A DNA stretch of 64,000 nucleotides from the NCBI GenBank assembly GCA_040755395.1, contig JBFMAX010000001.1, positions 248,001 to 312,000 of the forward strand, given 5' to 3'. Every line of letters begins with the position of its first letter. The stretch's first letter is position 1. The DNA comes from Nitrospirota bacterium (GTDB taxonomy: Bacteria; Nitrospirota; Nitrospiria; Nitrospirales; Nitrospiraceae). A program made the translations under genes and the position numbers. Below are positions 1 through 64,000 of this stretch, in pieces. Below the pieces are notes generated by a model. The model had not been told where the DNA came from, did not search any database, and saw only the letters and a program-made list of their open reading frames with translations.

Positions 1-589
1 GCCCGCGTTTCTTTCCGCCCTCCCCGCGCAATTTGTGGCAGTTGTAACATTCCTGAAGCTGCCACTGTTCGAAGCCGAGCTGTTCAAGCGCTTTGGCGTC
101 CATGGCGCCTCCGATCGACGCAGGAGTCGGCTTGACGGAATCAGGACCGACTCCCACCGCGACCTCCGGCACATCCTTGCTCAAGCTCTTCAGCCGCTCG
201 CTGATCGCCTTCGCCTGTTCCTCCAATACCTTGGCCCGTGCGATTAATTCTTCGGCTTTCCCTTGCTCGGTCTGTCTTCGCTTGGACTCGAGAATCTTGG
301 CGATTTTGCCTTTCTCATCCTCCGGGTCGTACTGCGGGAGAAAGGACGCGCCAGCGATATAGACGGCGGAGATCACGATATAAAAGACGACGAGAGCGGT
401 CACCGCTTTCGTCCCGCTGATAGGTTTCAGCGAGGGCGCGTCGAGCAGGATGAAGACGGCCGCGCCGAGCATCGCATAGGCGAAAAACATGGCCTGGAAC
501 ACCGGCGGAAACTCCAACGCCCTGGTTACGCCGACGAGAACGCCGCCGACGAGAATTCCGACGATCAGCTTCTTTATCACATTGGCCAT
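1..589 (-). CDS. membrane-anchored c-type cytochrome (3' end outside window)
   Basis: Reading frame open from an ATG at 589 to the window edge, so the C-terminus is missing. An AGGAA ribosome site lies just upstream. The visible 196 residues have three hydrophobic segments (about residues 4-20, 29-46 and 53-75), then a charged, probably helical linker (about 80-140), then a haem-binding CYNCH at residues 181-185. This fits an N-terminally anchored periplasmic cytochrome c whose haem domain continues beyond the edge. It starts 42 nt after the CydA-like gene and is probably co-transcribed with it, which suggests an electron-transfer role with that oxidase-like protein. The family cannot be narrowed without the missing part. 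Confidence 0.8.
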   Translation of the reverse strand, partial: MANVIKKLIVGILVGGVLVGVTRALEFPPVFQAMFFAYAMLGAAVFILLDAPSLKPISGTKAVTALVVFYIVISAVYIAGASFLPQYDPEDEKGKIAKILESKRRQTEQGKAEELIARAKVLEEQAKAISERLKSLSKDVPEVAVGVGPDSVKPTPASIGGAMDAKALEQLGFEQWQLQECYNCHKLRGEGGKKRG

Positions 590-631
590 AGAATTCCTCG
601 GCTCATACCATCAATCCGTGCGACGGCGGCG

Positions 632-2335
632 TCATTTCGCTCCCGCAGGAACCGGACTGCCTTCGGGCGCATGACTCTTGGCTTCGGCCGCGCGAAGCGT
701 GATGAAAATCGCAAAACTGACCACGATATAAAACACCAGCGTAATCGCCGTGATCCACCAGGCCGAGTAGGACAGCGTCGGGGTAAACGACTCGGCGGTG
801 AAATCCGGCACGAGATTGTAGGTATGGAAATACTTCCTGAGCAACGACCGCACGGCGCCCATCAATCCCATCGTCCAAATGGCGCTAAACGCCAGAAAGA
901 TCAAGACGAACTGGGACGCAAAATCGATTTTTCCCCAAACGATGGTTCCCTGTCGGATCGCACGGTTATAGATGACATAGTTGACGACCGTGACGAAGAC
1001 CAGCGTAAAGGCCGCGGAATTCTTGGCCGGCATCAGCGCCAGGAAGTTCCACTCCGACGGCAGCTCCAATTCCGCCACGAGCTTGGCGCCGGTCGGCACG
1101 AACCCGTGGGGAGTCATCCAGATGGCGTTTCCCACGACCACCATCAGGAACCCGATCTTGATCACCGTTCCGGAAGAAACCGTGAGCGGCACGAATTTTC
1201 CGAGCACAACCGGGAGCAATACCAAGGGCAACAGAATAGCCAGCGACATGGGATCGGGGGCCGGAAACTGGGTCCAGGCCCAGGTCATCACGAACGGCAA
1301 CGCGATCATCGCCAGCGGCGTCAGGACGGTCATCCTGACCCGCTCCACTCCCTCGATCCGCTTCATGCTCAGCCAAATGTAGTAGTTGCTGGCCAGGAAG
1401 ATCAATCCCACCATGGCGCCCTGCATCTCGAAGAACATGGAGAGCTGATCGGCCATCATGTACGGACAAATGGAGGCGTCGTAGTCGCACAGCTCGTACG
1501 CGAGCAGATAGCCCATGAACGGCAGGAACAACAGCGCGCCGACGCCGATCAGGTTGCCGACAAATCCCATCCAGTCGTAGTACGACCGTTCTTCCTCTTT
1601 CTTGGCGCCCATATACATGTAGGCGGCGATCAACCCGGCGATGAACCCGCCGAAGGTCACATTGCCGACCAGGCGGTGGAGATTCATCGGCATCCAACTG
1701 TAGTTGTAAACCTTGTCCCATAGGGTCGCGGTTTGCAGAAACTCGGCTGGCGACACGCCTTCCGCCTTGACCGGGGTATTCATGAACGAAGTCGGACCGT
1801 CGATGACGAACAGCGTGATTGTCCCGATCACGTTCAACAGCACCCCGAGGGCAATATGGCGAGCTTTTTTGTCTCCCTTCCAGGCATCCCAGGTGTAGAA
1901 ATACATGTAGAGCACGATGGTCTCCCCGATAAACAGCAACGGGTAGATCACCGCGAAGATCATGAAGAAGTGATTGATCAGCCACGCGGTGAACTGCGGA
2001 TAGGTGGCGAGCAAGACGAAGATGAACAGGCCGCCGCTCAAGGCCGTCATACTATAGAGGATGACGGTGACTTTCGTGACCTCTTTGGCGAGCCGGTCGT
2101 ATCGAGGGTCCTGCTTTCGATATCCCAACCACTCCGAGATCACCACGAAGATCGGAGCTCCGAGAATGAATCCCGCAAAGAGGATGTGGAGTTGGGCGAC
2201 GATCCACACCGCGGTTCGATTTCCCGTGTACGGGAATTCGACGCTGGGCGCGCTCGGCACCTGGGCATAGGCCGCGGTCCCGAACAGCGCGAACAGGGCC
2301 GTTACGGCCAAGAGACTGCGCTGCCACATTGTCAT
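632..2335 (-). CDS. cytochrome bd-type oxidase subunit I-like (CydA-like) membrane protein
   Basis: A 567-residue polytopic membrane protein with an N-terminal signal-like segment (about residues 1-24). Features resembling CydA are visible: 'QLHILFAGFILG' near the N-terminus (possible haem-b His), 'FIGETIVLYMYFY' (acidic helix residue), 'NLHRLVGN' (second His) and a Met in 'FEMQGAMVGLIF'. Start chosen at 2335 because GGGGAGA precedes it; an ATG six bases further in is an alternative. No cydB gene lies beside it. Instead it sits between two c-type cytochrome genes, as known for the bd-like oxidases of Nitrospira, which have been proposed as terminal oxidase. Whether it reduces oxygen and whether it takes electrons from cytochrome c or quinol is inference. 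Confidence 0.8.
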   Translation of the reverse strand: MTMWQRSLLAVTALFALFGTAAYAQVPSAPSVEFPYTGNRTAVWIVAQLHILFAGFILGAPIFVVISEWLGYRKQDPRYDRLAKEVTKVTVILYSMTALSGGLFIFVLLATYPQFTAWLINHFFMIFAVIYPLLFIGETIVLYMYFYTWDAWKGDKKARHIALGVLLNVIGTITLFVIDGPTSFMNTPVKAEGVSPAEFLQTATLWDKVYNYSWMPMNLHRLVGNVTFGGFIAGLIAAYMYMGAKKEEERSYYDWMGFVGNLIGVGALLFLPFMGYLLAYELCDYDASICPYMMADQLSMFFEMQGAMVGLIFLASNYYIWLSMKRIEGVERVRMTVLTPLAMIALPFVMTWAWTQFPAPDPMSLAILLPLVLLPVVLGKFVPLTVSSGTVIKIGFLMVVVGNAIWMTPHGFVPTGAKLVAELELPSEWNFLALMPAKNSAAFTLVFVTVVNYVIYNRAIRQGTIVWGKIDFASQFVLIFLAFSAIWTMGLMGAVRSLLRKYFHTYNLVPDFTAESFTPTLSYSAWWITAITLVFYIVVSFAIFITLRAAEAKSHAPEGSPVPAGAK

Positions 2336-2375
2336 GATGTCTCCCCGCCCCTCCTCTGCTCGGCCTAAATCAGAA

Positions 2376-2939
2376 TTATTTCCCCGCTCCTGCGGCTGCC
2401 GGGGCCGCCCCTTCTCCGCTCGAAGCGGGAGCCGCTGCGGCGGCCGGGGCCGCACTGCCGACCGGCACCCACGCGTTCTTCACCGGATCCCATTCCTGCC
2501 CTTTCAACCCGAAGGTCCGTTCGAAGGCCAATACCTTCCACCGATCTTCTTCCGAAAGCTTGGTTTTCCACGCTTTCATCTTGGTGTTGGGAACGCCTTC
2601 GGAAATCCGCCAGAACCAGACGGAATCAGAATACAGCTTCATCCGTTCGGCATTCCGGAAGTCGCGTGCGCCCGCCTTGACCGGCTTGCCATCCTTGCCG
2701 TGACAGCTTGCGCAGTTCACGTCCGGATTTTTCTCACCGATGAAGATCTGCCGTCCCTCTTCGATGATCTTGTCGTCCGCCCACCAGCCGGCCGGCATGT
2801 GCTTGTCGGCGTATTCGGCCGGAGCCGGCGGAGGCGGGACAATCGGCCCTTCGCCCCCTTCACCACACCCGACCACGGAGACAGCCATCCCGACTATTCC
2901 GACAAAGAGCGCCACACCTGTTACATTAGTTCGTTGCAT
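2376..2939 (-). CDS. lipoprotein monohaem cytochrome c
   Basis: 187 residues. The N-terminus is a hydrophobic signal ending in a lipobox (SVVGC, Cys25), so the mature protein should be lipid-anchored in the periplasm. A Pro-rich linker follows, then one haem motif CASCH at 76-80 inside a cytochrome c fold of about 85 residues with several downstream Met residues as possible axial ligands ('PNTKMKAWKT'). The C-terminal 35 residues are a low-complexity Ala/Pro/Gly tail. It ends 40 nt before the CydA-like gene and is likely its electron donor or a fused-function partner. AAAGGAG upstream of the ATG is somewhat distant (about 13 nt), so start confidence is moderate. Confidence 0.85.
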   Translation of the reverse strand: MQRTNVTGVALFVGIVGMAVSVVGCGEGGEGPIVPPPPAPAEYADKHMPAGWWADDKIIEEGRQIFIGEKNPDVNCASCHGKDGKPVKAGARDFRNAERMKLYSDSVWFWRISEGVPNTKMKAWKTKLSEEDRWKVLAFERTFGLKGQEWDPVKNAWVPVGSAAPAAAAAPASSGEGAAPAAAGAGK

Positions 2940-3145
2940 AGAGAATCACCCGCTCCTTTCTCCGTCGTTTCACGAACCGACCCTTTCCGGATAAAGCGCA
3001 TGAAAAAAGACGCTTTTACCCAGGCTTTTCAGCCTCAAGCAAAAGCGCCATCTCCTACGAGTACGTCGAGATCACGCAAGAGCACTTTCCCTCGCCTTGC
3101 TTCCGCGTCCGATCCGGCGAGGTACGAGAGCGCCCCACGGACCGC

Positions 3146-3700
3146 CTACAGTGATGTCTTCCGCTTCCTCTGACTCTTCTTGTCCCGTCGGCCGACTTGC
3201 CTCCGCCGTTTCCGAAGCCATTTCAGTCCGGCGAAGACAACCGCCGCCGCCACTCCCATACCGGACCCGTAGTACATCCATCGTGGCGGCCCACCAATGG
3301 TCTTTTGGCATCCCGACCCGAAATTGACCTGAACCCTCCGTTCCGTCTCAAGATCCCTCGGGTCGAATTGGACCTTGATACGCTGCTCCTCGCTTCCCGC
3401 GATGACAAGGACCGGATCACCCAGGTTGTCGTTATGGAGATGAAGGATGGCCTTGTAGTAGCCATCTTCATCGGTCGACACCGTCGCCCCAATCGACACG
3501 CGTGTGTCTTTGACGACGACTTCGACATTCGGATTTGGCCGCCCGCCGCTTCCGCATACGAACCCTTCCACCGTGAATCGATGGTCGGCCTCATGTGTCG
3601 CCCATGCGGCGACCGGGAACAGCGCCAGCCAGGCGACTGCGATAGCACCAACCGCTCGTCGACCACTGATCCGCGCCGGCTGGCTGTTCTTCTGCCTCAT
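3146..3700 (-). CDS. exported protein with carboxypeptidase-regulatory/Ig-like domain and C-terminal anchor
   Basis: 184 residues. A signal peptide (hydrophobic about 18-33, cleavage near 'AWA-THEAD') is followed by a beta-rich domain (about 40-135) with the pattern of carboxypeptidase-regulatory-like folds ('EGFVCGSGGRPNPNVEVVVK', 'STDEDGYYKAILHLH'). A transmembrane helix lies at about 148-163, followed by a very basic cytoplasmic tail. Two Cys residues in the exported part could form a disulfide. It is first in the minus-strand cluster upstream of the cytochrome and oxidase-like genes, with a 205-nt gap. Function unknown; possible assembly or scaffolding role in that respiratory cluster is inference. 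Confidence 0.7.
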   Translation of the reverse strand: MRQKNSQPARISGRRAVGAIAVAWLALFPVAAWATHEADHRFTVEGFVCGSGGRPNPNVEVVVKDTRVSIGATVSTDEDGYYKAILHLHNDNLGDPVLVIAGSEEQRIKVQFDPRDLETERRVQVNFGSGCQKTIGGPPRWMYYGSGMGVAAAVVFAGLKWLRKRRRQVGRRDKKSQRKRKTSL

Positions 3701-3803
3701 ACCCCAGCGCTTACTCGGCCTTCTCGATGCCGAGCCCTTGCACCTCGCCTCAAGCAGCGAAAAGCCTCATCAACACTGGGTGTGCCCGTTTTTGAGGCCG
3801 ACC

Positions 3804-3832
3804 CTTTTAACATAGATGATTTTCTTTGTCAA
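3804..3832 (-). promoter_or_regulatory. candidate sigma-70 type promoter for the 3700 gene
   Basis: On the minus strand a perfect TTGACA (3827-3832) is followed after 17 nt by TAAAAG (3804-3809), inside the only AT-rich stretch of this gap. Transcription would start about 95 nt before the ATG at 3700. The -10 match is only moderate, so this is a prediction. Confidence 0.45.
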
Positions 3833-3961
3833 TAATTCGGACGACGTGACAAAGGAGAAAAGGAAGTGAGGATTTCAATGACTTATGTTCGAGATTGAGT
3901 GACAGAATCGGGCAACATTTTCAGGGTGACGCCGCCAGAAACAGCGGGGGAAGGCGGGAGG

Positions 3962-4351
3962 CTACAGGTGACCGCGGGCCCTCGCGGCGGCGGCTACCTG
4001 CTCCGATTCGGCGCGCCGCTGCGATTCTTTTTTGGCAACCCAGGCTTCCCAGGACTTGCCGGAGGCGGTGTCTTCGCCGGTAAATGCGATCGACACCACG
4101 TCGGCATAGGCGATCTTGCGGACGCCGGGCAGATCCTTTGGAAACAGCTCAAGGGCGGGAACGGCACCGTTCGCGTCGCGGTTGAAGACGTATCCGACGA
4201 CGGTCTCGCCGGATGTGAGTTCGAGCGCCACGTCCCCACGATAATCGAACGCCTGCTCGATGGCTTCGCGCAACTCGGTCGTGCTCGACGGGCGAAACAC
4301 CCGGCCTTGCAGCGTCTGGTCCTCCGGAGTGTGGTATTTCGCGTCGGTCAT
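3962..4351 (-). CDS. conserved-looking hypothetical protein next to hpnH
   Basis: 129 residues, soluble, with no signal or membrane segment. The middle (about residues 25-100) alternates short hydrophobic strands and turns ('GDVALELTSGETVVGYVFNR', 'RKIAYADVVSIAFTGEDTA') much like a small Sm/SH3-like beta barrel. The C-terminal 30 residues are charged and helical. No strong ribosome site precedes the ATG. It follows hpnH in the same direction with a 93-nt gap. I do not recognise the family; the barrel suggestion rests on pattern only. Confidence 0.6.
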   Translation of the reverse strand: MTDAKYHTPEDQTLQGRVFRPSSTTELREAIEQAFDYRGDVALELTSGETVVGYVFNRDANGAVPALELFPKDLPGVRKIAYADVVSIAFTGEDTASGKSWEAWVAKKESQRRAESEQVAAAARARGHL

Positions 4352-4444
4352 AAAGAAGACGCTAAGCGTGAATCGTTCTTCGTGAAACGGAAGGACCGGA
4401 AAGGCTACGCTTGCAGTTGACGTTGAACGGTTAACGACTCCCGT

Positions 4445-5461
4445 TTAACGGGCATTGGGGAGAAGCGTCGCCTTGACGGTGCGGCTGAGCCCGGACCAGG
4501 AACTGAACGTGTCTTCGACCGCGGACGCCTCATACCCGCAGTGCACCATGCAGTCGGCGCACTTTTCGTTGCGTCCGGCCCCATAGCGCTCCCAATCGGT
4601 CTCTTCCATCAACTCCCGGAACGTCCTGGCGTAACCGTCCTGCAGGAGATAGCAGGGCCGCTGCCAGCCGAAAATGTTGTAGGTCGGATTCCCCCACGGC
4701 GTGCACTGGTATTCCCGCTTCCCCATTAAAAATTCCAGGAACAACGGCGACTGATTGAATCGCCAGCCCGGCTTGCGGTTGCCGAGGATCTTGGAGAACA
4801 ATTCACGCGTCCGATGGCGCTTCAAGAAATGTTGTTGATCGGGCGCTTTCTGGTAGCTGTAGCCCGGCGAAATCATCATGCCCTCGACGCCCAGTTTCAT
4901 CATCTCGTCGAAGAAGGCGCGGACCCGTTCCGGATTCGCGTCGTCGAACAGGGTCGTGTTGGTGGTGACCCGGAACCCGCGCTTCAGCGCGGCCTTGATC
5001 GCCCTCACCGCCGTCTCATAGACGCCGTCCCGGCAGACGGCCCGATCATGTTCTTCCTTCAGGCCGTCCATATGCACGCTGAAAGTCAGATACTTAGACG
5101 GGGTATACTCGTCGAGCTTCCGTTCCAGTAGGATTGCGTTCGTGCACAGGTACACATATTTCTTCCGCGCGATCAACCCGCGGACGATCTCCGGCATTTC
5201 CGGATGGATCAGCGGTTCTCCTCCGGGAATGCTCACGATCGGCGCGCCGCATTCCTCGGCCGCCGCCCAACACTGCTCCGGCGTCAACCGCTTGTCGAGC
5301 ACGTGGTCGGGATATTGAATCTTCCCGCAGCCGGCGCAGGCCAGGTTGCAACGAAACAGCGGCTCCAGCATCAGCACCAGAGGATAGCGTTTGACCCCCT
5401 TGAGCTTTTGCGTCAGGACATACTTTGTAACCGTGAACATCTGGGAAAGCGGAACGGCCAT
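4445..5461 (-). CDS. hpnH: adenosyl-hopene transferase, radical SAM enzyme
   Basis: 338 residues. HpnH joins the 5'-deoxyadenosyl group to diploptene, giving adenosylhopane, the first step toward side-chain-extended hopanoids. The radical SAM cluster motif CxxxCxxC is seen as C38, C42 and C45 ('RCNLACAGCGK'), followed by the 'SIPGGEP' motif typical of the fold. A C-terminal Cys-rich stretch ('CADCMVHCGYEA') matches the SPASM-like tail of this family. Start at 5461 is supported by AGGAGT five bases upstream; the frame is open further upstream but lacks a ribosome site. The cyclase shc and hpnG lie 23 kb away in this window, so the pathway is split over two loci. Confidence 0.93.
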   Translation of the reverse strand: MAVPLSQMFTVTKYVLTQKLKGVKRYPLVLMLEPLFRCNLACAGCGKIQYPDHVLDKRLTPEQCWAAAEECGAPIVSIPGGEPLIHPEMPEIVRGLIARKKYVYLCTNAILLERKLDEYTPSKYLTFSVHMDGLKEEHDRAVCRDGVYETAVRAIKAALKRGFRVTTNTTLFDDANPERVRAFFDEMMKLGVEGMMISPGYSYQKAPDQQHFLKRHRTRELFSKILGNRKPGWRFNQSPLFLEFLMGKREYQCTPWGNPTYNIFGWQRPCYLLQDGYARTFRELMEETDWERYGAGRNEKCADCMVHCGYEASAVEDTFSSWSGLSRTVKATLLPNAR

Positions 5462-5649
5462 CCCGCACTCCTTCCTGTGCCGATGTTTCTGGAGAACGCT
5501 GAACCTTCGGCTGGATCCGCCGGTATGCGGCGCGGATTGTAACATCCCGTTTCCAGGTACGTCAATTTCTTGAGTTCGGTGGCCGCTGACCGCGCGCGAC
5601 GCACTTTCATATTCTCGGGAAGTTTTCGCTTTTTGTCGGTTTTTGACAT
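5413..5649 (-). CDS. possible small basic protein overlapping hpnH start
   Basis: 78 codons starting at an ATG with a strong purine-rich site (GAGGAAGAGGAT) directly upstream. The first 35 residues are rich in Lys/Arg ('MSKTDKKRKLPENMKVRRAR'). The last 16 codons overlap the beginning of hpnH in another frame. Could be a translationally coupled leader gene of hpnH or a chance frame; no family recognised. Confidence 0.3.
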   Translation of the reverse strand: MSKTDKKRKLPENMKVRRARSAATELKKLTYLETGCYNPRRIPADPAEGSAFSRNIGTGRSAGWPFRFPRCSRLQSMS

Positions 5650-5680
5650 ATCCTCTTCCTCAAGCCGAACGGAGACCGCC

Positions 5681-6385
5681 ATGCCTTCGTCCCGATCAGC
5701 GGGTTCATTCACGGCAGGATTTCTGACCGTGCTGACGCTGGGCATCGTGTGGGGGACGGTCCTGCTGGGCGTCACCGCGTCGCCACAACCGGAGACGGTT
5801 GGGGGACCGATTTTTATCACACCTTCCAATCCGTCTCCCGACACAACACTTCGGCTGCGGAACGCGCCTGCGGTCGACTCTTCCGTCCCCCCGCCTCAAG
5901 CTTCGGCCGCCCCCTCCTCTCCGAAGCCGGCCGATCCCTTGCGGAGCGTCCCGGACCAGACCGACTACGAACCCCAAGCATCTCTGCCTTCGTTTCCGCC
6001 GCCAAATCCGCCTGACGACGCTCCCCGACAAGCCGAGGAGCTTCGACTCCCGGCAAACGTCGAGATCAAATGCCAGGCGGAACTGGAACGCATCTGCCCC
6101 GCCTCCCTCAGCGGCGACGATCGCCTGCGTTGCGCGCAGCGGAGCGCGCAGAAGCTGCCGTTGCCTTGCCAGCGTACCGTTCTGGCTCGAGTGGCTCGGG
6201 CGAAAGAAGACCTGCAGCGAATTCGGTTCGCTTGCGAGGAGGATGCAAGGAGATTTTGTCGGCAGGCGGGACGGCGGGGAGGACAGATCCTGCAGTGTCT
6301 GGAAGAACACGCGCAGGAGATTTCCGACCGGTGCTTTCAAGCTCTGCCCAAACGCCCGGTCATCAATTTCGAAACAGGACGTTGA
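5681..6385 (+). CDS. exported protein with GLG1-like cysteine-rich repeats
   Basis: 234 residues. An N-terminal hydrophobic segment (about residues 13-30) acts as signal or anchor. A Pro/Ser-rich linker of about 90 residues follows. The C-terminal part (about 130-225) has regularly spaced Cys in helical context ('CQAELERICP', 'RLRCAQRSAQKLPLPC', 'RFACEEDARRFC', 'QILQCLEEHAQEISDRC'), the spacing of the cysteine-rich GLG1 repeat known from Golgi proteins and some bacterial exported proteins. Start chosen at 5681 (ACGGAGA upstream). It stands alone, divergent from hpnH and convergent with the FHA gene (10-nt gap). Function unknown; a structural periplasmic role stabilised by disulfides is inference. 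Confidence 0.7.
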   Translation: MPSSRSAGSFTAGFLTVLTLGIVWGTVLLGVTASPQPETVGGPIFITPSNPSPDTTLRLRNAPAVDSSVPPPQASAAPSSPKPADPLRSVPDQTDYEPQASLPSFPPPNPPDDAPRQAEELRLPANVEIKCQAELERICPASLSGDDRLRCAQRSAQKLPLPCQRTVLARVARAKEDLQRIRFACEEDARRFCRQAGRRGGQILQCLEEHAQEISDRCFQALPKRPVINFETGR

Positions 6386-6395
6386 CGACCGCGAG

Positions 6396-7112
6396 TCAGC
6401 GTGCGGCCGTGTCTCTCAAGTAAAAATACATCCGTGCGCCGGCCACCTCCACCAGATCGCCGTCCTTCAGATCGACCTGCCCCTTCACCGCCTGGTTGTT
6501 GACCAGCACCTTCTTCCCGTCGTCAGCCGCCGCGATGTAGTAACCCTGGCCGCGACGCCCAATCATCGCGGCCGTCTTCGGCGTGAACCACCCGGCGAGT
6601 TTGATCGTCGCGTCGGGACTCGATCCGATGATCGTCAGTTGCTTGGTGAGCTGGTACTCTTTGCGGTTGGTTCGGCCCGACACCACCTGGATCGTCCCGG
6701 TCTTCTGCGCGCTCAGGCCGCGGCTTGGCGGGGTCGAGCCGGTGATGACCATCGTCCGATCCGACGCGCTGACGGCGGAGGCACCCTCGGCCGCCGGAAC
6801 TGCGTTCTCCTCGCGGAAAATCAAGCGGTGCTTGCCGATCGCCACCACATCCGTATCTCTCAACTGCCGCCGTTCGATCTTCTGGCCGTTGACAAACGTT
6901 CCGTTTGTGCTCCCCAAGTCCTCGAGAAAATAGACAGCGTGGATCTTGACCAGTCTGGCGTGTCGTCCGGACACGGCCGGATCTTCGACGACCAGATCGT
7001 TGCCGTCCTTGCGCCCGATCGTGAACTCGGACTTGGTAATCGCGATCTCCTTGACCGCGCCGCCGTGCGGTTTGACGATGAACTTGGGGCATTTGGTCGC
7101 GACATCCTGCAT
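6396..7112 (-). CDS. protein with two FHA (phosphothreonine-binding) domains
   Basis: 238 residues, soluble. The first FHA domain spans about residues 23-95 with the core motifs 'TIGRKDGNDLVVEDPAVSGR', His near 51 and 'GSTNGTFVNG'. A second domain, more degenerate, covers about 140-230 ('LTIIGSSPDATIKLAGWF', 'GKKVLVNNQAV'). FHA domains bind phosphothreonine peptides. The gene follows the PP2C phosphatase and Ser/Thr kinase genes in the same direction (42-nt gap), so it probably reads out the kinase's phosphorylation state. No output domain is visible. Confidence 0.88.
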   Translation of the reverse strand: MQDVATKCPKFIVKPHGGAVKEIAITKSEFTIGRKDGNDLVVEDPAVSGRHARLVKIHAVYFLEDLGSTNGTFVNGQKIERRQLRDTDVVAIGKHRLIFREENAVPAAEGASAVSASDRTMVITGSTPPSRGLSAQKTGTIQVVSGRTNRKEYQLTKQLTIIGSSPDATIKLAGWFTPKTAAMIGRRGQGYYIAAADDGKKVLVNNQAVKGQVDLKDGDLVEVAGARMYFYLRDTAAR

Positions 7113-7154
7113 CGTCGTCCTCCTTGCGCCGGAACGTTCAACAGCTCGACGGTT

Positions 7155-7964
7155 TCAGTTCCACAACCTTTTCCTTATGCGCCGCCACAGACCGGGGTGC
7201 GCGCCTTCGCATAACACCACGACGACAACGGTCGTGTTATCGTTCCCGCCCGCGGCGTTCGCCAATCTGATCAGCCGCTCAGCCAATGCCTCGGGATCAT
7301 TGCCGTAGCGAACGGCCCGCAAGACCTCGTCGGAAGCCACGCCGCTCGTGAGCCCGTCCGAGCACAGCAGCACGATGTCCCCGCTCATGACCGGCACCTC
7401 GCCCAATTCAACCTCGACCGTCGATTCCACGCCGAGCGCCCGAGTCAGGACATGCTTCTGAAACGATTGCTCCGCCTCTTCTTCGGTGAGGAGACCCTGA
7501 CGCACCTGGTCGCGTACGAGCGAATGGTCGGCCGTCAGTAACTGCATCGCGTCGCCCCGGATCAGATAGGCACGGCTGTCTCCGACATGGGCCACCGAGA
7601 GGACGCGGTCGGTGAGCAAGACGGAGACCGCGGTCGTGCCCATGCCGGCGTACTCCGGGCGCCGCCACGCTTCCCGGTGAATGGTCTGATTTGCGAGCCG
7701 AACGGCGCTGGCCAGCCGGTTCGTTTGCGGCAGGAAATTCGGATCGTACTCGCCGATGAAGGGAAGCTGTCCGTTACGGGTGGCGTCGGCGAGATGTCGA
7801 TGAATCACTTCGACGGCGATTCCGCTCGCCACTTCGCCGGCGTTGCAGCCGCCCATGCCGTCGCATACCAGATAGAGGCCGAGTTCCGGATCGGCGCAGA
7901 ATCGGTCCTCGTTATGGGACCGCCTCAAGCCGACGTCCGACTTCGCCGCATAGCTGCTCATCAT
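7155..7964 (-). CDS. PP2C-type Ser/Thr protein phosphatase
   Basis: 269 residues. PP2C family motifs with metal-binding aspartates are visible: 'SDVGLRRSHNEDRF', 'LVCDGMGGCNAGEVAS', 'VAHVGDSRAYLI', 'LLCSDGLTSGV' and the C-terminal 'GGNDNTTVVVV'. It should dephosphorylate Ser/Thr residues using two metal ions, in the cytoplasm. The start ATGATG at 7964 overlaps the stop of the kinase gene (ATGA), so the two are translationally coupled. A classical kinase/phosphatase pair with the FHA protein downstream. Confidence 0.92.
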   Translation of the reverse strand: MMSSYAAKSDVGLRRSHNEDRFCADPELGLYLVCDGMGGCNAGEVASGIAVEVIHRHLADATRNGQLPFIGEYDPNFLPQTNRLASAVRLANQTIHREAWRRPEYAGMGTTAVSVLLTDRVLSVAHVGDSRAYLIRGDAMQLLTADHSLVRDQVRQGLLTEEEAEQSFQKHVLTRALGVESTVEVELGEVPVMSGDIVLLCSDGLTSGVASDEVLRAVRYGNDPEALAERLIRLANAAGGNDNTTVVVVVLCEGAHPGLWRRIRKRLWN

Positions 7965-9373
7965 GCGCGAGCCGCTGCCGGAGCGGATGTTGCGAGTTGC
8001 TGCACACATGCGCGGAGGTCCTGCGCCATGTCGCCGGCCCGCCGATACCGGCTCGGCAAATCCTTTTGCAGTGCCCGATCGACAATCTCCTGGGCCCGGA
8101 TCGGCAGATCGGGGCGAACCTGGCTCAACACCGGATGCGGCTCACGGGCAATCTTATACAACAGGGAGGTGACATCTTCGGCGTCGAACGGTCTGCGTCC
8201 CGTGAGCAACTCGAACAGGACGACGCCCAGCGAAAACGTGTCCGACCGGCCGTCGACGACCTTCCCCATGACCTGTTCCGGTGACATGTAGCCGGGTGTG
8301 CCGAGGATCACGCTCGTCTTGGTTTTCATGGATGTCGTGACCCGTGCAATTCCGAAGTCCATGACTTTCACCAACCAATCCCTCGTCAACATGATGTTCG
8401 CAGGCTTGATGTCCCGATGTACGACTCCCCGGCTGTGGGCGTAATCCAGCGCGCTCGCGACCGTTGCGACGATGTCCATCGCCTTCGCGACCGGAAGCAG
8501 GTTCCCTTTCCGGCACCACTGGGTCAAGGTGGTTCCTTCCAGATATTCCATCGCGATGAATACGAGACCGTCCTGTTCTCCTGCGTCGTAGATGGTCACA
8601 ATGTGGGGATGCGAGAGCCGACCCGTCGATTCGGCCTCCCGGAAGAAGCGTTCCTTGACTTCCTCGATCTCGGACGGATCGTCCGCCTCGTCGAACCGCA
8701 TCGTCTTGATCGCGACGAACCGCTGAATTGTGGGGTCCTTGCCCAAATACACGATCCCCATCGCACCGCGGCCCAATTCTTTGACGATCCGGTACCGGCC
8801 CAACGTTGAACCTACGCCACCGACCGAGCCGGCAAGTTTTCGTTCGGCCCCGGTCCCGGCCGGCAGTTCCGTCGGCCGCTTGCCCTCAAGCGATTGCGTC
8901 TCATCGACCGTTCGGGTGGTCGGCTTGCCGCTTGCGCAGAAGGCTTTGAGCGCACTCAAGTGGCGAACCCAGGCGATGGTCAGCCAGACGGCGGCGCCGC
9001 CGAGCATGCCGGTGTACAACCAGTGATAGCGAGGGCGGCCGATCTGATCGAGCAGGGCTGAGCCATGGACAGCGAACATCTTGTTCGCGAAAAAGACAGT
9101 GACGAACGTGGCGATCGGGAGCAGGACGGCCTGCAAGAATTCGGCGCCTTTAGTCTCTTTGGACAGCCGGCGTGACGTGCGGTAGGCCATCATCCAGACC
9201 GTCAGAAGCGCAATGCCGTCGGCAGCCAGGCGCGCCATCTGAGAGGCGCTCAGACCCATGACGTCGAAGGAGGCCTGCCTCACCGGCCCAAGGTTGGCCA
9301 GAAGAGGTCCCAGCAGCAACGCCATCACGACCACGAGCAGGTACGGTCCAATCCAGCCCCAGGCCATCGTCAT
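7961..9373 (-). CDS. membrane-linked Ser/Thr protein kinase (Hanks type)
   Basis: 470 residues. Unusual order: four hydrophobic segments come first (about residues 5-28, 46-63, 80-96 and 119-136), then a linker and a cytoplasmic kinase domain (about 193-455). Visible are the Gly loop 'ELGRGAMGIVYLGK', Lys223 in VAIK, the catalytic 'HRDIKPAN' with Asp321 and DFG at 339-341, and the activation segment ending 'GTPGYMSPEQ'. No extracellular sensor domain (such as PASTA) is present. ATG at 9373 chosen over a TTG one codon upstream because AAGGAG sits five bases before it. First gene of the kinase-phosphatase-FHA operon. Confidence 0.92.
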   Translation of the reverse strand: MTMAWGWIGPYLLVVVMALLLGPLLANLGPVRQASFDVMGLSASQMARLAADGIALLTVWMMAYRTSRRLSKETKGAEFLQAVLLPIATFVTVFFANKMFAVHGSALLDQIGRPRYHWLYTGMLGGAAVWLTIAWVRHLSALKAFCASGKPTTRTVDETQSLEGKRPTELPAGTGAERKLAGSVGGVGSTLGRYRIVKELGRGAMGIVYLGKDPTIQRFVAIKTMRFDEADDPSEIEEVKERFFREAESTGRLSHPHIVTIYDAGEQDGLVFIAMEYLEGTTLTQWCRKGNLLPVAKAMDIVATVASALDYAHSRGVVHRDIKPANIMLTRDWLVKVMDFGIARVTTSMKTKTSVILGTPGYMSPEQVMGKVVDGRSDTFSLGVVLFELLTGRRPFDAEDVTSLLYKIAREPHPVLSQVRPDLPIRAQEIVDRALQKDLPSRYRRAGDMAQDLRACVQQLATSAPAAARA

Positions 9374-9799
9374 CAAAACTCCTTCGGATTTCTTCCCAGT
9401 GTAGCGGAAGGCAGCGGACTGTCAACGAAACGGTGCAAAGAAGCAGGACGAAGAGCCTTCGAGAAATCTTGAGAGATGACGGGTTAAAACCCGATGGAGC
9501 CGTACGCCGACTCGGAAGCGATTTGACCCGCCCCTTCCCATGTGTTACTGTGCATCAGCGTACGAGCCGCAAAAACTACCCTGCCAATCGCGCGCTTACC
9601 TGTCTTGTTGTGTCTGCGCGACCGGTATCTTAGTCCAGGCTGCTCCTACGGCCCAACAGTTTCCCGTCGTTTGATGCAAACCGGACGCAGGCTGATTCGT
9701 CACCGGTCGTCACTCAGATCCGTTGTGGTTCTTTCCGTCATCGCGGTCGGCGGACACACATCAGAGCGCCCGGTTTGAAAAGAGAAAGAAGGGCCGCCT
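9374..9799. other. divergent intergenic region, nothing clearly identified
   Basis: About 425 bases between the divergent kinase gene and the 9800 gene. It must hold both promoters, but no convincing -35/-10 pair stands out on either strand. Short open frames here lack ribosome sites and coding character. Confidence 0.4.
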
Positions 9800-10090
9800 A
9801 TGGTAAGAATCAATGTCGACCCTCTCGCCACATTTGCCGACGGTTCGCAGTTGTTGGTGAGCACGAGGAACGCCGGTGCGGGACGCTTCACTTGCGAATT
9901 GTATATGGCAAAGCCCGATATTCATGAGAAGTTGGATGTGCGGGCCGTCTCCAATCCTTTCGAAGAGCCGACCTGCCTCCAAGCTCAAGAAAGCGCCTAT
10001 GCCTATGCGAAACGGCTGTATCCGGGCACGGCCGACGGGATGAAGAAGCCGCCGTATCTCGTCTGGTCTGGACCGGCTCAAACCATGTAG
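9800..10090 (+). CDS. small hypothetical protein
   Basis: 96 residues, soluble, with mixed alpha/beta pattern ('MVRINVDPLATFADGSQLLV', 'YAKRLYPGTADGMKKPP'). AAGG precedes the ATG at a usable distance. Two Cys at about 33 and 62. No family recognised. It begins a run of three or four small plus-strand genes that ends with the RNA-binding protein. Confidence 0.6.
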   Translation: MVRINVDPLATFADGSQLLVSTRNAGAGRFTCELYMAKPDIHEKLDVRAVSNPFEEPTCLQAQESAYAYAKRLYPGTADGMKKPPYLVWSGPAQTM

Positions 10091-10119
10091 GCGACAGCCT
10101 TTTCCCCGAAGGAGACACA

Positions 10120-10404
10120 GTGGCCTACCGCTTCAGCAAGAAAGCGCACAAGGCGAAACGCCCCGCACACCAACGGAAAATACGGTGGAAACGGTCGGGA
10201 CTAGCGGGCCCGGCAAGGGACAAACCATCGGCGGCAAAACCCTCGGCGGCAACGGAAGAACCCGGCGAGCAAGTGGCGGTGCTTGCCAGTCGCGGGCTCG
10301 GCCAGGGAGCCCGGTCCCGACCTGCCCTCTCCAAGGGCTCTCCGGGCAACATCGCCGATCGGTGCGGAACCGTTCGTCGAAGCCGTCGAGGCGCGACCGA
10401 GTAG
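10120..10404 (+). CDS. possible small basic protein (GTG start)
   Basis: 94 codons beginning at a GTG that follows a good GGAG site by five bases. The product is strongly basic, rich in Lys, Arg and Ala at the N-terminus ('MAYRFSKKAHKAKRPAHQRK') and low-complexity after that. It could be a nucleic-acid-binding protein of the same class as the neighbours, or a non-coding leader for the RRM gene. Only about 45 bases separate it from that gene. Confidence 0.4.
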   Translation: MAYRFSKKAHKAKRPAHQRKIRWKRSGLAGPARDKPSAAKPSAATEEPGEQVAVLASRGLGQGARSRPALSKGSPGNIADRCGTVRRSRRGATE

Positions 10405-10448
10405 TGGACGGGGTGTCGGCCTCGTCCCTCATTCACAGGAGGAATCTC

Positions 10449-10751
10449 ATGAGTACGAAAATTTATGTTGGCGGCTTACCGTATTCGACGACCGAACCGC
10501 AGCTCACCGAGCTGTTTGCGACCCATGGCAAGGTAGAGTCGGTGCGCGTGATCACGGACAAGTACACCGGTCAGTCTCGGGGTTTCGGCTTCGTGGAGAT
10601 GGCGACAGCCGAAGAGGCCAAGCGCGCGATCGCGGCGTTGAACGGGACTACGCTGGAAGGCCGGACCTTGACGGTCAACGAAGCGAGACCTCCTGAGCCC
10701 CGCTCCGGTGGGGGTCTTGGGGATCGCGGCGGGCGCAAAGGTCGCTGGTAG
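10449..10751 (+). CDS. RNA-binding protein with a single RRM domain
   Basis: 100 residues preceded by a perfect AGGAGG six bases before the ATG. The RRM covers residues 3-80 with RNP2 'IYVGGLPYST' and RNP1 'RGFGFVEM' intact, and a Gly/Arg-rich tail ('SGGGLGDRGGRKGRW'). Such small bacterial RRM proteins bind single-stranded RNA and are often cold- or stress-regulated. The long GC-rich upstream region and the small basic gene that follows (10856) fit that context. Confidence 0.93.
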   Translation: MSTKIYVGGLPYSTTEPQLTELFATHGKVESVRVITDKYTGQSRGFGFVEMATAEEAKRAIAALNGTTLEGRTLTVNEARPPEPRSGGGLGDRGGRKGRW

Positions 10752-10855
10752 ATCGCGGTTTAACGGCTCACGCGACAAACGCGAAGCCAACAGGGGATGC
10801 CGGATCGGGTGTCCCTACACGTGTACCAAAAGAGGGCATAGCCCGGGAGGTCACC

Positions 10856-11044
10856 ATCGCTAGACCAGGGAAAGCGACTCTTGCCAAGCGCGACCGCGAA
10901 CGCGCCAAGCAGGCCAGACAAAAAGAGAAAGAAGCCCGCCGCGCTGAACGCAAGGCGAACAAAGCCGCGCGTCCGGCCTCACCTGACGGCCAAGACCCGG
11001 ACCTCGCCGGTCTCACCTGGGGTCCTCAGGCTCCACTGTTTTGA
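10856..11044 (+). CDS. small basic conserved protein, apparent ATC start
   Basis: 62 codons. The sequence ('ARPGKATLAKRDRERAKQAR' onward, ending 'DPDLAGLTWGPQAPLF') matches the pattern of a small charged protein often found near bacterial RNA-binding or cold-shock genes: N-terminal RPGKATLAKR, central Lys/Glu/Arg helix, C-terminal DPDLAG. A GGGAGG site is followed five bases later by ATC exactly where the family normally begins with ATG, and no ATG, GTG or TTG exists in frame upstream. Either ATC is used for initiation, or there is a base error or loss of the gene. Confidence 0.6.
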   Translation: MARPGKATLAKRDRERAKQARQKEKEARRAERKANKAARPASPDGQDPDLAGLTWGPQAPLF

Positions 11045-11237
11045 TTTCACCAGCGGCTTGTTTGGTCTTCCCTTTTAAGGCACCGGAGAGTGTTATCCGG
11101 CGGCAACCAATACGATACTCCGATGAAGAGCCGCCGGGTCGCAGCACTAGGTACGGTGTAAAGATTGAAGACACTGAAGGGTTTTATCCCGTCGCCAAGA
11201 GCCATGTGGAAAGGCTCCGGGTCGCGCGAGCGAGGTA

Positions 11238-11282
11238 TGGAGGCGCCGGGCGGGTTCGAACCGCCGCATCGCAGTTTTGCAG
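11238..11282. repeat. attL: 45-bp copy of the tRNA-Cys 3' end
   Basis: Exact 45-base match to 18783-18827. It contains the CCA end, acceptor 3' strand, T arm and part of the anticodon arm of tRNA-Cys, but the 5' half of the tRNA is absent here, so this copy is not a tRNA gene. Confidence 0.9.
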
Positions 11283-11425
11283 TACGTCCGAGCCCAATGC
11301 GCCTGACAACGACCAACAGCGACAGAGTAGCAATATCCCCCAGGAATCTCAAGGAGATAGGTCATCCCCTGTGTGATAATTTGCGATTGTGGCGGACTGT
11401 GAATCGGGACAAAAACGGTGACCGA

Positions 11426-11438
11426 ACCGTGACCAAAA
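11426..11438 (+). promoter_or_regulatory. candidate integrase arm-type binding site (left)
   Basis: ACCGTGACCAAAA, also found at 18691-18703 and, with one change, at 18703-18715. A related ACGGTGACC lies ten bases upstream. It is 144 bp inside attL. Position and repetition on both sides of the core suggest arm sites for the tyrosine recombinase. Confidence 0.4.
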
Positions 11439-11617
11439 GATTCGGGGTGCAACCGTGTCAGAGGAGTCTGTCCGGACCATAGGTCGAACGGAACCCCTCA
11501 ACCGCTTTGCTCCGCGCGGTTCGCGAACATACTTCATTGACACAATCCCCCCATAAAAAGTAGCCTGTCACCATCCAACTTCTCAAGTGTTGCACTAGGA
11601 TCTTGAGCCCAAACTGA

Positions 11618-11664
11618 CACCTTTTCTGGCTCCACCTTTTCTGGTTCGCACCTTTTCTGGTTCG
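11618..11664 (+). repeat. three tandem 15-16 bp repeats before the cargo gene
   Basis: Units of CACCTTTTCTGGCTC / CACCTTTTCTGGTTCG / CACCTTTTCTGGTTCG, joined head to tail at 11618-11632, 11633-11648 and 11649-11664, ending 16 bases before the ATG at 11680. Could be an operator, or a variable-number repeat that alters spacing upstream of the start. Confidence 0.7.
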
Positions 11665-11679
11665 CAATTGCAGGTCCAG

Positions 11680-13332
11680 ATGCCCAAGCCCGACAGTCTC
11701 GAATTCATTCTCCAACGAGACATCATCGAGACGATGCTTCCTTGTCTCGGTAACGAACAGTGGCAGCCCTTATACCTGAGCAGTGGCAATTATCCCCATC
11801 GGTTCACGCTCTGGTCTGCCCTTTTAGGGGACGAAGAGGCGAAACGGGCACTAGAGCACGATAGCTGGGACCTCCTGATAGGTGATGGAAAGCCTGGCTT
11901 TACGCAGAGATGGTCTGATGGCAAAGAAATGACGACCTATCATCGCTTTGACATGGGGAACACTCTCCGCCCTATTGTTCTTTACCGCCATTTCCACGGT
12001 GCCTTTCCGCAGTACTGTGAGATCGACGAAGAATTTAGGCTGTATCACGATCTGGCTGAGGATAAGGCAAGGGGCCTACTGCTCGATTTCGACTCATCGG
12101 GCAGGGAAATAGAAGTGGTTCGTTTAGGTCCGCGCGAAGTGACGGCTCGGCTCCAATATCTGAGACAATTCCAGGCCGGGGTCCAGCTGCACCTTGCGAT
12201 CTTCATAGAATCGGTCCGCTATTCCAAGCTGCCTGTCAAGGACGTCCCCGGCGGTCGACATGAAAAAACGGAAAGGAAGGACGACCGTCGCTGGCGACGC
12301 TATATCGGCGAAGCTCAGATGGTGGAGGATTATGAATCGTTTTCTCTGGTCAACTGCAAGGTCGTCCTCCCTCCCCCGCCGCTCGAAAAGGCCGGCATCT
12401 GGCCGTTTAAAAAAGATGACGATTCCAGGACCGTCTCGTTCATCATCAAGGTCGATCAGAACGGTGATCCCGTGGAGCACACATCAGACCCCGCAGCGTT
12501 ATCTAACAATTTTGGCGCCAACCCTGGCGCTCCACATTATCTGACCCCAGTGTTTTTCCGTCGCGAGGTCTTGCAAAAGTACTTTGCTGAGCCTAATCGC
12601 TACACGGTGGCGGATGGACAGTTGACTTGTCTCGGCCTCTGGAGCTGCCAGATTGATAACAATCTCCCCGATCGCGTTTCGGTATTTCTTGGCGACCTCG
12701 GCCGGGATCTGCCATATGAGGAGCGGTTGCATTGGCGTCAGTTCAATGTGTCTCCCGAAGGGGGTATAAGTGAAATCAACTTCCGCCGCAGCTTTCTTGC
12801 ACAATTCACCGATCCGCAGGCTTCCGATCTAGTCTTTCGCCAAGAGTACACCGACTTCGGGCACGACTGGGAGAAAGTGCACGGATGGCCTTTGTTCCTG
12901 CCACCATCTGCAGCAGACTCACACTTGATTGATACCGTCCGAATCCCCACGACGAATTCACAGACGGAATTCGACGAGCAGGTCCTTCAACTCGCGAAAT
13001 TGCTTGTGGGCTTCCTCAACGAAAAGGAATTAGCTTTCAGGGCTGGCCCTCTGGAAGAGGGCGCCAAAGGACTCAGTAAGCTAGAAAGCTACTTCGAGGC
13101 TACAAAGTTTGCTGATGGGAAAACGATAATTCAATTCCTGCGGGACCTCCAGACTCTACGATCCAAAGGCTCGGGACACAAAAAAGGCTCGTCCTATGAT
13201 GCCATCGTCGCAAAACTTGGGATTAATCTGGCTAGAAAACCAGACGGTGTTCGAAAACTCCTTGAGGAAGCTATCATCGCTTTACGCATCATGCGACGGC
13301 ATTATCTGAAAGGCAGCAAGAGCCAGCCATGA
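11680..13332 (+). CDS. large cargo protein, possible HEPN-type effector
   Basis: 550 residues, soluble, clearly lower GC than the host genes. The N-terminal two thirds (to about residue 390) are beta-rich without motifs I can name ('APHYLTPVFFRREVLQKYF', 'LWSCQIDNNLPDRVSVFLGD'). The C-terminal part (about 430-545) is helical and contains R494-SKGSG-H500, which fits the R-x4-6-H signature of HEPN RNases, followed by a helical end. This architecture recalls ApeA-like abortive infection proteins, but I cannot confirm membership. ATG 11680 taken as start; a TTG four codons earlier is possible. First gene of the element's cargo. Confidence 0.75.
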   Translation: MPKPDSLEFILQRDIIETMLPCLGNEQWQPLYLSSGNYPHRFTLWSALLGDEEAKRALEHDSWDLLIGDGKPGFTQRWSDGKEMTTYHRFDMGNTLRPIVLYRHFHGAFPQYCEIDEEFRLYHDLAEDKARGLLLDFDSSGREIEVVRLGPREVTARLQYLRQFQAGVQLHLAIFIESVRYSKLPVKDVPGGRHEKTERKDDRRWRRYIGEAQMVEDYESFSLVNCKVVLPPPPLEKAGIWPFKKDDDSRTVSFIIKVDQNGDPVEHTSDPAALSNNFGANPGAPHYLTPVFFRREVLQKYFAEPNRYTVADGQLTCLGLWSCQIDNNLPDRVSVFLGDLGRDLPYEERLHWRQFNVSPEGGISEINFRRSFLAQFTDPQASDLVFRQEYTDFGHDWEKVHGWPLFLPPSAADSHLIDTVRIPTTNSQTEFDEQVLQLAKLLVGFLNEKELAFRAGPLEEGAKGLSKLESYFEATKFADGKTIIQFLRDLQTLRSKGSGHKKGSSYDAIVAKLGINLARKPDGVRKLLEEAIIALRIMRRHYLKGSKSQP

Positions 13333-13447
13333 TCGCCGACATCGATCATCGAACCGTCGATGGCTTCCTGGTAGCTTTGGCTGATGGATTCAGGAACTAG
13401 AATAAAAGGGATCTAGCCAAAAGGGCAAAGCTAGATAGGGGGCATTC

Positions 13448-13756
13448 ATGGCCAAAATGGAATACTTTGGAGTTGGGCAAGAGCATCATATTCAAGATGT
13501 CAAACCAGATGGACGCCGTCTTGAGCTTGATGACTTGTCGAGGTGGGAAATTCAACCAGGTCATTCTACGCAGGTAGTTTGCTGGTATCCAACACAGCGT
13601 GTCCTGGTTGAAGAAAGCAACGCTAAGGGGCATTACCCAATCACGAACTTGGAAACGAACCAGACGGTCCTAGGGAGGTTTATTCCTCGGAAACCCCGTC
13701 TGTCACGTCTGGTGAAGAAGAGCTCCAGAGGCGTCAAACCAAGGCAATCCCGATAG
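13448..13756 (+). CDS. small cargo protein, unknown
   Basis: 102 residues. A GGGGG site precedes the ATG. The sequence is beta-rich in the first 75 residues ('MEYFGVGQEHHIQDVKPDGR', 'QVVCWYPTQRVLVEESNAKG') with a very basic tail ('RKPRLSRLVKKSSRGVKPRQ'), compatible with nucleic acid binding. It lies between the HEPN-like gene and the membrane protein gene, in the same direction and with the same low GC. No family recognised. Confidence 0.55.
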   Translation: MAKMEYFGVGQEHHIQDVKPDGRRLELDDLSRWEIQPGHSTQVVCWYPTQRVLVEESNAKGHYPITNLETNQTVLGRFIPRKPRLSRLVKKSSRGVKPRQSR

Positions 13757-13771
13757 ACAGGAGGAACTAAC

Positions 13772-14401
13772 TTGAAAATGCCGTTCGACGGCCACGATTT
13801 CACTATCCTCGGTGTAGCCCTCGCCTTCGGTGCCGGGATCTTATTCGCCAAGGCGTACCTAGTCCCTTCCTTCCCAGCCGAAGCTGCCATGACGTTTTTT
13901 GGCAGCAATCCGTTCCTGGTCAGGAATGGCATTGTGACACACCACGAAGCGATTGCGGGGCAGGTCTGGCTTTCCGCTGCATCTATCTTCACGATCATTG
14001 GTATCGTTCGGACCATCAGAGCCGGACAAGTTGGGTCGCTCATTAGCTCGTGGTTCGACATTCTCGTTCTCCTGGCTGCGGTGCTGGTTCTCGGTCGTCT
14101 TACTATTTCGATCACAGATCGGACCAGTCGCGCTGAATATCTGCCGATCATGATCTCCATGACGCGGGAGCTCTACGCCCGAGACAGTCATTATGTCCTC
14201 CATGATGGCCTGTCACGAGAGGAATCGATGAAAGGGCTGCGTGTCTCGTATGACACTCGAAGCGATAGACTCAAGCATAGTTCTGAAAACCTTGATCGGA
14301 TAGGGAAGCTGCTAGACGAGCCGCGCAGGGAGGCCGAAGATGATAGAGCATACACCAACCGACTCTCACCTTACTTTCCAGGCATAGCTCTAACTGATTA
14401 G
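13772..14401 (+). CDS. three-helix membrane protein of the cargo block
   Basis: 209 residues from a TTG that follows a perfect AGGAGG by seven bases; an ATG two codons later is the alternative. Hydrophobic segments at about residues 10-32, 66-84 and 93-113 are followed by a soluble helical C-terminal half with many charged residues. Only 15 bases follow the 102-residue gene, so the two are likely co-transcribed. A membrane protein beside a possible HEPN effector recalls defence modules with a membrane partner, but no motif proves this. Confidence 0.65.
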   Translation: MKMPFDGHDFTILGVALAFGAGILFAKAYLVPSFPAEAAMTFFGSNPFLVRNGIVTHHEAIAGQVWLSAASIFTIIGIVRTIRAGQVGSLISSWFDILVLLAAVLVLGRLTISITDRTSRAEYLPIMISMTRELYARDSHYVLHDGLSREESMKGLRVSYDTRSDRLKHSSENLDRIGKLLDEPRREAEDDRAYTNRLSPYFPGIALTD

Positions 14402-14627
14402 CCAAGATCAAGAAAAAGATATCAGGCTACTTTTCCGCTGACGCCTGACGGCCCGCCGCTCCGCGTCGGCTTGGCTTCCCACCCGGGCTTAGGGCTCCCC
14501 TCAATCGGCTTTATCGGCCCCGCGAACCAGCGGATCGACGAATCCTCGCGGCTTGAGATCCAGCCATTCCTAAACTGTTGCATCGCTGGGAACCAGCAAG
14601 ATATTCCTTCCTTGCGGAATCAAGAAA
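14402..14627. other. gap between cargo block and toxin-antitoxin genes
   Basis: 226 bases with a sharp return to high GC. No gene, terminator or clear promoter seen. Confidence 0.3.
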
Positions 14628-14876
14628 ATGCTCGTTAAGAAGACATCCAAGAACCAAGTCACCCTGCCGAAGCGAATTGTGGAGGGGTTGCCGGACACTG
14701 ATTATTTTGATGTCAGTCTGAAAGGTGGAGCTGTGGTGTTTAGTCCGGTTAAGGGGATAGGATCCTCCAGACATCTCGCCACCGCTCGGCGAAAAGTTCG
14801 GAAACTGGGGCTTACCCCCAAGGATATTGAGAACGCGGTCCGCTGGGCCCGGATGCGTCCGAGCCGCAGGACGTGA
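14628..14876 (+). CDS. AbrB/MazE-type DNA-binding protein, orphan antitoxin-like
   Basis: 82 residues. The N-terminal part ('VKKTSKNQVTLPKRIVEGLP') has the swapped-hairpin AbrB signature of toxin-antitoxin regulators. The C-terminal 'LTPKDIENAVRWARMRPSRR' is helical. No toxin gene follows in frame within the usual distance; the next genes form another complete pair. It may be the remaining half of a vapBC module or a regulator of the element. The ribosome site is weak. Confidence 0.65.
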   Translation: MLVKKTSKNQVTLPKRIVEGLPDTDYFDVSLKGGAVVFSPVKGIGSSRHLATARRKVRKLGLTPKDIENAVRWARMRPSRRT

Positions 14877-14932
14877 CCTTGACTTGTTGACGGAATGGCT
14901 TGCCCCTGCTACCATCCTCTTCGAGGTTAGTC

Positions 14933-15175
14933 ATGGTAAAGACGATCAAAGCCAGATTTTCGCATGGGACCTTCACGCCCCTCGATCCGCCGCCGCCCGA
15001 GCTGGTTCATGAAGGCGATGAAGTGCTATTGGCCGTTTCACCGGCTGCAGTCTCCTCCGCCTCCGCCCTCCGGGAAACAGCCGGCTCCTGGAGAAAGCTT
15101 ATTGATGGTGAGGAACTTAAGCGGAATATCTACGCCGATCGTCTCGTGACTACGCGCCAGCCCGTCTCGTTCTGA
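14933..15175 (+). CDS. antitoxin of the DUF104 (AF2212-like) family
   Basis: 80 residues with GAGG seven bases before the ATG. The first 45 residues ('MVKTIKARFSHGTFTPLDPP', 'EGDEVLLAV') match the short beta-strand domain of DUF104 antitoxins, and the rest is an acidic/hydrophobic tail likely to cover the toxin. It ends one base before the VapC start, which is the usual antitoxin-first order. Expected to neutralise VapC and repress the pair. Confidence 0.75.
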   Translation: MVKTIKARFSHGTFTPLDPPPPELVHEGDEVLLAVSPAAVSSASALRETAGSWRKLIDGEELKRNIYADRLVTTRQPVSF

Positions 15176-15176
15176 C

Positions 15177-15584
15177 GTGGCCCGTCCCGCCTATCTCATC
15201 GACACCGACTGGATCATTGACCATCTCTGCGGTATTGCACCCGTTACACAAAAGCTACAGGTGCTCGAACCGGAAGGGCTGGCGATCAGCATTATCTCGC
15301 TGGCCGAACTCTACGAGGGCGTCCACTATTCGCGCGATCCCCAGCGAAGCATGGCCGCGCTGCAGAAGTTTATGGCCGGCGTCGTCGTGCTTCCCATTGA
15401 TGAACCGATCTGCGATCTGTTCGGAAAGGAGCGCGGGCGTCTCAGAAAGCTCGGGCGCACCGTCGGCGATTGCGACCTGTTCATAGCCTGCACGGCGATC
15501 TGCAATGGTGCCACCCTCTGCACGAACAACCGTCGCCATTTTGAGATGGTCGAGGGTTTGACGCTCATGTGGGTTCAGGGCTAG
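15177..15584 (+). CDS. vapC: VapC-type PIN-domain ribonuclease toxin
   Basis: 135 residues from a GTG start directly behind the antitoxin stop. PIN domain acidic residues are visible: 'LIDTDWIIDHL' (Asp9), 'SLAELYEGV' (Glu), 'GDCDLFIACTA' (two Asp) and the closing 'TNNRRHFEMVEGL'. Family members cut tRNA or rRNA with Mg2+ when freed from the antitoxin. The 3' end overlaps the convergent rep gene by 20 bp. It probably stabilises the integrative element. Confidence 0.9.
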   Translation: MARPAYLIDTDWIIDHLCGIAPVTQKLQVLEPEGLAISIISLAELYEGVHYSRDPQRSMAALQKFMAGVVVLPIDEPICDLFGKERGRLRKLGRTVGDCDLFIACTAICNGATLCTNNRRHFEMVEGLTLMWVQG

Positions 15585-16542
15585 GCTCGCCGGAACCTAC
15601 AATCCACCGATACGATAAAGCTTCGTAGCCCGCAATCCAGCCGCAGGCCCCTCCCTCGCCCAGCCACTGCATGATATTGCAGTGCACGCCGAGGCGGCGC
15701 ACCGCTTCCTTCAGCATAAGGGACACGATCTCCCCTTGCACCCCCTCGGAAGGGCGTGCAAGGGTGATCTCGAAACGCTCCGTTGGCACATTGATGCCCA
15801 GTGAACAAAAATACCTGTGCTCTCCCACGGTGCGTGGCAGAGCCTCCAACTCCTTGCTGATGTATTTCGAGAGATACCGGGCGAGCTTGACCGGCGAGCT
15901 CCCCGGCCGTGGCCCTTTGACGTTGACCTGGCCCTGGCCGTTGCCGACGACTTTATACCAGCAGCGGCGCAGGAGCCGGACGTCCTGAAAGCCCTTGACG
16001 GCGATATGGAGATGAATGGCCCCCCGCTTTTGATGCTCCATGACCGCCACGTACTGAAAGGAGGCTCCCAATCGCTTCAGCATTCGGCGGAATTGGTCGA
16101 GGTTCTCGAGCGCCCGGGTCCGGTCCTGGACGTTCTCTGGATATGTTAACGTGAGCAAGGTATCGGCCCCGATCGCGATGCACTTTTTCCGAATTTCTCC
16201 CTTGGCCCCGGCCCAGGCCCGTTGCAGGTTCCGTTCTCGGTTCGGTGAGCGTCCTTTCGTTCCGCGCTTTCCGGGTCTGGAGTCCGACTTTCCCCAGGTG
16301 GCCTCCATCCATTGCTTCCCGAAGTCGTGAACGTTCACCGCCCATCTGTGGACGACCTGAACAGGCGGTGCGACTGGCTGTGACGAGGACGGATCGCCGA
16401 GATATGTCTTCCTGAGAAGTTTAGGGGCTGCCGCTGGCGCGGCAGCCGTGCGTCGGTGGCTGTCGCCATCCGGCGCACTGGCTTCCCGCTTCAGGACGTA
16501 CGGCTTGAACTGCCTGGAGTTTGCATCCGTGCCTGCCTCCAC
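15565..16542 (-). CDS. rolling-circle replication initiator (HUH endonuclease)
   Basis: 325 residues. Three Rep motifs are seen in order: motif 1 'TLTYPENV' (131-138), HUH motif with H177 and H179 ('GAIHLHIAVKG') and the catalytic-tyrosine motif 'YLSKYISK' (Y223 and Y227). Such enzymes nick the double-strand origin and attach to the 5' end; relatives occur in small plasmids and inoviruses or microviruses. The N-terminal 100 residues are low-complexity and basic, and the C-terminus after 300 has Cys and Trp residues. Start is a GTG, taken as the first in frame. Tail-to-tail overlap with vapC. No nearby dso sequence could be identified. Confidence 0.85.
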   Translation of the reverse strand: MEAGTDANSRQFKPYVLKREASAPDGDSHRRTAAAPAAAPKLLRKTYLGDPSSSQPVAPPVQVVHRWAVNVHDFGKQWMEATWGKSDSRPGKRGTKGRSPNRERNLQRAWAGAKGEIRKKCIAIGADTLLTLTYPENVQDRTRALENLDQFRRMLKRLGASFQYVAVMEHQKRGAIHLHIAVKGFQDVRLLRRCWYKVVGNGQGQVNVKGPRPGSSPVKLARYLSKYISKELEALPRTVGEHRYFCSLGINVPTERFEITLARPSEGVQGEIVSLMLKEAVRRLGVHCNIMQWLGEGGACGWIAGYEALSYRWIVGSGEPSPEPT

Positions 16543-16573
16543 ATAGTCCCCGGCATCTCAGCCGCCGATGCGT

Positions 16574-16777
16574 TCAAGGTGTTCCCCCTTCAGGGATGGG
16601 CGGGCGGTATCCTTTGCGGATCAACTCCTGGACGACCTCCAGGGGAATCCGCACCTGCCGCCCGAGCTTCACATAGGGAATGCGCCGGCGGAGGATGTCC
16701 TTGCGCCAAGTGGCGACCTTCCGCCCCGTCAGTGCCTCCGTCTCTCTCACCGTGAAGAGCTTCGCACTGTCCTTCAC
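16574..16777 (-). CDS. excisionase / AlpA-like MerR-type DNA-binding protein
   Basis: 67 residues from a GTG that follows a perfect AAGGAGGT with a five-base spacer; a longer upstream frame exists but has no ribosome site. The product has a winged-helix excisionase pattern ('LFTVRETEALTGRKVATWRK', 'RRIPYVKLGRQVRIPLEVVQ'). Such proteins bend attachment-site DNA or activate integrase genes. It ends 31 bases before rep, so xis and rep form a small minus-strand operon. Confidence 0.85.
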   Translation of the reverse strand: MKDSAKLFTVRETEALTGRKVATWRKDILRRRIPYVKLGRQVRIPLEVVQELIRKGYRPPIPEGGTP

Positions 16778-16940
16778 GCCCCACCTCCTTGCGTTTTGAG
16801 ATTGACTGCGCTTGCGAACCCACCTATACTGCTTTCTTACAATAACGCCTTTAGTCATGCAAGACGTTAGCGCAATGTAATGCGATAAAGTCAGTTCTCA
16901 CAGAATCGCATTGGCACCGATGAATCACAGCGAGGCAGGC

Positions 16941-17651
16941 ATGGACAACGAACTGGCGGGGGTCTTGGACGAGCTGGCGAAGGCGGCGGAGCGCCTGGGC
17001 AGGAATCCGGACGAGTGCATGCGCTGGGTGCTCAAGTTTGCCCAGGCCGACCTGCCGAAGTATTCAGAAGGCCAGTGGGCCGACCTGGCCACCGAGGTTG
17101 CCATCTTTATAGGCCGGGGGCCCTTGGTCAGCGTCGGCCGAAACATTACCCATCTCGGGGCGGCCTTCGACTGGAGCGGACCGCCCCCAAAAAGCGCCCG
17201 CCTCAAGGCGGAATGGGCAACCTATGCCTCTCACCCCTCCCGCCAGCAAATCATGGCGCTACAGAAGCACACAAAGGAGGCGCTGAATACTTTCGCCCAA
17301 CGCAAGGAGCTCAAGTTTGTCCTGGGGCCGCTGCACATGACTCTTGAACCCTGGCGGGTTTCGCGAGGCGGGCTCTCGCTCAAATCCCATACTCCCGCCG
17401 ATGCTTTTCGATTTCACCTGGCTCTCTTGCTCTCCCATTACTACGGGCGCGTGAGATCCTGCGGGGAATGCTCAACCCTGTTTCTCGCCGACCGGCGCAA
17501 TCAACTATACTGCGCCACGCGGTGCCTGACCCGGGTCACGCAACGCCGTTGGCGGGAGCGCCACATGAAAAAGAAGCCACGCATAACCACGAAACGGAGC
17601 CTGCGCCGAGCTGGCGCAAAAGGAGCGCGTCATGGCACGAAAAGACGGTAA
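16941..17651 (+). CDS. element-encoded protein with CGNR-like zinc motif
   Basis: 236 residues from the ATG with a GAGG site; in-frame ATG and TTG codons slightly upstream are alternatives. The N-terminal 180 residues are helical and unassigned. Residues about 183-215 hold a probable zinc site, C-x2-C then C-x3-C ('RSCGECSTLFL', 'LYCATRCLTRVTQRRWRERH'), similar to CGNR zinc fingers, followed by a very basic tail. It overlaps the integrase start by 20 bp, so the two are translationally coupled. Likely a DNA-binding regulator of the element. Confidence 0.65.
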   Translation: MDNELAGVLDELAKAAERLGRNPDECMRWVLKFAQADLPKYSEGQWADLATEVAIFIGRGPLVSVGRNITHLGAAFDWSGPPPKSARLKAEWATYASHPSRQQIMALQKHTKEALNTFAQRKELKFVLGPLHMTLEPWRVSRGGLSLKSHTPADAFRFHLALLLSHYYGRVRSCGECSTLFLADRRNQLYCATRCLTRVTQRRWRERHMKKKPRITTKRSLRRAGAKGARHGTKRR

Positions 17652-18840
17652 GGATCGCGGCATCCTCCAGCGAAAGGGTCGTGACGGCTGGTGGGTCCGC
17701 CTCATTCACAATGGCCGGGAACGCTGGCATCGGTGCGATACCAAATCACAGGCGAAGGCCCTCTACGGCCGTTTGAAGGCAGAAATTCGGGAGGGAACGT
17801 ATTTCCCCGACAAGTTCAAGCCGAGCCAGGAGATCACGCTGCGAGCCTGGATCACCCGGTACAAGGACAGCATTACTTCGCCAGGGTTGCGGAACATGAA
17901 GCACTACGGCAAATTCTGGTCAAAGCTGCTAGGCCGCCGGCTGCTCACCGATCTGACCGGCGATGAGTTGCGCCACGTCCAGGCCCGGATGCTGGCCAAG
18001 CGCAAGCGCGCCCCGCAGACGATCACCCGTTACTTCGCCGGACTCCGGCGCATCCTGAACCTGGCTATTGCGGAAGGGAAGCTCGTCACGAACCCGGTCA
18101 AAGGCGTGAAGTTCTTTCGCGAGCCGCAGGGCCGTCTCCGGTTCTTATCCGATGGTGAGATCGCCCGGCTTCGGGAGGTCATGTCTCCCGAACACTGGCC
18201 GCTTGTGGCCTTTGCCCTGGAAACGGGCCTTCGGTTGAACGAGCAGTGCAAGGCCCGGTGGGATTGCGTGGACCTGGAGCGGGGTATTCTGACCATCCCC
18301 CTGAGCAAGTCCGGCCGGACCCGTCATGTCGTGCTGAGCGAGGCCACCATTGCCATCCTTCGGGGCCTCCCGTCATGGATGCACAGCGCCTACGTGTTCC
18401 CCAGCCCCCGTCATGGCGGAGAGCCGATGCAGGGCCGGCATTTCGTGGTGAAGGTCTATGAACCAGCCTTGGAGCAAGCGGGCATTGTAGGGGCAACCTG
18501 GCACACGCTGAGGCATACCTTTGCGTCACGGGCGGTCATGGCCGGGGTGGATATTCGGACGGTCCAGGAGCTGATGGGCTACTCCACGATCACCATGACC
18601 ATGCGGTACGCCCACCTCTCCCCGACTCACTTGCGGGAGGCCGTCAACAAGGCCAGCCTGGGGCAATCCATGGTGAAAAGTGCCAATGGAACCGTGACCA
18701 AAACCGTGACCAAACAGAATCAGCCGGTCACAGTTGAAAAGGAAGAAACGGCAGAAGCCTTTGAGGAACTTGCGGGAATAGGTGGAGGCGCCGGGCGGGT
18801 TCGAACCGCCGCATCGCAGTTTTGCAGACTGCTCCCTTAG
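17632..18840 (+). CDS. int: site-specific tyrosine recombinase (integrase)
   Basis: 402 residues, GGAG before the ATG. An N-terminal arm-binding region (about 10-60), a core-binding domain (65-160) and a catalytic domain with R201 ('ETGLRLNE'), K226, H291-x2-R294-H295 ('WHTLRHTFASR') and nucleophile Y326 ('MRYAHLSP') are intact. The last 20 codons lie within the att core and tRNA-Cys: the stop TAG is inside the tRNA gene. After excision the frame would instead run on into the left end of the element (see findings). It catalyses insertion into and excision from tRNA-Cys. Confidence 0.95.
   Translation: MARKDGKDRGILQRKGRDGWWVRLIHNGRERWHRCDTKSQAKALYGRLKAEIREGTYFPDKFKPSQEITLRAWITRYKDSITSPGLRNMKHYGKFWSKLLGRRLLTDLTGDELRHVQARMLAKRKRAPQTITRYFAGLRRILNLAIAEGKLVTNPVKGVKFFREPQGRLRFLSDGEIARLREVMSPEHWPLVAFALETGLRLNEQCKARWDCVDLERGILTIPLSKSGRTRHVVLSEATIAILRGLPSWMHSAYVFPSPRHGGEPMQGRHFVVKVYEPALEQAGIVGATWHTLRHTFASRAVMAGVDIRTVQELMGYSTITMTMRYAHLSPTHLREAVNKASLGQSMVKSANGTVTKTVTKQNQPVTVEKEETAEAFEELAGIGGGAGRVRTAASQFCRLLP
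18691..18715 (+). promoter_or_regulatory. candidate integrase arm-type sites (right, two tandem copies)
   Basis: ACCGTGACCAAAA at 18691-18703 and ACCGTGACCAAAC at 18703-18715, inside the integrase gene (coding TVTKTVTK), 68-92 bp from the att core. The same word occurs at 11426 next to attL. Confidence 0.4.
18783..18827. repeat. attR: 45-bp core shared with attL, inside tRNA-Cys
   Basis: Identical to 11238-11282; sequences diverge immediately on both sides. It overlaps the 3' 45 bases of the intact tRNA-Cys and the end of int. Confidence 0.92.
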
Positions 18841-18858
18841 CCACTTGGGTACGGCGCC
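18783..18858 (-). tRNA. tRNA-Cys (GCA)
   Basis: 76 bases including encoded CCA. Acceptor stem GGCGCCG pairs with CGGCGCC, the anticodon stem GCAGT/ACTGC encloses the loop CTGCAAA (anticodon GCA), and the T arm GGCGGTTCGAACCCGCC is standard. The intact copy is at the right end of the integrative element, rebuilt from the element's att core plus the chromosomal 5' part. Confidence 0.95.
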
Positions 18859-18985
18859 ACGTGCGGCATTATAGCCAGGCGGCTCTTCCAAACTCAACAA
18901 TCAGCGGCGCCTCCGAGGAAATGCCTGTGGGTTCACGTGCGAGAAACAGGTCCGCGTCATCTCGCGGACAGATCGGGGGAACTCG

Positions 18986-20182
18986 TTAGCTTTTGTCGGA
19001 GAGTACCGGCAGTTCGCGGACGAGCGATGATGAGGTCTCGGTCGAGGAAACGTTAGAAACGGGAGTGGATGACGCATTTCCGTGGGCGGCCGCCTGTTCG
19101 TCTCCTGTGCTTTCCGCTTCCTTTTCTTTCGCCAATAGCTCGACTTCTTCGATCAATCGGTCCATCAGTTCGGCCATGGGCACCTTACGGACTAGCTTGC
19201 CTTTCTTGAACAAAATGCCCACCCCTTCGCCGCCGGCGATGCCGATGTCCGCTTCTTTTCCTTCGCCGATCCCGTTGACCACGCACCCGAGCACCGACAC
19301 GTTGAGCGGCGTCTTGATGTGCCCGAGCCGCTTCTCGAGCTCGTTCGCCATACGGACCACATCGATCTCGACGCGGCCGCAGGTTGGGCAGGCGATCACG
19401 TTGATCCCGCGATGGCGCAGCTCCAGCGCCTTCAGAATCTCGAAGCCGACTTTGACCTCTTCCACGGGATCAGCCGCCAGCGAAACGCGGAGCGTATCGC
19501 CGATGCCTTGGGAGAGCAGCCATCCGAGCCCGATCGCCGACTTCACCGCGCCGGTCATCGCGGTGCCGGCTTCCGTGATGCCGATGTGCAGCGGATAGTT
19601 GGATTGGTGCGCGAACAACCAGTAGGCGTCGATCGCCATATGCACGTCCGAGGCCTTCAGCGACACTTTCATATTCGTGAACCCGACGTCTTCCAGCGCA
19701 TGGACAGCGTTCAGCGCCGACTCGGCCAGTGCCTCGGCCGTCGGGTAGCCGTACTTCTCCAGCAGATGCCGCTCCAGCGATCCTCCATTGACACCGATCC
19801 GCAACGGAATCCCTCGATCGCTCACCGCCTTGATGACTTCGGCCACTTTCCACCAGGCCCCGATGTTGCCGGGATTGATCCGCACGCAGTCCACCACTTC
19901 AGCCGCCTTGACCGCCAGGCGATGATCGAAGTGGATGTCGGCGATGAGCGGCACGGTCATCTGCGCCTTGATCTTCGGGAGCGCCTCGGCTGCTTCCACG
20001 TCCGGCACGGCCACGCGGATCAGCTCGCAGCCCACCGACTCCAGCCGGCGAATCTGCTCGACCGTCGCCTTCACGTCACGCGTATCGGTGGAGCACATGG
20101 ACTGAACGGAGACCGGCGCATCTCCGCCGATCTTCACCATTCCGACTTTGATTTGCCTGGTCTTGCGTCTCGTGATCCGCAT
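18986..20182 (-). CDS. ispG: 4-hydroxy-3-methylbut-2-enyl diphosphate synthase (flavodoxin/ferredoxin)
   Basis: 398 residues. IspG reduces MEcPP to HMBPP in the non-mevalonate isoprenoid pathway using a 4Fe-4S cluster. An N-terminal TIM barrel ('[12 protein letters not shown]', 'LIADIHFDH', 'RINPGNIG') is followed by the C-terminal cluster-binding domain with 'CPTCGR' and 'GCVVNGIGE'. This is the short bacterial form without the plant-type insert. The last about 40 residues are a Ser/Thr/Glu-rich tail not needed in the family. It is the last gene of the minus-strand lipid block, 93 bases after dxs. Confidence 0.96.
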
Positions 20183-20275
20183 GAGTTTCAGAAGGTCGCG
20201 GCTGAGGTGAAGGTTAAGAAAAATCCTGAACCTATCCTAGCTTGACCTTAACCGTAGCCTCAACCCTTTTCCGGC

Positions 20276-22243
20276 TCAGCTCCCCTGTTCGTCTCCGATC
20301 GGCGCGCCGCTGAAGGGCGCGTAGCCGGCGCCCATGGCATTGCGGGCATGGATTGCGGCGCGACCACCCGAAGTCTGGGTCATCAATTCTTTGACGCTCT
20401 GGTAAATACCTTCCGCCGTAAGCCCGTACTTCTCACGCAACAGGTCCTGCGGTCCCTGCTCGATGTACCAGTCCGGCAAACCGATCAGTTTGGTGCGCAG
20501 GTGCGCGAGGCCTTCGTCGGACAAGGCTTCGAGCACGGCCGAGCCGAATCCACCCATCTTGCATCCTTCCTCGACCGTAACCAGATAGCAGACCCGCTTC
20601 GCCACACCGACGATCAAGTCCTTGTCGAGAGGCTTCACGAACCGCGCATTGACGACCGCGGCGGAAACGCCCTCCCGCTCCAACCGTTCAGCCGCCTGGA
20701 CGGCCTGCCAGACCGTGACACCGATGGCGACGATGGCGACGTCCGTTCCGTCCCGCAACAGCTCCCCTTTTCCGATTGGAAGCGCCGCCGGCTCCTGATC
20801 CAGGCCTACCCCCAGACTGACGCCTCGCGGATAGCGCACCGCCGCGGGCCCGTCGTGGATCAGGCAGGTTTTCACCATATGCTGCAGTTCATTTTCGTCC
20901 TTCGGCGCCATCACGACCATATTGGGGACGTGCCGCAGATACGCGAGGTCGAAGGCGCCGTGATGCGTCGTGCCGTCTTCGGCGACCAAACCGCCTCGGT
21001 CGATGCAGAACGTGACCGGCAGGTTTTGCGTGGCCACATCGTGCACCACTTGATCGTAGGCCCGCTGCAGAAACGTCGCGTACATGGCGACGACGGGTCT
21101 CATGCCCTGCGCCGCCAGCCCGGCGGCGAACGTCACTGCATGCTGCTCCGCGATCCCGACGTCGTAGAGTCGGTCGGGGAATTCCTTTTCAAAAGCCGTG
21201 AGACCGGTGCCTTCGCACATCGCCGCGGTAATGGCCACGACGCGCCTGTCCGATCGGGCCAGCTTGATCAGCGTATCGACCGCGATCGCCGTGTAGGTCG
21301 GGCGCGGCGACTTCTTCGCCGGCGCGCCGGTCTCGCGGACGAAGGGCGGGCAGGCATGAAACCAGACCGGATTGTTCACGGCCGGCTCGTACCCCAGTCC
21401 TTTCTTCGTGATGACGTGGAGCAGGATCGGCCCTTTCAACTTGAGCACGTTCTCCAACGTCGGAAGGAGATGGTCGAAGTTATGGCCGTCGATCGGTCCG
21501 ACATACTGGAAGCCCAGTTCCTCGAACAGCAGTCCCGGCAGGATGACGCCTTTCGCCAATTCCTCGGCGCGACGAGCGATCTTCTGCATGTCCTGACCGA
21601 TGCCCGGAATCAGGCGCAGCAGATGGCCCGTTTCTTCACGAACGCGCGCGTAAAACTCTCCGGTGAAGGTTCGATTCAGATAGGCGGAGATGGCCCCGAC
21701 GTTTTTGGAGATCGACATCTGGTTGTCGTTCAAGATCACGAGGAAGTCCTTGCCGAGCCCGCCGGCGTGATGCAGCCCTTCCAGCGTCATGCCGGCCGTC
21801 ATCGCGCCGTCGCCGACCACGCACACCACTTTGTGCTTCTGGCCCTGCTGATCGCGCGCTTCCACCATGCCGAAGGCGGCCGATACGCCGGTGCCGGCAT
21901 GGCCGGCGTTGAAGGTGTCGTAGACGCTTTCTTCGCGCTTGCAGAACCCGCTCAGCCCGCCGTATTGCCGCAGGGTGTGGAACTGTTCGCGGCGACCGGT
22001 CAACAGTTTATGCGTGTAGGCCTGGTTGCTCGTATCCCACACGATCTTGTCCTTCGGCGTGTCGAGCAGGTAGTGCAAGGCGACGGTCAATTCCACCACG
22101 CCGAGGTTGGATGCGAGGTGCCCGCCGACGTTCGAGACCACACCGATGATTTGCTCGCGGATTTCCTGGCAGAGCTCGGGGAACCGCTCCGGAGGAAGCC
22201 GTTTCAAATCGGCAGGGTTGTGTATGGCCTTCAACAACGACAT
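20276..22243 (-). CDS. dxs: 1-deoxy-D-xylulose-5-phosphate synthase
   Basis: 655 residues. Condenses pyruvate and glyceraldehyde-3-phosphate with thiamine diphosphate, the entry step of the isoprenoid pathway. Visible: 'SNLGVVELTVALHY' with 'GHLAS', the ThDP motif GDGAMTAG from G144 with 'LNDNQMSISKN', and the pyrimidine-domain 'GIAEQHAVTFAAGLA' and 'DRGGLVAEDGTTHHG'. GAGGAGA precedes the ATG. A C-terminal extension of about 25 residues is present. With ispG and ispH in the same window it supplies squalene for the nearby shc. Confidence 0.97.
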   Translation of the reverse strand: MSLLKAIHNPADLKRLPPERFPELCQEIREQIIGVVSNVGGHLASNLGVVELTVALHYLLDTPKDKIVWDTSNQAYTHKLLTGRREQFHTLRQYGGLSGFCKREESVYDTFNAGHAGTGVSAAFGMVEARDQQGQKHKVVCVVGDGAMTAGMTLEGLHHAGGLGKDFLVILNDNQMSISKNVGAISAYLNRTFTGEFYARVREETGHLLRLIPGIGQDMQKIARRAEELAKGVILPGLLFEELGFQYVGPIDGHNFDHLLPTLENVLKLKGPILLHVITKKGLGYEPAVNNPVWFHACPPFVRETGAPAKKSPRPTYTAIAVDTLIKLARSDRRVVAITAAMCEGTGLTAFEKEFPDRLYDVGIAEQHAVTFAAGLAAQGMRPVVAMYATFLQRAYDQVVHDVATQNLPVTFCIDRGGLVAEDGTTHHGAFDLAYLRHVPNMVVMAPKDENELQHMVKTCLIHDGPAAVRYPRGVSLGVGLDQEPAALPIGKGELLRDGTDVAIVAIGVTVWQAVQAAERLEREGVSAAVVNARFVKPLDKDLIVGVAKRVCYLVTVEEGCKMGGFGSAVLEALSDEGLAHLRTKLIGLPDWYIEQGPQDLLREKYGLTAEGIYQSVKELMTQTSGGRAAIHARNAMGAGYAPFSGAPIGDEQGS

Positions 22244-22414
22244 AGCTCATTCTCCTCGTATGGAAGTGGTAACCGCCCGGTCTCTAGGGAAGCGGTGTGG
22301 ACAGGAGCTTCGAGAGTAGCAAGTTCTTAGGGATTTCAGGTAACCCGCGGCGTAGTCTCACACAGATTTCCGCTCTTGTCAAGCAATTCACCCGGAGCTC
22401 CGCAGAGACGAGCG

Positions 22415-23431
22415 TTACCGCCCATGATCAAATCGATACGTGATCACGGTCGAGAGCGTAAAATCCGCTGCGCTGTCTCGAATAAAATCCAAATTCTCCA
22501 CGCCGTAGACCTGCCAGAGCACATTCGACCTGAGCCGATAATTGAAGCCGACCGCCGACTCGGTGACCCCGCGATCCAGCGGTTTGAGGCCGGCCCCGTC
22601 AAACGGCGTGGAATAATAATCGAACTGGGCGGTGAACGAGAGAGTTTTCGACCAGAGGTATTCGACCGCCGCGATCCCCGACATGAACGGCCGCAGCGCG
22701 AAGCCGCCCACCTGGCCGGTCGGAAAGATGCCGTTGACGTTGCCGTACAGGATCCATCGTCCGGCCACCGTCCTTTCCACCGCGAGCCCGATCCCCACGT
22801 CCGGATGTCCGCTGCCGAAGAATTTGCCCTGGTCTCCCGAGGGCACCTTGACCGCCAATCGCAACGAAACGGCCGGGAGCGAAGCGCGCTGCGACAGAAA
22901 CTGGTACTTGCCGAGCAGGGTAATGTCTCCCAGCCCAAGGTCTCCGTCGGTTCCTGAAAAACGCCTCCGCCCCGCCGCCGAGAGGTTGTACGCAAATCCG
23001 GTGTCCTTCAACGCCGCCCGAGCCGGGCTCAGGCCCGTGGTCGCCCGTTCGGTCGCCGTAATGACGCCTTCCATGAACCCGCGATACCGATAGAGCGCCG
23101 GCACTTCCATGCCGACTTCCAACCGATCGGTCAGCCCATACCGCAGGAACAGACCGGATCGGAGTTGCTCGAATTTCATGACCGCGCTCGCCTGCGCCGT
23201 GTGCTCGTTGAAAATGGTGCTGGTCTCGGCCAGTTCGACCCGCACATCCAGCCGACCTTTCTTGAGCACCTCGGCGCGGTCGCCCGGCATGCCCAGGAAG
23301 AGAAGCTGTATCGGCTGAAAATTCCGCACGGGCAACGGCCCGAAGCCTTCCGCCAACGCCGCGGCCTGCCCTGCGCAGAGCGACCAGATCAGCAGAGCAA
23401 GGACGAACGGCCAACGGACTTGTCCGGGCAT
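22415..23431 (-). CDS. exported DUF3187-like outer-membrane beta-barrel protein
   Basis: 338 residues. A signal peptide (about residues 1-27) leads into a sequence of alternating amphipathic strands with Gly and aromatic ends, ending 'FTLSTVITYRFDHGR', typical of an outer-membrane barrel. The internal pattern 'GLGDITLLGKYQFLS' and 'FPTGQVGGFALRPFMSGIAA' fits DUF3187 proteins. Start placed at 23431, 22 bases after the preceding gene; no good ribosome site is visible, suggesting coupling. Role unknown; the mla and Omp85-like neighbours suggest envelope transport. Confidence 0.75.
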   Translation of the reverse strand: MPGQVRWPFVLALLIWSLCAGQAAALAEGFGPLPVRNFQPIQLLFLGMPGDRAEVLKKGRLDVRVELAETSTIFNEHTAQASAVMKFEQLRSGLFLRYGLTDRLEVGMEVPALYRYRGFMEGVITATERATTGLSPARAALKDTGFAYNLSAAGRRRFSGTDGDLGLGDITLLGKYQFLSQRASLPAVSLRLAVKVPSGDQGKFFGSGHPDVGIGLAVERTVAGRWILYGNVNGIFPTGQVGGFALRPFMSGIAAVEYLWSKTLSFTAQFDYYSTPFDGAGLKPLDRGVTESAVGFNYRLRSNVLWQVYGVENLDFIRDSAADFTLSTVITYRFDHGR

Positions 23432-23453
23432 CGCGCACGCCACCGATCGACCG

Positions 23454-24656
23454 TCAGTAAGGGAAATCCAATCCGGCGAACACCGCTCCTCCTTCGCGGC
23501 TGTAGCCGTAATCGACACGGCCGACCACATTGGGCCGCACCAATCCGCGGAAGCCGATTCCTGGAGTCATCCGATAATCCTTAAAACTGACGTCCTTATA
23601 GTTTTCGAACACCTGGCCCGTGTCCAGGAACGGTGCGACCTCGAAGTCCGCAGTGACGCCGAACATCTTGGTCCGCATCACGTGGATGCGTTCCTCGACA
23701 CTGACCGCCACGAGATGCTTGTCGATGAACCGATCCACCCCGAACCCCCGCAGGTTGTTCTGCCCGCCCAGCGAACTCTGCTCGTAGAACGGCACCTCGC
23801 TGCCCAACGTCGCCTGCAGATCCGCGCGCACGACGAGGATCGCCCGCTTGGATTCGCTGGGGAACAGCTTCTTGACTTCAATTTCGTACCGGGAGAACAC
23901 GGGATGGTCGCCGTTGCGAAGATTCTGGTTCAGTTCGGCATAGGCGGTCACTTGCATGCCGTCGGTCGGCGTGACCAAACTGTCGCGCGTGTCGTAATGG
24001 AAAGTGACCCGATGCCCCAGGATCGTCGCGCCTCGGACGCCGTCGACATTCGGAAAGCGATCCACGGTGAACGGCAGATCGGTCCCGCCGCGCTGAAGAC
24101 TCACGTCTCTGAACCGCTGGCCGACGGCGATCTGCGTCACCTCGTTGGCATGGAGGCCGAACTTCCACCAGGCCCGGCCTTCCCGCGCCGTGTAGTTCGT
24201 CTCGTTGCCTTCGACCGTCGTTTGTCCGATCCCCCAAAACCGCGCGGTCGCATTTTTGAAAAAGGTTCCTCCGTAGCTGAGCGCGTACCGCCCGTGGCTG
24301 AAGGCCGGGTCCGTGTAGCTGAACAGGAGCTTCCGCTCGATCAGCTCCGTGAACGAGGCGATGAACCGCATCTCCCGGCCGCCCGGTTCGTAACGAAAGA
24401 TATTGAGCGCGCCCCGGACCCCGACGATCGAGTTGCGGATCACCATCGGCGCCACGAGATACTTCAATTCGCCGTCGGGTTCGGTCACGAGAATCGGCAC
24501 GATCAGGCCGACATCGTTGCCGTCGTTTCTGGTGGTGGACACGGAGGGAATCGGAAAATACTGGGTCTCTGCAACGGCCGACCGCGGCGGGAAGGGGAAG
24601 GCAGCCCCCCCGAGCACGAGCAGGACCAAGGCGAGAAGTCGATGCATCGGGGGCAT
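23454..24656 (-). CDS. Omp85/surface-antigen (BamA/TamA-type) outer-membrane protein
   Basis: 400 residues with a signal peptide (cleavage near residue 29, 'AVA-ETQYF'). The sequence is a 16-strand-type barrel without obvious POTRA repeats. The conserved 'SSLGGQNNLRGFGVDRF' (LRGF-type loop motif of Omp85 proteins) and a C-terminal 'GGAVFAGLDFPY' ending in an aromatic residue are seen. Without POTRA domains it resembles patatin-associated or stand-alone surface antigens. It lies 17 bases after the mlaC-like gene in the same operon, so a role in lipid or hopanoid export is plausible. Confidence 0.82.
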   Translation of the reverse strand: MPPMHRLLALVLLVLGGAAFPFPPRSAVAETQYFPIPSVSTTRNDGNDVGLIVPILVTEPDGELKYLVAPMVIRNSIVGVRGALNIFRYEPGGREMRFIASFTELIERKLLFSYTDPAFSHGRYALSYGGTFFKNATARFWGIGQTTVEGNETNYTAREGRAWWKFGLHANEVTQIAVGQRFRDVSLQRGGTDLPFTVDRFPNVDGVRGATILGHRVTFHYDTRDSLVTPTDGMQVTAYAELNQNLRNGDHPVFSRYEIEVKKLFPSESKRAILVVRADLQATLGSEVPFYEQSSLGGQNNLRGFGVDRFIDKHLVAVSVEERIHVMRTKMFGVTADFEVAPFLDTGQVFENYKDVSFKDYRMTPGIGFRGLVRPNVVGRVDYGYSREGGAVFAGLDFPY

Positions 24657-24673
24657 GGGGTCGGAGGAACGGC

Positions 24674-25345
24674 TCAGGGAGCCTTGATCTTGTCGGACTT
24701 TTTGCGGAGTTGCTCGACGAGGTCGGCATAGGAAGACGAACGGATGATCTTGGCGAACTGCCCTCGATAGTTATTGACCAGGCTGACACCGTCGATGACC
24801 ACGTCATAGACGCGCCACTCGCCGTTCCTGTTCAGCAGCCGGTAATCCAGCGGAATCTCCGCCTTACCGGACACGATCTTCGTCCGGACTTCGGCGAAGT
24901 CTTTCTCCGTGCGCTCGTTCACGTACTGCACCGGCTCGCCCGAATAGCTCTCGATCTTGTCGGCGTAAGAATTGGTGAGCAGGGTCCGGAAGAGCTGCAC
25001 GAACTCCTGCCGCTCCTGTTCGCTGAGTTGATGCCACGGCGCGCCCAGCGACCGTTTCGACATCTCTTCATAATTGAATCGGTCGCCGACGACCTTCTCG
25101 AGCAGGCGTCTCCGTTCTTCGGCCCGTTCCGGTTTCTTGAGATCCTTGTCGCGGAGAATGCGCAGCACTTCGTCGATCGTACTTTTCACGGCGTCGGTGG
25201 CACCGCCGGCCCAAGCGGATCTGACGCTCCCCATCAGGCCGACCAAGGCAGCCAACACGGCGATCAAGACAACCGCAGGCCGTCCAGCCGACCACCCCAA
25301 CCCCCACCATGTCCTCGGACACGCCCTGATCTGTCTCCGCTCCAT
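24674..25345 (-). CDS. MlaC/Ttg2D-like periplasmic phospholipid-binding protein
   Basis: 223 residues. Hydrophobic N-terminal segment (about 18-45), then the all-helical/beta MlaC fold: 'VKSTIDEVLRIL', 'FNYEEMSKRSLGAPWHQLSE', 'EFVQLFRTLLTNSYADKIES', 'YRLLNRNGEWRVYDVVIDGV'. These proteins shuttle phospholipids (or hopanoids) between the inner-membrane ABC complex and the outer membrane. It follows mlaD by 11 bases. Confidence 0.9.
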   Translation of the reverse strand: MERRQIRACPRTWWGLGWSAGRPAVVLIAVLAALVGLMGSVRSAWAGGATDAVKSTIDEVLRILRDKDLKKPERAEERRRLLEKVVGDRFNYEEMSKRSLGAPWHQLSEQERQEFVQLFRTLLTNSYADKIESYSGEPVQYVNERTEKDFAEVRTKIVSGKAEIPLDYRLLNRNGEWRVYDVVIDGVSLVNNYRGQFAKIIRSSSYADLVEQLRKKSDKIKAP

Positions 25346-25356
25346 CGCTCCCCCCG

Positions 25357-25800
25357 TTATTTCACGTTGCCATGCACGAATTGGCTGACCAGTTCCTCCA
25401 GGTCGAGCCCGGACTCGGTGTCCCGGATCGTCTCCCCCGGCTTGAGCGGCTCTCCGCCGCCGCCGGGGGACAGCGCCATGAATTTCTCCCCGATGATGCC
25501 GCGCGTCTTGATCGACGCGATCGTGTCGGTGTAGAGCGTAACCCCGTCGTTGATCGCAAGAGCCACCAGAGCCCGGTTGTCTTTGAGGGCGATGTCTTTC
25601 ACCCGGCCCACCTCGACGCCAGCGATTTCCACCGATGCGCCGTTCTTCAAGCCCGAGGCGGAGGTGAATTCTGCGAAGACCGTGTAGTTCTGCCCCCCGA
25701 TCACTTCCAGCTTGCCCAACTTGATCGAGAGATACGCCAGGCAGGTGATCCCAATCAACACGAAAACGCCGACGACCAGTTCTAATTTGGCTTTATCCAT
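25357..25800 (-). CDS. mlaD: MlaD-like MCE-domain lipid transport protein
   Basis: 147 residues. One N-terminal membrane helix (about 8-26) and one MCE domain (about 38-118) with 'FTSASGLKNGASVEIAGVEV' and 'ASIKTRGIIGEKFMALSPG'. Members form a hexameric ring on the periplasmic side of the MlaFE transporter. The C-terminus 'DLEELVSQFVHGN' is a short amphipathic helix. Part of the mlaE-F-D-C run. Confidence 0.93.
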   Translation of the reverse strand: MDKAKLELVVGVFVLIGITCLAYLSIKLGKLEVIGGQNYTVFAEFTSASGLKNGASVEIAGVEVGRVKDIALKDNRALVALAINDGVTLYTDTIASIKTRGIIGEKFMALSPGGGGEPLKPGETIRDTESGLDLEELVSQFVHGNVK

Positions 25801-25874
25801 GTCTTGGCCTCGTTAGCTGCTCCTTGCAAATCGTTCACCGCGGTCAATCTGGGCCAGCAACAGACCAGTCACGT

Positions 25875-26642
25875 TTAACGATTCACGTTTAACGATACGA
25901 TCCCGCCGACGGAAATAAACTCGCGAATGCCCGGGTCCTCAATGCGCTGAAACTCGGCTGCGGGCGCCATGGCCGCGATCTTGCCCTCCTTCAGCATCGC
26001 CACCCAGTCGGAAATGCCGAAGATCTCCGGAATCTCGTGACTGACCATCACCGCCGTAAACCCAAAGGTCCGTTGCATGCCGGTGATCAAGTCGTGAATC
26101 TGTTTCGCCATGAGTGGATCGAGCCCGGTCGTCGGTTCGTCGAACAGGATAATTTCCGGCTCCATCACCAAGGCCCTCGCCAAGCCCGCCCGTTTTTTCA
26201 TCCCGCCGCTCAATTCAGCCGGATACTTGTGTCCCATGCCGGCCAGGCCCACCTGCTCGAGCTTTTCATTGACCCGGCGGGTCACATCCGGACCTTTCAG
26301 CCGCAGTTTTTCCCGGAGCGGAAACGCGACGTTCTCAAACACCGTCAAGGAATCGAAGAGCGCCGCGCCCTGGAACAGCATGGCGAATCGCTTGCGCACC
26401 TCGTTGAGCGCCTTCCCGCGCAACCGCGAGATCTCCACGCCGTCGACCCAGACCTCGCCGCGATCGGGTTGGAGCAGGCCGATCATATGCTTGAGCAGGA
26501 CGCTTTTCCCCTCGCCGCTCCGCCCGATGATCGTCGTCAGCTTGCCCTTGGGAACGTCCAGATCGACGCCCCGCAGGACCGGTTGACCGCCGAGGGTTTT
26601 TTCAACGCCGATGAGTTTAATCATGGGCAACGAATCGCTCAT
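25875..26642 (-). CDS. mlaF: MlaF-like ABC transporter ATP-binding protein
   Basis: 255 residues. Walker A 'GRSGEGKSVLLKH', signature 'ELSGGMKKRAGLARAL' and Walker B 'EIILFDEPTTGLDP' with the H-loop 'VSHE' are complete. Powers lipid transport with MlaE. An ATG six codons further in (MIKLIG) could be the true start because neither has a strong ribosome site. The 74-base gap to mlaD contains repeated ACGTTTAACG words (25868-25903), and the gap to mlaE contains AGCTATTAGC-type words. Confidence 0.93.
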   Translation of the reverse strand: MSDSLPMIKLIGVEKTLGGQPVLRGVDLDVPKGKLTTIIGRSGEGKSVLLKHMIGLLQPDRGEVWVDGVEISRLRGKALNEVRKRFAMLFQGAALFDSLTVFENVAFPLREKLRLKGPDVTRRVNEKLEQVGLAGMGHKYPAELSGGMKKRAGLARALVMEPEIILFDEPTTGLDPLMAKQIHDLITGMQRTFGFTAVMVSHEIPEIFGISDWVAMLKEGKIAAMAPAAEFQRIEDPGIREFISVGGIVSLNVNR

Positions 26643-26711
26643 ATCCGGTAGCAAGCAGCGGGGCATCCGGAACCCCGGCTATTAGCTGCTCGCTATTAGC
26701 TGTCAGCACAC

Positions 26712-27482
26712 CTATAGGAGCACCGACGTGAGGAAATAATCCCAGACCAGAATCAGCACGGACGACAGGACCACGGCTTCGGTGGTCGCCCGGCCGAGCC
26801 CCTCGGCGCTCATCCTCGTATAAAACCCTTTATAACAGCAGACCCAACTGACGATCAGCCCGAAACTGATCGATTTCAGAATCCCGCCGTAGACATCTTT
26901 CCATTCCACCGCCGACTCGATCGAACTCCAATACGAGCCTTCGTTCACGCCCAGCAGTTCGACCCCGACCAGATAGCCGCCGTAGATCCCCACCACGTCG
27001 AAGATCGCCACGAGCAACGGCACCCCGATCAGTCCCGCCACCAGTTTCGGCGCGATCAGGTACTGCAGCGGATTGATGGCCATCGTGTCGAGGGCGTCGA
27101 TCTGTTCGGTGATGCGCATGATCCCGATCTCGGCGGTCATGGCGGACCCGGCCCGCGCCGTCACCATCAGGGACGCCAGCACCGGCCCCAATTCCCGGAT
27201 CATGCTCAGCGCGACGGCCGATCCCAACAAGGCCTCCGATCCGAACTTTCGGAGCGTGTAGTAGCCTTGCAAGCCCAGCACCATGCCGGTAAAGGCGGCC
27301 GTAAGCACCACCACGAACGTCGATTTGTACCCGATAAAGTGGAGCTGTTTGACGATCTGGAACAGGCGGAACGGCGGCCGCGCGAGCCACGCGAACGAGG
27401 CGAGGACAAACAGCAGCATACGCCCCATCTCCTGCACAATGAAAAGCGTGGTCCGCCCGATTTTCTCGATCGCCTGCGCCAT
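26712..27482 (-). CDS. mlaE: MlaE-like ABC transporter permease
   Basis: 256 residues with five to six membrane helices. The MlaE family signature is present: 'GMVLGLQGYYTLRKFG', 'VARELGPVL'-like 'MIRELGPVLASLMVTARAGS' and 'EIGIMRITEQIDALDTMAIN'. It forms the inner-membrane channel of the lipid transporter. It follows hpnG by 33 bases, which joins hopanoid synthesis genes and lipid transport in one transcription unit. Confidence 0.94.
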   Translation of the reverse strand: MAQAIEKIGRTTLFIVQEMGRMLLFVLASFAWLARPPFRLFQIVKQLHFIGYKSTFVVVLTAAFTGMVLGLQGYYTLRKFGSEALLGSAVALSMIRELGPVLASLMVTARAGSAMTAEIGIMRITEQIDALDTMAINPLQYLIAPKLVAGLIGVPLLVAIFDVVGIYGGYLVGVELLGVNEGSYWSSIESAVEWKDVYGGILKSISFGLIVSWVCCYKGFYTRMSAEGLGRATTEAVVLSSVLILVWDYFLTSVLL

Positions 27483-27515
27483 TAGCGGATGCCTCGCTGT
27501 CCTGCCGTCGTGCGG

Positions 27516-28271
27516 CTACTCCCGAAGCGCGTCGAAAAACTTGCCATAGAAGACCGTCAACCGCGCCGCCGCCTCGGCGCTCTGCGTCCGCAGTCGATGA
27601 AGGCCCGCGAGACTCGACGGATGGGCCATCACCATCGCGAAGCCGCGAAGCCAACCGGCCGGCCGCAGGAACAGATTGAAGTCGAGCGGAAGATCCTCGT
27701 CCACAAGGTCAGACGCGGCCCGGGCGATCATGAAGGGCACCCGGCGCAAGTGAGCCGACTCGGCGATCGCTGCACTTTCCATATCCGACGCGACCCCGCC
27801 GGTGGCCGCCGCGACCTCCCGCTTGTGTTCGGCGCGCCACAATACGCGGGACACGGTGACAAATCGCCCGGAGCGAGACGTCGGTGCGACCTCCCGCGCC
27901 GCTTGCAAGGCCATGTCACGGTAGTCGCTCGAACAGACGAAGGATGAGGAGGAAAGAGGGGAAGACCGGGCTCCACCGTGCAGGATCACATCGGTCCCGA
28001 TCAACAGGTCACCGACCCGCGCGGAGGACAAGGCACAAGCGAACCCGGCCGAGATGACCAACTCGAACGGATACGCCGCCAGCGCCTCCCGACTGGCGGC
28101 GCCGGCTTGATCGATCCCCACGCCCGTTTGGATGAGTCGTACCCGAACACCGCCTCGTCGTCCCACGACACCGTGGAAGGCTCCCGTTCGCTCCTGCTTG
28201 TCAACAGCGACGGCCTCCCGAACCGCGTTAAACTCCCACCGGGTTGCGACGAACACGCCGACCTGCTTCAA
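27516..28271 (-). CDS. hpnG: hopanoid-associated nucleoside phosphorylase
   Basis: 251 residues of the PNP/MTAN fold. HpnG removes adenine from adenosylhopane and leaves a phosphoribosyl-hopane, the step after HpnH. Visible: 'GVGIDQAGAASREALAAYP', 'LVISAGFACALSSARVGDLL' and the substrate-side 'ASDMESAAIAESAHLRRVPF' containing the Glu of the ribose pocket, then 'RAASDLVDEDLP'. Directly follows shc (21 bases). Confidence 0.9.
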   Translation of the reverse strand: MKQVGVFVATRWEFNAVREAVAVDKQERTGAFHGVVGRRGGVRVRLIQTGVGIDQAGAASREALAAYPFELVISAGFACALSSARVGDLLIGTDVILHGGARSSPLSSSSFVCSSDYRDMALQAAREVAPTSRSGRFVTVSRVLWRAEHKREVAAATGGVASDMESAAIAESAHLRRVPFMIARAASDLVDEDLPLDFNLFLRPAGWLRGFAMVMAHPSSLAGLHRLRTQSAEAAARLTVFYGKFFDALRE

Positions 28272-28292
28272 TCGGCCTCCCGGGGATCCGGA

Positions 28293-30464
28293 CTATTCAA
28301 ACCGAAAGCGTCCTGTCTCGCGAGCGTGTTGGCGCAATTCGTCGGCCCTCGTGCGACCGCGGGTTCTGAGATTGCGGTACATGGCAAGGGCCCAGAACGG
28401 GAAATACTGGCAGTACCAGTGGTAACGGAGATAGAACACGCGAGGGAATCCGGTGCCCGTGTGGCGGATCTCCTCCCATGAACCGTCTTTGAGCTGCTGC
28501 CGAATGAGGTAGTTGATTCCCCGCACCACACTGAATGAATCGGTTGCGCCGGCGGCCATCAACGCCATCAGCGCCCAGGCGGTCTGCGACGGCGTGCTGT
28601 CCCCTTTTCCGCTGTACGCGGGATCGGCATAGGAGAGGCAGGATTCACCCCATCCGCCGTCCGGGTTCTGTTTCGATTCCAACCAGGCCACTGCGCGGCG
28701 GATATAGGAAGCCGTGAGGTCCTCTCCGATCGCCCGTAAACCGGCCAGCACGGACCACGTGCCGTAGATATAGTTGACGCCCCACCGGCCGTACCAACTG
28801 CCGTCCGGCTCCTGTTCCCGCCTCAAGAACTCCAAGGCCGGCGCCGCCGCCGGATGGCTTCTGTCATAGCCGAGCGTGCCCAGCATTTCCAGGCAGCGGC
28901 CCGCCAAATCCGCCGTGCTGGGATCGAGCAGCGCCCGGTGATCGGCGAATGGAATGTAGTTGAACACGATGCGGTTGTTGTCCTTGTCGTAGGCCCCCCA
29001 TCCCCCGTCGGATCCCTGCATGGCCATGACCCAGCGGTAGCCGCGACGAATCGACTCCCTCTGCCTCGCTTCGTCCGCCATACGCAGTTTGGAGAGCGCC
29101 ATGATCACCACGGCGGAATCATCCACGTCGGGATACAGCTCGTTCTCAAATTGAAAATACCAGCCGCCCGGTTCGGCCTGAGGCGAGGAGACCTGCCAGT
29201 CTCCCGCCATCCTGGTCTGGCGGGCCATCAGCCAGGCGGCGGCCTTCTGCAAGGACGGATGGTCCTGCGGCAGCCCGGCCTCGACCAAGGCGTTCATCAA
29301 CAGCGAGGTATCCCACACCGGCGAGAAACAGGGCTGCAAATGCAACGCTTCGACCCGCTCTCCGTTCTCGCTCACGGTGTCGTAGACTTCGAGCTCTTCA
29401 ATTTCCCGCAGGGCTTTGACCACCAGAGGATCGTCAACGTCGCGCCCCAGGCAGTGCAGCGCCACGACGGAGTTGGCCATGGCCGGGTAGATTGCGCCGA
29501 GCCCGCCGCTGCCCTGGATATGGGCCAGCATCCAGTCGGCCGCTTTTTGCAACGCCTTCTGACGCAACCACGCGATCGGCAGGCGATCATAGAGCTTCAG
29601 CACGGCATCCAGCGTGATGAAGACGTTCCGCCAGGTAAACCAGGCCGCATCTTTCTTGAGCGGGGGGACGTCCCGATAGTCGATGAGATGGCGCGGCGTC
29701 GTATACAACTCGTCGAGGCCCTGCTCGGCCGGAATCCGGCAAACCGGCCGGTGCGCGAACACGATCAGCAGGGGAATCAACACGGCGCGCGACCAATACG
29801 AAATCGCGTAAACACTGAAGTAGAACCGCTTGGGGAGCAGCATGATCTCCGGCGGCATGCTCGGAATGCCCCGCCAGTCGTATTGATCGAAGAGCGCGAG
29901 GGCGATTTTCGTGAACACGTTGGCCGCGACCACGCCCCCGAGCGCGAGAATGCATGCCCGCGCACGGACCAGGCACGGGTCGTTGGCGGGCACGCCGCAT
30001 AATTTCAGCGCAAAGTAGGCCTTGACGGAGGCGCTGATGTCGGGCGGGCCGCCGTAGTAGATCGGCCAGCCGCCGCCGGGCAATTGGGCGGCTTTCAAGT
30101 ACCGGACGGCCTTGCGTTCGCGTTCCGGGTCCACGACGCCTAGGAAGCGCCGCAACATGATGTATTCCGAGGTGAGCGTCGTGTCGGCTTCGAGCTCCGC
30201 CACCCAGAAGCCGTCGGCGGCATGCTGGCGGGCGAGGAACCAGGCTTGACTGCGGCGGATCGCTTCGTCGATCGAGTCGAGTTGGCTGAATGTCTGGCCG
30301 GATGAACGGCGCATCGTCGCATCGGTCGAGGTCGCGCCGGACTTGTCGGACACCAGCCGGAGCGCCGGTCCTCTGGAACGATCGCCCGCCGTTTTGAGCC
30401 TCCCAGGTACGGCGGCGAACAAGCTGTCAGAGAGGCGATTGAGCAATGCCCGAATCAGTCCCAT
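28293..30464 (-). CDS. shc: squalene-hopene cyclase
   Basis: 723 residues, about 70 longer than typical because of an N-terminal extension (residues 1-60). Converts squalene to hopene in one step at the inner membrane. The catalytic DxDD is seen at 446-449 (YPDVDDSAVV). Several QW repeats are present, e.g. 'LPGGGWPIYYGG', 'QGSDGGWGAYD', 'EQEPDGSWYGRWG', 'KQNPDGGWGES' and 'QLKDGSWEE'. Upstream in the same direction is smc (199-base gap), downstream hpnG. Confidence 0.96.
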   Translation of the reverse strand: MGLIRALLNRLSDSLFAAVPGRLKTAGDRSRGPALRLVSDKSGATSTDATMRRSSGQTFSQLDSIDEAIRRSQAWFLARQHAADGFWVAELEADTTLTSEYIMLRRFLGVVDPERERKAVRYLKAAQLPGGGWPIYYGGPPDISASVKAYFALKLCGVPANDPCLVRARACILALGGVVAANVFTKIALALFDQYDWRGIPSMPPEIMLLPKRFYFSVYAISYWSRAVLIPLLIVFAHRPVCRIPAEQGLDELYTTPRHLIDYRDVPPLKKDAAWFTWRNVFITLDAVLKLYDRLPIAWLRQKALQKAADWMLAHIQGSGGLGAIYPAMANSVVALHCLGRDVDDPLVVKALREIEELEVYDTVSENGERVEALHLQPCFSPVWDTSLLMNALVEAGLPQDHPSLQKAAAWLMARQTRMAGDWQVSSPQAEPGGWYFQFENELYPDVDDSAVVIMALSKLRMADEARQRESIRRGYRWVMAMQGSDGGWGAYDKDNNRIVFNYIPFADHRALLDPSTADLAGRCLEMLGTLGYDRSHPAAAPALEFLRREQEPDGSWYGRWGVNYIYGTWSVLAGLRAIGEDLTASYIRRAVAWLESKQNPDGGWGESCLSYADPAYSGKGDSTPSQTAWALMALMAAGATDSFSVVRGINYLIRQQLKDGSWEEIRHTGTGFPRVFYLRYHWYCQYFPFWALAMYRNLRTRGRTRADELRQHARETGRFRFE

Positions 30465-30663
30465 ACTGTCCTTGGAACGACGGAGATGGCAGGAAGAAAG
30501 CGAACTACAGGATCAACCTACCAAGCAGCGGCAGAAGAAGCCGGACAGGTCGGCGCACCCGTCATCCAGCGGCTTATAACAAACAAGCTACACGAAGTCA
30601 AGCGAAGGGACTCGGAACTGCCCTGAACTACGAGCTTTTTCCGCCTCTCTCGGCGGATAGCGG

Positions 30664-33600
30664 TCAGGCCGGCTGCAGATCGGCCAGGCGGACGGAGACC
30701 AGCTTGGAGACGCCCGGCTCTTCCATGGTCACGCCGAACAGGGAATCGGCCACCGACATCGTGCGTTTATTGTGCGTGATCACGATGAACTGGGCGGTCC
30801 GAGCCAATTCCTCCAGTACGACCGTGAAACGCCCGATGTTTTCTTCGTCCAACGGCGCGTCGATCTCGTCCAGAATGCAGAATGGCGTCGGCCGGATGAG
30901 GAAGCTCGCGAACAGCAACGCCATGGCCGTCAACGTCTTCTCTCCGCCCGACAGCATCGTGATGCTCTTCAGTCGTTTCCCCGGCGGCTGCGCGACGATG
31001 TCCACGCCCGGCTCCTGGTTCGTTCCCGGCTCGGCCCCTTCCGGCGGCGGTTCGTCCACCAAGACCAGCTCCGCGCGGCCCCCGGGGAAGAACTGCGCGA
31101 AGACCTCGCCGAACTTCTCCTGCAGCTCATTGAACGTAGCCAGGAACATGTCTTTCGTCGTGCGATTGATCCGGTGGATGATCTGCTTGAGCGAGCCGAT
31201 GGAGTTGGAAAGATCCTGTTCCTGCTCCGTGAGAAAACGATAGCGCTCCTCCAACTCCCGGTGCTCCTCGATGGCGGCAAGATTGATGGGCCCCATCCGA
31301 TCCAGGCGATCGCGGATTTTCTGCAATTGCTGCCGCCGTTCTTCAGCCGTGGCCGCAGGGGGTTCGCCTGCCGTGGGAACGGACCCGGATTCGTCGCCTC
31401 CCGCTTCCCGGCACTCGAGCACCGACGCGGGCGCGAGCTGATAGGTGCCGATCAGCGTGCTCTCCACGGCTGCAAGCTGCGTTTTCAGTTCGGCGCGCCG
31501 GACCTCCGCCGTCATCCGTAATTCCCGGATGGATGCGAGCGCCTGCCGGACCTCGGCCAACGCCTGTTCGAGGCGCCGGGCCGCGCCCATTTCCTCGGCC
31601 TGACGCTCCTGCGCCGCGATCAACTCGGCTTTGATCCGGCTCACAGCCCGTCCCAGTTCCTGGCACAACGCGTCCTGCCGTTCGCACTCCCGCCGGCTCT
31701 GTTGCCGCGACGCCTCCAACTCCGCGACCTGTTGATCGAGCGCCGACCGGTGAATTTTCGCCGCCTCCTGCCGATCCAGAAGCCGGGCCAAATCGGTTTC
31801 CGCATGGGCTCGGCGCGCGCGCAATCCTTCCACCGCCAAACGCGCGTCGGTGAGCCGGTGTTGCAACGCCAGGCTCTCTTCCTCGATTTCTTCGAGCCTC
31901 GCTTTCAGTCCGGCCAGCGCCGCCTCCTGTTCCACCTTGTCCTGAACGTCGCGCGCCAGGCGTTCGTGCATCGACCGGATCTCGGCCTCGATGCCCTGTC
32001 GCTCCTCTCGCCCGCGTTCAAGCTCGGCCGCGATCGCTTCGGCGCGCCGATCGAGTTCGGCGAAGCTTTGTCGCAGACCCGCTTCGTCTTTGACCAGCGA
32101 CAGCGCCAGCATATCCGCTTCACGTAACGCATCGGCCAGCCGCTGCTCATCGTCGCGCAAAGCCGCCAGTCGCGCAGCGAGGTCCTCTCGCCGACGGCGG
32201 ATCGTTTCGACGGCGCCGACCAATTCTTCGCGCCGGGCCGCGAGTTGCCGGACTTCCCGCCGGCGCTGCAACAAGCCCGTATCTGAACCGGCTCCTCCGC
32301 CCGTGATCACACCGGCCGCATCCACGATCTCTCCGGCCAAGGTGACCAACGTCGGCCCGTCGGGGGCGGCCCACCGGTGGCGTTCCCATACCCGGACCGC
32401 CGTCTCCAACGCGTCGACGATGACAACGCCGTCGAGCAGGCACGCGCAGGTCGCGGCGGAACCGGCCGGCGCCTGGACCAGGTCGAGCGCCCGCCCGATC
32501 ACGCCCGGCTCTCCGGCGAGAGCCGGCCACCAGGCGTGAACCCGGTCCGCCGACCAGCGCGGCTGCCGCGGAATAAACGCGCCCCGTCCGAGGTCTTTTT
32601 GGCGGAGAAACTCCACGGCCCGGCACGCAACGGACGGGTGGTCGACGAGCCAGCCTCGCACCCGCTCGCCCAGGACCGCCTCGATCGCTCGATCGAGTCC
32701 TTGGGGCACCGCCAGCCATTCGACGATCGCCTCTCGCACGCCCTCGCAAGTCCTGAGCGCGGTGCCTTCCTCTCCCTGCCGCCCGTAGCCCATCTCCTCC
32801 CGAACGACGCCTTCCAGAGTCCGCAACCGGGAATCGGTCGCCGTGAACTCCTCCAGCCGCCGGCTGAGGAGTTGTTCCGTCTCCGCCAGCTCCGTCGTCA
32901 CCCGCTCGGCTTCCGCGACGGCTTCCTGGCGGGCGCGTTGGAACTCCAGCCGCCGGTCTTCGTTCTCTCGCCCTTGAGCCTGCAGTCCTCGGGCTTTCTC
33001 CAGCAGCGCGGTCCTCTCGCGATCGATCTCGACCTGCTCGCCGGTCAGCCGTTCCGCGCGCCGAGTTGTCTCGCGTTCCCGCTCCGCCAACTGCGTCAGC
33101 GCATGCTCCCCGCCGGTCACACGGACCGTCAATTGCAAAATATCTTGCCGCAACCGCTCTTCCTCCGATTCGACCGTCGATCGCTGCTCCGACGCCTGCC
33201 GCACGGCGGCTTCCAACTCAGCAAGCCGGCCCGTCCGCTCGGCTATTTCCGCATCGCATTCGGAAAGCGTGAGGCGCAACCGATCCGCTTCCGCCGAAGC
33301 GCGATTTTGCTCCTCGGCCAGCCGCTGTATCTCGTGAGCGGCCTGGGCTTGCTGCTGTTCGTATAGCCCGATCCGGTTTTGTTCCACTTCCGCCGCCGCC
33401 AGCGCCCGCGCCTGTTGCTGCTCCGTCTGCCCCAACGCTTCCCGGAGACGATTGATCGCCTCTCCGCTCTCCAACACGCCGAGCTTGACCGTTTCCAACT
33501 CGGTGCTCAGCCGGGCTTGCTCGGCCGTCTGCGCCGACTCCCTGACTTCCAGACCGCCGACCTCCTCCTCGATCACGTTCAGGCCGGCTCGCAGAGTCCG

Positions 33601-34329
33601 ATATTCGTCGGCGAGGAGTCGAATTTCCAACGCCCGTGCTTCTTGCTGGAGCGCTTGAAAGGACCGCGCCTGTCTCGCCTGCCGTTCGAGGGAATTGAGC
33701 TGTTTTTTCACCTCCGCGATGATGTCCCGCACCCGCAGCAGGTTCTGCTGGGTCGTCTCGAGCTTGCGGAGCGCCTCGGCTTTCTGTTTTTTGTAGCGGA
33801 CGATGCCGGCCGTTTCCTCGATCAATTCGCGCCGATCCTGCGGCGAGGCGTTCAAGATCTGATCGATCCGGCCCTGTTCGATCACCGTATGCCCCTTTGA
33901 CCCGGCCCGGGTGTCCAGGAGAAGACTCCGAATGTCCTTAAGCCGACAGGGCGTCTTGTTGATCAAATATTCGCTCTCGCCGTTCCGATAGAGTCGCCTC
34001 GTGATCATCAGCTCCTGGTACTCGTGCAGCCGGCCCGGCAGGCCGGCGACCACATCCGGCGCCAGGCCGCCGAGCCCGCCGATGACCAGCGATACTTCCG
34101 CCATCCCCAGCGGCTTCCGGAGTTCGGTCCCGTTGAAGATGACATCTTCCATCCGCTCGCTCCGGAGCGTCTTGGTGCTCTGCTCGCCCAACACCCACAA
34201 GATGGCGTCGACCACGTTGCTTTTCCCGGCCCCATTGGGACCGACGACGGCGGTGATCCCGCTGGGAAATTGAATCTTGGCCTCGGCAAACGACTTAAAC
34301 CCGACCATCTCCAAGGACTTCAGGTACAT
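30664..34329 (-). CDS. smc: chromosome segregation SMC ATPase
   Basis: 1221 residues, normal full length. Walker A 'GPNGAGKSN' at 30-38, a first coiled coil (about 170-500), hinge domain (about 520-680, 'VLGERVRGWLVDHPSVACRA', 'VITGGGAGSDTGLLQRRRE'), second coiled coil (about 700-1020), then the ABC signature 'LSGGEKTLTAMALLFA' and Walker B 'FCILDEIDAPLDEENIGRF'. Acts with ScpA/ScpB (not in the window) to compact and separate chromosomes. Its place between ispH and the hopanoid genes has no obvious functional meaning. Confidence 0.97.
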   Translation of the reverse strand: MYLKSLEMVGFKSFAEAKIQFPSGITAVVGPNGAGKSNVVDAILWVLGEQSTKTLRSERMEDVIFNGTELRKPLGMAEVSLVIGGLGGLAPDVVAGLPGRLHEYQELMITRRLYRNGESEYLINKTPCRLKDIRSLLLDTRAGSKGHTVIEQGRIDQILNASPQDRRELIEETAGIVRYKKQKAEALRKLETTQQNLLRVRDIIAEVKKQLNSLERQARQARSFQALQQEARALEIRLLADEYRTLRAGLNVIEEEVGGLEVRESAQTAEQARLSTELETVKLGVLESGEAINRLREALGQTEQQQARALAAAEVEQNRIGLYEQQQAQAAHEIQRLAEEQNRASAEADRLRLTLSECDAEIAERTGRLAELEAAVRQASEQRSTVESEEERLRQDILQLTVRVTGGEHALTQLAERERETTRRAERLTGEQVEIDRERTALLEKARGLQAQGRENEDRRLEFQRARQEAVAEAERVTTELAETEQLLSRRLEEFTATDSRLRTLEGVVREEMGYGRQGEEGTALRTCEGVREAIVEWLAVPQGLDRAIEAVLGERVRGWLVDHPSVACRAVEFLRQKDLGRGAFIPRQPRWSADRVHAWWPALAGEPGVIGRALDLVQAPAGSAATCACLLDGVVIVDALETAVRVWERHRWAAPDGPTLVTLAGEIVDAAGVITGGGAGSDTGLLQRRREVRQLAARREELVGAVETIRRRREDLAARLAALRDDEQRLADALREADMLALSLVKDEAGLRQSFAELDRRAEAIAAELERGREERQGIEAEIRSMHERLARDVQDKVEQEAALAGLKARLEEIEEESLALQHRLTDARLAVEGLRARRAHAETDLARLLDRQEAAKIHRSALDQQVAELEASRQQSRRECERQDALCQELGRAVSRIKAELIAAQERQAEEMGAARRLEQALAEVRQALASIRELRMTAEVRRAELKTQLAAVESTLIGTYQLAPASVLECREAGGDESGSVPTAGEPPAATAEERRQQLQKIRDRLDRMGPINLAAIEEHRELEERYRFLTEQEQDLSNSIGSLKQIIHRINRTTKDMFLATFNELQEKFGEVFAQFFPGGRAELVLVDEPPPEGAEPGTNQEPGVDIVAQPPGKRLKSITMLSGGEKTLTAMALLFASFLIRPTPFCILDEIDAPLDEENIGRFTVVLEELARTAQFIVITHNKRTMSVADSLFGVTMEEPGVSKLVSVRLADLQPA

Positions 34330-34509
34330 CCGCAGACCTCCCTACCACTCCCGTTGCCGGCGACCCCGGTCAGCCGCGAGTTTCGGCCCTTGTAACACAG
34401 CCATAGGTGGAAAATCAAAGCAGAAATACCGTATGGGGTGGATGGAGAGAAAGCCCGCCACTATTTGTAGTGGACGGTCAAAGGTCGAGGGCCAGGGAAC
34501 CTGAACCGG

Positions 34510-35466
34510 TCAGCCGCCGTTCGAGCGCCGGGAGATCGAATGGACGCTCACCAGTTCTTTAGGCAGGAGAAATTCCACATCCTCTTCGATCACCGTCAAG
34601 TCCTCGACCTCGGCGGGACCGTAGTTCTTCAAATAGGCCACGACTTCGGTCACCAAGACTTCCGGCGCTGAAGCGCCGGCCGTGATGCCGACCGCCTCGG
34701 CGTCTTTGAGCCATTCCGGATCGATGTCATCGGCCGAGTCGATCAGATAGGAAGAAATCCCGCAGTGCTCGCCCAATTCGCGCAGCCGGTTGGAGTTCGA
34801 GCTGTTGGGCGATCCGATGACCAGGATCACGTCCACCAGCTTGGCCAGTTCCTTGACGGCGTTCTGCCGGTTTTGCGTGGCGTAACAGATGTCCTCTTGG
34901 TGGGGCCCTTTGATGTTGGGGAACCGACGATGCAGCGCCTCGACGATGTCACGGCATTCGTCCACGCTGAGAGTGGTCTGCGTGACATAGGAAAGATGGT
35001 GTGTATTTTCGACCTGGAGCTTCTCGACATCTTCCACCGACGAGACCAGATGAAACTTGTCCGGAATCTGCCCAAGCGTTCCGATGACCTCTGGGTGGCC
35101 AGCGTGGCCGATCAGGATCAACTCGTAGCCTTGAGCATAATCCCGGTTCACCTCGTTGTGGACTTTGATCACCAAGGGACAGGTCGCATCGATCACCTTG
35201 AGCCGGCGGCTGTTGGCTTCCTTCCACACTTCCTTGGCCACGCCGTGAGCGCTGAAGATCACCACCGACCCTTCCGGGACTTCGCTCAGCTCTTCCACGA
35301 AGACAGCCCCTTTTTGCCGGAGCGAATTGACCACGTGGCGGCTGTGCACGATCTCGTGCCGCACGTATATGGGTGCTCCGTATTTCTTAAGAGACAGATC
35401 GACGATATCGATCGCCCGGTCGACGCCGGCGCAGAACCCGCGGGGATTGGCGAGATAGATCTTCAT
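34510..35466 (-). CDS. ispH: 4-hydroxy-3-methylbut-2-enyl diphosphate reductase
   Basis: 318 residues. Last enzyme of the non-mevalonate pathway, giving IPP and DMAPP from HMBPP with a 4Fe-4S cluster. The three cluster cysteines are seen in '[13 protein letters not shown]', '[12 protein letters not shown]' and '[10 protein letters not shown]', with the active-site 'GVTAGAS'-like '[11 protein letters not shown]'. Length is that of the bacterial LytB family. First gene of the minus-strand block ispH to ispG. Confidence 0.96.
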
Positions 35467-35727
35467 ATCCAGTACCAGCTCCGTTATGTGCGCTAAAGAA
35501 CGTTGCGATCTCGCCGGCCTGGAAGCCGGTCACCAAGGCGACACCTTACGTCAGACCCCGCCTCGCCGTCAACACATTTGACCGCTGACCGCGGCTGTCA
35601 GCGCGAACGTCGGCCCGGTGCCTTCAGTCCCCTGCACGCGGGCGACAGGCCGGATGCCCGTCGATCCGATCGGCGGCGCGGATCCGCGCCGTGAGGCCTT
35701 GACACCTCCAGGCCTTCTCATTAGGCT
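35467..35727. other. divergent promoter region ispH / response regulator
   Basis: 261 bases between divergent genes. No strong promoter match or Pho-box-like direct repeats could be identified by eye. High GC throughout. Confidence 0.35.
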
Positions 35728-36444
35728 GTGATTCAGGTGAGCACGCCACCCTCGAGCAAGAAAATTCTGATCGTGGAGGATGAGAAAGATATCCTCCAGT
35801 TGGTCAAGCTCTATCTCGAAAAAGACGGCTACCGCACAGTCGCCGCGATGACCGGCACGGAAGGGCTCCGGCTGGTCAAGAGCGAGCGACCCGACCTGGT
35901 GATCCTGGATCTGATGCTGCCCGAGCTGGACGGCTTGGAGGTCTGCAAGAAAATCCGGACGGCTCGAGAGACGGCCCTCCTCCCGATCATCATGCTGACG
36001 GCCAAGGCCGAAGAGGCCGATACCGTGGTGGGTCTCGAACTCGGCGCGGACGACTATGTCACCAAGCCGTTCAGCCCCAAGGCTTTGGTCGCGCGGGTCA
36101 AAGCACTCTTGCGCCGCGTGGAACGCAGCCAGGAAGAGGGGCCGCCCCGGTATCTGTACGGCGACCTCGTCATGGACCTCGCCAAGCACGAAGTCACGGT
36201 CAACCATCGCGAGGTGCCGCTGACCGCCAAGGAATTCGGCTTGCTCGAGCATCTGCTGCGGAACTCCGGCCGCGTGTTGACCCGCGACGTGCTGCTGAAC
36301 GCCGTCTGGGGGTACGACTATTACGGCACCACGCGCACGGTCGACGTGCATATCCGTCGATTGAAACAGAAGATCCCGCTGTTGAACGAGGCCATCGTCT
36401 CCGTCAAGTCGCTCGGGTACAAGCTCAAAGAACGTGAAGCGTGA
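35728..36444 (+). CDS. OmpR/PhoB-type response regulator
   Basis: 238 residues; start is a GTG at 35728 or 35737, neither with a clear ribosome site. Receiver domain (about 10-125) with 'ILIVEDEKDI', phospho-acceptor Asp in 'PDLVILDLMLPELDG', Thr in 'PIIMLTAKA' and Lys in 'DYVTKPF'. Winged-helix DNA-binding domain (about 145-235, 'LTAKEFGLLEHLLRNSGRVL', 'TRTVDVHIRRLKQKI'). The kinase gene follows, and a phosphate transporter is next, which suggests phosphate starvation control (PhoB-like). Confidence 0.93.
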   Translation: MIQVSTPPSSKKILIVEDEKDILQLVKLYLEKDGYRTVAAMTGTEGLRLVKSERPDLVILDLMLPELDGLEVCKKIRTARETALLPIIMLTAKAEEADTVVGLELGADDYVTKPFSPKALVARVKALLRRVERSQEEGPPRYLYGDLVMDLAKHEVTVNHREVPLTAKEFGLLEHLLRNSGRVLTRDVLLNAVWGYDYYGTTRTVDVHIRRLKQKIPLLNEAIVSVKSLGYKLKEREA

Positions 36445-36548
36445 AACGTGATGCGTGACGAGTCGGGCAATTGGATGCGTCCCGATCTTCCGGCTGCCAT
36501 CTTTTACCCCTCACCCTTACCCTTCACCCCTCACTCCTCACCGTCCCT

Positions 36549-38420
36549 ATGAGCCTCTCAATCCGCTGGAAAGTTACGCTCGGCACCCTGTTCGCGGTCA
36601 CGCTGGGGCTCGCCGTGGCGGGGTGGTTGTCCATCCGCTCGATCGAAACGATCGAGTTGACCCGCCTGAAAGACACCCTCCACGCTCAGACCACCCTCGC
36701 CGCGTTGACGTTACAGCCGCTCCTGCAGAAGGAAGATTTGCGCAGGCCCGGTCCCGAGCTGCAAGCTCTCGCCAAGGAAATCGGCCGCCGTTCCCTTGCG
36801 CGCGTCACCGTGATCGCCGCCGACGGCACCGTTCTCGCCGACAGCGCCACCGAAGACCGTGCAGTGGCGCGAATGGACAACCACGCCGCGCGCCCGGAGG
36901 TCGTGCAGGCGTGGGCGTCCGGGGAGGGGACGACCATACGGGTCAGCGACACCACCGGGCAGCGGACCTTCTATCTCGCGCACCGCATGCGTCCTGTCGA
37001 CCAGCCGGAGAGCCGCTCGGCGATCATCCGGTTAGGTCTGCCGATGACTCAGATCGAAGCGCAACTGCGCGAGCTGAAACAGCGACTCGCCCTGGCGTTG
37101 GGATTGGCGTTCCTGGTCGCCGTCGCGTTGGGCATGGTCATCGCCCGGAGCCTGACGCGCCCGCTCTCCGACATGGCCGAGGTCGCCAGAAAGCTGGCGG
37201 CCGGCGTGCTGGGCCAACGCGTCCCCGCCGCCTCGCGGGACGAAATAGGGGTGCTCGCCCGCGCCCTCAATGACATGACCAGCCAGTTGGAAGCCAAGAT
37301 TCATGAATTGTCCGAGGACCGAGCGCAGTTGCTCGCGGTGCTGGTCTCGATGGTCGAAGGCGTGATGGTGCTGGATTGTCGAGGCACCGTCCTGCAGGTG
37401 AACCCCGCGCTCGAGCGAATGTTCGCGCTCAAGCCGGGCGAAACCAAAGGACGCCCGTATTGGGAAGTCATCCGGCACCATGAGCTCAACGAATTGACCG
37501 CTCGCGCGCTGGAACGCCGAACGAGCCTGGGAGGAGAGATCACCCTTACGCCGAGCGGAAACCAGCTTCGCGTCGAAGCCTCGGTCACGGCGTGCGCGGG
37601 GGAAAACGAACCTTGCGCCGTCCTGGTCTTTCACGACGTCACGGCCGTGCGCCGTTTGGAAAAAATCAGGAAGGACTTCGTCGCCAACGTCTCTCACGAA
37701 CTCCGCACCCCCTTGACCTCGATCAGGGGGTATGTCGAAGCCCTGTTGGACGGGGGAAAGGACGATCCTGAAACGCTCGTCCGGTTCCTCGACATCATCC
37801 TCAAGCAGAGTCACCGGCTGGAGCTTATCCTGGAGGATCTTCTGCAACTCTCGCAGATCGAGTCCGGACTGGTTCTCTTCAAACGGGAGCCCGTCGCCCT
37901 CGGCGCCGTCATCGAGCGGACCGTGGCGCTGATCAAGCCGATGGCGGACAAGAAAAATCACGCGCTGATGACCCGCATCGACGACGATCTGCCGCCGGTC
38001 ATCGGCGATGAAGACCGCCTGGTGCAAGTGCTGACCAACCTGCTGGATAACGCCGTCAAGTACACGCCGCCTCACGGCGCCATCACCGTCGCGGCCCATG
38101 CGCTTCGCGCGCGGACGGCGGACGGCTCGCCCGCCGGTATCGTGGAGCTCAGCGTCACCGACACCGGCGTCGGCATTCCCGAAGCCGACCGGCCCCGCGT
38201 CTTCGAACGGTTTTACCGCGTCGATAAGGCCCGCTCCCGGGAGCTCGGCGGAACCGGCCTGGGCCTGGCCATCGTGAAACACATCGTGGAAGGACACGGA
38301 GGGCAGGTATGGGTCGAGGGAAACGAACCGACGGGCAGCCGCTTTGTGGTCCGCCTGCCGGCGGCGAGGGAAACGCCGATCTCCGCTCAGCCCTATTTCG
38401 CCGCCAAGACCAAGACGTAG
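36549..38420 (+). CDS. PhoR-like sensor histidine kinase
   Basis: 623 residues. First helix (about 10-30), periplasmic sensor (30-165), second helix (about 175-195), HAMP ('RSLTRPLSDMAEVARKLAAG'), PAS ('AVLVSMVEGVMVLDCRGTVL'), HisKA with 'FVANVSHELRTPLTSIRGYV' (phospho-His) and HATPase with N box 'NLLDNAVKYTPP', 'DTGVGIPEADRPRVFERFYR' and 'GGTGLGLAIVKHIV'. The order fits PhoR-type kinases, but with a larger periplasmic domain. Start chosen at the ATG before the first helix. The 3' end overlaps the convergent pit gene by 28 bp. Confidence 0.93.
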   Translation: MSLSIRWKVTLGTLFAVTLGLAVAGWLSIRSIETIELTRLKDTLHAQTTLAALTLQPLLQKEDLRRPGPELQALAKEIGRRSLARVTVIAADGTVLADSATEDRAVARMDNHAARPEVVQAWASGEGTTIRVSDTTGQRTFYLAHRMRPVDQPESRSAIIRLGLPMTQIEAQLRELKQRLALALGLAFLVAVALGMVIARSLTRPLSDMAEVARKLAAGVLGQRVPAASRDEIGVLARALNDMTSQLEAKIHELSEDRAQLLAVLVSMVEGVMVLDCRGTVLQVNPALERMFALKPGETKGRPYWEVIRHHELNELTARALERRTSLGGEITLTPSGNQLRVEASVTACAGENEPCAVLVFHDVTAVRRLEKIRKDFVANVSHELRTPLTSIRGYVEALLDGGKDDPETLVRFLDIILKQSHRLELILEDLLQLSQIESGLVLFKREPVALGAVIERTVALIKPMADKKNHALMTRIDDDLPPVIGDEDRLVQVLTNLLDNAVKYTPPHGAITVAAHALRARTADGSPAGIVELSVTDTGVGIPEADRPRVFERFYRVDKARSRELGGTGLGLAIVKHIVEGHGGQVWVEGNEPTGSRFVVRLPAARETPISAQPYFAAKTKT

Positions 38421-39385
38421 ATCGCCGCCGAAAGGATCGCCGCGCCGGGCAGGGTGAACAGCCAGGCGAACAGAATCCGGGCGGTGACACCCCACCGGAC
38501 GGCGGACAGCCGTTTAATGGCGCCCACTCCCATGACGGACGACGTGATGGTGTGCGTGGTGCTGACCGGCAACCCGATATGCGCCGTCATCAGCAGAACG
38601 GCCGCGGCGCCGGTCTCGGCGGCGAATCCGTGCACCGGTTCCAGCTTCACGATCCGCATCCCCAGTGTCCGGACGATCCGCCAGCCGCCGACCGCCGTGC
38701 CTAACCCCATCGCGATCGCACAGGATCCGATCACCCAGCCCGGCACCTCCGCGGTCGCAATCTGGCCGGCGGACAGCAACGCCAGCGTAATAATGCCCAT
38801 CGCTTTCTGGGCGTCGTTTGCGCCGTGACTGAAGGCCATGAAACTGGCCGAGACGAGTTGAAGCCTCGAGAAAAGCCGCGTCGCGACGCTGCGTGGAACC
38901 CGGAAGAAGGTCCAACTGATAAAGACCATCAAGGCCAGACCGATCGCAAAGCCGAAGAACGGCGAGAGCACCATCGCTTCGAGCACCGCGCGCAGCCCCG
39001 ACAATTTCACCGCAGTCCATCCGCTGTGGATCCACGCTGCGCCGACCATGCCGCCGATCAGCGCATGGGAAGAACTGGTCGGGAGTCCCAGCAGCAACGT
39101 AAAGAGATTCCAGAGAATCGCCCCGGCCAGGGCCGCCGCGACGACCTCCTGGGTGACCGCGGTCGGATCCACGATGCCCTTCCCCACCATCTTGGCAACG
39201 GCCGTCGACATGAACGCTCCCGCCACGTTCAGCACTCCCGCGACCACCACGGCAACGAACGGGCTCACGACCCGCGTGGACACCACGGTGGCGATCGCAT
39301 TCGCGCTGTCGTGCCAGCCGTTCGAAAAATCGAACAGCAGAGCCAACACGACGACGAGCAGCAGCATGCCGGTCAGATCAAACAC
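38393..39385 (-). CDS. pit: low-affinity inorganic phosphate transporter (Pit family)
   Basis: 330 residues with about ten membrane helices. The two duplicated family signatures are present: 'DFSNGWHDSANAIATVVSTR' at the N-terminus and 'FSHGANDAQKAMGIITLAL' in the middle, plus 'GLPTSSSHALIGGMVGA' and 'GLPVSTTHTITSSVMGVGA'. Takes up metal-phosphate by proton symport. It follows the DUF47 gene (178-base gap with repetitive tracts) and is convergent with the phoR-like gene. Confidence 0.95.
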   Translation of the reverse strand: MFDLTGMLLLVVVLALLFDFSNGWHDSANAIATVVSTRVVSPFVAVVVAGVLNVAGAFMSTAVAKMVGKGIVDPTAVTQEVVAAALAGAILWNLFTLLLGLPTSSSHALIGGMVGAAWIHSGWTAVKLSGLRAVLEAMVLSPFFGFAIGLALMVFISWTFFRVPRSVATRLFSRLQLVSASFMAFSHGANDAQKAMGIITLALLSAGQIATAEVPGWVIGSCAIAMGLGTAVGGWRIVRTLGMRIVKLEPVHGFAAETGAAAVLLMTAHIGLPVSTTHTITSSVMGVGAIKRLSAVRWGVTARILFAWLFTLPGAAILSAAIYVLVLAAK

Positions 39386-39563
39386 GACAGCCGTAAGGGG
39401 TAAGGGGTAAGGGGTAAAGAGTTCGGAGTATTGAGCGAGGAGATGGTCGGAAATTGAACGAGGGAAGACAGAAGGTACGGAAATCTAGACGGGCCACCCC
39501 GCCGATATAGGCGTGTTGTGCTCCTCTTCTCACGCCTAACGCCTCACCCCTCACGACAAGTTA

Positions 39564-40181
39564 TCAGATGTGCTTCAGCGCGATGCGTTCCAGAATGTTC
39601 GCCACGTCTTCGCAGCGGTCGGTGCCCGCTTCGAAATTCTCGTAGATCTCTTTCCACTTGATCACGGCGATGGGGTCCGTCTCTTTGTCGAACAACCGGG
39701 AGATCGCGTCCCGCGAGATCCGGTCCGCCTCGTTCTCCAGGCTGTTGACCCTGACGCTGACTTCGTTCATGTCGGTGTGCGACTTTCCCAGCAAATCCAC
39801 GGCGGCTCCCACCGCCTCCGAGGCCTGATAGAGAACGTTCGACAATTTGATGGCCATTTCGGTGGGCTTCTCCACCTTGTAGAGCACGAACCGATCCGCA
39901 ATCGCCTCGACGACGTCCAAAATATCGTCGATCGCGCTGGCGAGGTCATGAATGTCCTCACGATCGATCGGCGTAATAAAGGTCTGATTCAGCTTCCTCG
40001 CGATGTCGTGGGTGATCGTGTCCCCGTCGTGCTCCACCTGCTTGATGCGCCTCGCCTTCTCGACCGGATTGGCGAAATCCTCCATCATGTCCTTGAGCAG
40101 ACGGCTGCCCTCGATCATGTTGTGCGCCGCCTTGCGGAACAGATCGAAGAAGGCTTCTTCCCGGGGAATCAAGTTAAACAT
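39564..40181 (-). CDS. DUF47 (PhoU-like) Pit accessory regulator
   Basis: 205 residues, all helical, PhoU-like with repeated acidic helices ('EHDGDTITHDIARKLNQTFI', 'PIDREDIHDLASAIDDILDV', 'ENEADRISRDAISRLFD'). DUF47 proteins are commonly encoded with pit and are thought to control its activity. Same direction as pit, upstream of it. Confidence 0.93.
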   Translation of the reverse strand: MFNLIPREEAFFDLFRKAAHNMIEGSRLLKDMMEDFANPVEKARRIKQVEHDGDTITHDIARKLNQTFITPIDREDIHDLASAIDDILDVVEAIADRFVLYKVEKPTEMAIKLSNVLYQASEAVGAAVDLLGKSHTDMNEVSVRVNSLENEADRISRDAISRLFDKETDPIAVIKWKEIYENFEAGTDRCEDVANILERIALKHI

Positions 40182-40232
40182 CCCGACTCAACTCCGTGCG
40201 CCCGCGTCGAACGCAGCACTGTGCCTTGATCA

Positions 40233-41231
40233 TTACCAGCGCGCCAAGGCCGTCGCCCAGGTCAGCCCGCCGCCGAACGCGCCGAGCAACACCAGGTCGC
40301 CGGCGGCGATATGCCCGTCGCGCACCGCCCGGTCCAACGCAATGGGGAGCGATGCGGACGAGGCGTTCCCGAACCGCTCGATGACGGAATCCAGCGCCTC
40401 CGGCGGGAGCCCCAGCCGATCCCGCAGCGCCGCGAGGATACGCCCGTTGGCCTGGTGCACCACGACCCGCTTGACCTCGGAGAGGTCGACGCCGAATTCC
40501 TTCATGGTCGCTCGGACGGCCGTTTCCAAGCGACGGACTGCGATCCGAAACAACGGCCCGCCCTGCATACGAATCACGTGCTGGTTCTGACCGATCGTAA
40601 CGGAACTCCCGGGAACCCGCGAGCCGCCGGCTATGACCTGAATCAACGTGTGCCTCGCGCCGTCCGCGTAGAGACGGACTCCTAAAATACCGGAGCCCTG
40701 ACCGTCGGCGACCGTCTCACCGACGACGGTCGCCGCGCCCGCTCCGTCTCCGAACAACATGGCGGTCGCGTCGTCCTGACGGTCCAGGAACCGGGACTTG
40801 ACCTCCGCCGCAATCACCAGACAACACCTTGCCTGGCCGCTCCTGATCATGGCGTCGGCCATCGAGAGACCGTACAGGAACCCGGAGCAGGAGGCCGCCA
40901 GATCGAACGCCGCAACGGCTCGCGCGCCCAGCGCCCGTTGCACGTAACAGGCGGTCGACGGAAAGACCGTGTCCGGCGAGGTGGTCGACACCAGAATGGC
41001 GTCGACCGACGACGGAGTCCTCCCCGCCGCGTCGAGCGCGTGGCGGGCCGCTTCCGTGGCCAGATCGGACGAAGCCTGGCCGTCCGGCGCCCAATGGCGC
41101 GTTCTGATACCGGTGAGCCGGAACACCCGATCCGGATTTCTCGCCAGCGAAGGACTGACCTCGCTGTTCCCGACCACACGCTCAGGCACATATGAACCCG
41201 TTCCGACGATTCTACTGCGTAGCATCGGCAT
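40233..41231 (-). CDS. fabH: 3-oxoacyl-ACP synthase III (KAS III / FabH-like)
   Basis: 332 residues. Catalytic triad visible: Cys in 'DLAASCSGFLYGLSMA', His in 'VVVHQANGRI' and Asn in 'RFGNASSASLPI'. Condenses acetyl-CoA (or another acyl-CoA) with malonyl-ACP to start fatty acid synthesis. The start is fixed by GGAG six bases before the ATG at 41231; the frame runs further upstream but is not coding-like. No other fab genes are adjacent, so a special-purpose KAS III cannot be excluded. Confidence 0.93.
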   Translation of the reverse strand: MPMLRSRIVGTGSYVPERVVGNSEVSPSLARNPDRVFRLTGIRTRHWAPDGQASSDLATEAARHALDAAGRTPSSVDAILVSTTSPDTVFPSTACYVQRALGARAVAAFDLAASCSGFLYGLSMADAMIRSGQARCCLVIAAEVKSRFLDRQDDATAMLFGDGAGAATVVGETVADGQGSGILGVRLYADGARHTLIQVIAGGSRVPGSSVTIGQNQHVIRMQGGPLFRIAVRRLETAVRATMKEFGVDLSEVKRVVVHQANGRILAALRDRLGLPPEALDSVIERFGNASSASLPIALDRAVRDGHIAAGDLVLLGAFGGGLTWATALARW

Positions 41232-41387
41232 CCGAATCTCCGAAGCGGGCAAGGATCGAAGTCCGTCCGAGTGCGCCGGCGGGATTATAGGGGTCCCCTT
41301 CCCACCGGTCAACTGCACGGCCCGCCATTTCCGTTGCATTTCAGCCGGGTCTTTGTTAAAAAAGCCGAAATTTGCCGACCATTCACC

Positions 41388-41424
41388 GCGGTGCTTCTGC
41401 GGTGCTTCTACGGTGCTTCTGATG
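41388..41424 (+). repeat. three tandem 11-bp repeats before bamD-like gene
   Basis: CGGTGCTTCTG-like units occur three times head to tail, the last ending at the ATG at 41422. They fill the place where a ribosome site is expected, and no standard Shine-Dalgarno is seen. Confidence 0.6.
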
Positions 41425-42342
41425 CGCGGAACATGTGCTCGCTGGCGGCCGCCGATCGCCTTCGCCGCGGCGATGTTGATATCCACGGCTCTGCTCGCCG
41501 GCGGCTGTTCCGGCACCTCGAAGAAGACCGGCAGCAAGACCCTGAGCGGCACCGACGAGCAGATTTTCATCGGTGATACGATCGAAAAGAATTACGATCC
41601 AAACGTCATCATGAAGCGCGGGGAAGCCTTCTTTGAGAGAGAAGAGTATGCGGAAGCGTTAGTCGAATACCAGCACTTCCTCGACCTTCACCGCGCCCAT
41701 GTGCTCGCCCCGTATGCGCAATTCCGGCTCGCAGAGGCTCATTTTAAAATGGCTCGGACGATCGACCGGGATCCCGAGCCGGTGTACAAGGCCTTGGCGG
41801 CGTTCGAGAAGTTGAGGCGTGAATTTCCCGGCAGCCGCTACGACGCTCAGGCGCTTCAAAAAATCCAGGAATGCCACGAGTGGCTGGCGCAGACGCATCT
41901 GTTCGTCGGGCAGTTCTACTACCGGCGAGAATCCTACTTAGCCGCCGCCCATCGCTTCGAGTTGATCATCAAGGAATACCCGGACATGAACGCCGCGCCC
42001 GACGCGTTGTATTACCTGGCCCTGAGTTGGAAGGAACTCGGCGCAGACGACTGGGCCCGCGACAGCCTCATCTTGCTGGCGGAAAAATATCCCAACAGCC
42101 AATACGCCGAAGACGGCCACAAGCTCCTCGCGAAACTCGGAAACCCGAAACCGCCGGCCTTGGTGGCCAAGTCGGACAACGGTTCGAACGGCAGTCGGCC
42201 GTCCCCTCCGTCGTCCAACGGCACGAACAACCATCACGTTCCCAACTTTCAGCTCGGCGTCCAACCTTCCTCCCTCGCCGTCCCCTCCGCCAATGGCCTC
42301 GGGCAGAGCTTCACGCCCTGCCGTGTCGGGGCGTGGTGTTAA
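41422..42342 (+). CDS. bamD: BamD/YfiO-like outer-membrane assembly lipoprotein
   Basis: 306 residues. Signal with lipobox 'LLAGGCSG' (Cys at about residue 29). Residues about 60-255 are TPR-like helical pairs ('RGEAFFEREEYAEALVEYQH', 'YAQFRLAEAHFKMARTID', 'FYYRRESYLAAAHRFELIIK', 'DALYYLALSWKELGADDWAR'), as in BamD. Unlike standard BamD there is a 60-residue low-complexity Ser/Pro/Asn C-terminal tail. BamD helps BamA insert outer-membrane barrels. It is a single gene, divergent from fabH. Confidence 0.88.
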   Translation: MRGTCARWRPPIAFAAAMLISTALLAGGCSGTSKKTGSKTLSGTDEQIFIGDTIEKNYDPNVIMKRGEAFFEREEYAEALVEYQHFLDLHRAHVLAPYAQFRLAEAHFKMARTIDRDPEPVYKALAAFEKLRREFPGSRYDAQALQKIQECHEWLAQTHLFVGQFYYRRESYLAAAHRFELIIKEYPDMNAAPDALYYLALSWKELGADDWARDSLILLAEKYPNSQYAEDGHKLLAKLGNPKPPALVAKSDNGSNGSRPSPPSSNGTNNHHVPNFQLGVQPSSLAVPSANGLGQSFTPCRVGAWC

Positions 42343-42446
42343 TCTCCAACTTCGAGCAAACAGTCGGTAGCGAACAGCGCAAGGCCGAGGAGATCATTGA
42401 TTTTCCGGCACTTCGCTATCTTCTATTCGCTATTCGCTGCACGCGG

Positions 42447-43655
42447 TCAACGAAACGGCAGAGCTTCGCGCAAGAGTTCGCGGAACGAGGACTTCACAAT
42501 GCCTTTGGCTTCGTGGAAAAAACTGTGGTAGGTGTGCCGCCCTCGCAGTACCTCGTAGTACAGGTTGATGACTTCCTGATAGCGGTGCATGAGACGGTGG
42601 CAGAGCTTGGGGAACGAATAGACGATACGGGCGATCCGAGAGGCAATGCGGAATTCCGAGTAGATCTCCCGTCTCACCGCCAACTCGTAGTCCATCAGTG
42701 AACGACGCCGGTCGTGGAACGTTTCCAGGACCGAGGCGGCCGCCATCTGGCCAGACCGAACCGCATAATAAATGCCTTCGCCGAACAGCGGATCGACCAG
42801 ATGCCCAGCATCTCCGACCAACAGGGCCCGGCCGCTGACCAGCGCGACGGGAGGCTGTTCCGTGAGTCCGACCACGCGGGGCGAAAAGAGCGGCAACGGG
42901 TGTCCGGCCGGATGCGGCACGGTGAAACTCGCCAACCCTTTCTCGTCCCGCACGAATCGATCGAAGATCTGCTTGGGACTCGTCGTTTTTCCCCGAAACT
43001 CCGCCACGCCGATCGACAGCCGCTGGTGCTTCGGGAAGATCCACGCGTACCCTTTGGCCGTCGCGCCTAGATCGATGAGCACTTTCCCTTCGCCCGGATA
43101 GGGCGGCATCATGCCGATGCCGATCTCGCTCTCCAACGTCGGCATGCGCCGCAGACGACGTGCCGGAAACAGCCGCTGGGCCACGACGCTGTTGGCTCCG
43201 TCCGCGCCGATCAAGACCTTGGCGTGATAGCGGCCCCGGTCCGTCGTCACCTCGATGCCGTCCGCTGACTGTCGGAAGGCCAATGCCTGTTCGCCTTCAT
43301 GGACATCGGCCCCGGCCCGGCGCGCCTTCTCCACCAAGAGATGATCGAAGCGATCCCGCATGACCATATACGCGATCGGCTGGGAGGACTCGATCAGGAA
43401 GGGCTCTTCGCCCCGATAGGTGAACTGCACGCCGTAAATCGTGTGTTCGACCACCGACTTGAAATCGGCCTCCAAGATCCGGTCGATTCGGAGCGAGAGT
43501 CCTCCGCCGCAGACTTTGTACCGGGGATGGAGCTGCTTCTCTAGACCGAGCACGGCCAAGCCCGCGCGGCTGAGTTCATAGGCGGCCGTGGCGCCGGCCG
43601 GTCCCATCCCGACGATCAGGGCGTCGTAGAATTTCATGTCGGGAAACGCGGGCAT
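42447..43655 (-). CDS. geranylgeranyl reductase family FAD-dependent oxidoreductase
   Basis: 402 residues. N-terminal FAD-binding 'DALIVGMGPAGATAAYELSR', the family motif 'RYKVCGGGLSLRID', a second FAD region 'GRALLVGDAGHLVDPLFGEG' and a C-terminal helical part. Members reduce double bonds of prenyl chains in quinones, lipids or chlorophyll. In this setting it may saturate an isoprenoid quinone or lipid side chain, which is inference. An ATG six codons further in (MKFYDALIVG) is an equally good start. Confidence 0.85.
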   Translation of the reverse strand: MPAFPDMKFYDALIVGMGPAGATAAYELSRAGLAVLGLEKQLHPRYKVCGGGLSLRIDRILEADFKSVVEHTIYGVQFTYRGEEPFLIESSQPIAYMVMRDRFDHLLVEKARRAGADVHEGEQALAFRQSADGIEVTTDRGRYHAKVLIGADGANSVVAQRLFPARRLRRMPTLESEIGIGMMPPYPGEGKVLIDLGATAKGYAWIFPKHQRLSIGVAEFRGKTTSPKQIFDRFVRDEKGLASFTVPHPAGHPLPLFSPRVVGLTEQPPVALVSGRALLVGDAGHLVDPLFGEGIYYAVRSGQMAAASVLETFHDRRRSLMDYELAVRREIYSEFRIASRIARIVYSFPKLCHRLMHRYQEVINLYYEVLRGRHTYHSFFHEAKGIVKSSFRELLREALPFR

Positions 43656-43800
43656 GGACGAACGAGCCTTCGACTTTCAGCCGTCGGTTCTCAGCTTTTC
43701 GGATGCGGAGATGCCGGCGAGGGTCAGCGGTTCTGAACGCGTCTCAGGGTAAAGCTGATGGCTGAAAGCTGATAACTAATAGCTGATCGCCGACAGCTCT
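43656..43800. other. gap with AGCTGAT-type low-complexity tract
   Basis: Contains the run around 43745-43800 with AGCTGATGGCTGAAAGCTGA and similar words, the same type as at 26678, 42411 and 49872. No gene. Confidence 0.6.
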
Positions 43801-44547
43801 TCACTGTCCCAGATACCAGCCGATGCCGTACCGCTCGAGGAAGCTGGTGATCATGGTGAGCGAGTTGGCATAGATCATCACGCCGACGACGACCAGCAAC
43901 GCGCCGCTGACCGTCGAGACGCCCCACAAGTAGGCGCGGACCTCTTTGAAGTAAGCGAGGAACCGATCGACGCCGAGGGCGGTCAAAAACAGCGGCAACC
44001 CGAGGCCCAGCGAATAACACGTCAGCAGCGTGACGCCGTCGGTCAGCGCGTCGGTGGTGCTGGCGTAGAGCAGAATGGTGCCCAAAACCGGACCGACGCA
44101 GGGCGTCCAGCCCGCCGCAAAGGCCACCCCGATGAGAAACGAGCCCAGGTATCCGGCGGGCCGGTTTCGGAAATGGAGACGTTTCTCGGTCTTGAGAAAA
44201 TTCAGGTTCAAAATCCCCAGCAGATACAACCCGAAAATGATCACCAGGATGCCGCCGAACCGGCGGAGGTGCTCCTGATAGGTGATCAGCATCTGCCCGA
44301 TCAAGCTGGCGGAGGCGCCGAACGCCACGAACACGACGGAGAACCCGGCGATGAAGAGCAGCGAGTTCACGATGATGGCCTTGCGGAACCGGCTTCGCTC
44401 CGCCGCATCCGCCAGTTGCTCGACTGACAGGCCCGTGATGTAGGAGATGTAGGACGGAACCAGCGGCAGCACGCAGGGAGACACGAACGAGAGCAACCCG
44501 GCCGAGAAGGCGGCGAAGAACGAAATCTGTTGGATCGACTCCGACAT
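43801..44547 (-). CDS. ccdA: CcdA/DsbD-type thiol reductant transporter
   Basis: 248 residues with six membrane helices. The paired membrane cysteines are seen in 'SFVSPCVLPLVPSYISYI' and 'AAGWTPCVGPVLGTILLY'. CcdA passes electrons from cytoplasmic thioredoxin across the membrane to keep the haem-attachment cysteines of apocytochromes reduced. It is the last gene of the cytochrome c maturation operon, two bases after the TlpA-like gene. Confidence 0.95.
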   Translation of the reverse strand: MSESIQQISFFAAFSAGLLSFVSPCVLPLVPSYISYITGLSVEQLADAAERSRFRKAIIVNSLLFIAGFSVVFVAFGASASLIGQMLITYQEHLRRFGGILVIIFGLYLLGILNLNFLKTEKRLHFRNRPAGYLGSFLIGVAFAAGWTPCVGPVLGTILLYASTTDALTDGVTLLTCYSLGLGLPLFLTALGVDRFLAYFKEVRAYLWGVSTVSGALLVVVGVMIYANSLTMITSFLERYGIGWYLGQ

Positions 44548-44549
44548 GG

Positions 44550-45116
44550 TCAGAAGGCCTTCACCAGACTCTGAATCAATTGTATCGCTTCCGGACTCTG
44601 CCAGTCGCGCGCCCCGAAGATCCGATGCCGAATGACGCCGTGGCGATCGATCAAAAAGGTCATCGGCAGGGTGCGGGCGCCGTAGGCGACTCCGATGCGG
44701 AAATCAGCGTCGTGCAAGATCGGGAAGCTCAGACCGATCTCCCGCTGAAACGGCCTCGTCACCGCCGCGCCCTGCGGGTCCGTCGAAACCGCCAGGATCT
44801 CGAAGTCCTTGCGGTTGAACGACCGGTAGAGCCGCTCCATCGCCGGCATCTCGAAGCGGCAGGGACCGCACCAGGTCGCCCAGAAATTCACCAACACCAC
44901 TTTGCCGCGCAGGCTCGCGAGCGTGACGAGGTTCCCGTCGAGGTCCCGCAACTGGAAGTCCGGCGCCGGCTCGCCGAGCTTGGGTCCCGAGCGGTCCGCA
45001 ACGGCTACAACCTCCGTCGGCGGCGTCGACGACGAGGAAGGCTCGCTCGGTTCGCAGCCCGTCTCCGCCGCGAGCAGCATGGCGAGCAGGCACGTGTAAC
45101 CCCACTCCCGCGTCAT
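44550..45116 (-). CDS. ResA/TlpA-like thioredoxin lipoprotein
   Basis: 188 residues. Signal with lipobox 'AAETGC' (Cys21) so it is membrane-tethered in the periplasm. Thioredoxin fold with active site 'FWATWCGPCRFEMPAM' and cis-Pro 'ARTLPMTFLID'. Expected to reduce apocytochrome cysteines with electrons from CcdA. Nine bases after a second thioredoxin gene with a different anchor. Confidence 0.93.
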   Translation of the reverse strand: MTREWGYTCLLAMLLAAETGCEPSEPSSSSTPPTEVVAVADRSGPKLGEPAPDFQLRDLDGNLVTLASLRGKVVLVNFWATWCGPCRFEMPAMERLYRSFNRKDFEILAVSTDPQGAAVTRPFQREIGLSFPILHDADFRIGVAYGARTLPMTFLIDRHGVIRHRIFGARDWQSPEAIQLIQSLVKAF

Positions 45117-45125
45117 GGCTATGGA

Positions 45126-45755
45126 TCACAGACGCTGCGCATCGGCCGCCGAATGAGCGGTTTGCGCGGACTTGGCGCCGGACTTCAGCAACTGCGTCAC
45201 AATCTGCAGATTGTCCAGCCTGGTCCAGTCACGGGGACCGATGACCTTCTCTCGGAGGATGCCCTGTTGATCGATGATGTAGGTCTCGGGGACGCCCATC
45301 AGTTTGTATCGCTTGTCGGTCTGTCCCCAGGAGTCGATGAGGATCGGGAAGGTGAGGTTCAGACTTTTGACGAAGGGCGGGATATCCTTTTTCGTCGTGA
45401 CCCGGTCGATACTCACCGCCAGAATCACCAGCCCGTCCTTCTCAAAATTCTTGTAGAGCACCTCCATGGACGGCATCTCTTCGCGACAGGGTTTGCACCA
45501 GGTCGCCCAGAAGTTGAGAAACACGACCTTGCCGCGATAATCGGACAGCCGCACGTCCTTGTCGTTGAGATCGGGCAGCTTGAAGTCGGGCGCTTCCTTC
45601 CCCACCGTGAGCGGCTCGTACTTGGCGCTCTGCATCCAGACCACGCCGAACGCAAACGCCAAGATCCCCGCCGTCATCAGCACAATGGACAGGCGCCGCG
45701 AGGCCGGCGGGTGCGGCTCTTTCTGCACGGACTCGACTGCGATCGGTTCAGCCAT
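45126..45755 (-). CDS. second ResA/TlpA-like thioredoxin, membrane-anchored
   Basis: 209 residues. N-terminal membrane helix (about 22-42) without lipobox, then a thioredoxin domain with 'FWATWCKPCREEMPSM' (WCKPC) and cis-Pro 'GVPETYIIDQQG'. The C-terminal 15 residues are Ala/Ser-rich. Two related but differently anchored thioredoxins in one maturation operon suggest separate substrates, for example ResA and DsbE-like roles. Confidence 0.93.
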   Translation of the reverse strand: MAEPIAVESVQKEPHPPASRRLSIVLMTAGILAFAFGVVWMQSAKYEPLTVGKEAPDFKLPDLNDKDVRLSDYRGKVVFLNFWATWCKPCREEMPSMEVLYKNFEKDGLVILAVSIDRVTTKKDIPPFVKSLNLTFPILIDSWGQTDKRYKLMGVPETYIIDQQGILREKVIGPRDWTRLDNLQIVTQLLKSGAKSAQTAHSAADAQRL

Positions 45756-45835
45756 ACCTTCCTTAGGCTAGAGGCGCGAGGCAAATGGCTAGGGGGATTT
45801 CACCACTCGCCTCAAGCCCCTCGCCCCTTGCCCGA

Positions 45836-46750
45836 TTATGCGTACGCGTGGAGCCCGGATAGGAGAAAATTCACGCCCCAGAAACAGAAGATCACCATGA
45901 GAAACCCGAAGATGGCATAGATGGCGGCCCGTCGGCCTTCCCATCCTCTCGTCATCCGGGCATGGATGTACGCGCCGTAGATCAGCCAGACAATGAGCGA
46001 CCAGGTCTCTTTGGGATCCCAGCTCCAGTAGCCGCCCCAGGCATAGTTGGCCCACATCGCGCCCAGGATGATCCCGAACGCCAAGAGCGGGAACCCGATC
46101 ATGATCGCCTTATAGCCCAGCTCGTCGATGGTCTCAAGATCGGGAAAGCTGGCGAAGACCCGCGACCGGCTGCCTTGCCGCTCGGCCCGCTCCTTCAGCA
46201 GGTACATGACGCCCAGCCCGCCCGCCATCGCGAAGGCCGCGTAGCTGGTCAAGGTCACGGAGACATGAATGTAAATCCAATAGCTGTTCAAGGCCGGCAC
46301 GAGCGGTTCCGCCGTTTGATAACGGTACGGAAGCAACGAGGCTGCGCCCATCGCGATGAACCCGATGCCGACCACGAAAGCGCCGATCGCCTTGATCCGA
46401 TACCGGAACTCCAGCAGCACATAGCCGAGGATGATGGCCCACGAGACGTACGCCATGGCTTCGAACTGGTTCGACCAGGGCGCGAAGGTCCCCGAGTGCT
46501 GCATCCGTTCGAACGCCCGCGTGCCCAACGCGAGGGTGTTGACGATCCAGCCGAAGATCGTCACCAGCGTGGCCACCTGTCCCAGTTGGGTCGCCCAGGC
46601 TCCGTCGCCTTCTTCGACGTTCGAAGTCGGATGGCCGGCCGGCGCCAGTTGCATGGCCGGGCGCCGCACGAACATGTAGGCGACGTACAACACGAGCGCC
46701 GAGAGGTAGAGCCAGAAGGTCATGTCGAATAAGAAGAGTGAGCGAACCAT
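45836..46750 (-). CDS. ccsA: cytochrome c maturation haem-handling protein CcsA
   Basis: 304 residues with about eight membrane helices. The WWD haem-binding motif is 'WGGYWSWDPKETWSLIVWLI', with flanking His residues in other loops. CcsA with ResB forms the System II haem exporter and synthetase. GGAGGAGG five bases before the ATG fixes the start. Lies 93 bases after resB. Confidence 0.95.
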   Translation of the reverse strand: MVRSLFLFDMTFWLYLSALVLYVAYMFVRRPAMQLAPAGHPTSNVEEGDGAWATQLGQVATLVTIFGWIVNTLALGTRAFERMQHSGTFAPWSNQFEAMAYVSWAIILGYVLLEFRYRIKAIGAFVVGIGFIAMGAASLLPYRYQTAEPLVPALNSYWIYIHVSVTLTSYAAFAMAGGLGVMYLLKERAERQGSRSRVFASFPDLETIDELGYKAIMIGFPLLAFGIILGAMWANYAWGGYWSWDPKETWSLIVWLIYGAYIHARMTRGWEGRRAAIYAIFGFLMVIFCFWGVNFLLSGLHAYA

Positions 46751-46843
46751 AAAAACCTCCTCCTCAGGCGAGTGGCACGCGGCAAGCGACTAGAGGATGA
46801 GTGCCTGCTCCCCCTCGCCCCTAGCCTCGCGCCCCTGGCCCAT

Positions 46844-48277
46844 CTACGTCTTTATCGTCTGAATCCGTTCCGTCAGTTTGGCGAATTCCTTCTGGAAATC
46901 GATCTGACTCTTGTGCGTCGTCCCGCCGAGATGCACCGTCGCGCCGTTCGGCCCCGGAACGACCTTGGCCCACAGCCGGCGATGGTAGATAAACGAGGAC
47001 AGCGTGATGCCGACGACGATCATCGTGGAGCCCACCCAGACGATGTTCACGCCGGGATTCTTCGCGATCTGCAGGCCGGTAAACTTCTTCGGCTGATAGC
47101 CGACCAGCTCGAAGGCATACTTCGACCCCTGAATCTCGAACAGATCGGGATAATGATAAAAAATCCAGGGCGCCGCTTCCAGCGTCTTGCGCTCCCTGAT
47201 GGCGAGACGGACCGCCGGATTCGCATGTTCGACCGTCTTGGAGAACACCTTCTTCTCGGTGGAATTGAAGGCGAAGTCGGCGACGAAATCGGTGAGCGTG
47301 AGATTCAGATCCAACCCGTCGACGACGGTTTCTTTTTGCCATTCCAGATCGACCGTTTTCAAGACCCTGTCGGTTTTCTTGTCCTTCACGTTGATGCGCG
47401 CGACTTCGATCCGATCCCACGCGTCTCCGTAGCTCGACTGATAAAACCAGATGCCCTTGTAGACGAGCGGATCGTTCACCGTGATCGTCTTCGTGGTCAC
47501 CGGCGCGCCCTGGTCGATGACGGTGAGCGTGCTGTTATAGGATTTGATCGCGCCGTTCTCGTAATAGTCGATCCAGAATTTGTCCACCTTCAGGTCGAAA
47601 TTCCCGCGCGGGATATGGTACGTCTGGCCTTCCAGGCACACGCCGAATTCCTGAAACCCGTAGTAGCTGCCGATGAGTCCGCCGAGCACGATCACGGTCG
47701 CGCTCAGATGCGCCATATGGGCGCCGACCCGGCCGATCACGCCCTTCGTGGCATAGAGGGTCACTTCGCCCGGCTCGTTCTTCGCCAGGACCCGATAGCC
47801 CTTTTCGATCAGCATCTGCGCCATCCGTTCCGCCACGTGTTCCCGGGACGCCGCAACCGGAATCTCGGCCTTGTGCTTCATGTTCTGAATGAACGCCAGG
47901 GAGACGCTCACCTTATCCTGACGCATGGAGCGCCAGACGGCCGGGAATCGCTTATAGAAGCAGGTGAGCGAGTTGACGCAGAGCAGTCCGAGCAGACTCG
48001 TGAACCACCAGGTGTGATAGACGTCGGTGAAGCCCAGGCGCAGAAACCAGCGGTAGGCGTCCTCCCCGTATTCCTGAATATAGACGTCCGGCCGCTCACC
48101 CTGCTGGATGACCGTCCCGATTGTGGCGGTCATGGCCAGGGCGATAAACAGGAACATGGCCAGTTTGATCGAAGCAAAAAACTCGACCAGTTCCCGGGAA
48201 AACTCTTCCCACCCCAATCCCGGTGTGGACGGGCGGGCAACCTCCCGCTCAGCGATGATTTCGGGTTTCCCGTTCAT
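46844..48277 (-). CDS. resB: cytochrome c biogenesis protein ResB (Ccs1)
   Basis: 477 residues. Three N-terminal membrane helices (about 35-55, 90-110, 170-190), a large periplasmic domain (about 200-410) and a last helix (about 410-430), as in ResB/Ccs1. 'YFIVFAY'-like family text is not exact, but 'GWFYQSSYGD'-type 'KGIWFYQSSYGDAWDRIEVA' and 'VWVGSTMIVVGITLSSFIYH' are typical. Works with CcsA to attach haem to apocytochromes. First gene of the operon resB-ccsA-TlpA-TlpA-ccdA; its leader holds a terminator (48332-48383). Confidence 0.93.
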   Translation of the reverse strand: MNGKPEIIAEREVARPSTPGLGWEEFSRELVEFFASIKLAMFLFIALAMTATIGTVIQQGERPDVYIQEYGEDAYRWFLRLGFTDVYHTWWFTSLLGLLCVNSLTCFYKRFPAVWRSMRQDKVSVSLAFIQNMKHKAEIPVAASREHVAERMAQMLIEKGYRVLAKNEPGEVTLYATKGVIGRVGAHMAHLSATVIVLGGLIGSYYGFQEFGVCLEGQTYHIPRGNFDLKVDKFWIDYYENGAIKSYNSTLTVIDQGAPVTTKTITVNDPLVYKGIWFYQSSYGDAWDRIEVARINVKDKKTDRVLKTVDLEWQKETVVDGLDLNLTLTDFVADFAFNSTEKKVFSKTVEHANPAVRLAIRERKTLEAAPWIFYHYPDLFEIQGSKYAFELVGYQPKKFTGLQIAKNPGVNIVWVGSTMIVVGITLSSFIYHRRLWAKVVPGPNGATVHLGGTTHKSQIDFQKEFAKLTERIQTIKT

Positions 48278-48331
48278 AGCGATTCAGTCCTTAAAGTGAA
48301 GCCGGGCCGGATTCCAGCCGGACGCAAAGAC

Positions 48332-48383
48332 AAAAAACCAGCCCTCGGGGCAGCTCCCGATGCTGCCGAGGCCTCAAGGCTGG
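48332..48383 (-). terminator. intrinsic terminator inside the resB leader (attenuator candidate)
   Basis: On the minus strand CCAGCC and GGCTGG pair around an inner stem (CTCGG-CAGC / GCTGC-CCGAG), followed directly by TTTTTT. It lies between the predicted resB promoter and the resB start codon, and no other minus-strand gene lies upstream, so it can only stop the resB transcript itself. Confidence 0.65.
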
Positions 48384-48445
48384 AGTGGCACGCAAACGAT
48401 GGGTTGGGCGTGCGAGAATTCAGACAAGCCCGCGAAAATCAAGCT

Positions 48446-48475
48446 ATGCTACAAGCCGGCGGTAACACGTGTCAA
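48446..48475 (-). promoter_or_regulatory. predicted promoter of the resB operon
   Basis: Minus strand: perfect TTGACA (48470-48475), 18-base spacer, TAGCAT (48446-48451). The transcript would begin near 48439, giving a leader of about 160 bases with a first hairpin GCACGC...GCGTGC and then the terminator. Confidence 0.5.
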
Positions 48476-48521
48476 GCAAAGGACCCGCCCGACCGGCGCC
48501 AAGCCCCATACGGATGAGTGG

Positions 48522-48550
48522 TGGACAAATGCCCGCGGCTTCGTTAATAT
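48522..48550 (+). promoter_or_regulatory. predicted metK promoter
   Basis: Plus strand: TGGACA (48522-48527), 17-base spacer, TAATAT (48545-48550). Predicted leader of about 97 bases with two small hairpins (CGCCAGGTTTTTTGGCG and CAGGTGCCGCCTG). No known SAM riboswitch class was recognised. Confidence 0.5.
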
Positions 48551-48653
48551 TCGCCAGGTTTTTTGGCGTTCTCAGGAGTTATGACACAGTCAGGTGCCGC
48601 CTGATAGAAGCCAGCGCTCACGCATTCCCATTCACCTGTAGTCAGAGGACACA

Positions 48654-49802
48654 ATGAGAAATAATTATCTGTTCACCTCGGAATCCGTCACCGAGGGCCA
48701 TCCGGACAAGATCGCCGATCAGATTTCCGACGGCATCCTCGACGCCATCATTGCGAAGGATAAGCACTGCCGGGTCGCCTGCGAGACCATCCTGACGACC
48801 GGCATCGCCTTCGTCGCCGGCGAAATCTCCACGACCGCGTACGTCGAGATTCCGGACATCATCCGCCAGGTGATCAAGGATGTCGGCTACACCGATGCTT
48901 CCTGGGGATTCGATTACCACACCTGCTCCGTTCTGACATCCATCCACAATCAATCGCCGGACATCGCGCAGGGGGTCGATTCGGGCGGCGCGGGCGACCA
49001 GGGACTCATGTTCGGCTATGCTTCCAACGAAACCGAAGAATTGATGCCGATGCCGATCGTGCTCGCGCACCGGCTCACCAGGCGGCTGGCCGAGGTGCGG
49101 AAGAAAAAAATCCTGCCCTGGGTGCGGCCGGACGGGAAATCGCAGGTGACCATTGAATATAGAAACTGGAAGCCGGTGCGGGTCGATACCGTCGTTGTGT
49201 CCTCCCAGCATAGCCCCGATGTCACCAGCAAACAGATCGAGCGCGACATCATCGAACACGTCGTCAAGCCCGTGATGCCCAAGGGGCTCTACGATCCCGC
49301 CAGCGTCAAACACTACATCAACCCGACCGGCCGATTCGTCGTCGGCGGTCCGATGGGCGACACCGGCCTGACGGGGCGGAAGATCATCGTCGACACCTAC
49401 GGCGGCGTCGGCAGCCACGGCGGCGGGGCATTCTCCGGCAAAGACCCCACGAAAGTGGACCGCTCGGCCTCCTATATGGCCCGCTATATCGCGAAGAACG
49501 TCGTGGCCGCGGGCTTGGCGGACAAGTGCGAAGTCCAGTTGGCCTACGCGATCGGGGTGGCGGATCCCGTCTCGATCCTGATCGACACGAAGAACACGGA
49601 AAAAGTGGCGGTGGAGACGCTCGACAAGCTCGTCCGCAAGCATTTCCCCATGACCCCGCGCGGCATCATCGACCACCTGAAGCTTCGGCGCCCCATCTTC
49701 AGGAAGACGGCGGCGTACGGCCACTTCGGCCGGAACGAGCCGGAGTTCACCTGGGAAAAAACGGACAAGGCCAAGATTCTGAGGAGAGAAGCCGGGCTCT
49801 GA
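48654..49802 (+). CDS. metK: S-adenosylmethionine synthetase
   Basis: 382 residues. Forms AdoMet from ATP and methionine. Family motifs: N-terminal '[20 protein letters not shown]', '[12 protein letters not shown]', '[20 protein letters not shown]' and '[16 protein letters not shown]'. AGAGG precedes the ATG. Ends with a terminator and is followed by ahcY in the same direction. The pair supplies and recycles methyl groups, including the AdoMet used by HpnH. Confidence 0.98.
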
Positions 49803-49831
49803 CAGCAGGGGTTCTACAGGCAATGCACAAA

Positions 49832-49864
49832 GGGGGACGGAGCGCATTCCCGTCCCCTTTTTAT
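49832..49864 (+). terminator. intrinsic terminator after metK
   Basis: GGGGACGG and CCGTCCCC pair around a short loop, followed by TTTTTAT. 30 bases after the metK stop. Confidence 0.85.
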
Positions 49865-51236
<1,372 letters not shown>

Positions 51237-51373
51237 GAGCGGGCCGGGAGGCTCTTTCCGCTCTTGGCCAGAGCGGCGTTGACCGCTCTACGCTTCGCCT
51301 CCACTTGGCTGCGGAACTTGTTCAATTCCAGCCACGCTGAATTGAACGTCGAACAGTCCTCGCCACCCGCAAC

Positions 51374-51470
51374 AGCGGGCCGTTTCGGCTCAGCAAGCGC
51401 GGTGCCCCAACGCCGCTCTGATGCCCGCTCCAAGAGCCTCCCGGCCGCGCTTGAGCAGTCGGGAAAAAGA
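51374..51470. repeat. degenerate dispersed repeat, copy 1
   Basis: Shares the order AGCGGnCC...TCAGCAAG-GCGGTG-CCAACG-CGCTCTGAT...GCTTnA with 54917-55012, with many substitutions. Recognised by eye only. Confidence 0.5.
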
Positions 51471-51624
51471 GCCTGTCGAGGGGAAACAGTGCTCGCCGTC
51501 GCGAAGCGCGACCGCATGTGCTCGGCAAGCGCGGGACCCGAGCCTCCGCGATTCGCGACACAGCTTACCCCATCCCGCCACACATCCCAGGGAAAAGCCA
51601 CGCAGCTAGAGGGAGAGGGGAATC

Positions 51625-51655
51625 AAAAAGGCCACCGCTCATGGGTGGCCTTTTT
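51625..51655 (+). terminator. strong bidirectional-type terminator
   Basis: AAAAAGGCCACC and GGTGGCCTTTTT form a perfect stem around a six-base loop, with T run on both strands. About 390 bases after ahcY; it may end ahcY or the converging minus-strand gene at 51822. Confidence 0.85.
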
Positions 51656-51821
51656 GTATACGAATACGTTGGCTGACCTTTTTGAGCCTCTTAAGGTAAG
51701 CACCCTGTCTAGAGAAAGAGCAGTGACCCCCGCTGATCGTCTCTGCATGTGTTACCGCATTCTGTCGAATCATGCCGCCCCACTTACAGTAGTCTTCCCG
51801 CTCAACGTCCGGTGCCGACGG

Positions 51822-52379
51822 CTATAAGGGTGGCAGAGAAATACTCGGAGGGCTTGGAAGAAACGGCCTTAGCGCGAGGAAGGCTAATATTGCTAAGAGA
51901 TTCACCCAGATTGGGGCTGTATAGTCGAGGGCATCGAGCCAGATCCAGAACCAAACCATAGGCGGATACTTACCCCCTCCGCTAACTCCGATGCAACCAT
52001 AGTCTTGGGTAAGTCGGTTAACCACGCTCACCTGATCTTCCATACCTGGAACGTATCGGCTCGCGATTTCTCTGATCTCTGGGCTGTGGCTACCAGGTGG
52101 AATCGGCATAGGGCCGAACGCTCCCACCTCAAGCAGACGGCGCGCCTTCCATGGCGTCAGGGATTTAACGAGAGCGTGATAGGCATACCTCGCAGCCCCA
52201 TATAAACAGACTAGGACCAGTCCCCATTCGACAACCGCTGGGCGGGTCAGCTTTAGATTGACACCTAAAAAAGGGACCTGCGCGTACTCTCCGAACGTGG
52301 CACCTGCAAGGCTGTAAACCCATAGAACCATCCCCAGTGTGAGCGCAAAACGGCGAAGCCTCAGAAGCTCGTTGTCCAT
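51822..52379 (-). CDS. hypothetical membrane protein
   Basis: 185 residues, at least three membrane helices (about 12-32, 50-72 and 155-175), lower GC than the core. Central soluble loop with a Pro/Gly-rich part ('GAFGPMPIPPGSHSPEIRE'). No family recognised, no ribosome site before the ATG. Its 5' side abuts a coding-like frame without a start (52380-52764), so it may be the second gene, or frame-shifted second half, of a truncated unit. Confidence 0.5.
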   Translation of the reverse strand: MDNELLRLRRFALTLGMVLWVYSLAGATFGEYAQVPFLGVNLKLTRPAVVEWGLVLVCLYGAARYAYHALVKSLTPWKARRLLEVGAFGPMPIPPGSHSPEIREIASRYVPGMEDQVSVVNRLTQDYGCIGVSGGGKYPPMVWFWIWLDALDYTAPIWVNLLAILAFLALRPFLPSPPSISLPPL

Positions 52380-52764
52380 CACAATGGTAGTGGGCGATCA
52401 ATGTTTCCCCGGGATGGATATTACCCCTTAGTACCAATTCCGCGCTTTTATTCGAGGAGTCGGTCTTGTATTTCTCACGAAGCTCCTCGTATTGTGCTTG
52501 AATTAGCTCGTTTACACGCTCTCGTATCGTATGCTCAAAAATAGATATTAACCAGTTTGAGCTGAGGCCCGAACAAAGAGTTGCCGGGAACTGCTCTTGC
52601 GGAAGCCTACCACAGTAAGGCCGGTCGATGAAGAGAGCAAAGGTGCAGGAACTATTCCCCTGAACCTTTTTGCTGTGCTGATGGCGCTGGAGGATCGGAT
52701 CGCCTGCACCACGGCGCGTCCACTGATTTAGCTGCCTTCCCGCCTCTGCTATAATCCCGGTCCA
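52380..52764 (-). pseudogene. 5'-truncated remnant gene without start codon
   Basis: An open frame of about 128 codons, coding-like in its middle ('FALFIDRPYCGRLPQEQF', 'FEHTIRERVNELIQAQYEEL', 'AELVLRGNIHPGETLIAHYH'), but with no ATG, GTG or TTG before 52437. Its upstream side runs into the duplicated VOC segment at 52715, which suggests that the beginning was lost when that duplication arose. Confidence 0.4.
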
Positions 52765-52920
52765 CTATGAAGCCGCGAATTACGATGATCACCTTGGGCG
52801 TAGATGATTTGGAGCGATCGCTCAAGTTTTATCGCGATGGGTTGGGATTTCCGACGGAGGGGATCGTTGGGACGGAGTTTGAGCATGGCGCGGTGGCGTT
52901 TTTCGATCTGCAGCCGGGAT
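52715..52920. repeat. 206-bp direct repeat, copy 1
   Basis: Matches 53716-53921 with two mismatches. It contains the promoter and first 51 codons of a VOC-family gene and ends inside the gene. Confidence 0.95.
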
Positions 52921-52943
52921 GGGGGCTGGCGCGAGCAATGTAA
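52767..52943 (+). pseudogene. truncated VOC-family gene (5' part only)
   Basis: 58 codons; the first 51 equal the start of the intact gene at 53768 (one substitution, Ile to Met), then unrelated sequence and a stop. Carries its own TATAAT, so it may still be transcribed. Confidence 0.85.
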
Positions 52944-53086
52944 CACTTGATTTGGCCGATCGAGAGCGACGGCTGCCCCGCATGCTCCACCCTCGCACAG
53001 TTGCACCCCACATCCGCCGCACTCCCCCTGCTTCTGCGCTGGAGTAGGCTCTGGCCCCCCGCGTAGGTTTTGTATATACTTAATCC

Positions 53087-53377
53087 GTGTTCGAATGGGA
53101 CCCGCTGAAGGCTGCCGCCAATCTTGCCAAGCACGGCGTCTCATTTGAAGAAGCCACGACGGCGTTTCAAGATGCCAGAGCTCTTGATGGTCCCGACATC
53201 GAACATTCCACTTCAGAGGCGCGCAGGCTTCATCTTGGCCTGTCCATGTCAGGCAGGCTCCTGGTGGTTGCCTATACCGTGAGGAGATACGACGATGAAC
53301 AAGAGGCGATTCGGATCATCAGCGCGAGGCGCGCGAGTCGGAAAGAGAGACGCCGTTATCAAACGGCGCAGGATTGA
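53087..53377 (+). CDS. brnT: BrnT-type ribonuclease toxin
   Basis: 96 residues from a GTG. BrnT pattern: 'FEWDPLKAAANLAKHGVSFE' at the N-terminus, 'RRLHLGLSMSGRLLVVAYTV' and 'EAIRIISARRASRKERRRYQ' at the C-terminus; BrnT folds like RelE and cuts RNA. A TATACT lies only six bases before the start, so the message could be leaderless. The antitoxin gene follows with an 83-base overlap. Confidence 0.92.
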   Translation: MFEWDPLKAAANLAKHGVSFEEATTAFQDARALDGPDIEHSTSEARRLHLGLSMSGRLLVVAYTVRRYDDEQEAIRIISARRASRKERRRYQTAQD

Positions 53378-53594
53378 TTTCTCCGACATCCCGGAGATGT
53401 CCGATGCCCAATTGCGTGCCATGCGGCGAGTGGGCCGCCCGAGGCTTGGCGAGGTGGCACGGCAACTGATCGCGATCCGCATTGATCCCCAAGTGTTGGA
53501 AGATCTTCGGAAGGAAGCCAAGCGGCGGGATATCGGCTATCAAACGCTGATCAACAACATCCTGGCGGAGCACGCCAAAAAGAAAACGGCGTAG
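53295..53594 (+). CDS. brnA: BrnA-type antitoxin
   Basis: 99 residues. Ribbon-helix-helix DNA-binding end: 'RQLIAIRIDPQVLEDLRKEA' and 'RRDIGYQTLINNILAEHAKK', as in BrnA. The overlap with brnT is longer than usual (83 bases); an internal ATG at 53398 (MSDAQLRAM) would remove the overlap and give 65 residues. Neutralises BrnT and represses the operon. Confidence 0.9.
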   Translation: MNKRRFGSSARGARVGKRDAVIKRRRIDFSDIPEMSDAQLRAMRRVGRPRLGEVARQLIAIRIDPQVLEDLRKEAKRRDIGYQTLINNILAEHAKKKTA

Positions 53595-53715
53595 CGGGAC
53601 AGAACAAGTAACATTACCGGCCGATGGCCACGGCCGGGCGGGTTCACCCGCTTGGTTCTGAAGCCACAGGCCATAGGCTTCCAGCGAGCCACTTTCCGCG
53701 GAGCCGCCACCCTCC

Positions 53716-53921
53716 CGCGTCCACTGATTTAGCTGCCTTCCCGCCTCTGCTATAATCCCGGTCCACTATGAAGCCGCGAATTACGATCATCACCTTGGGC
53801 GTAGATGATTTGGAGCGATCGCTCAAGTTTTATCGCGATGGGTTGGGATTTCCGACGGAGGGGATCGTTGGGACGGAGTTTGAGCATGGCGCGGTGGCGT
53901 TTTTCGATTTGCAGCCGGGAT
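53716..53921. repeat. 206-bp direct repeat, copy 2
   Basis: Start of the intact VOC gene with its promoter. See copy 1 at 52715. Confidence 0.95.
53751..53756 (+). promoter_or_regulatory. -10 box TATAAT 11 bases before the VOC gene
   Basis: Perfect TATAAT ending 11 bases before the ATG, with no Shine-Dalgarno between, so the mRNA is probably leaderless. An identical copy is at 52750-52755. Confidence 0.55.
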
Positions 53922-54190
53922 TGATGCTGGCCATTTGGCCTCGCAAGGATATCGCCCATGACGCGAACCTCCCCCTGACGCCTCGCAGCCCGACCGAGTT
54001 TACGATCGGCCACAATGTCGGCAGCCAGGAAGAAGTGGATGCAGTCATGGCGCAGGCGGAACGAGCGGGCGCCAAGCTCGTCAAACCTGCCGGCAGAACA
54101 TTCTGGGGAGGCTACGCCGGATATTTCCAGGACCCCGACGGGCATGTGTGGGAGATCGCCTGGAATCCACGCATGCCAATAGCGGATTAG
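53768..54190 (+). CDS. VOC (glyoxalase/bleomycin-resistance fold) family protein
   Basis: 140 residues. Two beta-alpha-beta-beta-beta units: 'RITIITLGVDDLERSLKFYR', 'GAVAFFDLQPGLMLAIW' and 'GGYAGYFQDPDGHVWEIAWN' are typical of VOC proteins with a possible metal site (His/Glu). Substrate unknown. The first third is duplicated 1 kb upstream around the brnTA module. Confidence 0.9.
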   Translation: MKPRITIITLGVDDLERSLKFYRDGLGFPTEGIVGTEFEHGAVAFFDLQPGLMLAIWPRKDIAHDANLPLTPRSPTEFTIGHNVGSQEEVDAVMAQAERAGAKLVKPAGRTFWGGYAGYFQDPDGHVWEIAWNPRMPIAD

Positions 54191-54258
54191 GAAGAGAAGA
54201 ATGTACCAAGAGTCCTTTCTCACCCGAATACGGCGACCTCGGCCGATCGCCGGAGAAT

Positions 54259-54843
54259 ATGATGCTGCGCCGATCCATGGCGGGCCTCTGCGTTTTGACT
54301 TTCCTCGCGTGGCCGGTCTCTGGTCTGACCCCGGCTGCTCCTGTAGCTGCGGAGGTCGCTGAGCCGACGGCCGGGCAGTGGTCGGGCGGAGCGGGGCTTG
54401 GCTTTTTAGGCCGCACGCCGGATGGAGTTCTGGAGTTCGGGCTCAACGGGCACGCCGATTACTTCGTCATCAACCACGTCTCGCTCGGCCCGTTGGTCCA
54501 GTATGCCGGCGTGGGGAACGACATGATCTTTGGTTTGTCCGCGCAGGCCAAGTACTGGTGGGACATCCCCGGCAGCCACAGGGCGCGGCTCGCGGTGCAG
54601 AGCGGAGTCGGCTTCATCCGAGCCGGGATCAAAGACGCCGACAGCGGCGTGACCGACACCTATACTTCGTTCCTGATTCCACTCGGGATCGGGCTCGACT
54701 ACGCCCTATCCCAGCGGTTCGCCGTCACGGCCGACGTCCTCCTCAACGTCACTTCTCTCGGGCAAACCCTGCGCGCTGGAGGACGCGACGTCGATCTCCA
54801 CACGAATCTCATGCCGGGCCTGTACCTGGGAGTGAGGTTCTAA
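54259..54843 (+). CDS. small outer-membrane beta-barrel protein
   Basis: 194 residues. Signal peptide (about 1-35, cleavage near 'VAA-EVAEP'). Alternating strands with aromatic girdles ('VLEFGLNGHADYFVINHVSL', 'FGLSAQAKYWWDI', 'IGLDYALSQRFAVTADVLLN') and a C-terminal 'HTNLMPGLYLGVRF' ending in Phe, the outer-membrane signal. Eight-strand porin-like fold. GGAG three to six bases before ATGATG. Confidence 0.8.
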   Translation: MMLRRSMAGLCVLTFLAWPVSGLTPAAPVAAEVAEPTAGQWSGGAGLGFLGRTPDGVLEFGLNGHADYFVINHVSLGPLVQYAGVGNDMIFGLSAQAKYWWDIPGSHRARLAVQSGVGFIRAGIKDADSGVTDTYTSFLIPLGIGLDYALSQRFAVTADVLLNVTSLGQTLRAGGRDVDLHTNLMPGLYLGVRF

Positions 54844-54916
54844 GGGAACAGAAGGGAAGAGAAGAGAAGATGTAGCGGGAGTCTTTTCTCACCCCATCAA
54901 ATTCTTCAACGCTCAG

Positions 54917-55012
54917 AGCGGCCCACCCCGGTTCAGCAAGAGCGGTGACCAACGTCGCTCTGATAGCTGATCCCAAAGTGTCCCTGCCTTGCTTAACGGG
55001 TACGCGGGCAAG
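54917..55012. repeat. degenerate dispersed repeat, copy 2
   Basis: See 51374-51470. Confidence 0.5.
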
Positions 55013-55023
55013 AAACACGCGCC

Positions 55024-55317
55024 TTAAGCCAGTGATTCCATGATCTTCCGATAGTCCGCCTCGGGATAGGCCTTGAGCGTGGTCGTCCGGACATTGCCGG
55101 CCGAGCCGGTCTTGAGCAGGAACTTGGCCGCCGCTTCATCGTTGGGCACCTCGAAGATCAGTACCGCATCGAAAGCTCCCTGGGTCATGTAAAAGCTCTT
55201 CACCTCGCCTCCCAACTTCTGCAGCTCTTTTTTCGCCGCGTCGAGGCGCTTGGGCGAATCCTTCACCGTTCGAATCCCCTGATCCGTCCAGTTGATGAGT
55301 GTCACGAAGGCCGGCAT
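55024..55317 (-). CDS. GYD-domain protein
   Basis: 97 residues with GAGGAGGT five bases before the ATG. Typical GYD pattern: 'FVTLINWTDQGIRTVKDSPK', 'LGGEVKSFYMTQGAFDAVLI' and 'TTTLKAYPEADYRKIM'. Ferredoxin-like fold, function unknown. Confidence 0.9.
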   Translation of the reverse strand: MPAFVTLINWTDQGIRTVKDSPKRLDAAKKELQKLGGEVKSFYMTQGAFDAVLIFEVPNDEAAAKFLLKTGSAGNVRTTTLKAYPEADYRKIMESLA

Positions 55318-55627
55318 GACGCACCTCCTCTTCCCTCGGAAAGGACCCCGGTTGGTTGTCAATGATCGTGGCGCGGGCGTTCGATGGTATACGTGCCGGA
55401 GCGAGAAAAAGGCTAGGCTTCCTGTGGGGGCGTGTCAAGAGTGGGGAGTGAGGCTGAGCGGGGCCTGTCGCCGACCAGCCTGCTCGACCTCGGACAAGAA
55501 CATGGAGACCTTCAGAATGTTGTAAACCGCCCGCCGGCGGCGACGGCTCGCCCGCACGATCCCGCGCTCGCCCGGTCGCTGATTCTGGAGGAGCTGTTTG
55601 CTCTGTTGCTCTATCAAGTGTTCCGGG
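55318..55627. other. gap without a supported gene
   Basis: 310 bases between the divergently ended GYD gene and the broken nucleotidyltransferase. Open frames exist on both strands, one with an Arg-rich stretch, but none has a ribosome site. Possibly decayed coding sequence. Confidence 0.35.
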
Positions 55628-56176
55628 TTAGGAAAGAGAGGCGAGGAGCGTGGTGCATTCCTCGGCCAGGCCCAAGGCTTCGGCCTGGGTCGCCAAGCTC
55701 TCCCGTTCGACGGCGCTTGGCTGGCGAACCGTGACAATGTCCAGAGCATCCTGGAGGTCCACCGGCCTCCCTGCATAAAGCTTCAAGAGCACCAGCGCCT
55801 GCCAATTCACCACCGGAACCGGTCAGTCCAGAACGGAAACGATGTCCACGCGTCTGAAGACGATATCAGCCCATTTCGGTTCGAACACGATTAACTGGAC
55901 AGGAACGACGTGTTCGCCGACAGAAACCTCAATCCGGAACACACCGCTCAACGGATCGTCAGGATCGCCTGGACGATATCCGGCGTTCAGGTCGGCGGCA
56001 AGCATAGCGGGATCGGCGGCGCCGAGAGCCACCGCCAGGTCAATGTCGTGTGTGGCTCTGGGCTTTCCCCAGACCGCGACGGCGAATCCGCCGACCAGCG
56101 CGTAGGACTGCACGAGCTTCCGCTCTCGCGCCTGGTCGAGGCGTCGCGTGATCTCGATCAGTGCTTCGCGGAACAC
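55628..56176 (-). pseudogene. nucleotidyltransferase (AbiEii/MNT-like) with in-frame stop
   Basis: 183 codons from a GTG at 56176. The first 117 residues show the NTase core ('SYALVGGFAVAVWGKPRATH' followed by DIDL). A TGA at 55823-55825 interrupts the frame, after which the same frame continues with the expected C-terminal part ('NWQALVLLKLYAGRPVDLQD'). No frameshift is needed. Either a nonsense mutation, a sequencing error or two separate fragments. The upstream 61-residue gene overlaps by 19 bases and is the usual partner. Confidence 0.75.
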
Positions 56177-56343
56177 GTGCGCTTCAACTCGAAGCAGAAG
56201 TCGGAAAGTTCGAGGGCCAGCAGGAGCCGCTCCTCGGGAGTCATCCGCCGAGCCGCTTCGATCTTCTGGCCGGCGAGCCACCCGCTGAGTCGGCTGTGCC
56301 GCCTCCGGCGCGTAAGGGTGGGGAGAAAGAACCGGCGATTCAT
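56158..56343 (-). CDS. small partner protein of the nucleotidyltransferase
   Basis: 61 residues, basic N-terminus then helix 'RRMTPEERLLLALELSDFCF'. The pattern resembles short proteins encoded before minimal nucleotidyltransferase genes, possibly antitoxins. Overlaps the broken NTase gene. No strong ribosome site. Confidence 0.6.
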   Translation of the reverse strand: MNRRFFLPTLTRRRRHSRLSGWLAGQKIEAARRMTPEERLLLALELSDFCFELKRTCSAKH

Positions 56344-56521
56344 GGCCGGGATTATACACAGATTACGATAGGAAATGGAAAATGAGTGGAGCGGTGAGAT
56401 GGGGCCCGGCATGAGTAATTGAATCTGCCCATTTGAGATATTGCTAATTTGGCAGCAAGAATCGGATGGTGCGCGTCACTGTATCAGAGGTAGGATGACT
56501 GTGCCGGGCGAGGGTGACGAG

Positions 56522-57328
56522 ATGAACGACCGACTGTTGCCGGTGAGTCCAGACCGTGCGTGGGAAGCGGTTCTGACGCGCGATCGCCGGTTCGATGGCG
56601 CGTTCGTGTAATGGGTCGGGCTTTCTCCGAAAGCGTATCGAGATATGCGGAGAATGGAGCGTTTCAAAACATCGTTGAAGCGAGGTGAGACCGTGACGAA
56701 TGCCATCTACGAGGCGAACTTTGGTTCGAGCGGCCGCCTGTATGAACGCGTGAATTCGGACCTGGGCATGACACCCTCGGTGTTGCAGTCAGGTGGAGCC
56801 GGGGTGACCCTTCGCTTTGCAACGGCTCCGACTCCCGCCGGCCGGATGTTGGTGGCGATCACGGAGCGGGGCATCGCGACCGTTCGACTCGGGAATACGG
56901 ACGCTTCATTGATCGCGTCGCTTCAACGAGATTAGCCGAGGGCCATCCTCCGCCGAGATCCGTTCGGATCGAAGCCGTATGTGGATGGAATCTTCCACCG
57001 TCTCAGTGGAACAGGCCAAGCTCATCGGCTCCCGTTCGACCTCCACGCGACCGCATTTCAACGGCGGGTGTGGAAAGCCCTCCAACGGATCCCATACGGA
57101 CAGACTCGTTCCTATCGTGAAATCGCGCGAGCGATCGGGCAGCCGGCTGCAGCCCGGGCTGTCGGCAAGGCTTGTGCGGCCAATCCCGTCGCGGTCGCCA
57201 TTCCTTGCCATCGGGTTATTCGGGAAGATGGACGGCTCGGCGGCTATCGGTGGGGCCTTCAGCGAAAGAAACGGCTCCTCGCCCTCGAACAGGAATCGGC
57301 AGGCCCGGTGCGCAGGAATTCTTCGTGA
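56522..57328 (+). pseudogene. ada: broken ada (methylated-DNA repair) gene
   Basis: One frame of 269 codons with two internal stops: TAA at 56609 and TAG at 56933. The start matches Ada ('AWEAVLTRDRRFDGAFV'), but the zinc-binding methyl-phosphotriester domain and most of the AraC helix-turn-helix are missing; text resumes with 'WVGLSPKAYRDMRRMERFKT'. The C-terminal methyltransferase domain is complete with the acceptor motif PCHRV. From the GTG at 56981 a 115-residue fragment of the catalytic domain could still be translated. No frameshift is present. Confidence 0.85.
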
Positions 57329-57808
57329 GCACGAGACCCAAAGTGTACCGGGAAGTCTTTCCTCTATTGCTCATCTCGTTGTGACGGGTGATTCCCTGTG
57401 ACTCCTAGACCTGATCCGAAATTCTTTCCGACCTTGAGCCCTCTATTCTCTTCGCCCCCATTGGGGGAGAGGCTGCGGTGAGGGGGTGCTTTTCGGATAC
57501 CACCCTCACCTGTCTCCTCTCCCTCCCGCGCGAGGGAGAGGATCCTTTCGGGAACCGGGGAAAGGCATTGTTGCCGAGAGAAATATTTTCGGATCAGGGC
57601 TAGCCTTCCGCTGATTGTCGGTGAGTAGTCGTGGCCCGTTGGAGCGGTCCATTGTAGGAGAACCTTAGGGCGCAGAGGCTCCCGCTCCGGCTCGAAGCCT
57701 GCCGCAGAATTCGCGCACTTGGGTAAAACCATCCCTTTGAATCGGCAATAGTCCCGGCAAGACTTCTACTTCTGATGAGGGAAGCGGAAACTTTTGAGCG
57801 GACAGGCG
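57329..57808. other. 480-base gap with inverted GGGAGAG/GGTGAGGG repeat
   Basis: Holds the palindromic repeat at 57450-57545. No gene seen. Confidence 0.5.
57450..57545. repeat. palindromic intergenic repeat (REP-like)
   Basis: CGCCCCCATTGGGGGAGAGG...GGTGAGGGGGTG then CCACCCTCACC...CTCTCCCTCCCGCGCGAGGGAGAGG. Arms pair within and between halves; a type of repeat common between genes in many high-GC genomes. Confidence 0.65.
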
Positions 57809-58093
57809 TTAACAACCCGACATAGACTGAGTTCTAATGATCCCCTCGGCATCGATGGTAAACACTCTCCGGCATGTATAGGTTTCAAAGAACCCGTTTT
57901 TCCAGAAACTGATATAGGTCATGGTCCGACCGGCGCCCTCTATGTCGGTTTCTTCTGAAGGTTGCCCCCACACGCGGATCAATTCACTCCCATCGTGGCC
58001 TATCCAGCCGCGCATGGAGTCGCTTGGGTCCGAACAGGCGGCAGCGAAAAACATGACCAGACCCAAGATTGTGGCGGACGTGATAATCATCAT
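57809..58093 (-). CDS. small lipoprotein
   Basis: 94 residues. Signal with lipobox 'FFAAACSDPS' (Cys20). The rest is a small beta domain with 'VWGQPSEETDIEGAGRTMTY' (a SmpA/BamE-like turn pattern) and a C-terminal Cys pair. Could be a BamE-like or YfeY-like lipoprotein; the family is not certain. No strong ribosome site before the ATG pair. Confidence 0.65.
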   Translation of the reverse strand: MMIITSATILGLVMFFAAACSDPSDSMRGWIGHDGSELIRVWGQPSEETDIEGAGRTMTYISFWKNGFFETYTCRRVFTIDAEGIIRTQSMSGC

Positions 58094-58321
58094 GGGATCT
58101 CGCCCTTTTTCACCTGGTTGGGTTGGTGGGCCTTCCATCCGGCCCGTGAGGGCAAGTCCGTCGGTCCGGATGACCCGTCTCTCGCGGCCGGTTCGGTGTT
58201 CGCCTTGCTCCCCAGCGCAGCGGCGTTGCCCAGCGCATGGCCGTCAGGCCGCCGTCGTCCAGTACGAGGCGCACCGCCAGTCGAAGTGGGCAGAGAACGG
58301 TTTGTGCACGGCCGGCGAGGG

Positions 58322-59166
58322 CTATGGCTTGGGGCCTTGCTGTGGCTGCTGCGCGTCCGATGGGTTGAAAGGGGTATACATCTCGCTGATAATGTCTTGC
58401 CCTTCTTGTGACAGAGCAAATCCGGCGAAAGCTTCAGCCACAGGGTTCGGCTCTTTTCTCGAGAGCAGAAGAACCGGGCGCCGAAGCTGATACCGTCCGT
58501 CTTTGACAGGTTGCGCGCCCGCCTCGACCTGGTCGATCAGCAGCACATGGACATCAACTCCGTACTTCATCGCGTCGAGGGCGACTCGAAGCGAGGTATA
58601 GGTCACCGCCGAAAGGTTCCCTGCCACCGTGCTCATCGCGGTCTGGTCAGATCGAATCACCTTGGCCGATTTGGGAATCTGCCCTACGATCCCGAGCGCC
58701 TCCTCAAAGCTGTGGCGGATATGCTGGTTCTGCGGACGGTCGATCAGTTGGATGGCGCTGCCCTGTCCGTTCAGCTCCGCCCACTGTGTCACCTTGCCCG
58801 AGAAGATGGCGGCCACCTGTTGGATGGTCAGTTCTTTGACCGGGTTTCCAACGTAGACGACCACCGCGATTCCGTCCCAGGCGATAGGGATCGCGGCCAA
58901 GTCCGGATCCTGTTGCCCTGTCACGGCGACATGCGCTTCCCCCGACTTCACCATGCGAACCGCGTCCTGATCCTTGTCCCACTGGATCTCCACGACACTC
59001 CCGAAGTGGCCCCTCTCAAACGCCCGAGCCAGCCTTCGATGATCGGGAGTTCAGGGCCGTTCCCGACGATGATCATCGAGCCGGCGAAACTCGGCGCAGC
59101 GATTGACAGCAGACCCGTGCTCGCGGCCAGGAGCACATTCAAGACCGTAACTCCTCTCGTGGACAT
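58322..59166 (-). pseudogene. PstS-like phosphate/solute-binding protein with frameshift
   Basis: The first part (59166 to about 59030) encodes a signal peptide ('VLLAASTGLLSIAAPSFAG') and the start of a PBP-like protein ('IIVGNGPELPIIEGW'). The rest continues in the -1 frame from 'ARAFERGHFGSVVEIQWDKD' through 'LTIQQVAAIFSGKVTQWAEL' and 'QLRRPVLLLSRKEPNPVAEA', all typical of PstS-like proteins. The loss of one or two bases near 59026-59030 breaks the gene. May be a true mutation or an assembly error. Confidence 0.75.
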
Positions 59167-59286
59167 AGGAAACCCTCTCATGCGTCTAATGCATCGCGCG
59201 TCCAACGCGTCCAACCGGCTCGTCATGTCCGAACTCGTCGGTCCCGACGCCCTGTTCCATGGAGCGGCCTCATCGGGCTCGGCTCA

Positions 59287-59646
59287 TCAGCGCCACGTGC
59301 GGTGGCGCTCGCTCACGTGCTCCACTCCGCCAACCTTCTCGATCTCCCAGGTGACATCCGGCGGTATCTCCACAATCTTCAGCGCCGCGCCGTGCCCATT
59401 GGCCTCGACGCCCAGTTCTTCCACCACCTGCACGAGCTTCTCATCGTCTCGGGGAATGAGCAGGCCGCACTGATTCAAACTCGGCTCTTGCGGCGTCGCC
59501 CCTTGGGGCCAATACGCGCCCAGGTCCGGTTCCTTGAGCGCCTCCGGTTGCCCCAATTCTCGCAGCCGCAGCAGGGCCCTATGGCTGAGGGAAAATCCTC
59601 CGTAGCGCTGATCTCCATAGCTCGTATTGATCACGATCTTTCTCAT
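59287..59646 (-). CDS. conserved-looking hypothetical protein
   Basis: 119 residues, GAGGGAG before the ATG. The N-terminus 'MRKIVINTSYGDQRYGGFSL' suggests a short beta strand then helices; the C-terminal half is beta-rich. Looks like a cytoplasmic structural or stress-type protein. Member of the small-gene cluster headed at 60419. Confidence 0.75.
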   Translation of the reverse strand: MRKIVINTSYGDQRYGGFSLSHRALLRLRELGQPEALKEPDLGAYWPQGATPQEPSLNQCGLLIPRDDEKLVQVVEELGVEANGHGAALKIVEIPPDVTWEIEKVGGVEHVSERHRTWR

Positions 59647-59745
59647 GGACTGATCTCCCTCTCTCAGTTCTGCTCTGCCTCCCGGGCGCCTCGGTCGGCG
59701 GTACCGGGATTCCGCCGTCTGACCGCGATGGCGCTCGGGACCCGA

Positions 59746-59988
59746 TCAGGAACTGGACGTTGCCTCTTCATACTCTTGATACTGTCCGGTCCACCGGGCG
59801 TACCAGCGATTCGCCCACTTGCAGACCTCTTCTTTTTGCAATTCGCCGTACCGCTTCTGGATGGTTCCCTTGAACTTGTCCAGATCGCCCGCGATCTGGA
59901 GGAGGTCTTCGTCCGTGATCCTTCCCCACTGCGTCTTCAGCGCGCCCTTGAGTTGGTCCCAACTCGCTGTGAATGGCTCCTGGTTCAT
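59746..59988 (-). CDS. CsbD-like stress protein
   Basis: 80 residues with AGGAGG before the ATG. CsbD pattern: 'FTASWDQLKGALKTQWGRIT', 'DEDLLQIAGDLDKFKGTIQK' and 'RYGELQKEEVCKW'. CsbD proteins rise in general stress in other bacteria; the molecular function is unknown. It lies in the minus-strand small-gene cluster. Confidence 0.9.
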   Translation of the reverse strand: MNQEPFTASWDQLKGALKTQWGRITDEDLLQIAGDLDKFKGTIQKRYGELQKEEVCKWANRWYARWTGQYQEYEEATSSS

Positions 59989-60069
59989 CTTGCCCTCCTG
60001 TGTCTGGTGATGTCTTCTGCGCCGGATCCTCCGCCAACGTCTCCGCAGCCGGGGAGGAGATGAGGGCGA

Positions 60070-60210
60070 CTAGTCCCGGTCGGGCCACTCCTTGTAGTCG
60101 TACACGTAGGTGTACAGCGTCACCGCGACCACAGCTCCGCCAAAGAACAGCGCGGCGGCGGTGAACGGAGAGTGCGTGACCCACTGAACAAAGGTCTGGA
60201 TGGCACTCAT
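60070..60210 (-). CDS. 46-residue membrane protein
   Basis: One central membrane helix ('FTAAALFFGGAVVAVTLYTY') with an N-terminal amphipathic part and a charged end 'DYKEWPDRD'. GAGGAG before the ATG. No family recognised; lies between CsbD and the 28-residue gene. Confidence 0.65.
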   Translation of the reverse strand: MSAIQTFVQWVTHSPFTAAALFFGGAVVAVTLYTYVYDYKEWPDRD

Positions 60211-60332
60211 GATGCTCCTCTGTGTTGTCATTCGACTGCGGAAGAAGGATGGTCCCTACGCGCACGACGCGTCCGCATGCCTCGATGCACCCGGCCGGTT
60301 GACCGTGCCCTCCTGAGAGGCGGCTCCCCGGC

Positions 60333-60419
60333 TTATGGCTTCTCCTCCCGAATGGAAGCCCACACGGCCGCCCCCCAAGTCAGCAACATGATTCCCAACA
60401 GCGCGAGAATCGGATACAT
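60333..60419 (-). CDS. 28-residue membrane peptide
   Basis: 'MYPILALLGIMLLTWGAAVW' followed by ASIREEKP, a single helix with a charged tail. Size and form resemble single-helix peptides of membrane complexes such as KdpF or CydX, though neither family is matched. Weak ribosome site (GGTGAACGGG). Confidence 0.4.
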   Translation of the reverse strand: MYPILALLGIMLLTWGAAVWASIREEKP

Positions 60420-60522
60420 CCCGTTCACCGTTCTCTTTCATGAGTACGTTGGAATGTCAGGAGTGTCCTTCCCCAAACACCGATCGTGTGATCAACGCCG
60501 GGCGATTGCAACGAACCACGGG

Positions 60523-60603
60523 GAAACTCTAGCGTAGAAGCGGCGGAGACCGGGGAATCAGTCGCGCAGGGAGATAGCAAAAAGCGCGAAAGATAGGACA
60601 GTC
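60523..60603. repeat. 81-bp element upstream of the first small-gene cluster
   Basis: 68 of 81 bases equal 63913-63993 without gaps. It lies about 100 bases upstream of the minus-strand gene at 60419, as the other copy does for 63751. Confidence 0.8.
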
Positions 60604-60701
60604 GGCGTGGCTCAATACGTCATGGTTTCACGCTACGCGCAAAGGACAATGGAGTCAAGCAGTATTATCGGGACTTGGATAGCTTCTCCCTCCACGGGAC
60701 C

Positions 60702-60947
60702 TCAAGACCTCAGATCACGAATCAGTTGCTCCATCTCGCCGCGAATCTGTTTCATGCGGCTCGGATCTTCTATGAAATCAAACAAATCATCCTCGGACAG
60801 AGGAAAGCACAGGGATTTCTCTTCGTTCATAATGGTAATCTGAAAGAAACCGTGTTCCGTCTCTTCGGGAATCTTGCACACGAGCCGAGGATTCATCATA
60901 CGCACCATCTCGCTCAGCTTCTGCTTGGCTTCGTCCAGATCAGACAT
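60702..60947 (-). CDS. small hypothetical protein
   Basis: 81 residues, acidic: 'MSDLDEAKQKLSEMVRMMNP', beta middle 'EHGFFQITIMNEEKSLCFPL', helical end 'MKQIRGEMEQLIRDLRS'. Soluble. No family recognised. Last gene of the second cluster. Confidence 0.65.
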   Translation of the reverse strand: MSDLDEAKQKLSEMVRMMNPRLVCKIPEETEHGFFQITIMNEEKSLCFPLSEDDLFDFIEDPSRMKQIRGEMEQLIRDLRS

Positions 60948-61085
60948 GGGTTAGGCCCTTCCCTCACTTGGTATGTCATGACATATCCACTTCCCCCTGC
61001 CGCTAACTTTTCCCCAGCCTCGTAAGAGGACGACTGTTTTCCCGACAGCAGGATGATATCCCGTTGCCATGAAGAGGGCACACGA

Positions 61086-61931
61086 CTAGAAGGCGTCTTG
61101 GGCGCACCGGATCCCCGCGTAGAGGACCTTGTCCACAGGCAAGTAGCTCTCCCGAGTTGTTGAATTCAGGTCGGTCGGTGAAGCCCTAAACGACCCGCCT
61201 CGGAGCACCTTCTGGTCGCCGCTGGCCGGCCCCTTCGGATTACTCTTCGGGCTCGTGGCGTAATACTTCTCATCGTACCAGTCCGCCACCCACTCCGACG
61301 CGTTCCCGGCCATGTCGTAAATCCCATAAGGACTCTGGCCGGTTTCATAACTGCCCACCGGCCTGAGACTGTCACTGTAGGTATGGCGTGTAACGAGCTT
61401 GTTGTAATTCGCCAGCGTGAAGGTCGGGTCGGCATCGCCCCAGGGGTATGTGCGTCCATCCGTCCCTCGCGCCGCTTTTTCCCACTCGGCCTCGGTGGGC
61501 AGGCGCTTGCCGACCCAACGACAGAAGGCCTCTGCTGCCCTCCATGTGACTCCGATCACCGGCCGATCGCCGTCATAGGGCAAGTTGACTTGCTCCCACA
61601 ACATCGGCACGAGCCTCGGCTGATTGTGCCCGGTTGCGTTCAGGAACTTCGCGTAACGTGCCGTCGTCACCTCGTACTTGTCGATATAGAACGCGTGAAG
61701 ATACACCTCATGAGAAGGTTGAACCTTGGAGCCCGTCGGGCTCCCCATGATAAACGTCCCGTCTGAAACCCACACCATCGGAGCGCCGTGCTTGCGGGCC
61801 TCCGCCTCAGCCGCTCGGCGACTTTCCGCCAACGCCGGCGCAGCGACGTCGATCGCGACCAGCCCGGCTAGGATTGTCAGCAGTCCGGCGACGCATAGCA
61901 TGGGAGACCTCCGCGTGAGATGGAGTTTCAT
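61086..61931 (-). CDS. exported FGE-sulfatase / SUMF1-family protein
   Basis: 281 residues. Signal peptide (about 8-38, 'ALA-ESRRA'). FGE-like fold: 'MVWVSDGTFIMGSPTGSKVQ', 'FYIDKYEVTTARYAKFLNAT', 'GKRLPTEAEWEKAARGTDGR', 'YDMAGNASEWVADWYDEKYY' and 'QKVLRGGSFRASPTDLNSTT'. Members either oxidise Cys to formylglycine or serve as non-catalytic binding proteins; the Cys pair of true FGE is not evident. Confidence 0.9.
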   Translation of the reverse strand: MKLHLTRRSPMLCVAGLLTILAGLVAIDVAAPALAESRRAAEAEARKHGAPMVWVSDGTFIMGSPTGSKVQPSHEVYLHAFYIDKYEVTTARYAKFLNATGHNQPRLVPMLWEQVNLPYDGDRPVIGVTWRAAEAFCRWVGKRLPTEAEWEKAARGTDGRTYPWGDADPTFTLANYNKLVTRHTYSDSLRPVGSYETGQSPYGIYDMAGNASEWVADWYDEKYYATSPKSNPKGPASGDQKVLRGGSFRASPTDLNSTTRESYLPVDKVLYAGIRCAQDAF

Positions 61932-62014
61932 CTTTTCCAGGAGACCGGCAATCGGCACAGACAGTTTTCGGGACCTTGCCAGGGTCTCGACCTCCTTCGC
62001 GAAGGTTGACAGGC

Positions 62015-62362
62015 TCAGCGGCTTTGTTCGAACCCGGCTCGCGAATGAACTCCGTCGGCCTTGTCATTCAGCGATTCCGGAAGAGCGCCTGACGGTTCTC
62101 GCTTTCTCTCGCGCTTCGAAGAGGAAGGTTTGAGCTTCGTGGGTTTTTCCCCTTTCGGGGCGTGCGGCAACTCGACCATGTAGGTTCCTTCGCCCACTGA
62201 TGTCACGCACACCTGTCCGGTCCGGCTCATGCGATCGACTGCGAGAAAGACCTGGTTCCACGTGACACCCGACAAGCTCAGCACCAAGTCATCGAGCTGA
62301 CAGCCGGGAGCGCGTCGCACGGCTTCAAGGATCCGATCGGCAACAGTCTCTTGTGGTAACAT
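62015..62362 (-). CDS. winged-helix-like small protein
   Basis: 115 residues. The first 70 ('ADRILEAVRRAPGCQLDDLV', 'TWNQVFLAVDRMSRTGQV', 'VGEGTYMVELP') fit a winged helix-turn-helix, followed by a basic Lys/Ser tail. Likely a DNA- or RNA-binding protein. AAGGA before the ATG. In the second small-gene cluster. Confidence 0.6.
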   Translation of the reverse strand: MLPQETVADRILEAVRRAPGCQLDDLVLSLSGVTWNQVFLAVDRMSRTGQVCVTSVGEGTYMVELPHAPKGEKPTKLKPSSSKRERKREPSGALPESLNDKADGVHSRAGFEQSR

Positions 62363-62492
62363 GGCAATCCTTTTCTCTCTCAGGCTTCCCAGCGTCTCGC
62401 TTCGCCGAGACCATCCCTCTCATCCGACCTCTCTTGGTCTCAGGGCAAGGACGGGATGAGGGGATGGTCTGAAGGCACAGACCAACGCATTT

Positions 62493-62999
62493 CTACTGCG
62501 CTGAGCCGGGTCTGGGCACCTCCGTCCCATACTGCCCGGCCGCGGACCTTGGCACCGCGATCCCGTACTCATCGAGCGGTGTGACCATCTGCGCGAAGTT
62601 GGTCAACTCTTCCGCCGCGACATCGCTGATACCATGATCCCGCTTGGCGAGCATTCTGAAGAACGCGCCCATCTCGGCTTTCACGGCTCGGCGATCTCCA
62701 CGGCCCAGCGCGTTCCGGACCAGGTCCAACTTCGCCAGATAAGGGGAAAAATCGGACGCGGGATAGTTGGTTTTGTAGATGCCCAGCGAGTTCCTGATCT
62801 CATCCACCCAGGTGGATTGCGCCGGAGCAGGCCGGACCGAGGACATCTCCGGTTGCGCGGAGGGCCGCGTTCCCATGATCTCTGGAATCCCCGATCCGGG
62901 AGACTGCTCCGCTGCATAGGTTGACAGTGGAGGGAGCCACGACGTCAGTGTAAGCGTCGCGAGAATGACCGTGCGACCGATGAACAGATCGGTTCTCAT
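62493..62999 (-). CDS. exported small protein of unknown function
   Basis: 168 residues. Signal peptide (about 5-30, 'TYA-AEQSP'). Helical middle ('DEIRNSLGIYKTNYPASDFS', 'LVRNALGRGDRRAVKAEMGA') and Pro/Gly-rich end. AGGAG nine bases before the ATG. No family recognised. Confidence 0.65.
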   Translation of the reverse strand: MRTDLFIGRTVILATLTLTSWLPPLSTYAAEQSPGSGIPEIMGTRPSAQPEMSSVRPAPAQSTWVDEIRNSLGIYKTNYPASDFSPYLAKLDLVRNALGRGDRRAVKAEMGAFFRMLAKRDHGISDVAAEELTNFAQMVTPLDEYGIAVPRSAAGQYGTEVPRPGSAQ

Positions 63000-63037
63000 G
63001 ATGCGTTTCTCCTTTTCTCCATTTCTCCATGTTCGCG

Positions 63038-63202
63038 TTATGCTGCTTTCTTCCTCGTCGTACGAAGATCGCCGACGGCGGTCTCCCTCTTGCCGGCGCC
63101 GGCTGACTGGGAGGCTATCAGCGCCCAACCTGACACGACGAGGGCAACGATGACCCCCGCGACCGCGATCGACCCATCGATGACAGAACTCACATTCTCC
63201 AT
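63038..63202 (-). CDS. 54-residue membrane protein
   Basis: One helix 'IAVAGVIVALVVSGWALIAS' with a basic C-terminus. Preceded by a perfect AGGAGGTGA. Stands 38 bases upstream of the 62999 gene. Confidence 0.65.
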   Translation of the reverse strand: MENVSSVIDGSIAVAGVIVALVVSGWALIASQSAGAGKRETAVGDLRTTRKKAA

Positions 63203-63365
63203 TTGCATTCACCTCCTTTTTGCTTCGGCGTCTTGTTCGGAGTCTCAGGGGTTGACGCTTCCTCGGAGGCCCCGGCATGAAGCGCGCACCCCGTCATCTC
63301 GTCTGTCCAACCACCGGTCATGACCCTGGATCCTGGCGCCCGAAGCGAGATCGGGCTTCATTCGT

Positions 63366-63593
63366 TCAATTGTTGGACTCCGCGAGCTTCGGCCGGCCGG
63401 ATACCGCCACCACTGCGCCGGGAAGACGGGCCCGGCTCCGAATCGGCTCGTGGTGACCTTTTCGATTGGCTTCGATACCGGGGTCGGTGGCCTCGCCGCA
63501 CAGCAGGCATCGCCACCCCGAGATCGTCTCGCCGCTCGCCGTTTCCTTCATTCTGACAGGTATCATCAAGCCGTCACACCGTGGGCAGTGCAT
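63366..63593 (-). CDS. small zinc-ribbon protein
   Basis: 75 residues. CxxC pairs at the N-terminus ('MHCPRCDGLMIPVRM' and 'GWRCLLCGEATDP') form a zinc ribbon, followed by a basic tail. AAAGG before the ATG. Confidence 0.75.
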   Translation of the reverse strand: MHCPRCDGLMIPVRMKETASGETISGWRCLLCGEATDPGIEANRKGHHEPIRSRARLPGAVVAVSGRPKLAESNN

Positions 63594-63634
63594 CTGTTAG
63601 CCTTTCCGGGCTCTGGCCCGCACGCCGTTTGCGG

Positions 63635-63751
63635 TCACGATACTTTCCTCAACGTTCGCCCCCATACGATGCAGGCATAGTGGGAATATTTCGGTTCCCT
63701 CCGGAAGCGGCGTAGCCAGAATGTTTTGATCTGCGACCACAGTCCGTTCAT
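63635..63751 (-). CDS. 38-residue basic peptide gene
   Basis: 'MNGLWSQIKTFWLRRFRREP' plus 18 residues, with AAGGAG eight bases before the ATG. Likely the first gene of the second cluster; 160 bases downstream of the 81-bp element. Confidence 0.4.
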   Translation of the reverse strand: MNGLWSQIKTFWLRRFRREPKYSHYACIVWGRTLRKVS

Positions 63752-63912
63752 GCCTCGTCTCCTTCAACCAACGACGGTCCCGGGTCTCCTTCGATCACTC
63801 CGCAAGTCTTGCCGACGAGTGCTTCGCAGAAGACACGGACGGCCATTCCTGTTTTCAGCTCACGAAAGATGCAAGGACCGGCGTTCAACGCCGGGGAATG
63901 CCGCGCTTCAAA

Positions 63913-63993
63913 GAAACTCTGGCGGAGAAGCGACGGAGACCGGGGAATCGATCGCGCTGGGAAGGATCAGGAAGCGCGAAGGATAGGACAGTC
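63913..63993. repeat. 81-bp element upstream of the second small-gene cluster
   Basis: Second copy of the element at 60523-60603 (84 per cent identity, no gaps). Confidence 0.8.
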
Positions 63994-64000
63994 AACGAAA

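Follow-up and report, generated by a model that had tools for sequence, protein, structure and literature searches.

The window analysed here is a 64,000-nucleotide stretch (C1:248001-312000) of a Nitrospirota genome of 4.11 Mb in 74 contigs; its genus is represented by this genome alone. Within the window, genes for ResB, S-adenosylmethionine synthetase (MAT) and SAHase are followed by a direct repeat of the start of a VOC (glyoxalase-superfamily) gene, whose product has its closest named relatives in Nitrospirae metagenome genomes. The repeat copies at 52715-52920 and 53716-53921 align over 206 bases with two mismatches (52787 G / 53788 C; 52908 C / 53909 T), and the 795 bp that separate them (52921-53715) carry a predicted brnT-brnA toxin–antitoxin (TA) pair. 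Direct alignment thus confirms this arrangement, which an earlier note had described. BLAST lengthens the repeat to 216 bases (97.7%, E 1e-101); the extra 10 bases hold three mismatches and the hexamer GCTGGC, which is common to the end of copy 1 and the VOC gene and is a candidate for short homology at the joint. The features are collected in Table 1.

Table 1. Features of the VOC/brnTA locus in the window, followed by TA pairs between direct repeats in the same genome and in relative G168
Feature	Position	Strand	Evidence or repeat
ORF for a hypothetical 186-aa protein, located between SAHase and copy 1	51822..52382	-	No Pfam match
Upstream flank of copy 1 (U1), like the VOC upstream of G011	52677..52714	+	Score 36, reached by 0/1000 shuffles; ungapped extension of the G011 match
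Copy 1 of the repeat (R): putative VOC promoter region and 5' end, truncated	52715..52930	+	Alignment, BLAST
Conserved promoter-like block GATTTAGCTG..TCTGCTATAAT	52725..52755 in copy 1; again 53726-53756	+	Pattern search
Truncated VOC ORF, 58 aa and stop	52767..52943	+	Stop codon 52941-52943
Weak match to the dispersed element, left of brnTA	52961..52988	+	nhmmer E 1, not significant
brnTA upstream TTTTGTATATACTTAATCC, putative operator/promoter	53067..53087	+	21/21 bases identical in G001; aligned in G014 and G001
brnT toxin, 96 aa, GTG start	53087..53377	+	PF04365 E 1.7e-25; PDB 7vd7 'toxin' E 1.3e-16
brnA antitoxin, 99 aa if started at the ATG inside brnT	53295..53594	+	PF14384 E 4.5e-10
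brnTA 3' flank (U2), putative remnant of the relatives' dispersed intergenic element	53603..53715	+	Profile and shuffle comparison
Copy 2 of R, continuing into the intact VOC gene	53716..53931	+	Alignment, BLAST
Intact VOC (glyoxalase-superfamily) gene, 140 aa	53768..54190	+	PF00903 E 1e-20; PDB 3bqx E 7.5e-24
brnTA at VOC 5' end (case 1 of 4)	52715/53716 of the window		
Ppx/GppA gene (ppx), 3' end: HicA (E 2e-7) with PHD_like (E 5e-19)	C8:31285/32505		145 bp, 91%
purQ-like gene (GATase_5 E 1.5e-43), 3' end: ParE-type (E 7e-17), preceded by a 62-aa ORF	C8:50056/50701		95 bp, 94.7%
Predicted DUF433 and DUF5615 pair; host gene itself a remnant	C3:166679/167530		79 bp, 98.7%
G168: vapBC at SAHase 3' end; second 3' end about 1 kb downstream			178 aligned columns, 77%
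G168: ParE-type at purQ 3' end			99 bp, 93.9%

The VOC-start repeat is the longest of the four direct-repeat pairs (at least 40 bp, at least 75% identity) in the window, and the DNA between SAHase and copy 1 (51822-52714) has a GC content of 52.9% vs 60.6% for the window. Elsewhere in the window, an exact 45-bp direct repeat lies at 11238-11282 and 18783-18827, its second copy in a tRNA-Cys gene (18783-18858, minus strand); the pair looks as though it marked both ends of a 7.5-kb element that had integrated there.

Whilst copy 2 leads into an intact VOC gene, copy 1 was read in the earlier note as a truncated VOC pseudogene with a promoter. The truncation stands, the ORF ending after 58 codons. 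The promoter depends on a putative extended -10, TGCTATAAT, read by eye, and on the conservation of the promoter-like block at VOC in relatives, the pattern of which is present in 7 of 10 genomes searched and absent from the reversed control; a sigma-70 consensus scan of 52400-54300 listed no promoter-like site. Since a terminator scan listed no terminator-like site on the plus strand from the copy 1 stop to brnT, a putative promoter in copy 1 could read into brnTA. The three extra mismatches at the copy 1 end occur in none of 16 relatives, as expected if a truncated copy decays. The same promoter-like block also precedes a cation-efflux-like gene in G001 and G015 and a lipoprotein-like gene in G168 (L083, L084, L085), all named by eye. 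Horizontal transfer of the VOC gene itself was considered and set aside, there being nothing unusual in its identity to those of the nearest relatives (about 77-83%, vs 77-83% for MAT/SAHase).

The proteins of the enclosed pair belong to both families of the BrnTA type II system (BrnT PF04365, BrnA PF14384), with the toxin gene first as in that system. BrnT scores 89.5 bits against PF04365 (cut-off 34.5) and the adjacent BrnA 40.2 bits against PF14384 (cut-off 26.1), although BrnA reaches 20.9 bits with NCBIfam NF047399, below its cut-off of 60. What differs from the known system is that, with the ATG at 53295, brnA would overlap brnT by 83 bases; the pair is a prediction. The spacer has matches in 77 of 175 family genomes, the closest in G014 (85% over 53022-53678) and G001; in G014, a single contig carries both brnTA and VOC, separated by 14 kb. 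One G001 contig (C28, L034) carries a VapBC-like pair and two brnTA pairs inside 6.5 kb. Searches for a vector gave a single BrnT relative with 49% identity among viral contigs and, among plasmid records, 63 matches, none of which covered more than 80% of the query; the best 5 of the 63 were VOC genes.

The earlier note had suggested a search for similar duplications at other brnTA loci. The outcome was negative: across 17 distinct brnT loci in relatives, with flanks of 0.3-3 kb, no repeat of this kind surrounds the genes, and three have some direct repeat across them (20 bp; 26 bp; 104 bp at 76% plus 26 bp). We therefore rejected the idea that brnTA itself carries the duplication. The earlier reading that this was not IS-type transposition held, as the spacer contains no transposase gene and, of the 14 inverted-repeat pairs listed for 50000-57000, not one places its arms at both spacer ends. 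Like IS elements and composite transposons, the pair lies between direct repeats; unlike them, it has neither transposase nor terminal inverted repeats, and the duplication is 206 bp rather than a few bases.

In G013 and G167, from other genera and neither of them among the genomes with spacer matches, the order ResB-MAT-SAHase-VOC is kept and the VOC gene has a single start. The region of copy 1 has matches in 27 of the 175 family genomes (at most four candidates scored per genome), with two full-length matches only in the window's genome; second matches in G001 and G015 span 35-37 bases and correspond to the promoter block. A tandem VOC start without brnTA, which according to the earlier note would speak for an unrelated duplication, was returned from none of the 175 genomes. 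In G167 two genes, GmrSD_N (DUF262) and HEPN, separate SAHase from VOC, and G011 has a HigB-like toxin and an HTH gene directly upstream of VOC, so the SAHase-VOC interval, or the VOC gene, may attract such genes.

The two window copies have different upstream flanks, and each is like the VOC upstreams of different relatives. U1, taken as 37 bp above copy 1, is similar to the G011 upstream (Table 1) and shows no likeness to those of G014 and G167, where the scores are reached by 695/1000 and 943/1000 shuffles. U2, above copy 2, is like the VOC upstreams of G167 and G014 (0/1000 shuffles each) and more weakly that of G011 (3/1000). However, VOC upstreams of relatives include a dispersed intergenic element with the motifs GCCGATGGCGACGGA and CCATCAGCCATANNCTCTT (seen in G014:C131, L032; G001:C28, L034; G011:C229, L033). 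One element motif has 2 matches in the window's genome, whereas nine others have 11-44 apiece; the control gives 0-1 per strand. Because the best window match of the element profile is at 53603-53650 (E 0.004; best reversed-control match 0.32), the 3' flank probably arrived with brnTA; and because that flank appears to be the dispersed element, its resemblance to VOC upstreams may have nothing to do with position. Left of brnTA (Table 1) and at the copy 1 flank, which the profile did not find, evidence of the element is weak. A further dispersed repeat occurs in the window at 60523-60603 and 63913-63993 (84%, direct), and also in G014 C131 and G001 C7. Same-strand arrays of the element in G001 and G014, together with integrase matches, had prompted the idea that it was an integron attC. 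We dropped this, as the motifs are absent from L243, L244, L246, L247 and L249 (present in L245 and L248) and the element is located between ordinary genes.

To look for the same layout elsewhere, 910 kb of the window's genome were scanned in pieces (a non-random 22%; the window, C8, C4 and C5 had been chosen for other reasons), counting direct repeats of at least 70 bp and at least 90% identity with a gap of 300-3000. By reading, four of the six close repeat pairs enclose a TA pair, with different TA families at different host genes (Table 1). In the C3 case the DUF433 and DUF5615 genes, which we take to be a TA pair, include a toxin ORF that overlaps the second repeat copy by 5 bases. The remaining two are C1:83971/85582 (355 bp, 97.7%), which encloses a permease-like paralogue pair and was left uncounted as a TA case, and C3:11526/13696, in which a by-eye reading saw no TA. 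An automatic count gave 2 of 6, because adjacent TA matches were merged or overran the gap; random placement reaches 2 in 2/20000 trials. The chance that at least four of six random gaps hold a whole toxin gene is 5e-8 to 9e-6, assuming 40-150 TA loci per genome; the pieces scanned were not a random choice. Eight further pairs in this genome fall below 90% identity, outside the TA scan, and by reading one of them, in C4, encloses a MazEF-like pair.

Two comparable cases were found in G168 (Table 1). At ppx, the window genome's own purQ, C3 and the G168 SAHase gene, the second copy begins within about 12 bases of the toxin stop. Samples of relatives gave no recognised TA case: G013 (200 kb) had no repeat pair, G131 (200 kb) five of at least 74% with one of at least 90%, and the large G168 contigs (350 kb) three, none of at least 90%. 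These samples, like the 17 other brnT loci, count against recurrence.

At several of these loci the copies were compared with relatives. In the window's genome, the intact purQ ends KKAKLQPKPAMAPG and the fragment KKTKGQRRTVVA; both are plausible PurQ C-termini with their own stop, both resemble PurQ ends of relatives, and most relatives are about as close to one copy (T1) as to the other (T2). In G036 the same antitoxin (51/62 residues) lies 17 bp past the purQ stop with no purQ fragment. At ppx, 12 of the 13 mismatches fall within the last 56 of 145 bases, with a cut point picked after seeing the data, as were those used in the window. The G168 SAHase remnant is nearest its congener G167 (84/98 bases; 75 with G013), and the intact end nearest G013 (85; 79 with G167), the profile being without a clean breakpoint. 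At purQ, G168 is alone among 29 relative loci examined in having a second 3' end: the copies share an 85-base core with one mismatch, an odd tail marks the intact copy, whereas the fragment keeps the usual C-terminus and is followed by a purL-like ORF. The window's genome and G168 have different ParE-type pairs at the same purQ end. Judged by these alignments, the copies of the genome's own purQ, ppx and the G168 SAHase gene look like gene ends from different lineages or alleles, and together with the G168 patterns they point to incoming gene ends with homology at one side.

At about even confidence, we take brnTA to have come in by a small insertion whose trace is a partial, direct duplicate of the VOC start, and the VOC/brnTA layout to be a recurrent way in which TA pairs settle by gene ends, here and in at least one relative. 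In brief, DNA with a TA pair beside a piece of a host gene would have recombined with the recipient; one joint would form by homology in the shared gene and the other by end joining or short homology, so that the recipient's own gene end stays behind as a partial copy. The intact copy would keep working, and the addictive TA pair would favour retention. The two copies, the TA pair between them, the relatives with one copy and the recurrence at other genes are observed; we infer the donor DNA, the homology at one side and the role of addiction from the end products. Homology-facilitated illegitimate recombination is described in PMC3240628; there it is a process, whilst here it is deduced from what would be its outcome. 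Evidence against this model comes from the window itself, where the copies are 204/206 identical and a second lineage is invisible.

The main alternative, possible if rather unlikely, is a true insertion with a long target duplication, in which the TA pair entered at two points of one target staggered by 206-216 bp (or in sister copies), so that the stretch between those points was duplicated. The earlier note had left the choice between insertion with a large target duplication and recombination capture, and that pair of options is supported by the lack of any tandem-only match in the search of 175 genomes and by other TA families being similarly flanked. In the window the two cannot be separated, because the copies are too alike (2/206). 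The near-identity of the copies, the abrupt end of copy 1 in non-VOC sequence and the confinement of the end differences to copy 1 all fit a staggered insertion, as does the G168 purQ locus, where the odd tail is on the intact copy rather than the fragment. There is also precedent: according to a review, the insertion of some restriction–modification (R-M) systems duplicates a long target stretch, variable in length and on the order of 100 bp (Nobusato et al. 2000 Gene 259:99 and Furuta et al. 2010 NAR, cited in passages of PMC3874152 and PMC3031569). The target copies around the brnTA unit, at 206-216 bp, fall in that class's range of about 100 bp or more, and the likeness extends to an addictive pair without transposase between variable target copies. 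The differences are that type II TA modules of several families are involved here, and that the copies at the genome's own purQ, ppx and the G168 SAHase gene resemble two alleles or lineages, which argues against simple duplication of a target. In those same passages the pattern is given for R-M systems and not stated for TA modules. Our literature search found no TA report with flanking direct repeats and partial duplication, although subscription journals were mostly uncovered and novelty is not implied.

One-sided recombination at a gene end remains our preferred reading over two further accounts. That the VOC start was duplicated earlier for an unrelated reason, with brnTA landing later or being a coincidental neighbour, seems quite improbable: repeat pairs without a recognised TA do exist (the tandem permease-like paralogues at C1:83971, and C3:11526), but no tandem start without brnTA was returned from the 175 family genomes searched, and TA pairs lie inside most of the close repeat pairs counted. 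Slimmer still is the prospect that a site-specific recombinase (integron or integrase) with gene ends as its targets moved brnTA as a gene cassette or mini-element. The same anatomy is found in elements that supply a gene 3' end of their own, and integron-integrase matches occur, in G014 once above cut-off and in C8 and C4 of the window's genome as partial pieces. The C4 stretch (G000:C4:1-8000, L247) has repeats of about 150 bp (82-84%) at 1106, 3066, 4545 and 7498 between small genes, a MazEF-like pair among them, beside a 150-base stretch (7719-7868) that matches the integron-integrase model, and looks like a decayed chromosomal integron. Yet the spacer has no integrase gene, the dispersed element did not turn up in the stretches examined near the integrase pieces of G014 and of the window's genome (L243, L244, L247), and the VOC case duplicates a 5' end; around brnTA the integron-integrase profile gave no match, the window's own matches (C1:266145-266621) being below cut-off and about 34 kb away.

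An assembly or binning artefact is the slimmest prospect of all: the genome is in 74 contigs, and stretches of G142 C84 (L086, another genus) are letter-for-letter like G001 contigs (L034, L085), which suggests shared or misbinned contigs and that family bins may share sequence, but the copies differ at fixed positions, sequence like each flank occurs in other genomes, and the same layout was seen again at further loci and in one further genome.

A doubtful extension of the preferred model is a mobility cycle free of transposase. Recombination between the two copies would free a circle of the TA pair and one gene end, which would re-enter the matching gene end of a different cell by a single crossover and so restore the structure; addiction would select for re-entry, and gene ends such as that of purQ would be recurrent docking sites. 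We think this whole sequence of events improbable.

Chromosomal TA pairs are widespread, usually without a transposase. If the reading given here is true, a TA pair between two copies of a host-gene end is a concrete and testable route of entry for them. The pattern would extend long target duplication from R-M systems to TA modules, and a simple repeat scan of the kind used here suits any genome.
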